Shown: positions 1-32,106 of the stretch, in pieces
How positions within the stretch are numbered: position 1 is the first letter of the stretch
How the letters are laid out: the number at the start of each line of letters is the position of its first letter
Assembly (NCBI GenBank): GCA_015064415.1
Contig: SVSG01000027.1
Location: forward strand, 1 to 32,106
Direction: 5' to 3'
Length of the DNA: 32,106 nt
Source: Oscillospiraceae bacterium
GTDB lineage: Bacteria > Bacillota > Clostridia > Oscillospirales > CAG-272
Notes under the pieces: generated by a model
Told to the model about the DNA's origin: nothing
The model's input: the letters and a program-made list of their open reading frames with translations, nothing else
Database searches by the model: none
Translations under genes and position numbers: made by a program

Positions 1-19
1 GAAAGGAAGGTTACTGAAC

Positions 20-226
20 ATGAAGGCAGGAATTCATCCGTCCTATGAAGACGTTACCATCATCTGCGCTTGCGGAAACGTGGTAAAGACCAAGTCTACC
101 ACCGGCGGGGAAATGAAGGTTGAAATTTGCTCGAAGTGTCATCCGTTCTTCACCGGCAAGCAGAAGCTGGTTGACGTGGGCGGTCGTGTTGATAAGTTCA
201 ACAGAAGACTCCAGGGGAAAAAGTAA
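20..226 (+). CDS. rpmE: 50S ribosomal protein L31 (zinc-binding form)
   Basis: Structural protein of the large ribosomal subunit, 68 residues, the normal length for bacterial L31. It starts with the typical MKxGIHP sequence and has four cysteines, C16, C18, C37 and C40, in the zinc-binding C+ arrangement, so this is the zinc form and not the zinc-free paralogue. A GGAAGG ribosome-binding site lies about 8 bases before the ATG. It appears to be transcribed alone, because a hairpin terminator follows at 282-330; its promoter must lie left of the window. The family assignment is secure. Zinc binding is inferred from the conserved cysteines. Confidence 0.97.
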
Positions 227-281
227 TTCTTCTATCTCGGGGGCGCTTCATTAGCGCAGACCAAAAACACAAAAAACAAAA

Positions 282-330
282 CGAAAACCGCTTTTTCTGT
301 CTGCAAAGATCAGGGAAAGCGGTTTTTCGG
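282..330 (+). terminator. Intrinsic terminator after rpmE
   Basis: The left arm CGAAAACCGCTTT (282-294) pairs with AAAGCGG plus the following T-run (316-327). A roughly 20-base loop separates the arms, and the T-run sits directly after the stem. Its position 55 bases past the rpmE stop fits termination of rpmE. Confidence 0.75.
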
Positions 331-368
331 TAGTAAGTCTGCAAGGGTTCTATGTTGTGTGTTTTTTT

Positions 369-425
369 AGATGCGATCTCGGTACTCGACGTATGCAATA
401 CGCCTATCGTACCGAGATCACATCT
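369..425. repeat. Large nested inverted repeat upstream of hflX
   Basis: Arms 369-385 and 409-425 are complementary over 17 positions with one mismatch; the core GATCTCGGTAC / GTACCGAGATC is perfect. Inside the 23-base centre is a second small palindrome, CGTAT-GCA-ATACG. The structure lies between the rpmE terminator and the hflX ribosome-binding site and lacks a T-tract after its right arm, so it is not a simple terminator. It could be a structured 5' leader, a protein-binding site, or a short palindromic repeat element. Confidence 0.7.
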
Positions 426-481
426 TCTGCATCTAATGACGCGCCCCCTAAACATAATAACGTTCCCCGAAAGGAGAATTT

Positions 482-1774
482 ATGGAAAATACAGAATTTG
501 TACCCGGTGTGCGCGCCGCGCTGGTCAGCGTGGTCACACGCGATCGCACCGAGGAGGAGGCAAAGGCCTCGCTGGAGGAACTGCGCCGTCTTTTGGAAAC
601 GGCAGGCGGCGAGGCGGTCTTTGTCATGATGCAGAACAAGGAAACGCCGGACGTGCGCACCTATCTTGGCAGCGGCAAGGCGGCGGAGCTTTGCTACTAT
701 TGCGCCGCGAACGAGGCGGATCTTGCCGTCTTTGACTGCGAGCTTTCCCCCTCGCAGATCAGAAATCTGGAGGACGTATTGGGCGAAAACGTACGCGTTA
801 TCGACCGCTCGATGCTGATTCTGGATATTTTCGCCCTGCATGCGACAAGCGGCGAGGGCAAGCTGCAGGTCGAGCTGGCACAGCTTAAATACACCGCGCC
901 TCGCCTTGTCGGTAAGGGTGCGGCGCTCTCCCGCCTTGGCGGCGGCATCGGCACGCGCGGCCCCGGTGAGAGCCAGCTGGAGACCGACCGCCGACACCTG
1001 CAACGCCGCATCCGCGCGCTGGAGGATAGCTTGGATGCCTTGGCGGCAGACCGCCGCACACAGCGCCAGGCACGCGATCGCTCCGGGCTTGCGCGCGTGG
1101 CGATCGTGGGCTACACCAACGCGGGCAAGTCCACCTTGCTCAACTATCTGACCGATGCGGGCATTCTTGCAAAGGATCAGCTGTTTGCCACGCTGGACCC
1201 CACCACGCGCAAGTGTCAGCTGCCGGGCGGTGAAACGGTGCTGCTCACCGACACGGTCGGCTTCATCCGCAATCTGCCTCACCATCTGATCCACGCCTTC
1301 CGCTCCACGCTGGACGAGGCGGTGTACGCCGATCTTCTGATGATCGTGATCGACGCCTCGGATCCCGAGGCCGCGGCACAGCTTGCCGTGACCGAGGAAC
1401 TGCTGGAAAGCTTGGGGGCGGGCGGCAAGCCCACGCTTTACGTGTTCAATAAATGCGACCTTGGCGCCGCCGTTCCGGGGCTTACCAGACCCGACGGCAC
1501 GTGCGTGTATATCTCCGCCGCAACGGGGCAGGGTGTCGCGCTTTTGATGACACGTATGGAGGAAATGCTGCACGCGGGCAAGAAAACCGTGACCTTTTTC
1601 TTCCCGAATGCCAAGCAAGGACTTGTCAGTCGCTTGTACGAGAATGCCACGGTCGAGAACGTGGAATACGGTGCCGAGGGCGTGACCGTCACCGCCACGG
1701 TGGACGATAAGATCTACGGGCCCTTAAAGCAATACGACACAAATCCCCCGAAGGAGGATGGCGATGAGTGGTGA
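482..1774 (+). CDS. hflX: Ribosome-associated GTPase HflX
   Basis: GTPase that binds the 50S subunit and can split stalled or stress-inactivated ribosomes; cytoplasmic. The 430 residues show the HflX order: N-terminal nucleotide-binding-like domain with a GSGKAAEL glycine loop, a linker with the family signature GGGIGTRGPGESQLE, then the G domain. G-domain motifs visible are G1 GYTNAGKST, G3 DTVGF and G4 NKCD. The length is normal. The start follows AAAGGAG by about 5 bases. Its 3' end overlaps the next gene, yigZ, so the two are translationally linked. A large inverted repeat lies in front of the gene. The assignment is secure; the role in ribosome rescue is from family knowledge. Confidence 0.96.
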   Translation: MENTEFVPGVRAALVSVVTRDRTEEEAKASLEELRRLLETAGGEAVFVMMQNKETPDVRTYLGSGKAAELCYYCAANEADLAVFDCELSPSQIRNLEDVLGENVRVIDRSMLILDIFALHATSGEGKLQVELAQLKYTAPRLVGKGAALSRLGGGIGTRGPGESQLETDRRHLQRRIRALEDSLDALAADRRTQRQARDRSGLARVAIVGYTNAGKSTLLNYLTDAGILAKDQLFATLDPTTRKCQLPGGETVLLTDTVGFIRNLPHHLIHAFRSTLDEAVYADLLMIVIDASDPEAAAQLAVTEELLESLGAGGKPTLYVFNKCDLGAAVPGLTRPDGTCVYISAATGQGVALLMTRMEEMLHAGKKTVTFFFPNAKQGLVSRLYENATVENVEYGAEGVTVTATVDDKIYGPLKQYDTNPPKEDGDEW

Positions 1775-2387
1775 TATTTTTCGCACGATAGCGCGCGAGG
1801 CCGAGGCTGAGATCGAGGAAAAACGCTCGGTCTTTATCACGGCGGTGCGGCGCGTGTCCACCGAGGAGGAGGCCGCGGCCTTCGTCAAGGAGCGCAAAAA
1901 GGCGCACCCCGATGCGCGCCATACCGTGTTTGCCTACGTGCTGCGCAAGGGTGCGGCGCGCTATTCAGATGACAGCGAGCCGACGGGCACGGCAGGAATG
2001 CCGACCTTAGAGGCGATCCGCCGATTGGGCCTTGAGGACGTGGTGGTCGCCACCACGCGTTATTTCGGTGGTATTTTGCTTGGCGCGGGTGGTCTTACCC
2101 GTACCTACGGTGCGGCCGCGCACGCGGGACTTTCTGCCGCAGGTGTTGCGGAATACGTACCCTTTGCCTACTATTTGTTGGATTGTACCTATGGCGACTA
2201 TCAAAAGATCCTGCCCGAGCTGCCCCGTCTTGGCGCGCGAGAGCAGGAAACGGATTTTACCGACCGTGTGGCGATACAGGTGGGACTTCCCGTGGAGCTT
2301 GGCGAGCCGATGTGCACGCGCGTGATCGAGCTTACTGCGGGGCGTTGCGTGCCGGAAAAGATCGCTGACGGGATGGATCTGAAATAA
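1764..2387 (+). CDS. yigZ: YigZ/IMPACT family protein
   Basis: 207 residues. The N-terminal half has the IMPACT/UPF0029 features: KKAHPDARHTVFAYV, then DDSEPTGTAGMP, then TTRYFGGILLGAGGL followed by RTYG. The C-terminal half is an EF-G domain V-like (DUF1949-type) ferredoxin fold. Members are thought to act around translation or stress, with no settled enzymatic role. I place the start at the second of two in-frame ATGs: AAGGAGG (1751-1757) abuts the first ATG (1758) but is correctly spaced for 1764. The start lies inside hflX, overlapping it by 11 bases. The next gene begins 12 bases after the stop, so all three are probably one transcript. Confidence 0.93.
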   Translation: MSGDIFRTIAREAEAEIEEKRSVFITAVRRVSTEEEAAAFVKERKKAHPDARHTVFAYVLRKGAARYSDDSEPTGTAGMPTLEAIRRLGLEDVVVATTRYFGGILLGAGGLTRTYGAAAHAGLSAAGVAEYVPFAYYLLDCTYGDYQKILPELPRLGAREQETDFTDRVAIQVGLPVELGEPMCTRVIELTAGRCVPEKIADGMDLK

Positions 2388-2399
2388 GGAGGAGCATTT

Positions 2400-4283
2400 A
2401 TGCAAAAGAAACACGACGAGATCTTGTACGGCTTTCACGTGGGCGAGCACGGCTTCGTGGAGGACAAGATCATGGACGAGCTGAAGGAATACGCTGAGCG
2501 CGGGATCAACTTCGTCACGATCCGTCCGCCCAACTTCCGAAAGATCGATGCGCACTACTATCTGGAGTGGGCAAAATTCATGACCGAGCACAAGATGCAT
2601 TTCATCTTTTTGTACGCCATCCAGTATCCGCCCAAGGGCGAGATGGCGCACGTTAGCCCCGAAACGGTAGCGAAAATCAAGGAAATTGCAGGGGATTACT
2701 TCCTCGGCGATATGCTGGGTGAGACGGGCAGCTCCTACGCTTGCAAGCTCCCCGGCTATTACGGCACGGGCCGTCAGGTGATGCCGGATCAGAACGCCGC
2801 CGATATGAGGGAGGCGAAGGATGCGTACCTCAAAACCGTGGAGGGCTTCGCCAAAACCGCGCGTGAGCTGAAGCTGCCGCACATCGCCTCTGTGGAGGCG
2901 ACGATGCTGAATAACTACAACATGGAGCTCAGCGTCGATCTGCCCTTTACCGAAACGCCCTGCGCCAATCCCGAGCTGGTGCTTTCCGCCCTGCGTGGTG
3001 CGGCACGCTCGATCAACGCTCCCCTTTGGGGCACCTACGTCGCGCACGAATGGTACGCGGGTATGCGTCATTTTGACGAGCTGAAGCGCAAGCGCTTTGA
3101 GATGGTATACAAGTATTGCTACCTTGCGGGCTCTCAGCTGTTCTGTCTGGAAAGCGGCATTTCCAAGATCCAGTCTTACGGCGTGGACCTGCCCGAGGAC
3201 AACGAGATCGCACGCGCAAACAGCGAGGTCGTGTACCGTCTTTTCGATCAATTTACCAAGGATCAGCGCCCCGCAGGCGGCCCGCGTGCCCGCGTTGCCT
3301 TCATTCAGGGCAATCTGGACAGCTACAGCGGCGGTTGGGGCGGCGGCTACGCGTGGAGCCAGTTCAAGGAGGAATGGGCCTACGGCGATGCCGAGCACGC
3401 CTGGAAGATCGCGAAGGAGGTCAACAAAAAGCGCGACTGGTTCGAGCCGGATTGCTACGAGCGCGAGGGGCTGGACGTGTCCGCGGGCGCGCCCGACGGC
3501 AGCTTTGACGTCATTCCCGCAGTCGCTTCCTTGGAGGCAATGCAGCGTTATGAGTGTCTGATCTTCGTCGGCTGGAACACCATGACGGACGAGTTGTATG
3601 AGAAGCTGGTGGCGTACGTGAAAAACGGCGGCAAGCTGTTCATTACGGCGGCGCATCTGAACACCAATCCCAAGCGCGACGGCAAGCCGACCTACCCCCA
3701 CGGCGGTGACCTCAGCGACCTTGTTGGTTGTCGCTTGACAGGTAAGACCGTGCGCTCGGGCTTTGGACACCGCTTCGTGGCGGACAGCGCCCTTCCCGGG
3801 ATGCATTACCCTTACGCCAACGGCAAGCCTGCTGACCCCATTTATTCCTGTGGAAACGTGGATTACGCCGAAATCGAGCTTACAAGCGGACGCACCTGTG
3901 CCACGCTGGCTGACAGCTTCTGGGTAGAGGAAAGACCGATGCCCCCCACCGTAGTGGAGCACGCCCTTGGCAAGGGACACGTGGTGTTCCTTACCGCAGA
4001 GACGTATGCCGGTAACGATGCCATTTACCCCCTGTACCGTTTGATCGTACGCGAGCTTCTGCGCGCCGCAGGCGACACGCCGCTGGTGCAAGCCTCCTCT
4101 GAGGTGCGCTATGCCGTTTACAATGATGACGTGATCTATTTGCTGAATACCTCTTACGATATGCCCGCCGTGGCGGTGATCCACCCGACCACCGACCATC
4201 CCGAAACGCTGACGCTCTCCCCGATGGAGCTGCGTAAGATCAGCATCAAGGACGGCAAGGTCGAAACGATCTGCAGTATGTAA
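2400..4283 (+). CDS. Putative cytoplasmic TIM-barrel glycoside hydrolase-like protein
   Basis: I do not recognise a named family. The 627 residues have no signal peptide or membrane segment. Residues 1-290 read as alternating strands and helices of a (beta/alpha)8 barrel: YGFHVG, FVTIRPP, HFIFLYA, YFLGDMLGE, HIASVEATM, LWGTYVAHEW and QLFCLESG. Residues 295-430 resemble the flavodoxin/glutaminase-like domain B of GH42-type enzymes (YECLIFVGWN, YVKNGGKLFITAAHL). The C-terminal part is beta-rich. By analogy with clan GH-A, E108 (after strand 4) and E251 (after strand 7) are candidate catalytic acids; this is inference. AGGAGG precedes the ATG, and the gene sits 12 bases after yigZ, an odd housekeeping context for a glycosidase. 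It could instead be a non-catalytic sugar-binding relative. Confidence 0.6.
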   Translation: MQKKHDEILYGFHVGEHGFVEDKIMDELKEYAERGINFVTIRPPNFRKIDAHYYLEWAKFMTEHKMHFIFLYAIQYPPKGEMAHVSPETVAKIKEIAGDYFLGDMLGETGSSYACKLPGYYGTGRQVMPDQNAADMREAKDAYLKTVEGFAKTARELKLPHIASVEATMLNNYNMELSVDLPFTETPCANPELVLSALRGAARSINAPLWGTYVAHEWYAGMRHFDELKRKRFEMVYKYCYLAGSQLFCLESGISKIQSYGVDLPEDNEIARANSEVVYRLFDQFTKDQRPAGGPRARVAFIQGNLDSYSGGWGGGYAWSQFKEEWAYGDAEHAWKIAKEVNKKRDWFEPDCYEREGLDVSAGAPDGSFDVIPAVASLEAMQRYECLIFVGWNTMTDELYEKLVAYVKNGGKLFITAAHLNTNPKRDGKPTYPHGGDLSDLVGCRLTGKTVRSGFGHRFVADSALPGMHYPYANGKPADPIYSCGNVDYAEIELTSGRTCATLADSFWVEERPMPPTVVEHALGKGHVVFLTAETYAGNDAIYPLYRLIVRELLRAAGDTPLVQASSEVRYAVYNDDVIYLLNTSYDMPAVAVIHPTTDHPETLTLSPMELRKISIKDGKVETICSM

Positions 4284-4290
4284 AAAAAGA

Positions 4291-4320
4291 AAAAAGCGCG
4301 GTAAAAACCGCGCTTTTTTT
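4291..4320. terminator. Bidirectional terminator between convergent genes
   Basis: AAAAAGCGCGGT (4291-4302), a 4-base A loop, then ACCGCGCTTTTT (4307-4318) with more Ts following. The arms pair perfectly over 12 bp and the structure is flanked by an A-run and a T-run, so it can stop transcription from both the glycosidase-like gene and the minus-strand regulator gene. Confidence 0.92.
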
Positions 4321-4335
4321 ATACCGTTATGGCAC

Positions 4336-5079
4336 TTATTGCGAAAGAGCGCTGTTCAGATACTCCACGATGGTGCGTGTGATGATCTGAAGCCCGATGC
4401 GCGAGGTGCCGCCAAAAATGCGATTGGTAGCAATGCTTTGACTGCAGCCGTACACCGCCACATCGGCAAGCTCGTCCAACACCGTTCCTTGCGTACAGCA
4501 GCAAAGCACCACCTCGGCGCCCATCTTTTTGGCAAGGCGCGCGCCAATGGCAAGCTCAGGGGTGGAATTTTTGACGGAAAGGATCAATACAAGGTCGCCG
4601 GCACTTGCCAACAGGTCCATTTTTCGCATCATTTCAGAGTCTGAGATCTGGCAAACGGGGATCTTCTGGCATTGCAGTTGGATGGCAAATTCGTTGGCAA
4701 CAAGGGCGGTCAGACCGTTGGCAAGCAGGTATACGGTGCGTGCGCGTCGCATACGGCTTGCGATGTCGATGGTCGCGGAAATGTCAATACGTTTGATCGT
4801 TTCCAGACATTCTGAATAGGATTTGAGCAGAATTTTGTTCATTTCCGCGCTTTGCTTGTCGCCCTTTTGCTCCTCGGAAAGACGGAATTTCATTTCGGAA
4901 AAGGAGGCGAAGCCGCACTTGCGGATCGCACGCGAAACCGTTGCCAAGGAAACGTAGGCGCCGCGCGCCACGTCACCGATACTGAACAGCTCTAACACAC
5001 CTTGTTGTGCGTTGATATAATCTATGACTGCCTTTTCCGCATTGGAAAGACGCATTTTCTCACTGCAACGGATCTCCAT
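4336..5079 (-). CDS. MurR/RpiR family transcriptional regulator
   Basis: 247 residues in two parts. The N-terminal helix-turn-helix domain of about 75 residues contains LSNAEKAVIDYI and the recognition stretch SLATVSRAIRKCGFASF. The SIS sugar-phosphate-binding domain runs from about residue 105 to 235 (RTVYLLANGLTALVANEF, DLVLILSVKNSTPELAIGA). Members usually repress sugar or amino-sugar catabolic genes and respond to a phosphorylated sugar. AAGGAG lies 6 bases before the ATG. It lies 13 bases downstream of the dehydrogenase gene on the same strand and must share its promoter, so autoregulation through the inverted repeat at 6115-6141 is plausible. The effector is unknown. Confidence 0.92.
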   Translation of the reverse strand: MEIRCSEKMRLSNAEKAVIDYINAQQGVLELFSIGDVARGAYVSLATVSRAIRKCGFASFSEMKFRLSEEQKGDKQSAEMNKILLKSYSECLETIKRIDISATIDIASRMRRARTVYLLANGLTALVANEFAIQLQCQKIPVCQISDSEMMRKMDLLASAGDLVLILSVKNSTPELAIGARLAKKMGAEVVLCCCTQGTVLDELADVAVYGCSQSIATNRIFGGTSRIGLQIITRTIVEYLNSALSQ

Positions 5080-5092
5080 CTTTTTCTCCTTT

Positions 5093-6100
5093 TCAGTCGG
5101 CGATTTTTACCAGTACCTTGCCTGCCTTGGTGTGGCGGGGCGCTCCGAATTCCTCTACCGCCTCATCCATCGAAAGCACCTTGGCAATGACGTGCTCTTC
5201 TTTCAGCGCGCCACAGGCAAGTAATGCCAGCGCACGCTCCATGGTGTGCGGGTTGATAAAAGAGGTCTTGATGACAAGCTCCTTGAGGAAGGCCGCGTGC
5301 GTGGAAAGCGGGAGACGTGCGGCCGAATCGCCGACACCGAACAGCACCACCGTGGCACCAAAGCCCGCCACCTGCAACGCCGTTTCCTGTGCGGCGGTCA
5401 CGCCCACGCACTCCATCACCTTGGTGATCCAAAGCTCGCGGCAAAGCGCCTCAATTTTTTCTGTATCCGTGGGGGAGAGGGCATAGTCCGCCCCCGCCGC
5501 AAGTGCCATCGCACGGCGCTCTTCGCTTAGCTCAAGCACCAGAATTTTGCCTGCGCCCGCGCGGCGCAAAAGGGCCATCATCATCGCGCCGATCGCACCG
5601 TAGCCGACAAGCGCCACGTTCTCGCCCATTTGCATGTTCAGAAGATCCATGCCGTGCAGACAGCAGGAAAGCGGCTCGGCAAGCGCGCCCATCTGCAGGG
5701 AAAGCCCGTCGGGCAGCGGGTACACGTTTTCCTCGGGAGCGACGACAAATTCCGCCATTCCCTTGACCACACCACGCGCCTGCTCGCAGAACGAGGGCTT
5801 GCCCGCCTGACAGTAGCGGCATTTTCCGCAGCTGTGATTGGGATCGGCACTCACACGGTCGCCCACGTGAAAGCGTGTGACCTTTGCACCTACCGCCTCC
5901 ACGATACCTGAGATCTCGTGCCCGAGCGGCACGGGATAGTGCACGGGATGTGTGTTCTTTTTGCCTGCGACCTTGTGAAAATCACTGCCGCAGATGCCGC
6001 AGTAGTGAACGCGGATGCGCACGTCCTGCTCGCCCATCTCTTTTTCGGGGAAGTCGGCAAGACGCACATCCCCCGGCCCATATAAAACAATCGCTTTCAT
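5093..6100 (-). CDS. Zinc-dependent medium-chain alcohol/polyol dehydrogenase
   Basis: 335-residue NAD(P)-dependent dehydrogenase of the sorbitol/threonine dehydrogenase type. The GroES-like N-terminal domain carries the catalytic zinc residues C37 (in CGICGSD), H61 and E62. Four structural-zinc cysteines follow at C91, C94, C97 and C105. The Rossmann domain has a VGYGAIGAMM nucleotide loop near residue 160. The open frame extends upstream to 6187, but the start at 6100 matches the family N-terminus MKAIVLYGPG and has a GGAGGG site 6-8 bases before it. The gene is followed after 13 bases by the RpiR regulator. It likely oxidises a sugar alcohol or similar hydroxyl compound; the substrate cannot be read from the sequence. 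Confidence 0.93.
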   Translation of the reverse strand: MKAIVLYGPGDVRLADFPEKEMGEQDVRIRVHYCGICGSDFHKVAGKKNTHPVHYPVPLGHEISGIVEAVGAKVTRFHVGDRVSADPNHSCGKCRYCQAGKPSFCEQARGVVKGMAEFVVAPEENVYPLPDGLSLQMGALAEPLSCCLHGMDLLNMQMGENVALVGYGAIGAMMMALLRRAGAGKILVLELSEERRAMALAAGADYALSPTDTEKIEALCRELWITKVMECVGVTAAQETALQVAGFGATVVLFGVGDSAARLPLSTHAAFLKELVIKTSFINPHTMERALALLACGALKEEHVIAKVLSMDEAVEEFGAPRHTKAGKVLVKIAD

Positions 6101-6114
6101 GCAGTGCCCTCCAA

Positions 6115-6141
6115 GCTGTGATGATTTGATTATATCACAGC
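6115..6141. promoter_or_regulatory. Inverted-repeat operator candidate over the dehydrogenase promoter
   Basis: GCTGTGAT (6115-6122) and ATCACAGC (6134-6141) form a perfect 8-bp inverted repeat around an 11-base centre. The right arm overlaps a minus-strand extended -10, TGATATAAT, whose TATAAT lies at 6129-6134. Binding here would block the dehydrogenase/regulator transcript. The likely binder is the RpiR protein encoded by the same unit (inference). Confidence 0.55.
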
Positions 6142-6194
6142 AAGTGTCGAAAACATTTTCTGTTTGAACAGCACCGCATGAAAGCATTTTCTTT

Positions 6195-7436
6195 TTATTT
6201 TGATCTTCCTTTTTTGCTGTCGTGGCAGATCTTGGCGTATACCGCGATGGCGATCAGCGGGAACAAGGCGCCGATCAGCATACCGATGCGCATACCAAGC
6301 TGCTCGGCACCAATACCGAGGCGCGTGGCAAGTGTGATGGCACCGGCAGAGGCCGCCACTGCGTCAGTGACGATGCCCACCAGCTGCGGGCCGACCGAGG
6401 CACCGAAATCACCGCCCGCCGCCATCAAGGCAAAGATGAATACGCCGCCTGCGGGGAAACGGTCGGAGCCGACGATCAAGCTGCCGGGCCAGAGCATAGA
6501 CACGCAAAAGCCGGTCAGCGCGCAGGCAAGCAGTCCCAATAACGGGAAAGGAGAGAAGGCCGCGATCAGATAGCAAAGCGCGGCGCCGATCGAGCCAAAT
6601 AACAGGACCTTTTCCACGTTTTTGCCGATCCCTGCGTAAAGGGAGCGTCCAAGTCCAAGTGTTGCGGCAAAGAGCGCGACACCGAAAACATCACCCCAAA
6701 GCTTGGGGATGCCAAGCGCCATTTCCAGATAGCCGGAGGCCCACTGTGCCATTGTGCACTCTGCGGCACCGCCAAGGAAAATGGCGAAGACGCAAAGCCA
6801 CATGGCTTTGTTTTTCATCAGATGCAGGGCGCCCGACGTGCGCTCCGGCGTTTTCATTTCCGGCATTTTCACCTTGAAATAAAGGAGGGCAGCGCTGAAG
6901 GGCACAAGCGAGAAGAGCAGGGCAAGCACGTGCCAGTATTTGGCGCCCACGAAGGTCAAAAACAGCGTAGCGAGCAACACAGCACCCACAACGCCCCAGG
7001 CGTAGATCGAATGCAGCTTGCTCATCTCGTGGTCGGGATTTTCCGCAGGGATGGCGGCGATCGTCGGGCTGATCAGCACCTCGCAAAGACCGGAGGAGGC
7101 GGAAAAGATCAGCGTGCCGAGCACAATGCCGAGATACGCGTGATCGGGGAAGAGCCACGGCAGCAGGGCGAACGCCCACAGACCGATCACGGTGATCACG
7201 GGGGTGATCTTTACCGTTTTTTCAATGTTGAAGCGATGCGAGAAGAAGGAGAAGATCAGATCGACACCAAGCTGGGTGAAGAAGTTGAGCAGCACCAGAA
7301 GCCCCAAAAGGGAATAGGAGATGCCGTACTGTATGTGAAAGGTAAGGAAGAGCAGCGGGGAGAGGTTGCCGACAACAGACATCGACATATTGGTCATGTA
7401 GCAAGCCGCCTTCAGCCGCTTGAAGCTTTGTGTCAT
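6195..7436 (-). CDS. MFS transporter (12 predicted membrane spans)
   Basis: 413-residue inner-membrane permease. Hydrophobic helices alternate with short polar loops, giving about twelve spans with a central charged loop near residues 190-210 (KVKMPEMKTPERT), as in the Major Facilitator Superfamily. The early segment YSLLGLLVLLNFFTQLGVDL and the later GDFGASVGPQLVG fit this. The true start is at 7436, where the ATG overlaps the rsmA stop as ATGA; the longer open frame upstream is rsmA read out of frame. Translation is therefore coupled to rsmA. The substrate is unknown. The downstream dehydrogenase and RpiR genes suggest a sugar or polyol (inference from context). Confidence 0.88.
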   Translation of the reverse strand: MTQSFKRLKAACYMTNMSMSVVGNLSPLLFLTFHIQYGISYSLLGLLVLLNFFTQLGVDLIFSFFSHRFNIEKTVKITPVITVIGLWAFALLPWLFPDHAYLGIVLGTLIFSASSGLCEVLISPTIAAIPAENPDHEMSKLHSIYAWGVVGAVLLATLFLTFVGAKYWHVLALLFSLVPFSAALLYFKVKMPEMKTPERTSGALHLMKNKAMWLCVFAIFLGGAAECTMAQWASGYLEMALGIPKLWGDVFGVALFAATLGLGRSLYAGIGKNVEKVLLFGSIGAALCYLIAAFSPFPLLGLLACALTGFCVSMLWPGSLIVGSDRFPAGGVFIFALMAAGGDFGASVGPQLVGIVTDAVAASAGAITLATRLGIGAEQLGMRIGMLIGALFPLIAIAVYAKICHDSKKGRSK

Positions 7437-8308
7437 TTTGCCGCCTCCGCAAGTATGTCGCTCAAAATGTCGGAAAGCGTGACGAAATCCTGCATCGAGA
7501 GGCGCTCGCCGCGAATATCGGGGCGAAGCCCCGCCGCCTCCACAGCGGCGATGCATTGCTCCTTGGAAAGGTTGCCAAAGCCCGCCTGCAGGGCGTTGGG
7601 CAACGTCTTGCGGCGTTGCTCGAACGCGACGCGGATGGTCTTGCGGAACAGCTCGTCATCGCGGGGAACGAAGGGCTTTTGATCATGCAGGCGGATGCGC
7701 ACCACGGCGGAGTTCACCGAGGGCGGGGGGAGAAAATCGCTTGCGGGCACCACGAAAAGGCGCTCTGCCACACCGTAGTAATTCAACACGGCGGTGATGG
7801 CACCGCAATCCTTGCCGCCCACGGGCGAGCAAAGGCGGTCAGCCACCTCGGATTGGATCATCACCGTGATGTTGTGGAAGGGAAGCCCACTTTCCAGCAG
7901 CTTCATCAGAATGGGGGTGGTGATGTAATAAGGGAGGTTGGCGCACACCGACACGCGCCCCTTTTCAAAATAGGGAGCGAGCAGGGTGGCAAGATCCGCC
8001 TTCATCACGTCCTCGTTGATGACGGTGACATTGTGAAATTCGTTGAGGGTGTATTTGAGTGCGGGGATGAGGGACTTGTCGATCTCCAGCGCCACCACGT
8101 TTTTGTAGCGCGCGCAAAGCTCACGCGTCAGTGTTCCGATGCCGGGGCCGATCTCAAGGATGGTCTCCTCTGCGCTGTCGGTGCAGTAATCGGCAATATC
8201 CTCGACCACCGCGCGGTTGGTGAGGAAGTTCTGACCGAACTCCTTGCGGAAACGAAGCCCGAAGGCCTGCATCACCGAGCGGACGGTTTTTTGATCACAT
8301 AAATTCAT
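7433..8308 (-). CDS. rsmA: 16S rRNA (adenine1518/1519-N6)-dimethyltransferase
   Basis: KsgA/RsmA, 291 residues, adds four methyl groups to the two adjacent adenines in the 3' hairpin of 16S rRNA during small-subunit maturation, using S-adenosylmethionine. Visible motifs are FGQNFL near the N-terminus, the SAM-binding EIGPGIGTLT (52-61), EIDKSL, and the catalytic NLPY (124-127), with the family C-terminal domain containing RRKTL. The start at 8308 (MNLCDQ) gives the normal length. The open frame runs on to 8848 only by chance, across a tRNA gene, and is rejected. A consensus promoter lies 35-63 bases upstream. The stop overlaps the MFS gene start. Confidence 0.97.
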   Translation of the reverse strand: MNLCDQKTVRSVMQAFGLRFRKEFGQNFLTNRAVVEDIADYCTDSAEETILEIGPGIGTLTRELCARYKNVVALEIDKSLIPALKYTLNEFHNVTVINEDVMKADLATLLAPYFEKGRVSVCANLPYYITTPILMKLLESGLPFHNITVMIQSEVADRLCSPVGGKDCGAITAVLNYYGVAERLFVVPASDFLPPPSVNSAVVRIRLHDQKPFVPRDDELFRKTIRVAFEQRRKTLPNALQAGFGNLSKEQCIAAVEAAGLRPDIRGERLSMQDFVTLSDILSDILAEAAK

Positions 8309-8342
8309 AAAATGCTCTCTTTCAAAGTATAATACTCTAAAT

Positions 8343-8371
8343 ATTATATAGTCCGCGCGTGCAAAAGTCAA
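8343..8371 (-). promoter_or_regulatory. Sigma-A type promoter for rsmA-MFS
   Basis: Read on the minus strand: -35 TTGACT (8366-8371), a 17-base spacer, and -10 TATAAT (8343-8348). The predicted start is about 28 bases before the rsmA ATG. Confidence 0.88.
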
Positions 8372-8420
8372 GGAAAAACGCGAAATGCAAAATTTTTTTG
8401 AAAAAATATCAAAAAAGGGG

Positions 8421-8449
8421 TTGCATTTTGAAAAAGAATGTGGTATAAT
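8421..8449 (+). promoter_or_regulatory. Promoter for tRNA-Val
   Basis: -35 TTGCAT (8421-8426), 17-base spacer, -10 TATAAT (8444-8449). The predicted start is about 25 bases before the mature tRNA 5' end. Confidence 0.88.
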
Positions 8450-8479
8450 ACCATTTGTTGTGGCAATCGCCGCAGCTAT

Positions 8480-8556
8480 GGAGGCATAGCCCAGATGGTT
8501 AGAGCGCATGCTTGACATGCATGAGGTCGTTGGTTCGATTCCAACTGTCTCCACCA
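8480..8556 (+). tRNA. tRNA-Val (anticodon GAC)
   Basis: A 77-base cloverleaf with encoded CCA. Acceptor GGAGGCA pairs with TGTCTCC (one G-T). The D arm is GCCC..GAGC. The anticodon stem CATGC/GCATG encloses the loop TTGACAT with anticodon GAC. The T arm is GTTGG-TTCGATT-CCAAC, and the end is ACCA. A strong promoter precedes it and a terminator follows immediately. Confidence 0.97.
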
Positions 8557-8596
8557 AAACGAAAAAGGACGGCAACAGCCGTCCTTTTTCGTTTTT
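8557..8596 (+). terminator. Terminator of the tRNA-Val transcript
   Basis: ACGAAAAAGGACGGC, loop AACA, then GCCGTCCTTTTTCGT and further Ts to 8596. The long perfect stem starts one base after the CCA end. Its T-tract is directly followed by the hairpin-array repeat. Confidence 0.93.
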
Positions 8597-8812
8597 ATCC
8601 AAGCCGCAGGCTTGGCATATCATCGCCGCGCGAAGTGCGGTGTATATCATCAAGGGCGGCGAGCCGCCCTTGTATCTCATCACGCGCCAGCGTGTATCCC
8701 GCCTGCGGCTTGATGATATACAACACTTCGTGTTGATGATATACCGCAACAAGTTGCGGATGATATACAATGCTTCGCATTGATGGTATACACGCCTTCG
8801 GCGTGATTGATG
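8596..8812. repeat. Hairpin-array repeat, copy 1
   Basis: A chain of about eight short hairpins, each about 14-20 bases, joined by a nearly constant 9-base linker. Stems include CCAAGCC/GGCTTGG (8599-8615), CAAGGGCGGC/GCCGCCCTTG (8651-8672), CACGC/GCGTG (8681-8694), CAACAC/GTGTTG, CCGCAAC/GTTGCGG, CAATGC/GCATTG and CACGCC/GGCGTG (8790-8804). Linkers read TATATCATC in the first half and the reverse complement GATGATATA in the second half, so the element is also a large imperfect palindrome. AAGCCGCAGGC (8601-8611) also pairs with GCCTGCGGCTT (8701-8711). Stem sequences differ between units but stay paired. No protein is credibly encoded. It begins right after the T-tract of the tRNA terminator. 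A second, shorter copy lies at 9966-10128. Confidence 0.9.
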
Positions 8813-8832
8813 CGCGAGGATGCGAAAGGCTC

Positions 8833-8861
8833 TTGAATTACCTTGCAAAATATGATATAAT
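8833..8861 (+). promoter_or_regulatory. Promoter for the four-helix-bundle protein and lipoprotein
   Basis: -35 TTGAAT (8833-8838), 17-base spacer, -10 TATAAT (8856-8861). An AAGGGAG ribosome-binding site (8869-8875) follows, giving a short leader for the gene at 8883. Confidence 0.85.
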
Positions 8862-8882
8862 ACCCTCGAAGGGAGTGATTGT

Positions 8883-9230
8883 ATGGCAAAAAACTATTTA
8901 TTGATATATTCAGAGCTGCTTGCAACCGATATAGAATTGCTTTGCCAAAATATTAAAGCTCCTTCCAACACTCTTTTCCAGATTCGCAAAAGCTCAAGCA
9001 GTGTGTATGCGAATATCCGTGAAGCCAATTACGGACAGAGCAAGGCGGATATGCTTTCAAAATTTGAAATCGCGCTCAAAGAATGTAGCGAAACGGAAGG
9101 TTGGCTACAATTGTTGTTCAACACAAACAGCATTGATGAAGAAATGTATAAAAACTACAGAAATCTTTGTGGTCGTATCAGGCGAATTTTGATTGCGAGT
9201 TGTAAAACTTTGAAGGAGAATGCGAAATGA
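8883..9230 (+). CDS. Four helix bundle protein (23S rRNA intervening-sequence family)
   Basis: 115 residues, entirely helical. The pattern matches the family often encoded inside 23S rRNA intervening sequences and also found free in genomes: an early YSELL helix, IRKSSSSVYANIREANYGQSKADML, FEIALKECSETEGWL, then IDEEMYKNY and a basic final helix. Known structures form homopentameric rings; the function is not established, though a partner or nucleic-acid role has been suggested. It is not in an rRNA gene here. Its start is supported by AAGGGAG and by a consensus promoter. The last four bases overlap the lipoprotein start (ATGA). Base composition is clearly more AT-rich than the flanking housekeeping genes, which suggests later acquisition. 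Confidence 0.85.
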   Translation: MAKNYLLIYSELLATDIELLCQNIKAPSNTLFQIRKSSSSVYANIREANYGQSKADMLSKFEIALKECSETEGWLQLLFNTNSIDEEMYKNYRNLCGRIRRILIASCKTLKENAK

Positions 9231-9841
9231 AAAAACTGTTATGCATCATTTTTTCTTGCGTGTTTTTGTTTTCCCTCACTTCTTGTGCATTTATTGACCG
9301 GTTACAAGGAGATATGAGTCAACTTGATTATAATGAAGAAGGCAATTTGCTATATAATGAGAGCACTTATTATCGTGCTGATGATCGTTTTGGGGTGAGA
9401 ACAGGCGAAAACGATAAAGTTGTTGAGCTTGGTTGGCAATCTCAGTTTCCCTTCTTTTCCGATATGCACTACTACGCTTTTGATGAGGATAATCCGTTAT
9501 TCATTTTTTGCGAAAATGGAGAATCTACGTTATACACTAAAGGTGTATACGTAAGATCGGATTACGATCTTTATACCCAAGTATATGCCGTAGAGAACTC
9601 AAATATCGAGATTCCTCTTGTATCGGCTATGACACAAAGTGACGTTGAAACTACAGCGATAGATCACGAAACGTATATATACCTGAAAATGTTTTTGAAA
9701 GATGATCCTCGCATACAAATAGAACTATCGGGTCCATATCAATATGATGATAATTGGTATTTTATACATATGGGTGAAACTTGGATCATAAGTGATGAAT
9801 TTGTTGCAATGCTAATAGACAATAATATTGTTGGCGAATAA
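9227..9841 (+). CDS. Putative lipoprotein of unknown function
   Basis: 204 residues. The N-terminus MKKLLCIIFSCVFLFSLTSC is a typical lipoprotein signal with lipobox LTSC, predicting lipidation at C20 and anchoring on the outer face of the membrane. The rest is acidic and rich in Tyr/Asp with beta-type patterns (YLKMFLKDDPRIQIELSGPY, DNWYFIHMGETWIISDEF). I recognise no family. The ATG overlaps the stop of the four-helix-bundle gene, and AAGGAGAA lies in the end of that gene, so the two are co-translated. AT-rich composition is shared with its partner. A clear terminator follows at 9928-9966. Confidence 0.8.
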   Translation: MKKLLCIIFSCVFLFSLTSCAFIDRLQGDMSQLDYNEEGNLLYNESTYYRADDRFGVRTGENDKVVELGWQSQFPFFSDMHYYAFDEDNPLFIFCENGESTLYTKGVYVRSDYDLYTQVYAVENSNIEIPLVSAMTQSDVETTAIDHETYIYLKMFLKDDPRIQIELSGPYQYDDNWYFIHMGETWIISDEFVAMLIDNNIVGE

Positions 9842-9927
9842 TTTTGATCGCTGTTTGTTATAAGTTGAATTGGACACCTTTTGTTCGTTTTTACCTCTAT
9901 TCAGACACCTTTTATCACGTTTAAGGC

Positions 9928-9966
9928 AAAAAACAAAGCAACCCAATCGGGTTGCTTTGTTTTTTA
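9928..9966 (+). terminator. Terminator after the lipoprotein gene
   Basis: An A-run then CAAAGCAACCC, loop AATC (9945-9948), then GGGTTGCTTTG and a T-run. The stem is perfect and about 16 bp including the A/T ends. The second hairpin-array repeat starts immediately after its T-tract. Confidence 0.92.
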
Positions 9967-10128
9967 TCCAAGCCGCAGGCTTGGTATATCATCGCCGCGC
10001 GAAGTGCGGTGTATATCATCAAGGGCGGCGAGCCGCCCATGTATCTCATCACGCGCCAGCGTGCATCCCGCCTGCAGCTTGATGATATACAACACCTCGT
10101 GCCGATTTCATGCCGCCTTCGGCTGATT
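9966..10128. repeat. Hairpin-array repeat, copy 2
   Basis: Its first about 120 bases match copy 1 (aligned from 8599 to 9969) with only a few substitutions. Several break pairing: CCCTT became CCCAT in the third hairpin, and GCGGCT became GCAGCT in the closing arm. The second half is shorter, lacking two of the hairpin units present in copy 1 and ending at a degenerate GCCTTCGGC hairpin. Like copy 1 it starts at the T-tract of an unrelated terminator, giving a sharp left boundary at TTTTTATCCAAGCC. Confidence 0.9.
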
Positions 10129-10133
10129 AGAGT

Positions 10134-10289
10134 GTGAAGCGTGTACCCTTGCTTGTTAAGAACGGCATAGCGAAAAACAAAAGCGAAAACGAGATGGTGT
10201 TTCGTGAGCAAGACGTTATTTGGAATTTGATGTCAAATCCAACACTTTGTTTGTGGAAAATTAAAAACGAAAATTGGAAAAAGAAATAA
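10134..10289 (+). other. Possible very short ORF between repeat copy 2 and the terminator
   Basis: A GTG-initiated frame of 51 codons (VKRVPLLVKNGI... ending in a lysine-rich tail) fills most of the gap. It has no convincing ribosome-binding site and no recognisable homology. It may be the remnant of a gene or chance. The rest of 10129-10305 shows only AT-rich sequence. Confidence 0.15.
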
Positions 10290-10304
10290 AACAAATTGGA
10301 AAAA

Positions 10305-10336
10305 CAAAAAAGCGGCACGATCTGTGCCGCTTTTTT
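10305..10336. terminator. Bidirectional terminator before the iron alcohol dehydrogenase gene
   Basis: An A-run with AGCGGCAC (10311-10318), loop GATCT, GTGCCGC and a T-run to 10336. On the minus strand it lies 20 bases after the dehydrogenase stop, so it mainly serves that gene. Confidence 0.9.
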
Positions 10337-10356
10337 GACGTTTTTGCGCAATTTTG

Positions 10357-11466
10357 TTATTTCTTGAGGAAATGTGCGCGGTAAATCTCGTACATCTCGT
10401 CCGGCGAGAGCACGTACGGGCTGTTCGTGTAGTTGCCCGCGCCGCAGATCAGCTTCACGCGGCGGTCGATCTCCTCCTCTGTGAAGGAAAGGTCAACGTT
10501 GGCAAGTCCCGGGAGGAGCGCCTTCATCAGCTTCGGGGTGGTGCCGATGTGCGCGGCGAAGGCCGCGATGCGCGCTTTGCCAAGCTCGGTTTTTTCATTG
10601 TACTCAATATAATCGCCCGCAAACACGGCGCACGCCTTGCCGTGCGGGATGCCGTCAAGCATCGTGATGCTGTAGCCCATCGGGTGCGGGAAGCCGGTGC
10701 CCGTGACGGAGATCGCCATGCCCGCGGCGGTCGCGGCGGCGATCAGCTGCTCGCGCATTTCGGGGGTGAACTGTGCGGGAGCTTGCGAGAGGACGTCCCA
10801 GAGCTCCTTGGCGGCGAAGAGTGCCGCTTGCTCGGAGAAAACGGTGGACTTGGGGGAAAGGTAGCTTTCCAGCGCGTGGGCAAACGCGTCCAGCGCGGTG
10901 CTGACGGTGGAGCCGTGAGAAAGGGAATAGGTGTAGCGCGGATCCACAAATGCAACACGCGGCCAAGCGTCACTTGCCTTGAAGGTCTTTTTGCGCTCGC
11001 CGTCGGGCAGGGTCAGGACGCTGTAATAGTTGACCTCGCTGCCCGTTCCTGCTGTGGTGGGGATGGCAATAAGAGGGAGCGTCGGATTTTTGCGCTTTGC
11101 TTCATCGTAAATATCCATCGGCTCAATGCCTTGGTTGGCGGCAAAGGCGGCAATCGCCTTGGAGGCATCCAACGGGGAGCCGCCGCCAATGCCGATGACG
11201 AAATCCGCACCGACCTTCGCGGCAAGCTTTCCGCCCTCAAAGCAGGTGAGCAGGGGCGGATTTTCCTGAATTTTGTCAAAAACGGTATAAGAAATGCCAA
11301 ATTCGCCAAGGACGGCGGTCACGTCGGCAAGGGCACCGGACGCGATGGCAGAGTGCTTGCCCGTGACGATGAAGGCATGCTTGCCAAGGGCAAGGGATTT
11401 TTTGTTTTCGATCAGCGCGCGCTCGCCGAAAAACACGCGTGTGGGAAGGTAAAAGGATGCGTTCAT
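10357..11466 (-). CDS. Iron-containing (type III) alcohol dehydrogenase
   Basis: 369 residues, the usual length. It reduces aldehydes or oxidises alcohols with NAD(P). Family signatures are the nucleotide-binding GIGGGSPLDASKA near residue 92, PTTAGTGSEV (137-145), and the metal ligands D193, H197, H261 and H275, the last in GIPHGKACA. The start at 11466 (MNASFYLP) is chosen because the family begins just there and GGGAG lies upstream. The extra 48 codons of open frame upstream are AT-rich leader. It is transcribed alone, with a bidirectional terminator after it. In fermentative Clostridia such enzymes usually regenerate NAD+ by making ethanol, butanol or diols; the substrate here is not determinable. 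Confidence 0.95.
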   Translation of the reverse strand: MNASFYLPTRVFFGERALIENKKSLALGKHAFIVTGKHSAIASGALADVTAVLGEFGISYTVFDKIQENPPLLTCFEGGKLAAKVGADFVIGIGGGSPLDASKAIAAFAANQGIEPMDIYDEAKRKNPTLPLIAIPTTAGTGSEVNYYSVLTLPDGERKKTFKASDAWPRVAFVDPRYTYSLSHGSTVSTALDAFAHALESYLSPKSTVFSEQAALFAAKELWDVLSQAPAQFTPEMREQLIAAATAAGMAISVTGTGFPHPMGYSITMLDGIPHGKACAVFAGDYIEYNEKTELGKARIAAFAAHIGTTPKLMKALLPGLANVDLSFTEEEIDRRVKLICGAGNYTNSPYVLSPDEMYEIYRAHFLKK

Positions 11467-11497
11467 TTTGGGTGTCTCCCTTCGTTTTGATGCCTTT

Positions 11498-11506
11498 ATT
11501 GTATCA
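11498..11506 (-). promoter_or_regulatory. Extended -10 promoter for the iron alcohol dehydrogenase
   Basis: Minus-strand TGATACAAT (TACAAT at 11498-11503 preceded by TGA) lies about 32 bases before the ATG. The -35 position is only a pyrimidine tract, so recognition would rest on the extended -10. The A/T-rich stretch 11507-11645 beyond it shows no gene. Confidence 0.45.
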
Positions 11507-11645
11507 CAGATGCAAAAAAAAGAAAAGTGTTTTTGGAAAAAGATTTTGCAGGGTGGCATTTTTGGTGGAAAAAGCCCCTTTTTTGCGATAAAATTCGACG
11601 AAAAAAGCAAGAAATAAAATTTTTTTAAAAAATGTGAAAAAATAT

Positions 11646-11674
11646 TTGCATTTTATTATAATGTATGCTATAAT
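11646..11674 (+). promoter_or_regulatory. Promoter of the cdaA-recJ-rel-mazG operon
   Basis: -35 TTGCAT (11646-11651), 17-base spacer, -10 TATAAT (11669-11674). This is the only strong plus-strand promoter I find before the nine-gene operon. Confidence 0.85.
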
Positions 11675-11680
11675 GTGTTA

Positions 11681-11826
11681 TATCAGGCGCGCCATGCGCG
11701 TCGCGCGACGAGACTGGCCCCTTTTCCGTGAGGGTGACCAAGGCCTTTTCTGGCATTTGAAATCGGAAAAAATAAAAATTTCGGGCTTTGTCCCGGGGGC
11801 ACTCGGTGCCATATATGAGGATCTAC
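11681..11826 (+). other. Long 5' leader of cdaA with an overlapping short frame
   Basis: About 146 bases lie between the predicted transcription start and cdaA. I see GC-rich inverted segments (GGCGCGCC, GTCGCGCGAC) but no c-di-AMP riboswitch signature. A 49-codon open frame from ATG 11694 to TGA 11843 runs through it and ends 17 bases inside cdaA in another frame. It lacks a good ribosome-binding site, so its translation is uncertain. Confidence 0.3.
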
Positions 11827-12690
11827 ATGAAAGAATTGTTTGAACGGCTGTTTTCCGGCAGCTATGCGTTGGAATATATTACCGCGCCCTTCCGCAATTT
11901 CGGCTGGCGCGATGCAGTGGATATTTTGTTGTTGGCCTCGCTTTTCTTTGCCGTGTTCTGCTACATTCGTGACAGGCGCGCGGGCAGACTTTTGTGGGGC
12001 ATCGGACTTTTGGGTGCCGTGTACGGCATCAGCGTTCTGTTTGATTTTTACGGTCTGCGATTTGTGTTCAGCTCCTTCTTCAGCTACGGTCTGATCGCGC
12101 TGGTGATCATTTTCCAGCCCGAGATCCGCTCTGCCATGGAGCGCGTGGGCACGTTTTCCTTCCGCAAGCTCAAGAACATCGGTACCGAGGTGGTAAGAAG
12201 CCGCTCGGCGCTTTCCTCCGCCGCACTTGACGAGCTGGTGCTTGCCGTCAAGCACATGTCTTTTGCCAAGACGGGTGCCATCATCGCGATCGAGCGCTCG
12301 ATCAAGATCGGCGAGTACGCGCAATCCGGCACGATCTTGGACGCGGATATCAGTGCCCGACTGATCCAGACGATCTTCTTTAACATGACCCCCCTGCACG
12401 ATGGGGCCGTGATCATCCGCGACGGACGCATATTTGCCGCGGGCTGTAACTTGCCTCTGACGCAGAATATCGAGCCCATCAAGGACCTCGGTACGCGCCA
12501 CCGCGCCGCCGTCGGCGCTTCTGAGGACAGCGATGCCATCATCATCGTGGTCTCCGAGCAAACGGGCATCATCTCGCTTGCCGTGCACGGTGAGCTGTAC
12601 CGCAACTTTACCTCGGTTTCCCTGCGCCGCAAGCTTGGCGAGCTGCTTGGCATGCAGAAAACCGCACATGAAAACGATGAGGAAATGTAA
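11827..12690 (+). CDS. cdaA: Diadenylate cyclase CdaA
   Basis: Membrane-bound enzyme making c-di-AMP from two ATP; the messenger controls potassium/osmolyte transport and wall homeostasis in Firmicutes. The 287 residues contain three N-terminal membrane helices (about 30-48, 55-75 and 79-97). The DAC domain follows, with the catalytic HDGAVII (DGA at 192-194) and RHRAA (224-228) motifs. I choose the ATG at 11827, since GAGG (11817-11820) is 6 bases upstream; the ATG 12 bases earlier overlaps that site. The stop TAA shares its last A with the ATG of the next, CdaR-like gene, matching the usual cdaA-cdaR pairing. Confidence 0.96.
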   Translation: MKELFERLFSGSYALEYITAPFRNFGWRDAVDILLLASLFFAVFCYIRDRRAGRLLWGIGLLGAVYGISVLFDFYGLRFVFSSFFSYGLIALVIIFQPEIRSAMERVGTFSFRKLKNIGTEVVRSRSALSSAALDELVLAVKHMSFAKTGAIIAIERSIKIGEYAQSGTILDADISARLIQTIFFNMTPLHDGAVIIRDGRIFAAGCNLPLTQNIEPIKDLGTRHRAAVGASEDSDAIIIVVSEQTGIISLAVHGELYRNFTSVSLRRKLGELLGMQKTAHENDEEM

Positions 12691-13082
12691 TGAGCGATAA
12701 GAAAATTTTACAGGAAAACGGCACGGAGCAAAAAAGCAGCGCGCCGAACGTGCACAAAAGGGTGTTTTCCACCCTTTTGGCGCTTGGCGTTTGCCTTGTG
12801 CTTGCGCTTTTTGTATGGATCGTTGTGATGAATGCAGAGGACACCTCCTGTGTGACCGTCCGCATCGTTGGGCCGAACGATATGGAATACGAGCTTTCCG
12901 ATACCGACGTGGAGATCGAAGGCACCGTGGCGAAGCTCAAGGAGCTTGGCGTCATTGAGATCGTGGTTCCCGCAGGCACCGCCGCGGGCGTATACCGTGT
13001 GACAGACGTGGATCTTGGCCTGCCGGACGGCGTCCGTGTGGTGGAAGAGTGGGAAGCCCTGCTTACCATCAAGGCGAAGTGA
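12690..13082 (+). CDS. Short CdaR-like (YbbR-type) membrane protein
   Basis: 130 residues: a polar N-terminal tail, one membrane helix (about 28-47, LLALGVCLVLALFVWIVVMN), and a single extracytoplasmic beta-rich domain (TVRIVGPNDMEYELSDTDVEIEGTVAKLKEL) like one YbbR repeat. CdaR regulates CdaA in the membrane and normally has several YbbR domains and about 300-480 residues, so this is a strongly reduced version. The position directly after cdaA with a 1-base overlap supports the CdaR role. The sequence match alone is modest. I leave the symbol empty because of the short length. Confidence 0.65.
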   Translation: MSDKKILQENGTEQKSSAPNVHKRVFSTLLALGVCLVLALFVWIVVMNAEDTSCVTVRIVGPNDMEYELSDTDVEIEGTVAKLKELGVIEIVVPAGTAAGVYRVTDVDLGLPDGVRVVEEWEALLTIKAK

Positions 13083-13101
13083 TATGGAAGGGAAATTCAG
13101 T

Positions 13102-14703
13102 ATGTGGCTCCTCTCGGACATCCGTGTACCGTTTGATGCTCCGGACGAGGAGGTTTTACGAATAGCCATGACGAAAATGAAGCACGCGCGGGTGACTGCG
13201 CGGCTTCATTTTCGCATTTATAAAAAGTCTTTGGATGCGCGGCGCAAAAATGCGATCGTAAAGGTCTGCTCGGTGCTGGCGCAAAGTGTGGAGCCGCTTG
13301 CGCTCTCGCCCGCCGCTCTGCAGCGTGCGGGCGCGAGGCCCTTTGTGCTTGCCGCCCCCGAGGTGGTGCGCGGCACCGCACCGCTTGCCGCCCGTCCGCT
13401 TGTGGTCGGGATGGGCCCTGCGGGCCTTTTTGCGGCGCTTTTGCTGGCGGAGCACGGCTATGCGCCCGTGATCATCGATCGCGGGGATGACGTGGAGGCC
13501 CGTGCCGCGGCGGCTGAGCGCTTCCGCAATTTCGGCGTGCTGGATACCGAAAGCAATATTCAGTTCGGCGCGGGGGGCGCGGGGACCTTTTCCGACGGGA
13601 AGCTGGTCACGCGCGTCAACGACCCGCTTTGCAACTACGTGCTGTCGCGCCTGGTGGAGTTCGGCGCCCCCGCCGAGATCGAGCAAAAGGCGAAGCCCCA
13701 CGTGGGCACAGACGTCTTGCGCGTGGTGGTGGATCGGATGCTTTCCCGCATCCGCGAGCTTGGCGGCACGGTGTGCTATCGCACCAGATTAGAGGATTTT
13801 TCCTGCCGTGAGCAAAGTGTCCTTGTGCGCACAAGCGCGGGCGAGCTTGAGGCGGGCGCAGTGCTGCTCGCCATCGGTCACAGCGCACGCGACACCTTTC
13901 AGATGATTTTGGGGAAGGGCCTTTTTGTAGAACCGAAGCCCTTTTCCGTCGGTGTGCGCATTGAGCATTTGCGCGAGGATATTGACCGCGCCCTTTACGG
14001 GAATCTGGCGGGGCATCCCGCGCTCGGCCCCGGCGAATATACGCTTTCCGACACCACGGGCGCGCGCGGCGTGTATACGTTTTGCATGTGTCCCGGCGGT
14101 GAGGTCGTGACGGCCGCCTCCGAGGAGGGAGGCGTGGTGGTCAACGGCATGAGCTATCACGCGCGGGATGGGAAAAATTCCAACGCCGCCGTGGTGGTTT
14201 CCGTTCTCCCCTCTGACGTGGGGGGCGGTGTAGAGGACACCATCGCGTTTCAGCGCGAGATCGAGCGCGCGGCTTACCGCGCGGGCGGCGGTGATTACGT
14301 GGCCCCCGTGCAGACGGTCGGTGACTTTCTTGCGGGAACGCGCGGTGCCACACCTTCGCGCGTGAGCCCCACCTACGGTGGCGGGCGTGTGCGCACGGCA
14401 GATCTGCATGAGGTATTGCCCCCCTTCGTTTGTGACACGCTTGCGGCGGGCATTCGCTCTTTTGATAAAAAGCTCAGCGGCTATGCCGCTCCCGACGCGT
14501 GGTTGACGGGGGTGGAGAGCCGCACCTCCTCGCCCGTCCGTATTCTGCGCAACGAGGCGCGTACGGCACCGGGCTATCCCTTGCTTTACCCCGTGGGGGA
14601 GGGCGCAGGTTACGCGGGCGGCATCACCAGCGCCGCGCTGGACGGCTTACACTCCGCGCTTGCCATGATGGCACGTTTTGCACCAATCAGAAAGGAAATG
14701 TAA
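13102..14703 (+). CDS. FAD-dependent dehydrogenase (COG2509-type)
   Basis: 533 residues. A small N-terminal domain (about 1-90) with KHARVTARLHFRIYKKSLDA is followed by a Rossmann FAD-binding loop VVGMGPAGLFAALLLA, then the subgroup signatures NIQFGAGGAGTFSDGKL and GGRVRTADLHEVLPP, and a C-terminal GEGAGYAGGITSAALDGL that closes the FAD site. This is the widespread but functionally uncharacterised family of predicted flavoprotein dehydrogenases common in Firmicutes. The start at 13102 is favoured because GGAAGGGA lies 8 bases before it. ATG 13084 is possible but has a poorer site. The next gene, recJ, starts directly at the stop. Confidence 0.9.
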   Translation: MWLLSDIRVPFDAPDEEVLRIAMTKMKHARVTARLHFRIYKKSLDARRKNAIVKVCSVLAQSVEPLALSPAALQRAGARPFVLAAPEVVRGTAPLAARPLVVGMGPAGLFAALLLAEHGYAPVIIDRGDDVEARAAAAERFRNFGVLDTESNIQFGAGGAGTFSDGKLVTRVNDPLCNYVLSRLVEFGAPAEIEQKAKPHVGTDVLRVVVDRMLSRIRELGGTVCYRTRLEDFSCREQSVLVRTSAGELEAGAVLLAIGHSARDTFQMILGKGLFVEPKPFSVGVRIEHLREDIDRALYGNLAGHPALGPGEYTLSDTTGARGVYTFCMCPGGEVVTAASEEGGVVVNGMSYHARDGKNSNAAVVVSVLPSDVGGGVEDTIAFQREIERAAYRAGGGDYVAPVQTVGDFLAGTRGATPSRVSPTYGGGRVRTADLHEVLPPFVCDTLAAGIRSFDKKLSGYAAPDAWLTGVESRTSSPVRILRNEARTAPGYPLLYPVGEGAGYAGGITSAALDGLHSALAMMARFAPIRKEM

Positions 14704-16884
14704 ATGATGGAACAGCTGCATAAAGAAAAAATATGGGCGTTGCGGGAAACGGTTGCGGTGTCGGATGAGGAGATCTTATCTCTTTCCGCGCAGATCGGTC
14801 TTTCTCCCGTTTGTGCGCGCCTTCTGTACCATCGCGGGTACCGTACGGCCGAGGCGGTGCGGCGTTTCCTTTCCTGCGAGGATACCGATTTTCACAGCCC
14901 CTTTTTGCTGAAGGACGTACAGCCCGCCATAGCGCGTATCCGCGCGGCCGTGGAAGCACACGAGAAGATCGTGATTTACGGCGATTACGACGTGGACGGC
15001 GTGACATCTGTGAGCATGCTGTACCTTTACCTCAAGGACAAGGGCGCTGATATCGGATATTATATTCCCAGCCGCGCGGGGGAGGGCTACGGCCTTTCCT
15101 GCACCGCGCTGGATAAGCTTGCCGCCAAGGGGGTGAGCTGTGTGATCACGGTGGACACGGGCATTACCGCCTGTGAGGAGGCGGAATACGCCCGCTCGCT
15201 TGGCATCGATATGGTCATTACCGACCACCACGAATGCCGCGCCACGTTGCCGAATGCGGCCGCCGTGGTCAACCCCCACCGCCCCGATTGCCCCTATCCC
15301 TTCAAGGAGCTGGCGGGCGTCGGTGTGGTCTTTAAGCTGATCGCCGCTTACGAGTGCACGCTGGGTGCTGAAAAGGGCGAGAAAGAGATCGAGGGCGTGC
15401 GCCGCGTGTCGGCGCGCTTTGCCGACCTTGTGGCCATCGGCACGATCGCGGACGTGATGCCCATTACCGACGAAAACCGCCTGATCGTGACGCTTGGCTT
15501 GCGTCAGATCGAGCGCACCGAGCGCGTGGGGCTTGCCGCCCTTCTGGACGAGGCATCCGCCACGCAAAGCGGAAAGCCGCAAAAGCGCCGCAAGATCACC
15601 TCCTCCTTCATCGGCTTCGGGCTTGCGCCCCGCATCAACGCGGCGGGCCGCATGAGCGAGGCATCGCTTGCCGTCGAGCTGTTGCTTGCCGAAACGCACG
15701 AGGAGGCGGCGAGAATGGCCGCCGAGCTTTGCGAGATCAATCGCATGCGCCAGGCAGAAGAAAATACCATCGCCGAGCAGGCCTATCGCCGCATCGAGGA
15801 GGAATTTGACCCCGAGACCACGCGCGTGCTGGTGCTGGAGGACGACCACTGGCGTCAGGGCATTATCGGTATCGTTTGCTCGCGTATTACCGAGCGCTAC
15901 GGCCTGCCGTCCATCCTTGTTTCCTTTGACGGCGCGACCGAGGGCTTTGACAGCCCCGACGATCTCGGCAAGGGCTCGGGGCGCAGTGTGAAGGGGATGA
16001 ATCTGGTGGAGGCCCTTACCGACAGCGAGGAGCTGCTGGTCAAATTCGGCGGGCACGAGCTTGCCGCAGGGCTTACAATCCGCCGCGATCAGCTGGACGC
16101 CTTCCGCGCGCGCATCAACAAATACGCCGCAAAATGCCTGCCCGAGGGGGGCGTTTCCACGCGCCTTGAGGCAGATCTGGAGCTCCCCGCACGATACGTG
16201 ACGTTGCCCCTTGCCGAGGAGCTTTCCCGTCTGGAGCCCTTTGGCATTGCCAACCCCGTGCCGCACTTTATCCTGCGTGACCTCACGCTGGAGCGCGTGA
16301 GTGAGCTTGGCGGCGGCAAGCACCTCAAGCTGCAGGTAAGCGCCGACGGCATCAGTCTTGTGGCCATGTTATTTTCCACACCGCGCTCGCGCTTCCCGTA
16401 CAGGGAAGGGGACCGCATCGACCTGCTGGCCACCGTGGACGTCAACGAATTCCGCGACGTGCGCACGGTACAGCTGATCGTGCAGGATTTCAAGCCCTCC
16501 GCTTGCTTTGTCGGCGAGTGCGACGCGCTTAGTGAGCGCTATGTCGCCGTCCGTGCGGGCGCGTCCTTCTCGGCCGAGGAGGATTTTGTGCCGAGTCGCG
16601 ATGATTTTGCGCGCGTTTATACCGTACTGCGCCGCGAGTTCCGTCAAGGGAGAGATCTTTTTCCCGAACGCTCGTTGCTTGCACTGATCAACGCGGGCGG
16701 CGCGGCACATATCAATTACGTAAAGCTGAAATATATTTTGGAGATCTTCCACGAGCTGCAGATCTGCGGCGTGGAGGAAGTCGAAAAGGGCATTTACCGC
16801 TTCGACGTGTATTTCAACGCCTCCAAAACCAATATCGAAAAATCCTCTATTCTCAAAAAAATGAAAAGCCAATGTAAGGGCTGA
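14704..16884 (+). CDS. recJ: Single-stranded-DNA-specific exonuclease RecJ
   Basis: 5'-3' single-strand DNA exonuclease acting in recombination and repair, cytoplasmic. The 726 residues carry the DHH-superfamily metal motifs: DYDVDG (94-99), VDTGITA (150-156) and TDHH (173-176), then the DHHA1 domain with GGHELAAGLTI near residue 448. An OB-fold-like region follows (LGGGKHLKLQVSADGISLVAMLF), with a C-terminal extension of about 150 residues as in many Firmicutes RecJ. The ATG lies immediately after the upstream stop, with AAAGGAA as its ribosome-binding site. A second ATG (14707) follows at once and could be used. Confidence 0.96.
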   Translation: MMEQLHKEKIWALRETVAVSDEEILSLSAQIGLSPVCARLLYHRGYRTAEAVRRFLSCEDTDFHSPFLLKDVQPAIARIRAAVEAHEKIVIYGDYDVDGVTSVSMLYLYLKDKGADIGYYIPSRAGEGYGLSCTALDKLAAKGVSCVITVDTGITACEEAEYARSLGIDMVITDHHECRATLPNAAAVVNPHRPDCPYPFKELAGVGVVFKLIAAYECTLGAEKGEKEIEGVRRVSARFADLVAIGTIADVMPITDENRLIVTLGLRQIERTERVGLAALLDEASATQSGKPQKRRKITSSFIGFGLAPRINAAGRMSEASLAVELLLAETHEEAARMAAELCEINRMRQAEENTIAEQAYRRIEEEFDPETTRVLVLEDDHWRQGIIGIVCSRITERYGLPSILVSFDGATEGFDSPDDLGKGSGRSVKGMNLVEALTDSEELLVKFGGHELAAGLTIRRDQLDAFRARINKYAAKCLPEGGVSTRLEADLELPARYVTLPLAEELSRLEPFGIANPVPHFILRDLTLERVSELGGGKHLKLQVSADGISLVAMLFSTPRSRFPYREGDRIDLLATVDVNEFRDVRTVQLIVQDFKPSACFVGECDALSERYVAVRAGASFSAEEDFVPSRDDFARVYTVLRREFRQGRDLFPERSLLALINAGGAAHINYVKLKYILEIFHELQICGVEEVEKGIYRFDVYFNASKTNIEKSSILKKMKSQCKG

Positions 16885-16900
16885 AAGGGGGAAGCCGATC

Positions 16901-19138
16901 ATGTCTTCGGGTGAGATCCATACGACACATACCGCCGCAGAGCGCTTATTTGAGGCGCTGGCGGCCTCGTCGAATCATTATAATTTAAAGAAGATCCGCG
17001 CGGCGTACGAATACGCCGCCGAGCTGCACGAGGGGCAGATGCGCCAGAGCGGCGAGCCCTACATCTCGCACCCGCTTGCGGTGGCGGAGATCGTGGTGTC
17101 CTTGGGGCTTGACTCGGACTCGATCTGTGCGGCGCTGTTACACGACACCGTGGAGGACTGTGCCGACAAGACCAACCTAAAGGAGCTGGAAAAGCGCTTT
17201 GGCGAGGATGTGGCTCTGATCGTGGACGGTCTTACCAAGATCGTGATCCTGCAGGTCGAGGACAAGGAGGAGGGGCACATCGAGACCCTTCGTAAGATGC
17301 TGCTTGCCATGTCGCGCGACGTGCGCGTCATTTTCATCAAGCTGTGCGACCGCTTGCATAACATGCGCACGCTGGACGCCAAATCCGAGGAAAAGCAGCG
17401 CACCACGGCGCTGGAGACGATGTACGTTTACGCGCCGCTGGCGCACCGTCTCGGTATCCAGCGCATCAAGCAGGAGCTGGAGAACCTCAGCTTGCGCTAT
17501 CTTGACCCCTACGGCTATAAGGAGGTCAAGGACGACGTGGAGGCCAAGTACGGCCGCCATACCGATTTTGTCGAGCAGATCCGTAAGGAGGTTGGCGACA
17601 AAATGCGGGAAAACAACATCAATTTCACGCTGGAGGGGCGCATCAAGTCGGTATACAGCATCTACAAGAAGATGTATACGCAAAACAAGAGCTTTGACGA
17701 GATCTACGACTTCTACGCGCTTCGTATCATCGTGGACACCGAGCTGGAGTGCTATACCGCGCTCGGCCTTGTGCACGAGATGTATAACTCGATGCCCGGC
17801 CGCTTCAAGGACTATATTTCCACCCCCAAGCCCAATTTGTACCGCTCCCTGCATACCACGGTCATCGGGCGCTACGGCATCCCCTTCGAGGTGCAGATCC
17901 GTACCCGTGAGATGCATCACGTGGCAGAGTACGGTATCGCCGCGCACTGGAAGTACAAGTCGGGTGCCGAGGGCAAGGCGGAGATGGACAAGAAGCTGGA
18001 GTGGGTCTCGCGCCTCATTGAAAGCGAGGGCGATACCCGCGACCCCGACGAGTTCATGAACGTTTTCAAGACCGACGTGTTCCAGGACGAGACCTTCGTC
18101 TTTACCCCGAAGGGGGACGTGATCACACTGCCGCAGGGCGCCACGGTCATCGACTTCGCCTACGCCATTCACTCGGCGGTGGGCAACAAAATGGTGGGCG
18201 CCAAGATCAACGGTATGATCGTGCCCATTGACCGCGTGCCGCGCAACGGCGAGATCGTGGAGATCATCACCTCGGGCTCTTGTAAGGGCCCCAGCCGCGA
18301 CTGGCTGAACATTGTCAAAACGGGCGGCGCACGCGCCAAGATCCGTCAGTGGTTCAAGAAGGAAAAGCGTGCCGATAACGTCGTGGTCGGCCGCGCCGCC
18401 ATTGAGATGGAATGCAAGAAATTCGGCCGTCCCGCTACCGAAGCGCAACGCACCGAGGTGGTCACGGCGCTTGCCGCACGCGCGGGCTTTGCCAGCGCAG
18501 AGGATCTGTATAACACCATCGGCTACGGCGGTATCACCGTTTCCAAGATCGCCACGCGCTTGCGCGAGGAGTTTGACCGCGTGGTGCGCCCCGAGGAGCG
18601 CGAGCAGGTGCAAAAGCCCCTGGAGGCCGAGGATATCCGCGTGGCGCCCACGCCCCGCCACATCAAGCACAACAGCGGTATCGTGGTGGACGGCGAGCAC
18701 GGCTGTGCCGTGAAGTTTGCCAAGTGCTGTAACCCGTTGCCGGGCGACAGCGTTATCGGCTTTATCACCAAGGGCTTCGGCATTTCCATCCACAAGGTGG
18801 ATTGCCCCAACGTGGAGGCGGGGATGAAGAAGCTGGAGGACGCCGACCGCTGGGTCGAGGCACACTGGGAGAATGACGGCAAGGGCCGCGAGGCCGACGT
18901 TTACGAGGCATTGGTGCAGATCCACGCTTACAGCAGTCTTACCATCCTTGCCGAGATCACCATGGCGCTGGCCGACATGAAGGTGCTTTTGCTGCAGATC
19001 AACACCCAGAAGAAAAACGACGGGCGCATGGTCATCAATCTGAAGATCAGCTGTAAGAACGTCGATCACTATCACTCCATCGTTTCCCGTCTCAAGGGGC
19101 TGCAGGACGTGATCGCGATCGAGAGAGGTTACTCATGA
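16901..19138 (+). CDS. rel: Bifunctional (p)ppGpp synthetase/hydrolase Rel
   Basis: Stringent-response enzyme that makes and degrades (p)ppGpp; it binds ribosomes with deacylated tRNA. The 745 residues contain the HD hydrolase domain with intact residues H57, H81, D82, E85 and D86 plus DRLHN. The synthetase domain has GRIKSVYSIYKKM and the RFKD motif near residue 300, which marks bifunctional Rel/SpoT rather than synthetase-only RelA. TGS (about 395-455), a helical/zinc-finger region with CAVKFAKCCNPLPGD (about 605), and a C-terminal ACT domain complete it. A GGGGGA site precedes the start. The stop overlaps the next gene as ATGA. Confidence 0.97.
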   Translation: MSSGEIHTTHTAAERLFEALAASSNHYNLKKIRAAYEYAAELHEGQMRQSGEPYISHPLAVAEIVVSLGLDSDSICAALLHDTVEDCADKTNLKELEKRFGEDVALIVDGLTKIVILQVEDKEEGHIETLRKMLLAMSRDVRVIFIKLCDRLHNMRTLDAKSEEKQRTTALETMYVYAPLAHRLGIQRIKQELENLSLRYLDPYGYKEVKDDVEAKYGRHTDFVEQIRKEVGDKMRENNINFTLEGRIKSVYSIYKKMYTQNKSFDEIYDFYALRIIVDTELECYTALGLVHEMYNSMPGRFKDYISTPKPNLYRSLHTTVIGRYGIPFEVQIRTREMHHVAEYGIAAHWKYKSGAEGKAEMDKKLEWVSRLIESEGDTRDPDEFMNVFKTDVFQDETFVFTPKGDVITLPQGATVIDFAYAIHSAVGNKMVGAKINGMIVPIDRVPRNGEIVEIITSGSCKGPSRDWLNIVKTGGARAKIRQWFKKEKRADNVVVGRAAIEMECKKFGRPATEAQRTEVVTALAARAGFASAEDLYNTIGYGGITVSKIATRLREEFDRVVRPEEREQVQKPLEAEDIRVAPTPRHIKHNSGIVVDGEHGCAVKFAKCCNPLPGDSVIGFITKGFGISIHKVDCPNVEAGMKKLEDADRWVEAHWENDGKGREADVYEALVQIHAYSSLTILAEITMALADMKVLLLQINTQKKNDGRMVINLKISCKNVDHYHSIVSRLKGLQDVIAIERGYS

Positions 19139-19602
19139 TCGCGGTATTGCAGCGCGCGAAGCGCGCCGCCGTACGCGTCGAGGGTGCCGTCACAGGCGAG
19201 ATCGGCAAGGGATTGCTCGTCCTTTTGGGCGTGGCAGAGGGGGATAGCGAAAAGGAGGCCGAGATGCTGGCCGCAAAGGTGCTTCGCTGTCGCATTTTTG
19301 AGGACGAAAACGGCAAAATGAACCGCAGCGTCACCGACGTTTCGGGCGGTGTGCTTGTCGTATCCAATTTCACCCTGCTTGCCAACTACCGCCGCGGCAA
19401 CCGCCCCGATTTCATGGGCGCGGCCGCACCCGCACGCGCAAACGAGCTGTATACCTATTTCACCGCGCTTGTCCGCCGTGAGGTGGACGAGGTGGGGACG
19501 GGCGTCTTTGGCGCGGAGATGGAGGTCGAGCTTGTGGGCGACGGCCCCGTCACCATCGTGATGAACACGGACGTATTAAAACAATCGAAAAAGGAGAGCT
19601 GA
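19135..19602 (+). CDS. dtd: D-aminoacyl-tRNA deacylase
   Basis: 155 residues, the normal length. DTD hydrolyses D-amino acids (and glycine from tRNA-Ala) mischarged on tRNA. The family order is clear: an N-terminal VLQRAKRAAVRVEG, GLLVLLGVAEGD, RIFEDENGKMNRSV, then the first active-site loop SNFTL (77-81) and the second GDGPVT (135-140). Both loops deviate from the usual SQFTL and NxGPVT: Gln is replaced by Asn and the first Asn by Gly, while the Gly-Pro pair that enforces chirality is kept. The start overlaps the rel stop (ATGA). rel-dtd adjacency is conserved in Firmicutes. Confidence 0.95.
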   Translation: MIAVLQRAKRAAVRVEGAVTGEIGKGLLVLLGVAEGDSEKEAEMLAAKVLRCRIFEDENGKMNRSVTDVSGGVLVVSNFTLLANYRRGNRPDFMGAAAPARANELYTYFTALVRREVDEVGTGVFGAEMEVELVGDGPVTIVMNTDVLKQSKKES

Positions 19603-19604
19603 GC

Positions 19605-21092
19605 ATGAAGCTCTATGTAACGGGTGGCGTAAACGAGTATTACGTCCAGACCCTGTGTATGATATTTTTTCCGGGCGAAAAATTCTCCGGTGAGGAGAAA
19701 GAGGGCGCGCCCGTGATGTGGATGGACGTGACCGAGGATGACAACGAGGTCATCGCCGCCGCGCGCCTTGTCTATCGCGGTAAGGAAACGCGCGCCACCA
19801 AGATCTACACTTTTGATGAGGAGAATACCAAGGACCGCACGCGCAAGATCGCCGTGGGGCACGCGGTGCTGTCCTCGGCGGGGGAAATGATGCATTACCG
19901 CCCCTCCTGGGGCATGCTGACGGGCGTGCGCCCGTCCAAGGTCGCGACTGAGCTTTTGCTCAAGGGAATGAGCAAAACACAGGTGCGCAAAAAGCTTGCC
20001 ACACAGTATCAGGTGTTCGCCAAGAAGGCGGCGCTTGCCACCGACGTGGCCCTCCGCGAGCAGAAGATCATCGGCACCCCCGACAAGCGGGATTGCAGTG
20101 TGTATATCTCGATCCCGTTCTGTCCCACAAGATGCTCCTACTGCTCCTTCGTTTCCTATACCTCCAAGCGCCTTTTGTCTCTGATCCCCGAATATCTGGT
20201 GCTTTTGTGCCGTGAGATCCGTCAGAAATTCACCACCATCAAACAGCTGGGGCTTCGCGTGCTTTCCGTGTATATCGGCGGCGGCACGCCCACCATCCTT
20301 ACGGAAGAGCAGCTGGAGACGTTGCTTTCCACCGTGGCGGAGTGCACGGACGTGTCTGCGCTTCTGGAGTACACGCTGGAGTCGGGCCGTCCCGATACCA
20401 TTACCGAGGAGAAGATGCGCCTTGCCAAAAGGTACGGTGTGACGCGCGTGTGCGTCAATCCGCAAACGCTTTGTAACGAGGTGCTGAGGGGTGTTGGCAG
20501 ATGTCACTCTGCCGAGGATTTTTACCGTTCCTATGATATTGCGCGCAACGCGGGCATAGATTGTATCAATACCGATCTTATCGTGGGACTGCCGGGCGAC
20601 ACCTTTGAGAATTTCTCCGACAGCTTTGAGCGCATTCTGGAGCTTGCACCCGAAAATATCACGGTACACACCTTCTGCGTGAAAAAATCCGCAGAGATCC
20701 TGCGCGAGGGGAAGCGCGTATATAATCTGCGTGGCGGCGATGCCGGCAAGTGCGTGGATTATTCGCAGATCCGCGCAATGGAGCAGGGGTATGCGCCGTA
20801 CTATATGTACCGTCAGAAAAACATGGTGGGCAATTTTGAAAACGTGGGCTTTGCCAAGGAAGGCAAGGAGTGCCTTTACAACATCTATATGATGGAGGAG
20901 GTACACTCAATCTTCGCCGCGGGTGCGGGTGCAGTCACCAAGCTTGTGGACTATGCCGCACTGCAAAGCGGCAAAAAATCCGTGATCGAGCGTTTGTTCA
21001 ACCCCAAGTACCCTTATGAATATCTGGAGGGGGACGGGGGAGCCAAGCAGGCCGATGAGATCGTAAAATTCTACGAAGAGCGGGGGATCTGA
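19605..21092 (+). CDS. hemZ: HemZ-type radical SAM protein (coproporphyrinogen dehydrogenase-like)
   Basis: 495 residues. An N-terminal domain of about 160 residues (with MHYRPSWGMLTGVRPSKVA) typical of HemZ is followed by a radical SAM core. The [4Fe-4S] motif CxxxCxxC is C173, C177 and C180, then IGGGTPT and DLIVGLPGDT. The HemW/HemZ C-terminal part follows. HemZ is annotated as an oxygen-independent coproporphyrinogen dehydrogenase, but its role in Clostridia lacking a full haem pathway is uncertain. The start lies 2 bases after dtd with GGAGAG upstream. Many Clostridia have a metallo-hydrolase gene between dtd and hemZ; it is absent here. Confidence 0.93.
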   Translation: MKLYVTGGVNEYYVQTLCMIFFPGEKFSGEEKEGAPVMWMDVTEDDNEVIAAARLVYRGKETRATKIYTFDEENTKDRTRKIAVGHAVLSSAGEMMHYRPSWGMLTGVRPSKVATELLLKGMSKTQVRKKLATQYQVFAKKAALATDVALREQKIIGTPDKRDCSVYISIPFCPTRCSYCSFVSYTSKRLLSLIPEYLVLLCREIRQKFTTIKQLGLRVLSVYIGGGTPTILTEEQLETLLSTVAECTDVSALLEYTLESGRPDTITEEKMRLAKRYGVTRVCVNPQTLCNEVLRGVGRCHSAEDFYRSYDIARNAGIDCINTDLIVGLPGDTFENFSDSFERILELAPENITVHTFCVKKSAEILREGKRVYNLRGGDAGKCVDYSQIRAMEQGYAPYYMYRQKNMVGNFENVGFAKEGKECLYNIYMMEEVHSIFAAGAGAVTKLVDYAALQSGKKSVIERLFNPKYPYEYLEGDGGAKQADEIVKFYEERGI

Positions 21093-21121
21093 CGCCCGCC
21101 TTCGGCAAGAGGTGATACGAT

Positions 21122-22738
21122 TTGTCGCGGGATGCCGCCACTCCTGAAAAAAAGGCATTGATGAGGGGCGTGCTGGTGCTGATACCGGCCGCCCTTTTTG
21201 CCAAGATCGTGGGGATGTTCTATAAGATCCCCTTGCTTTTCATCGTGGGTGTGGAGGGGATGGCCTATTTTCTGGCCGCCTACCACGTGTATTCGTTTTT
21301 GTTCGTGCTGTCCGCCACGGGATTGCCCACGGCGCTTTCCCTGCAGATCTCGCGCGCCGTGGCCGCAGGGCGGGGAAGGGCCGCAGGGCGCATATTTTTT
21401 GCGGCGCTGTTGCTTTTTCTTTCCCTTGGGCTTTCGGGTACGCTGCTGCTTTTCTTTTTTGCGCCGCAGATCGCCGCGCATCTTGCCATGGGGGACGCCG
21501 CGGCGGCGATCGCCGCCATCTCGCCCGCCTTATTGCTTGCCGCCTTTTCGGGGGCGGTGAAGGGCTTTTTTCAGGGGCACAACCGCATGGGCCCCACCGC
21601 GCTTGGCGAGGTGCTGGAGGCCGCGGGAAAGCTTGGCTTTGGGTTGTTGTTCGCCCTTTTGGCAAGGCGCGCGGGGTACGACACGCCGCGCGTGGCCGCC
21701 TGTGCCGTCCTTGGCATCACGGCGGGGATGGCACTGTCCGCCATGGCGCTGCTTATGGCATTGCTTTGCTTTCGTGGGGAGAGGGTGAGAGGGAAGTGCG
21801 ACCTGCCCCCTTACCGTCAGCTGTTTTCCGAGCTTGTGCGCGTGGCGCTTCCCATCACGCTGGGGGCCGCCATGATGAGCGCGGTGAGCTTGCTTGACAC
21901 CGCCCTTATTTCCGCCCGCTTGCAAACTGCGGGCTTTCCCGCAGAGATCGCCAACGCCATGTACAGCAGCTACGGCAATCTGGCCATTCCGCTGTATAAT
22001 CTGGTGCCCTCCCTGCTCGCACCCGTCACGCTTGCGCTGATGCCCTTGCTTGGCGCCGCGGTACAACAAAAAAATCGGGAAAGCGCCGGCGCCACGCTGA
22101 CAAGCGCCTTGCGCATCAGCGCGCTGTTTGCGATCCCCGCCTCGCTTGGCCTTTCCTTTTTCGCGCGCCCGCTTCTGGAGCTTGTTTTTTACGGGCAGAG
22201 CGACGCTATCGCAGTGGCCGCCCCCTTGCTTTCCGTGCTGGCGCTGTCGGTGTTGCCCGCCTCGCTTGTCACGTTGACGGGGGGCGCCCTGCAGGCCACG
22301 GGGCACACGCTGCTGCCCGTACTGGCAACGGGGGCGGGAGCCCTTGTCAAGCTGGTGGTGGAAAGCGTGCTTTTGGTGCATCCGCGCTTTTTGCTGATGG
22401 GTGCGCCCGTCAGCACGCTTTGCTGTACCCTTACGGTGCTGTTGATCGAATGGATCGCGCTTTCGCGCGTTTGCCCGTTTGCGCTCTCCCCGAAAAATCT
22501 TTTGCGCCCGCTTTTGGCTACCATGCCCGCGCTGCTGCTCGGCGGCGCGCTTTACTTCCTTTTGCGGCTTCGCGTGGGGGATAGCGTGCTTTTGATGCCC
22601 CTTGTGCTTTTTGTGGTGTGCGCCGCGTTGCTTTTCTTTGCGCTCGGCTTTCGTGCCGTGGAGAAAAACGATCTTTGCGCCCTGCCGATGGGGGAGAAGC
22701 TTTGCTTGGTTTTGGAAAAATATAAATTGATAAAATAG
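21122..22738 (+). CDS. SpoVB/MurJ-type polysaccharide flippase (TTG start)
   Basis: 538-residue integral membrane protein with about 14 hydrophobic helices, of the oligosaccharidyl-lipid flippase group within the MOP superfamily. The N-terminal ALMRGVLVLIPAALFAKIVGMFYKIPL and GFFQGHNRMGPTA are typical of SpoVB/YkvU/YtgP, which move lipid-linked precursors for spore cortex or cell wall. The start is a TTG with AGAGGTGA 7 bases upstream; the next in-frame ATG would remove the conserved N-terminus. It lies 29 bases after hemZ and 11 before mazG, and spoVB-mazG neighbourhood is standard in Clostridia, which favours a SpoVB role. Confidence 0.88.
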   Translation: MSRDAATPEKKALMRGVLVLIPAALFAKIVGMFYKIPLLFIVGVEGMAYFLAAYHVYSFLFVLSATGLPTALSLQISRAVAAGRGRAAGRIFFAALLLFLSLGLSGTLLLFFFAPQIAAHLAMGDAAAAIAAISPALLLAAFSGAVKGFFQGHNRMGPTALGEVLEAAGKLGFGLLFALLARRAGYDTPRVAACAVLGITAGMALSAMALLMALLCFRGERVRGKCDLPPYRQLFSELVRVALPITLGAAMMSAVSLLDTALISARLQTAGFPAEIANAMYSSYGNLAIPLYNLVPSLLAPVTLALMPLLGAAVQQKNRESAGATLTSALRISALFAIPASLGLSFFARPLLELVFYGQSDAIAVAAPLLSVLALSVLPASLVTLTGGALQATGHTLLPVLATGAGALVKLVVESVLLVHPRFLLMGAPVSTLCCTLTVLLIEWIALSRVCPFALSPKNLLRPLLATMPALLLGGALYFLLRLRVGDSVLLMPLVLFVVCAALLFFALGFRAVEKNDLCALPMGEKLCLVLEKYKLIK

Positions 22739-22749
22739 AGGAAAATAAA

Positions 22750-23565
22750 ATGGAACAAAAGGAAAACATCAAACAAATTCTGCAAAAGCGCGCATATAAC
22801 GCCGAGGACCTTGTCAAAATAGTAGAGATCCTGCGCGCGCCGGGCGGCTGCCCCTGGGACAGAGAGCAGACGCACGAGAGCATCCGCAACGATCTCATCG
22901 AGGAGACCTACGAGGTGATCGAGGCCATCGACAAAAAGGATCCCGCCCTTTTGCGTGAGGAGCTGGGCGACGTGCTGCTGCAGGTCGCCATGCACGCCGA
23001 AATGGAGCGCGAGGAGGGCAGATGCACTTTTGACGACATCGCCAACGACGTGTGTGTGAAGATGATCCACCGCCATCCCCACGTATTCGGTGACGTGCGG
23101 GCGGACACCTCGGCTGAGGTGCTTTCCAACTGGGAGGTCATCAAAAGCGAGGAGAAAAAGCGTGAGAGCGTGACGGATAAGCTCAATGCCATCCCGCGCC
23201 AGTTTCCCGCACTGATGCGCGCCGTGAAGGTGGGAAAAAAGGCATCCGTGATGGATTTCCCCAACGCCGAGAGCGTGGCGGATAAGGTCGCGGAGGAGCT
23301 ACAGGAAGTGCGCGAGGCGATGGCCACGGGTGACGAGACGCAGATCACCGAGGAGATCGGGGATCTTCTGTTGACGGTGGCAAGTCTTGCGCGCAAGCTG
23401 CACGTCAATGCCGAGATGGCGCTCACCGCCGCCACGGACAAGTTTATCGCCCGTTTTGCCGCCGTGGAGGCGGCTGTGCTTGCGGATGGCGCCGATTTTT
23501 CCGCCCTTTCCGACGAGGAGCTGGACGTTTATTGGCAAAAAAGCAAAAAAAATCACGTTGATTAA
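22750..23565 (+). CDS. mazG: Nucleoside triphosphate pyrophosphohydrolase MazG
   Basis: 271 residues. MazG removes pyrophosphate from (d)NTPs, including aberrant nucleotides. Two tandem MazG domains are visible. The first contains LRAPGGCPWDREQTHESIR and the metal-binding EExxE...ExxD pattern (EETYE, then EELGD). The second begins near residue 165 and repeats it (EELQE, EEIGD). Bacillus YabN carries an extra N-terminal methylase-like domain; that domain is absent here. The gene ends the long operon starting at 11646. I see no convincing terminator between it and the hup promoter, so read-through is possible. Confidence 0.95.
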   Translation: MEQKENIKQILQKRAYNAEDLVKIVEILRAPGGCPWDREQTHESIRNDLIEETYEVIEAIDKKDPALLREELGDVLLQVAMHAEMEREEGRCTFDDIANDVCVKMIHRHPHVFGDVRADTSAEVLSNWEVIKSEEKKRESVTDKLNAIPRQFPALMRAVKVGKKASVMDFPNAESVADKVAEELQEVREAMATGDETQITEEIGDLLLTVASLARKLHVNAEMALTAATDKFIARFAAVEAAVLADGADFSALSDEELDVYWQKSKKNHVD

Positions 23566-23596
23566 CAAAAATTGGGGATTTTTCTTATCAAACCTA

Positions 23597-23625
23597 TTGA
23601 TTTTTTTGCATTAATGTGGTAAAAT
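23597..23625 (+). promoter_or_regulatory. Promoter of hup
   Basis: -35 TTGATT (23597-23602), 17-base spacer, -10 TAAAAT (23620-23625). The predicted leader is about 60 bases, with AAAGGATG before the ATG. Confidence 0.75.
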
Positions 23626-23689
23626 ATACCTAACGAGGGGAAATATAACCCGTTTCCTATCGTGTAAAATAACGAAAGGATGTAATCCC

Positions 23690-23962
23690 ATGAACAAAGC
23701 AGAATTGATCCAGGCCGTTGTCGCTAAGAGCGGTCTTTCCAAGAAGGACGCTGAGGTAGCTCTTGCTGCCGTTATCGACTCCGTAACCGAGGCATTGAAG
23801 GCCGGTGAAAAGGTTGCTCTTGTTGGCTTTGGTACTTTTGCTGTGAAGGCACGCGCTGCCCGCACCGGCAAGAATCCCCAGACCGGCGAAGCAATCGAGA
23901 TCCCTGCTTCCAAGGTTCCCGCCTTCGTGGCAGGCAAGGCACTGAAGGATGCCATTCAATAA
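23690..23962 (+). CDS. hup: HU family nucleoid protein
   Basis: 90-residue basic histone-like protein that binds and bends DNA as a dimer. It has the complete HU pattern: [17 protein letters not shown], the hydrophobic core VALVGFGTF, the beta-arm [17 protein letters not shown] with the intercalating proline, and the C-terminal helix [13 protein letters not shown]. Codon use (many GCT, GTT, AAG codons) differs from the GC-ending neighbours, as expected for a highly expressed gene. It has its own promoter and a strong hairpin directly after the stop. hup sits between mazG and rqcP as in Bacillus and Clostridia. Confidence 0.97.
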
Positions 23963-23964
23963 AA

Positions 23965-23998
23965 GAACGCGGCGGGGGTAAGCCCCGCCGCTCTTTTT
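23965..23998 (+). terminator. Terminator after hup
   Basis: GCGGCGGGG (23969-23977), loop GTAAG, CCCCGCCGC (23983-23991), then a short T-tract. It ends 11 bases before the rqcP start, so partial read-through is probably needed to express the downstream genes, for which I see no separate promoter. Confidence 0.85.
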
Positions 23999-24009
23999 CG
24001 AGGTAAGCT

Positions 24010-24252
24010 ATGAGATTGGATAAATATTTGAAGGTCACGCGCATCATCAAGCGCCGCACCGTCGCCAACGACGCCTGTGACGCCGCGCGTGTCAGCGTCA
24101 ACGGTCGCCCCGCAAAGGCCTCCTATGACGTGAAGGAAAACGATATCATCGAGGTGGGCTTTGGCGGCCGCACGCTCAAGATCCGCGTGCTCTGCGTCAA
24201 GGAGATCGTGGGCAAGGCGGACGCCGCCGCACTTTACGAGGTCATCGAATAA
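24010..24252 (+). CDS. rqcP: S4-domain RNA-binding protein RqcP (YabO)
   Basis: 80 residues consisting of one S4 domain: MRLDKYLKVTRIIKRRTVANDACDAARVSVNG is the classic RNA-binding helix-loop-strand pattern, followed by KASYDVKENDIIEV. In Bacillus, RqcP (YabO) works with RqcH on stalled 50S subunits during C-terminal alanine tailing in ribosome-associated quality control. The length and the position between hup and yabP match yabO exactly. GAGGTAAGCT precedes the start. Confidence 0.93.
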   Translation: MRLDKYLKVTRIIKRRTVANDACDAARVSVNGRPAKASYDVKENDIIEVGFGGRTLKIRVLCVKEIVGKADAAALYEVIE

Positions 24253-24300
24253 AACACCCCCGCGCCGCATATATTGTAGCAAAAAACAAGGGGGAGCAAT

Positions 24301-24582
24301 ATGGCGGAGAAGGGAATACAGGAAGAAAAAAAGCACGCGCTGTCACTCACGGCGCGCGAGGTGCTCAGCGTCTGCGGCGTCACACAGGTGGACAGCTTTG
24401 ACGAGCAAAGCGTTGTGTTGCACACCGACTGCGGCGAGCTGGCCATAGAGGGCACCGACCTTCACGTCGGCACCCTGGATATGGCACGCGGCGTGGTGGA
24501 GGTAACGGGACACGTTTCCGCCTTGTATTACGGCGAGGGCGCGACCGCCAAGCGCGGGTGGCGCACGCGGCTGTTCGGCTGA
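24301..24582 (+). CDS. yabP: Sporulation protein YabP
   Basis: 93 residues of the YabP/YqfC family, a beta-rich protein expressed in the mother cell during sporulation and tied to cortex or coat formation. The signatures are LTAREVLSVCGVTQVDSFDEQSVVLHTDCGELAIEGTDLHV and the tail VEVTGHVSALYYGE. GGGGGAGC lies just before the ATG. The TGA stop shares its A with the ATG of yabQ, so the two are coupled. Its presence is good evidence that the organism is, or descends from, a spore former. Confidence 0.92.
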   Translation: MAEKGIQEEKKHALSLTAREVLSVCGVTQVDSFDEQSVVLHTDCGELAIEGTDLHVGTLDMARGVVEVTGHVSALYYGEGATAKRGWRTRLFG

Positions 24583-25382
24583 TGGAGATCTATCCGTACA
24601 GACAGCTGCAGGCGCTTCTCTCGGCCTTTTCCACGGGGCTTTTTTTCGGCTTTTTGTGGGAGATCGTGCAGGCCGCACGCGTGCTGATCGGCGCGTATTT
24701 GCCTCCCGCTGACATGCAGGCACGCTACCGTCGGCCCTTGCCGCTTTTGCCGACGGGGGTGCCTTTTCCAAAGGGCATGGGGCGGCGCGCCTTTCGTGCG
24801 GTGGTCGTTTTCCTTGGCGACGTGCTGTACTGCCTTTGCTTTTGCGTTGCCATCGTGCTGCTTTTGTACCGCTTTGAGGACGGCGCGTGGCGCATTTCCG
24901 TGGTGGTTTCCGCTTTTTTGGGTCTTGCGCTCTTTCGCACCCTCGCCGCACGCTTTTGTGCGCGGGCGAACGCGTATCTGGCCTATTTTCTGGCGGTTTT
25001 GTACTTATATATCAAAAAATGTGTGTGTTGGCCCATTCGCGCGCTTGGCGGTCTTCTCAAGCGTTTTTTGCTTCGCCCCGCAGCAGGGGCGGTCGCAAAA
25101 ATGCGAAGACGGCATCTGTCCCGCGTTTCCGCGGCGCTTTGCCGTGCCCAGCTGAGGGCGGCGGCGTGCGGCCGACTTTACGGTGTGGAAGGAGAAAATG
25201 CTGATGTCAAAAAGAAAGCTCACCCCCATGCAATGGATCATTCGGGTGCTGATCGTGCTGCTGTTTTGCGTGGCGGTTTTCGTCGCCTTCGGACGGCTGA
25301 TCGAGTGGAACGAGGAGCAAAAAAAGATCGAGGAGCTGGAAAAGCAAAAAGAGGAGCTGCAGCAAGGCGCGGGGCAGAGTGA
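24582..25382 (+). CDS. yabQ: Sporulation protein YabQ with unusual C-terminal overlap
   Basis: Membrane protein needed for spore cortex formation in Bacillus. Four hydrophobic helices are visible: about residues 8-30 (SAFSTGLFFGFLWEIVQAAR), 65-92, 100-120 and 128-150. The start ATG overlaps the yabP stop. The frame runs to 25382, giving 266 residues, longer than typical YabQ. The last 60 residues are Arg/Ala/Gly-rich and overlap 179 bases of the divIC-like gene in another frame. They look like out-of-frame translation of that gene, so the ancestral stop was probably lost or the overlap is tolerated. The membrane part is secure; the tail is doubtful. Confidence 0.82.
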   Translation: MEIYPYRQLQALLSAFSTGLFFGFLWEIVQAARVLIGAYLPPADMQARYRRPLPLLPTGVPFPKGMGRRAFRAVVVFLGDVLYCLCFCVAIVLLLYRFEDGAWRISVVVSAFLGLALFRTLAARFCARANAYLAYFLAVLYLYIKKCVCWPIRALGGLLKRFLLRPAAGAVAKMRRRHLSRVSAALCRAQLRAAACGRLYGVEGENADVKKKAHPHAMDHSGADRAAVLRGGFRRLRTADRVERGAKKDRGAGKAKRGAAARRGAE

Positions 25383-25386
25383 TTGA
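25204..25386 (+). CDS. Short DivIC/FtsB-like septum protein
   Basis: 60 residues: a basic cytoplasmic N-terminus (MSKRKLTPMQW), one membrane helix (IIRVLIVLLFCVAVFVAFG), then a short coiled coil (WNEEQKKIEELEKQKEELQQG). This is the topology of DivIC/FtsB, which links division proteins at the septum, and the position after yabQ is the classical divIC site. It is much shorter than DivIC (about 100 residues or more), with the coiled coil cut to about 20 residues and no C-terminal interaction domain. ATG 25204 is chosen because AAGGAG is 9 bases upstream; ATG 25198 and GTG 25183 are alternatives. The gene lies inside the yabQ frame. Confidence 0.6.
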   Translation: MSKRKLTPMQWIIRVLIVLLFCVAVFVAFGRLIEWNEEQKKIEELEKQKEELQQGAGQSD

Positions 25387-25466
25387 GCGCTTTGCAAAAT
25401 GCTTGTATAAATCCCCCCCAAGATGCAAAAACTGGTGATAGCGCATCTGGAAAGGGGGATGGAGCC

Positions 25467-25679
25467 ATGTCGTCTATATTGGCAGACCTGATCGGCCGCA
25501 AGTGCATCGTGAAAACCGAGGACGAGGAGTACCTGACGGGAAGTCCGGACGTACCCTGTCGCATCACGGGCACGGACGGGGAGTGGATCAAGGTCACGTT
25601 CGTGGACCCGGTGGGAGGTCGCATGTCGCGCCTTTCACGCGTGGATTACCTTGTGGACATCACGGTATTTGAGGAATAA
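25467..25679 (+). CDS. Small conserved-looking protein of unknown function
   Basis: 70 residues. I do not recognise a family. The sequence alternates short strands and turns (RKCIVKTEDEEYL, CRITGTDGEWIKVTFVD, DYLVDITVFEE), suggesting a small beta-barrel such as an SH3- or Sm-like fold; this is inference from pattern only. The start is set by AAAGGGGG 9 bases before the ATG. An upstream TTG in the same frame (25383) would add 28 residues without a good site. It ends at a strong bidirectional terminator and is the last gene of the sporulation block. Confidence 0.7.
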   Translation: MSSILADLIGRKCIVKTEDEEYLTGSPDVPCRITGTDGEWIKVTFVDPVGGRMSRLSRVDYLVDITVFEE

Positions 25680-25717
25680 GAAAAGGGATTTGGCCATCGG
25701 CCAAATCCCTTTTCTTA
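25677..25717. terminator. Perfect 19-bp bidirectional terminator
   Basis: TAAGAAAAGGGATTTGGCC (25677-25695), loop ATC, and its exact complement to 25717. It overlaps the stop codons of both convergent genes: the TAA of the 70-residue protein and the stop of the SDR gene. Confidence 0.95.
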
Positions 25718-26596
25718 CTCTTTCAGCGCGGCAAAGATTCGCTCGGCGCGCGCGGCGATCTCGGCAGCTTCTATTTCGGTTGCGGTGCGCAGTGCTTTCT
25801 TTTTTGGCAATCCCCACACACCAAAAATGCGCGGCCCCCACCACGTGCCGTATGCAGTCGGCGCGAATACGCCCCGCAAAATGGAGAGCGCGGCCTTTTT
25901 CGGCTTCATGAAAATGATCTTCATCGGGTGCTTGATCAGGGCAAAGATCGGTTTGGGATAGTGCGCGGTGATGCCCGTGAAGCTGATGCCGGGATGGGTG
26001 ATGGCAAGGGTAACGTCCTGCTCGTTTTTAAAAAGCTCAAACAGTGCAAACATCAGGTAACGCTTGGCGTTTCCGTACACCAGCGAGGCGCGGCGGCGCG
26101 TGGAAAAATCCACGTCGGCGGGGTCGGATCTCGCGTAATCGTGCGCAATACTGCCGACCGCGACCACGCGCCCGCGGCGGGCGCGCAGGGTGGGCAACAG
26201 CTCACGGATGAGGTAATAGGGCGAGGCAAAATTGATCTGAAACACGTTGTCAAGCCCCGTGTCGCACGTGTGCCGCGGGATGGCGTACGCGCCCGCGTTG
26301 TGGATGAACGCGTCCACGGGGAGGGTGTTCAGCTTTTCACTTGCCGCGCGCACGCTCTCCATTTGCGCAAGATCGACCGGAAGGCACTGTACGCGAAGCC
26401 CCGCGTGGTCGGCAAGCAGCTCCTCGCGCAAGGCACCCGAGCGCGCAGGATTGCGGTCCATCAGTACAAGGGCGGCACCAAGCTCTGCCAGATAGTGGCA
26501 CAGCGCCCGCCCGAGGGCGCCCGTCGCGCCCGTGATCGCCACAGTCTTGCCCGCAAGCGACGCGGTATTGGCGGCGAGCCATTTTTTTACCGACAT
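25715..26596 (-). CDS. Short-chain dehydrogenase/reductase (SDR)
   Basis: 293-residue NAD(P)-dependent oxidoreductase. It has the classical SDR signatures: cofactor loop TGATGALG near residue 23, the DLAQ site, HNAG near 100, the catalytic serine in VAVGSIAHDY, and YGNAK (YxxxK) near 175. An N-terminal extension and a C-terminal tail with GTWWGPRIFGVWGLPKKK resemble retinol dehydrogenase-like or lipid-acting SDRs. The substrate is not predictable. AAAGGAGGTG precedes the ATG by about 6 bases. It has its own promoter, back-to-back with that of the next gene. Confidence 0.93.
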   Translation of the reverse strand: MSVKKWLAANTASLAGKTVAITGATGALGRALCHYLAELGAALVLMDRNPARSGALREELLADHAGLRVQCLPVDLAQMESVRAASEKLNTLPVDAFIHNAGAYAIPRHTCDTGLDNVFQINFASPYYLIRELLPTLRARRGRVVAVGSIAHDYARSDPADVDFSTRRRASLVYGNAKRYLMFALFELFKNEQDVTLAITHPGISFTGITAHYPKPIFALIKHPMKIIFMKPKKAALSILRGVFAPTAYGTWWGPRIFGVWGLPKKKALRTATEIEAAEIAARAERIFAALKE

Positions 26597-26625
26597 GATC
26601 GCACCTCCTTTGCTTGTTTTCTCTT

Positions 26626-26654
26626 ATTATACACCTTTTTCGCCGCGTTGGCAA
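26626..26654 (-). promoter_or_regulatory. Promoter of the SDR gene
   Basis: Minus strand: -35 TTGCCA (26649-26654), 17-base spacer, -10 TATAAT (26626-26631). It lies only 9 bases from the -35 of a divergent promoter. Confidence 0.88.
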
Positions 26655-26663
26655 GCACCAATA

Positions 26664-26692
26664 TTGACACGGGGCGCGCGATGCGGTATAAT
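26664..26692 (+). promoter_or_regulatory. Perfect-consensus promoter for the cysteine-peptidase-like gene
   Basis: -35 TTGACA (26664-26669), 17-base GC-rich spacer, -10 TATAAT (26687-26692): both hexamers match the sigma-A consensus exactly. The predicted start is about 27 bases before the ATG. Confidence 0.93.
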
Positions 26693-26725
26693 AAAGCAAA
26701 CGTCACGGAAAAGCGAGGGAAAGGT

Positions 26726-27298
26726 ATGAGATTTCGCTATTTCAATCCCAATCTTTGCGGCACACAGACCGAGGATTGCGTGAAAAGGGCCATCGTCGCG
26801 GTGACGGGCTTCTCCTACACGCGGGTCCAGCGCGAGCTTAACGCCTACAAGAAAATTACGGGGGCAAAAGCCTTCAACGCGTCGCACAATCCTCACCGCT
26901 ACGCGGAGGAGGTGCTGGGGGCGAAAAAGCTGGCCGTGCCGAGTCACACGACAGTCGAGAGCTTTTGCAAGGCCCACCCGCACGGCAGATACATTCTGGA
27001 CATGAAGGGGCATTGGAGCTGTTGCATCGAGGGCGAGGTGTATGACACGTGGGATTGCGGGGAAGAGATCTTGAATTTTGCCTATGAGGTCAGCACAACG
27101 CCGTATAGCCCGCCCGACCTTGCACATCAGATCTTCAAGTATTGCTGTACGTCAAAGCGGGTGTCCGAGAGCGAGACCTGTATCCGCATCTATGACGGCA
27201 ACGGCACTTTTGTTGAGCGCAGGATCCCCACCGCCCTTACGGCGGGGTACGTGCTTTGCCTGCAACACAGCAACTATCGGTATATCGACCTTGATTGA
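26726..27298 (+). CDS. C39-like cysteine-peptidase-fold protein
   Basis: 190 residues, no signal peptide. The N-terminal half matches papain-like/C39-like folds seen in phage and bacterial proteins: a candidate nucleophile C18 in TEDCVKRAIVAVTG at a helix start, a central HPHGRYILDM strand, candidate His H96 in GHWSCCIEG, and YDTWD (106-110) with a candidate Asp. The C-terminal 70 residues are Cys-containing and unassigned. Such proteins may be peptidases or acyl-transfer enzymes; activity here is inferred only. AGGGAAAGG lies just before the ATG. It has its own consensus promoter and a terminator right after the stop, so it is monocistronic. Confidence 0.6.
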   Translation: MRFRYFNPNLCGTQTEDCVKRAIVAVTGFSYTRVQRELNAYKKITGAKAFNASHNPHRYAEEVLGAKKLAVPSHTTVESFCKAHPHGRYILDMKGHWSCCIEGEVYDTWDCGEEILNFAYEVSTTPYSPPDLAHQIFKYCCTSKRVSESETCIRIYDGNGTFVERRIPTALTAGYVLCLQHSNYRYIDLD

Positions 27299-27330
27299 AA
27301 AAGCGCAGAGCGGTAAGCTCTGCGCTTTTT
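27298..27330. terminator. Bidirectional terminator between convergent genes
   Basis: AAAAAGCGCAGAGC (27298-27311), loop GGTAA, GCTCTGCGCTTTTT (27317-27330). The perfect 14-bp stem serves both the peptidase-like gene and the minus-strand gene ending at 27339. Confidence 0.94.
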
Positions 27331-27338
27331 GGCGCTGT

Positions 27339-27896
27339 TCAGATCTGCACGAAGGTGTCCGCGTCACTTTGATACAGGTATGCGCGATAGCGGCAGCGAT
27401 CCTCGTCGCTTTTCAGCTTGCAGTCGCCGATGATCAGCAAAAAAGGCTCGCTTTTGGTCAGCGCCCACGCTTTGACGTCCTTCAAGCTTTTGGCCAGCTT
27501 TTTCATCACCTTTTCGCGCGGATATCTGTTTTCGTCTTGGGGCAGATAGCCGATCACCACGCGCAAGGGGCATGCAATGTGCGCAAGCTTCACCACCTCG
27601 TCCGCCCACAGCCGATAATCGTTTTCGTGCTCGATGGCAAGCTCCAGATTCCACGTGTAGCTTTGCAGAGAGCGATGCAGGGAGTGTTTCTCCTCTTTTT
27701 TCGCGTAGCCGATCAGATCGATGCGGTAATACTCGCGCTCGGGCACGTAACCCATGCGCTCCTCCACCACTTCGCTGAGCTTTTTCAGCATGCACGCGGT
27801 GAAGGCCTTTGGGGTTTCCCATTTCTCCTTCAGTTCTTCCGCGCCCGCGATCGCCTCTTGAAAATACTCCCAGAATTGTTGTGCTTTTCCTTGCAT
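27339..27896 (-). CDS. Unknown protein, possible PD-(D/E)XK nuclease-like fold
   Basis: 185 residues, no family recognised. The core YYRIDLIGY (D60), WNLELAIEHEN (82-92; E85, E89, E91), then a helix WADEVVKLAHIACP and a strand LRVVIGYLP resembles the strand-strand-helix-strand core of restriction-endonuclease-like folds. The usual lysine is not in place (EHEN), so it may be inactive or a divergent variant; this is inference. A first helical segment (1-50) and a C-terminal strand pair (PFLLIIGDCKL) surround it. AAGGAGG precedes the ATG. A 17-spaced promoter lies upstream, and the gene is monocistronic with a shared bidirectional terminator. Confidence 0.6.
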   Translation of the reverse strand: MQGKAQQFWEYFQEAIAGAEELKEKWETPKAFTACMLKKLSEVVEERMGYVPEREYYRIDLIGYAKKEEKHSLHRSLQSYTWNLELAIEHENDYRLWADEVVKLAHIACPLRVVIGYLPQDENRYPREKVMKKLAKSLKDVKAWALTKSEPFLLIIGDCKLKSDEDRCRYRAYLYQSDADTFVQI

Positions 27897-27934
27897 GTTA
27901 AAGTTCCTCCTTCGTGATAATGGTTGACAAGCTC

Positions 27935-27963
27935 ATTATATCGCATTTTGGCGGATTTTGCAA
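27935..27963 (-). promoter_or_regulatory. Promoter of the 185-residue protein gene
   Basis: Minus strand: -35 TTGCAA (27958-27963), 17-base spacer, -10 TATAAT (27935-27940). The predicted start is about 30 bases before the ATG. Confidence 0.87.
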
Positions 27964-28055
27964 GCGTTATGCGACGTTTCGGGGACATAACTTGTGCTAA
28001 AATGAATACAACACAAAAAGATAGCGTGACGTCGGAGCAACGAAAAGGAGAAAAT

Positions 28056-28850
28056 ATGGAAATCAGAACGATCGATTATGTGCCCCACTTCGGGATCGGA
28101 TTGCAAGAGAGTGGCGTGTGCCTTTTTCATGACCTTGTGAAGCTGGATCGCGGCAATCTGATCTGCCTTGCCGCCCGCCCCGGTATGGGAAAGACCGCGC
28201 TTGCGTTGCATATGGCGCTGGAATATGCCGAGAAAAGCGGCAAAGCCGTGTTCATTTTTTCGATGGATCTTACGGCAGAGCAGCTCTACGAGCGCATGAT
28301 CTCGGCGCTGTCCGGCGTGGAGACGCGCTGTGTGCGGGAGCGTCGTTTTGCGGAGCGGGACGGGGCGCGAGTGCGTAAAGCCATCGAAAAGCTGCGCAAG
28401 CTCCGCGTGATCATTGAGGATGACAAGACGCTGACGGTGCGACAAATGCTGGAGCGTGCGCAAGGGGTGGACGCGCTGGGGGCTGTGATCGTGGATGCGC
28501 CGCAGCTGATGGGGGAGGGCGAGATCGGTGCCGAGAACTGCCGCGCGCTGCGAAGCTTTTGCGCAAGAAAGAATTTGCCCGTTGTGTTCACCTATCCCCT
28601 CGACCGCAGCGTGGAAAAGCGCAAGGATAAGCGGCCGCGCCTGCAGGACGTTGCCGCGCACGTGGGGCGGGATGCGGACACGGTGCTTTGCCTTTACCGT
28701 GACGAGTATTATCATTTTTTCGCCAAGGATCACAGCAGTGCCGAGCTTATCCTTGCAAAGAACAGATACGCCACGCCCGCCACCGTTTTGCTGGAATGGT
28801 GCGGCCGCTGCAGCAAATTCGGCGAACTGCCGCGCGAGCACATGGCGTGA
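28056..28850 (+). CDS. Stand-alone DnaB C-terminal-like ATPase
   Basis: 264 residues matching only the RecA-like ATPase domain of replicative helicase DnaB. The N-terminal domain is absent. Motifs: Walker A ARPGMGKT (40-47), SMDL (69-72) where DnaB has SLEM with the catalytic Glu, Walker B VIVDAPQLM (144-152), and near the end LAKNRYATPATVLLEW with the Lys/Arg positions of the arginine finger retained. The Glu to Asp change could lower ATPase activity. The function is unknown; it could load, modulate or compete with DnaB, or act in plasmid or phage replication. The start is set by AAAAGGAG. An extended -10 (TGCTAAAAT, about 27995-28003) may drive it. Confidence 0.8.
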   Translation: MEIRTIDYVPHFGIGLQESGVCLFHDLVKLDRGNLICLAARPGMGKTALALHMALEYAEKSGKAVFIFSMDLTAEQLYERMISALSGVETRCVRERRFAERDGARVRKAIEKLRKLRVIIEDDKTLTVRQMLERAQGVDALGAVIVDAPQLMGEGEIGAENCRALRSFCARKNLPVVFTYPLDRSVEKRKDKRPRLQDVAAHVGRDADTVLCLYRDEYYHFFAKDHSSAELILAKNRYATPATVLLEWCGRCSKFGELPREHMA

Positions 28851-29078
28851 TGGAGTGCCGCGGTAGAAGGGAACGGAGTATTTCGCGCGCGGCGCGAATA
28901 TACCCGCACCCTGCGCCTGCACAAAGCACGGCCTCCCCCGTAGGAACATTTGCCCCCGCGGGGCAAAAAACAAATGCCCGGGCCGCTTACAAGCAAGCTT
29001 GACGCGCTCCCTTGGCATTTGTCGCACTCCTGCGCGTTGCAAAGCAACGCGCCTTGTTCGATTCGGATACGGGCCGAC
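28851..29078. other. Non-coding GC-rich spacer with hairpins
   Basis: No credible gene is seen. Small palindromes occur: TTTGCCC/GGGCAAA around 28950-28968, and GCGCGTTGC-AAA-GCAACGCGC (29032-29052). A tRNA T-arm-like string (TTGTTCGATTCGGATACGGG, from 29054) follows, but no cloverleaf can be drawn. This is probably debris at the border of a former mobile element. Confidence 0.4.
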
Positions 29079-29118
29079 AAAAAGAAGAACGCCCCCAATT
29101 GGGGGCGTTCTTCTTTTT
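29079..29118. terminator. Strong bidirectional terminator
   Basis: AAAAAGAAGAACGCCCCC (29079-29096), loop AATT, GGGGGCGTTCTTCTTTTT (29101-29118). The 18-bp stem is perfect with A/T flanks. It sits at the 3' end of the recombinase remnant and downstream of the DnaB-like gene. Confidence 0.93.
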
Positions 29119-29585
29119 GGTGAAGCGGACGATTGAATGTCCGAACTATTTGCCATATATTCAATTTCATCGGATGTGGGGATATTGATTGGCTTATCGT
29201 CAAAAGTAAGAATCAGCTTGATGTAATCGTCATAAACGAATATCGCTTTGACAAGCCCGTCAATCAAACGCTCCTTATTTTTCTCAAATCGGAGATCGAG
29301 ATTTCGAAACTTATGCAGCGTGAACAGAATGAAGTCCTTCGTGATTTTCGCTCTCTTGGCTTCCTCCAGTTTGATGTTCAAGGTGATTTTTTCTTCCTCC
29401 GCCTCAAGCTCTTCCAAGCGGGATTTGGTGGAACGAGTGACCACGCCCTTCTCGATAGCCTTCATAATGTTGTCGATAGAATCCCGAACCTCCTTCAGCT
29501 GAGCCTCCAAAGCAAGAACCATTTCGTCGTCCTCGTTCAAGAGAGCCATCACACCATCAGCCATATCGCTGAGGAGCTTATCATT
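29119..29585 (-). pseudogene. C-terminal remnant of a large serine recombinase
   Basis: About 155 codons on the minus strand match the coiled-coil and C-terminal tail of large serine integrases: DDEMVLALEAQLKEVRDSIDNI, AIEKGVVTRSTKSRLEELE, FRNLDLRFEKNKERLIDGLVKAIFVYDDYIKLILTF, ending near SSDIQSSASP. The catalytic resolvase domain and the zinc-ribbon domain are missing, because homology stops at about 29585, where another broken gene begins on the opposite strand. No in-frame stop precedes the terminator, and the frame simply runs on. It is a remnant of an integrated element and is expected to be non-functional. Confidence 0.8.
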
Positions 29586-29794
29586 AGAAACAACTCCCCG
29601 GAAATGAAAGAGCTTATGGAATATATGGCTCGGCATCATGATGACTTGCTTAAAACGCTAACGGACGAGCAGAAAGAAATATTTGAGAAATTCGAGGACT
29701 GCTGGGGGAGTATGCAAGCTGCGCGGAGGAAGCGATATTTGAATATGCTTTTAAACTCGGTATGCAAATTGCTATTGAAACATTAACTGAATAA
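29571..29794 (+). pseudogene. Broken small gene (DUF6809-like) with frameshift
   Basis: Frame one reads ELIIRNNSPEMKELMEYM and DDLLKTLTDEQKEIFEKFEDCWG. After the G-run in CTGGGGGAG the similarity continues in the -1 frame as EYASCAEEAIFEYAF, then KLGMQIAIETLTE and a stop at 29794. The whole resembles small helical proteins of Clostridia mobile elements (annotated, as I recall, as DUF6809). One lost G in the run, and a missing 5' end at the junction with the recombinase remnant, make this a pseudogene. Confidence 0.65.
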
Positions 29795-29802
29795 CACAAG
29801 GT

Positions 29803-29830
29803 CACTACCCTTCGGGGTAGCGATATTTTT
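29803..29830 (+). terminator. Weak terminator after the broken gene
   Basis: CTACCC-TTCG-GGGTAG followed by CGATATTTTT. A six-bp stem with a stable tetraloop and a short T-tract. Confidence 0.55.
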
Positions 29831-29835
29831 ATAAA

Positions 29836-29853
29836 TTCGCAAGAATTTGCGAA
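29836..29853. promoter_or_regulatory. Inverted repeat upstream of the XRE gene (operator candidate)
   Basis: TTCGCAA-GAAT-TTGCGAA, a perfect 7-bp dyad 28 bases before the -35 of the XRE promoter. It could be a binding site for the small XRE regulator encoded next (inference). Confidence 0.4.
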
Positions 29854-29880
29854 AGTATGCTATAAATATTTCCAAGTCGA

Positions 29881-29909
29881 TTGAAAAAGTGAGAAATATA
29901 TGCTATACT
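29881..29909 (+). promoter_or_regulatory. Promoter of the XRE-Sel1-membrane protein operon
   Basis: -35 TTGAAA (29881-29886), 17-base spacer ending TGC (extended -10), -10 TATACT (29904-29909). It lies 31 bases before the XRE start codon. Confidence 0.75.
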
Positions 29910-29940
29910 ATAATTATAAGATTATAAATGCGAGGTTATT

Positions 29941-30174
29941 ATGGCAAAGCAAATTCGTTACAACAAACTCTGGAAGATCCTTGTTGACAAAAAAATGAGC
30001 AAATGTGATTTGAGAAAAGCAATTGGCGTAGCCCCAAACACGTTAACCAAGTTGCGCCGCGATGAAGAAGTATCGATGACAATACTCATTCGCATATGTG
30101 AACATCTTGATTGCGATATCGGGGATATTGTATCATTGGAGAATGTGGATGAGTTGGCAACAGGAACAAAATAA
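29941..30174 (+). CDS. Small XRE-family helix-turn-helix regulator
   Basis: 77 residues, essentially one Cro/C1-type HTH domain: YNKLWKILVDKKMSKCDLRKAIGVAPNTLTKLRRDEEVSMTILIRICEHLDCDIGDIVSL. The recognition helix is around APNTLTKLRRD. It resembles the YozG-like small regulators common in Clostridia accessory regions. GCGAGG lies about 6 bases before the ATG. It begins a lower-GC operon with the three genes that follow, and a dyad and promoter lie upstream, suggesting it controls the operon. Confidence 0.92.
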   Translation: MAKQIRYNKLWKILVDKKMSKCDLRKAIGVAPNTLTKLRRDEEVSMTILIRICEHLDCDIGDIVSLENVDELATGTK

Positions 30175-30222
30175 TAAACTTCATCTATCGGACTGTTGAA
30201 CTCTTCGAAAGGAAATGCAGCA

Positions 30223-30453
30223 ATGAGTAAATCAAAAAAGCTTCGTACCTTAATCAAACAAGCGAAAATGGGCAAGCCCTACGCTATGTATCAGCTCGGC
30301 ATCTGCTATCAGCTTGGTCGTGGGCGTACACAAGATTTGAATGAAGCGGCTGTTTGGATCTCTTGTGCCGCCGAAGCGGGATATGCTCCGGCAATCGAAT
30401 GGATGAAGGAATACTACTTTGATGACAATGCCGATGTTCAATCGGTTTCGTAA
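30223..30453 (+). CDS. Small Sel1-repeat protein
   Basis: 76 residues. After a basic start (MSKSKKLRTLIKQAKMGKP), the sequence YAMYQLGICYQLGRGRTQDLNEAAVWISCAAEAGYAPAIEWM is one Sel1 (TPR-like) repeat plus the first helix of a second. Such repeats mediate protein-protein contacts. ATG 30223 is chosen because AAAGGAAA precedes it by about 8 bases; ATG 30196 has no site. The acidic tail after the repeat is short. The next gene follows after 26 bases, so an adaptor role for the membrane protein or L7/L12-like protein is plausible but unproven. Confidence 0.85.
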   Translation: MSKSKKLRTLIKQAKMGKPYAMYQLGICYQLGRGRTQDLNEAAVWISCAAEAGYAPAIEWMKEYYFDDNADVQSVS

Positions 30454-30479
30454 TGATAATTTTATAAAGGAGAATAATT

Positions 30480-31700
30480 ATGAGTAGAGCAAAACATTTA
30501 ACAACACTGATTATGAAGCTGGTGTTCATAACACTTGTGTGTATCGCGACGATGGTGATGTCGGCAATGCAGTCGGTTTCTACCGACGAGATATCTATTG
30601 CAAAGGATTTTGACGAGAATAGCATCGATGTTCTAACAGAAAACGGCGCCACTGTTACCTGGGAGGTTGTAGACGGTGAGTTGGTGTTCGATATCAAGCA
30701 GTCGGGTGATAATTACGATGATATTACGGTATTTTTAACCTTTGAGAACGTAGGATATGATTCCACTTATATTCGCTCTATGCTCGGTGATGATGCCGGA
30801 GAGCACGAGGAATTTATATCCGAGATGGAGAACGGTCCGTGGCTCGGACACTGCAATTTCTGCTTGAAGGGAGAGAGCTTTTTCACCACAAGCGGAGGAA
30901 AGTACACCTTTGTTGACGACGCGATGACTGAATATGTACATGGCGTTTTGTCCTCCGGCGCAAACACCTCCGAACAGACGGAGGAGTTTACCGTTGATAA
31001 GGAAGACGGGTCTGTTATGGTGTTACTAATCTTCGGCTCTGAGGACTCAGGCGCGCTTGATAACGGTAAGTATACGCTCAAGGCGGATCTGAAGCTCGGA
31101 CACCCCGAGGGAAAGCAGCTTAATCTCAACCTTTTGAAGCAAGCGGGAATCATGCTTAAGCTTGGCGGACAGGCGGTAGCAGATGCTGGATGGGGCATCT
31201 TCAACGTTACCAGCTGGCTGACATTCTACGGTGCTATGATAATACTCGGATGGTTTATCTATCTGTGGCGCGATCTCAGAACTATGATAAAGATATTCTT
31301 TGCACTGCTGGATGGCGATGGCACCAGAGTTATTATCAGAACATACATAAACGGTGTTTTTGCCGAAGAGCATGAGGCGTACGCGAACGGAAGCAATATA
31401 TTTATCGCGCTGATGCTGACGATACTGTGCTACGTCGTATTCCTTGTGACCATACCCATCCGTATCCTGATTCACATAATCCGCGATATCATCTATCTTT
31501 TCAAGGAGGATGACGACATTGAGGCCTTCTCATTCGTTGGCAATATCCTCGGAAGCGTCGGCATTTACGCGCTGATCGTCGGTCTCGTTGGTCTTGTAAG
31601 CCAAAGCTACGTTGTCGGCGGTATCGCGGGCGGCATCGGTCTTGCTATGTGTATTGCCGCGCACTTTATCTGCAAGAGACGCGAAGAGGATTACGGTTGA
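30480..31700 (+). CDS. Multi-spanning membrane protein of unknown function
   Basis: 406 residues, no family recognised. An N-terminal hydrophobic segment (about 9-30) is followed by an acidic, beta-rich region of about 190 residues (35-225), presumably outside the cell, containing a CNFC pair and several TVxFxxE-type strands. Then come four or more membrane segments: FYGAMIILGWFIYLW, IFIALMLTILCYVVFLVTI with IRILIHIIRDIIYLF, FVGNILGSVGIYALIVGLVGLVS, and VVGGIAGGIGLAMCIAAHFIC. Between the first two lies a loop (LLDGDGTRVIIRTYINGVFAEEHEAY) likely in the cytoplasm. AAAGGAG precedes the start. It is translated between the Sel1 gene and the L7/L12-like gene in one operon. Confidence 0.8.
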   Translation: MSRAKHLTTLIMKLVFITLVCIATMVMSAMQSVSTDEISIAKDFDENSIDVLTENGATVTWEVVDGELVFDIKQSGDNYDDITVFLTFENVGYDSTYIRSMLGDDAGEHEEFISEMENGPWLGHCNFCLKGESFFTTSGGKYTFVDDAMTEYVHGVLSSGANTSEQTEEFTVDKEDGSVMVLLIFGSEDSGALDNGKYTLKADLKLGHPEGKQLNLNLLKQAGIMLKLGGQAVADAGWGIFNVTSWLTFYGAMIILGWFIYLWRDLRTMIKIFFALLDGDGTRVIIRTYINGVFAEEHEAYANGSNIFIALMLTILCYVVFLVTIPIRILIHIIRDIIYLFKEDDDIEAFSFVGNILGSVGIYALIVGLVGLVSQSYVVGGIAGGIGLAMCIAAHFICKRREEDYG

Positions 31701-31721
31701 TCTGCAAAAAGGAGTCAAGTT

Positions 31722-32106
31722 ATGAGTAAAGCTAACAACTACGATCTTGTTTTAGAGAAGGTTGGAGATCAACCGTTAAAAACAACTAAAATATTATGTC
31801 AAGTATTGGGGCTTGGACTTGCCACCGCGAAAGCGATGGTGGATAAAGCGCCGACAACCGTAGCAACGGAGATTGATCGTGATAAAGCTCTCGCGCTGAG
31901 AGATGAATTAGAAGCTATCGGAAACACCGTGTCTGTTCCCGGCTTGCAGATTGATGATGATCCTGCAATTTCCGTAACGGTACACTCCTCAAGTAATGAT
32001 ACAATGTCTGTGGACGAGGCGTTTGATGCGATATTCGGTAGCGGAGCGGCACAAATGGCGACACCCCCGGTTGCCGCAAAAGTCGCTAAAAAAGCTAAAT
32101 CTAATG
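31722..32106 (+). CDS. Protein with ribosomal L7/L12 C-terminal-like domain (cut by window end)
   Basis: The first 128 codons are visible. Residues 7-70 (YDLVLEKVGDQPLKTTKILCQVLGLGLATAKAMVDKAP, then DKALALRDELEAIGNTVSVPG) follow the L7/L12 C-terminal domain pattern: strand, helix, the GLGL-x-AK-x-(L/M)V motif, helix, strand. L7/L12's N-terminal dimerisation domain is absent, and the ribosomal copy normally lies in the rpl/rpoB cluster, so this is a paralogous domain used elsewhere. After residue 72 comes an acidic linker, a short strand, an Ala/Lys-rich stretch and continuation beyond the window. AAAAAGGAG lies 7 bases before the ATG. Confidence 0.8.
   Translation, partial: MSKANNYDLVLEKVGDQPLKTTKILCQVLGLGLATAKAMVDKAPTTVATEIDRDKALALRDELEAIGNTVSVPGLQIDDDPAISVTVHSSSNDTMSVDEAFDAIFGSGAAQMATPPVAAKVAKKAKSN

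Follow-up and report, generated by a model that had tools for sequence, protein, structure and literature searches.

The textbook case of stacked, exchangeable gene cassettes is the integron. In the attC/IntI system, small and diverse units in one orientation are stacked at a fixed anchor, attI, and the joint between genes is rich in hairpins. Short hairpin modules with constant flanks and opposed orientation are found in REP and BIME sequences, which go with RAYT transposases. Group IIC introns target terminators and sit behind the terminator hairpins, and tRNA-targeted integrative elements such as ICEs and satellites use the tRNA 3′ end as their anchor. The BOX and SPRITE repeats of Streptococcus pneumoniae are described as modular, structured intergenic repeats with variable numbers of inner modules, and SPRITE as resembling a rho-independent terminator (PMC3049150).

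The window analysed here is the whole 32,106-nt stretch of contig SVSG01000027.1 from an Oscillospiraceae bacterium. It carries two hairpin arrays that appear to belong to small composite units. These resemble integron cassettes in being small, diverse, similarly oriented and stacked at a fixed anchor, with a hairpin-rich joint between genes; here, however, the anchor is a tRNA 3′ end and not attI, the units often have a promoter and a terminator of their own, and the hairpin array lies 5′ of the gene. With REP and BIME they share short hairpin modules with constant flanks in opposed orientation, but the stems vary widely and the linkers are near-constant. The position behind terminator hairpins recalls group IIC introns, although in our case the terminator appears to travel along. 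Like ICEs and satellites the units are anchored at tRNA 3′ ends, yet they measure roughly 0.3–1.5 kb and carry no recognised integrase gene. What sets them apart from BOX and SPRITE is that terminator, array, promoter and gene are combined in a single unit at tRNA genes, and that they occur in nine family groups of the order. A cassette-like system of this kind is real, and we found no description of it in the openly accessible literature. Our preferred reading, to which we give a probability of slightly under 60%, is that the array forms the 5′ part of a mobile gene cassette that stacks at tRNA CCA ends and is moved by a trans-acting recombinase.

Results

Two composite units in the window

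Two arrays, at 8596–8807 and 9965–10126, align without gaps over 161 nt (8587–8747 against 9956–10116) with 92% identity. Both open with TATCC right at the end of a terminator stem (8596 and 9965), and the fold of terminator plus array has a z-score of –8.8 for copy 1 and –6.0 for copy 2. The upstream stems are both perfect but differ from each other: an 18-bp stem (8556–8573/8578–8595) stands 3′ of tRNA-Val and a 17-bp stem (9928–9944/9949–9965) 3′ of a lipoprotein-like ORF. Both arrays are real and sharply bounded, and the first-pass annotation was right to describe two nearly identical arrays that each start at a T-tract behind unrelated terminator stems.

All features of the two units lie on the plus strand. 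Unit 1 begins at the CCA end of its anchor gene, tRNA-Val(gac) (8480–8556; ARAGORN and Rfam). Its terminator, a perfect 18-bp inverted repeat (8556–8595), has a core stem whose exact pattern occurs in two places in the own genome, here and in C19, both before arrays, and is absent from all 20 congeners searched. Array 1 follows with the first hairpin, three forward linkers of the YATATCATC type, the central CCTGCGGCTT, four inverted linkers of the GATGATATAC type and an end hairpin with GAT. A promoter-like site, TTGAAT-17-TATAAT (8833–8861), read from the sequence and in line with the promoter statistics of array ends given below, precedes cargo gene 1 (8883–9230), which encodes a four-helix-bundle protein according to family searches (PF05635/TIGR02436). 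Cargo gene 2 (9227–9841) is an ORF for a small lipoprotein-like protein without a match in Pfam, NCBIfam or PHROGs; a relative is present in a cassette of another genome (G027, locus L068). The end repeat of unit 1 (9870–9927) consists of two direct repeats GACACCTTTT... and a terminal TTTAAGGC, has a second own-genome copy (C37) and stops one base 5′ of the next terminator. Unit 2 comprises this terminator, a perfect 17-bp inverted repeat (9928–9965), and array 2, in which the 3′ half is shortened. The nearest large ORF downstream of array 2 (10357–11610) lies on the opposite strand. On the other side of the tRNA, rsmA (7436–8302) is oriented away from tRNA-Val. In several relatives, among them L210, L212 and L222, the two genes share a strand and rsmA comes after tRNA-Val; the difference may be due to an inversion or to an assembly artefact.

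Architecture and folding of the array

In general the array is a row of small hairpins joined by near-constant linkers, which read YATATCATC or close to it in the first half and the reverse complement, GATGATATAC, in the second; the central CCTGCGGCTT is complementary to part of the first hairpin. Six linkers are present in 58 of the 113 arrays with enough sequence. The hairpins come from a limited stock and combine freely, so that 111 parsed arrays give 108 distinct combinations. Outer hairpin pairs are of the Watson–Crick type in 2129 of 2210 cases; with every hairpin entered a single time the figure is 897 of 957. Perfect complementarity is found in 28 of 65 distinct 4-nt arm pairs. Since the stems vary on both sides jointly, the folded form appears to be kept through stem changes. 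Non-Watson–Crick pairs among distinct hairpins (21 G–T and 11 A–C) are too few to decide whether the folding strand is RNA or DNA.

Three loci (L067 from about 6364, L046 at about 165–228, and L218) carry a short insert (GACGCTCGC..GGCTCGC.ATTCCGTCGCT.CGCTCCTTAC) within the array, 3′ of the first hairpin. Further families of hairpin arrays have other linkers (ATGATG, GTGAAAT, CTTCAC, TATGTAATC and others) and are seen in L095 (minus strand, 5841–6000), L111 (2530–2740), L049, L052, L054, L069 and L154. One of them, type B with ATGATG linkers, occupies the same position in units as the type A array of the window. Its start lies behind a terminator in 12 of 17 matches; of the five exceptions, two are inner linkers. 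Several of the terminators belong to the same loop family. At the tRNA-Val locus of one genome (L217, G016) a different four-helix-bundle-like gene, judged from its reading frame, stands 3′ of a type B array. Such genes may therefore recur in two array families.

Contact with terminators and their origin

Tabulation of the upstream flanks, which the first-pass annotation had suggested, gave a clear result: arrays begin nearly always at a terminator T-tract. Among 146 starts collected from many genomes, three of them untestable, 134 of 143 directly adjoin a rho-independent terminator. The control counts from the same loci are 181 of 15840 for random positions and 975 of 5617 for positions that follow T5 runs. 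When a perfect stem is required, the gap between stem end and TATCC is zero in 131 of 138 starts. Nine of the 143 starts are without a clean terminator.

This contact, and the fact that like arrays are found behind different terminators, would fit the original interpretation of an element that inserts into pre-existing rho-independent terminators in the manner of group IIC introns. Such an element should leave free terminators without an array, and none is seen. Three terminator sequences were traced in array-bearing genomes, and each of their 28 occurrences has an array next to it or, in one case, a remnant. Class 1 (TTTTGTCTACCAAAA) accounts for 8 of these, in 6 of 10 genomes and with the single remnant among them, and class 2 (TCGACAAGTTTCRACTTGTCGA) for 18, in 9 of 11 genomes, all of them at arrays (including first-hairpin variants) and behind different tRNA ends. 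The remaining two are those of the core stem of the window's first terminator. Most of the genomes in these searches were selected for bearing arrays. The reverse transcriptase domain RVT_1 has no match in six of six array-bearing genomes, so the co-occurring reverse transcriptase that the annotation had envisaged did not turn up, and we rejected a group IIC intron or retroelement. An Rfam search over the window gave only tRNA above the gathering threshold, and a permissive scan of 8300–10400 gave no intron family; a known RNA family was also discarded as a candidate, as all matches of the permissive scan except tRNA are below gathering scores. We therefore consider insertion into host terminators highly improbable. 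From these comparisons the terminators look like parts of the element, not like host targets, and units with a common terminator usually share sequence from the tRNA CCA end onward instead of from the T-tract. The first-pass annotation thus most likely caught the sharpest seam of the system but misread the target.

The left border at the tRNA CCA end

The left border was located in 117 locus pairs that share the whole terminator and have unrelated upstream sequence. The pairs derive from 66 starts and 20 terminators and are not independent. In 104 of them the identity stops between –3 and +1 nt relative to the start of the terminator A-run, and in two it stops 9 or 10 nt upstream; a looser count gives 123 pairs. 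The base 5′ of the A-run is C in 135 of 138 cases, which is what a border at the tRNA CCA end would give. Of 136 starts, 71 have an intact tRNA 3′ end at most 70 nt upstream, and at least 15 kinds of tRNA are represented upstream of array starts. Many of the other 65 starts stand behind tRNA 3′ fragments or recurrent end sequences, as read by eye. Between –44 and +2600 nt relative to TATCC, loci L103 and L126 show 100% identity, yet upstream of this stretch one has tRNA-Leu and the other a sequence that resembles an end repeat.

Unlike in ICEs and satellites, tRNA fragments of at least 14 nt downstream of the arrays are found in only 6 of 53 loci (compared to 0 of 53 in each of three swapped controls), and these belong partly to other elements. 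The fragment in L090 does not come from a tRNA 3′ end, and in L126 and L141 the fragments belong, at least partly, to another element with an inverted and a direct tRNA end. We therefore dropped the idea that downstream fragments are the units' own target duplication. In L070 a recombinase gene lies near the downstream tRNA fragment.

Other repeats occur at these sites as well. A second repeat type behind tRNA genes is composed of a terminator, an inverted tRNA 3′ end, about 100 nt and a direct tRNA 3′ end, and is present in several tandem copies each in L225, L226 and L229, and also in L126 (860–1085) and L141 (5970–6115). Another small repeat (CTCGCTATAGYGTGCG...CGCAC) stands just 5′ of a tRNA 3′ fragment in L158 (minus strand, 6345–6450), L140 and L134; in L158 it lies between the terminator of the tRNA and the tRNA 3′ fragment.

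Promoter, cargo, end repeat and stacking

Many array ends carry TTGATT followed 17 nt on by TATAAT, and the promoter pattern is found at 41 of 124 array ends, compared to 33 of 2480 control stretches. ORFs near array ends, counted on both strands, are mostly unlike each other (138 of 196 are singletons). In Pfam searches of 57 cargo ORFs, taking the best 25 of 49 families matched, the PF05635 four-helix-bundle family is the commonest (6 ORFs), helix-turn-helix families account for 3, and no recombinase is found. Defence genes were rejected as common cargo: 17 PADLOC models match, each in at most 3 of the 57 ORFs, with RmrA and helix-turn-helix models in the lead.

The end repeat of two direct copies (GACACCTTTT...TTTAAGGCAA) is present in 22 distinct rows. 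Most, judged by eye, stand directly before a terminator, behind which comes array A or B, a different array, or other DNA; a clear terminator is missing in L123, L183, L087 and L049, and that of L159 is imperfect. Searched for as an exact pattern, the repeat occurs in 3 of 13 genomes and gave no match among viral contigs. The end sequences fall into several dissimilar kinds, and in many units the right end is not clear. Chromosomal genes such as rsmA directly follow some arrays, and downstream of many arrays no cargo can be recognised. Stacking of small cassettes with diverse content, a trait of integrons, is seen in two loci and the first ORFs are mostly mutually unlike. In L111, tRNA-Leu is followed by two units in a row, one with a type A and one with a type B array, and both include a promoter, a gene and an end repeat; in L153 tRNA-Gln is followed by two stacked units, the second of which is cut by the contig end.

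The arrays might instead be miniature elements, interspersed repeats of the BOX or REP kind that insert 3′ of tRNA terminators, with the downstream genes incidental. They are modular, structured and non-coding, with a varying number of inner modules, as is pneumococcal BOX (PMC3049150). The arrays directly before rsmA without cargo and the mostly unlike ORFs at array ends would then be expected. The terminator is itself an inverted repeat, and the loci compared included no clean empty site of a near strain in which a target-site duplication would show. However, incidental neighbours do not agree with the same gene behind the array at different tRNAs in distant species, with recurrent unit ends, with enrichment of the promoter pattern at array ends or with two array families in the same place of like units, and Y1_Tnp has no match in half of the array-bearing genomes (see below). 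We judge the miniature-element explanation to be improbable, and prefer to regard array, promoter and gene as parts of one cassette.

Distribution and movement between genomes

Searches of the genome and its relatives with the array core, proposed in the first-pass annotation, found seven good copies in the own genome. Matches at E ≤ 1e-3 are present in 25 of 59 genomes. A sample of 197 genomes from across the order gave matches at E ≤ 1e-10 in 22, which belong to nine family groups (own genome included in both counts). A 29-nt pattern gave at least 116 stretches in GTDB genomes. The 80 named records among the matches listed are MAGs of Clostridia, Clostridiales, Oscillospiraceae, Ruminococcaceae, Ruminococcus or Eubacterium, and many of their titles refer to ruminant gut samples. 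A phage or plasmid passenger was rejected, as the array has no match in phage and plasmid collections. Among viral contigs the array start gave one stretch, the inner linkers three and array type B three. One viral contig (L195, IMGVR_UViG_3300018493_002828) is prophage-like, with a major head protein, a primase and two serine-type integrases (phrog_95), and carries at its end an array with a cargo start that resembles C36 of the own genome.

The tRNA-Val/rsmA locus differs between related species. It has no array in the stretch examined in four (G017, G011, G004 and G006), array A in three (G007, with two, G003, and G008, a variant) and array B in two (G002 and G016). A one-hairpin remnant is present in G020 and G014, and other tRNA-end repeats follow tRNA-Val in G012 and G013. 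This presence or absence of the array at one locus in related species supports the view of the first-pass annotation that the element is mobile and non-autonomous, without an ORF of its own. The four-helix-bundle cargo of the window is 88% and 92% identical to that of G030 and G045, whereas the corresponding values for RsmA are 51% and 46%, and units with this cargo stand behind tRNA-Val(gac), tRNA-Val(cac), tRNA-Ser, tRNA-Gln, tRNA-Leu and tRNA-Trp. Given this discrepancy and the varied tRNA sites, the spread is best read as horizontal transfer between families into different sites.

Transfer of this kind could do without a dedicated enzyme. In the main rival explanation, islands behind tRNA genes swap DNA by homologous recombination after uptake, and tRNA, terminator and array are simply homology, the shared padding. 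Exchange does seem to occur: like cassettes have different terminators (L060/L102, L068/L075 and the window/L075), and a terminator in L150 (minus strand, near 7430) is a hybrid that joins the 5′ arm of one class to the 3′ arm of a second, as though recombination had taken place in the loop. Together these comparisons show that the seam between terminator and array is also a place of exchange. Homologous exchange would account for such cases, for the long shared modules and for units in which no recombinase is found, but it does not readily explain the same cargo behind unlike tRNA genes, or a left border within a few nucleotides in nearly all pairs, though a common CCA end would favour that too. 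On balance we regard homologous exchange alone as unlikely.

Search for an enzyme

The preferred cassette reading calls for a recombinase, and our searches covered those of the tyrosine type. PF00589 gave 14 matches in six genomes, from which 13 recombinase ORFs were extracted. Five of these are 45–81% identical to each other, and the three of the five that were scanned resemble XerC/XerD below curated cut-offs. When all 13 were used in tblastn against the array loci, 7 of 166 partly overlapping loci were hit, in 5 distinct places and at no fixed position. No circle or excision was observed. An integron was rejected: the best IntI (TIGR02249) score is 94 bits against a cut-off of 265 among the 8 of 13 recombinase ORFs scanned, which come from incomplete assemblies, and the core boxes RYYYAAC/GTTRRRY of attC occur at 0 of 158 joints (control 11 of 1570). 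The Y1 (RAYT-type) transposase domain Y1_Tnp has matches in six of 12 array-bearing genomes and none in the other six, the window's own included, as judged from assembled genes only. Hence a RAYT- or IS200-like element was also rejected. With neither RVT_1, IntI, a universal Y1 transposase nor a recombinase among the cargo, we infer that the recombinase would act in trans.

Discussion

The proposed mechanism builds on what the sequence comparisons document, namely the order of modules, the left border, the co-occurrence of terminator and array, the upkeep of the hairpins, presence or absence between species and transfer across families. A unit would run from terminator through hairpin array and, often, a promoter to one or two small genes and an end repeat. 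Its left border would lie at a tRNA CCA end or at the end of an earlier unit, which would lead to head-to-tail stacking. A putative trans-acting recombinase would join units at the C/A core of the tRNA 3′ end, and the array, with its repeated linkers and two opposed halves, may together with the end repeat provide the arms of the recombination site. Terminator and array might in addition shield the cassette promoter from transcription of the tRNA.

A wider reading, which we put forward more tentatively, is that of a cassette system distinct from integrons. It would be anchored at tRNA genes, each unit bringing along a terminator, a folded array, a promoter and a small gene of its own, and would use an undescribed recombinase acting at the CCA end, with the array as recognition platform, to spread little-known small genes in Oscillospiraceae and other gut Clostridia.

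If this is true, it would be a second, unrelated cassette design, and another route by which species, mostly uncultured Clostridia, trade small genes. The hairpin array would then serve as a tag for cassette genes of unknown function, including the four-helix-bundle family, and would point to an unknown recombinase. Such a system would also explain the fast-changing islands behind many tRNA genes in these genomes.
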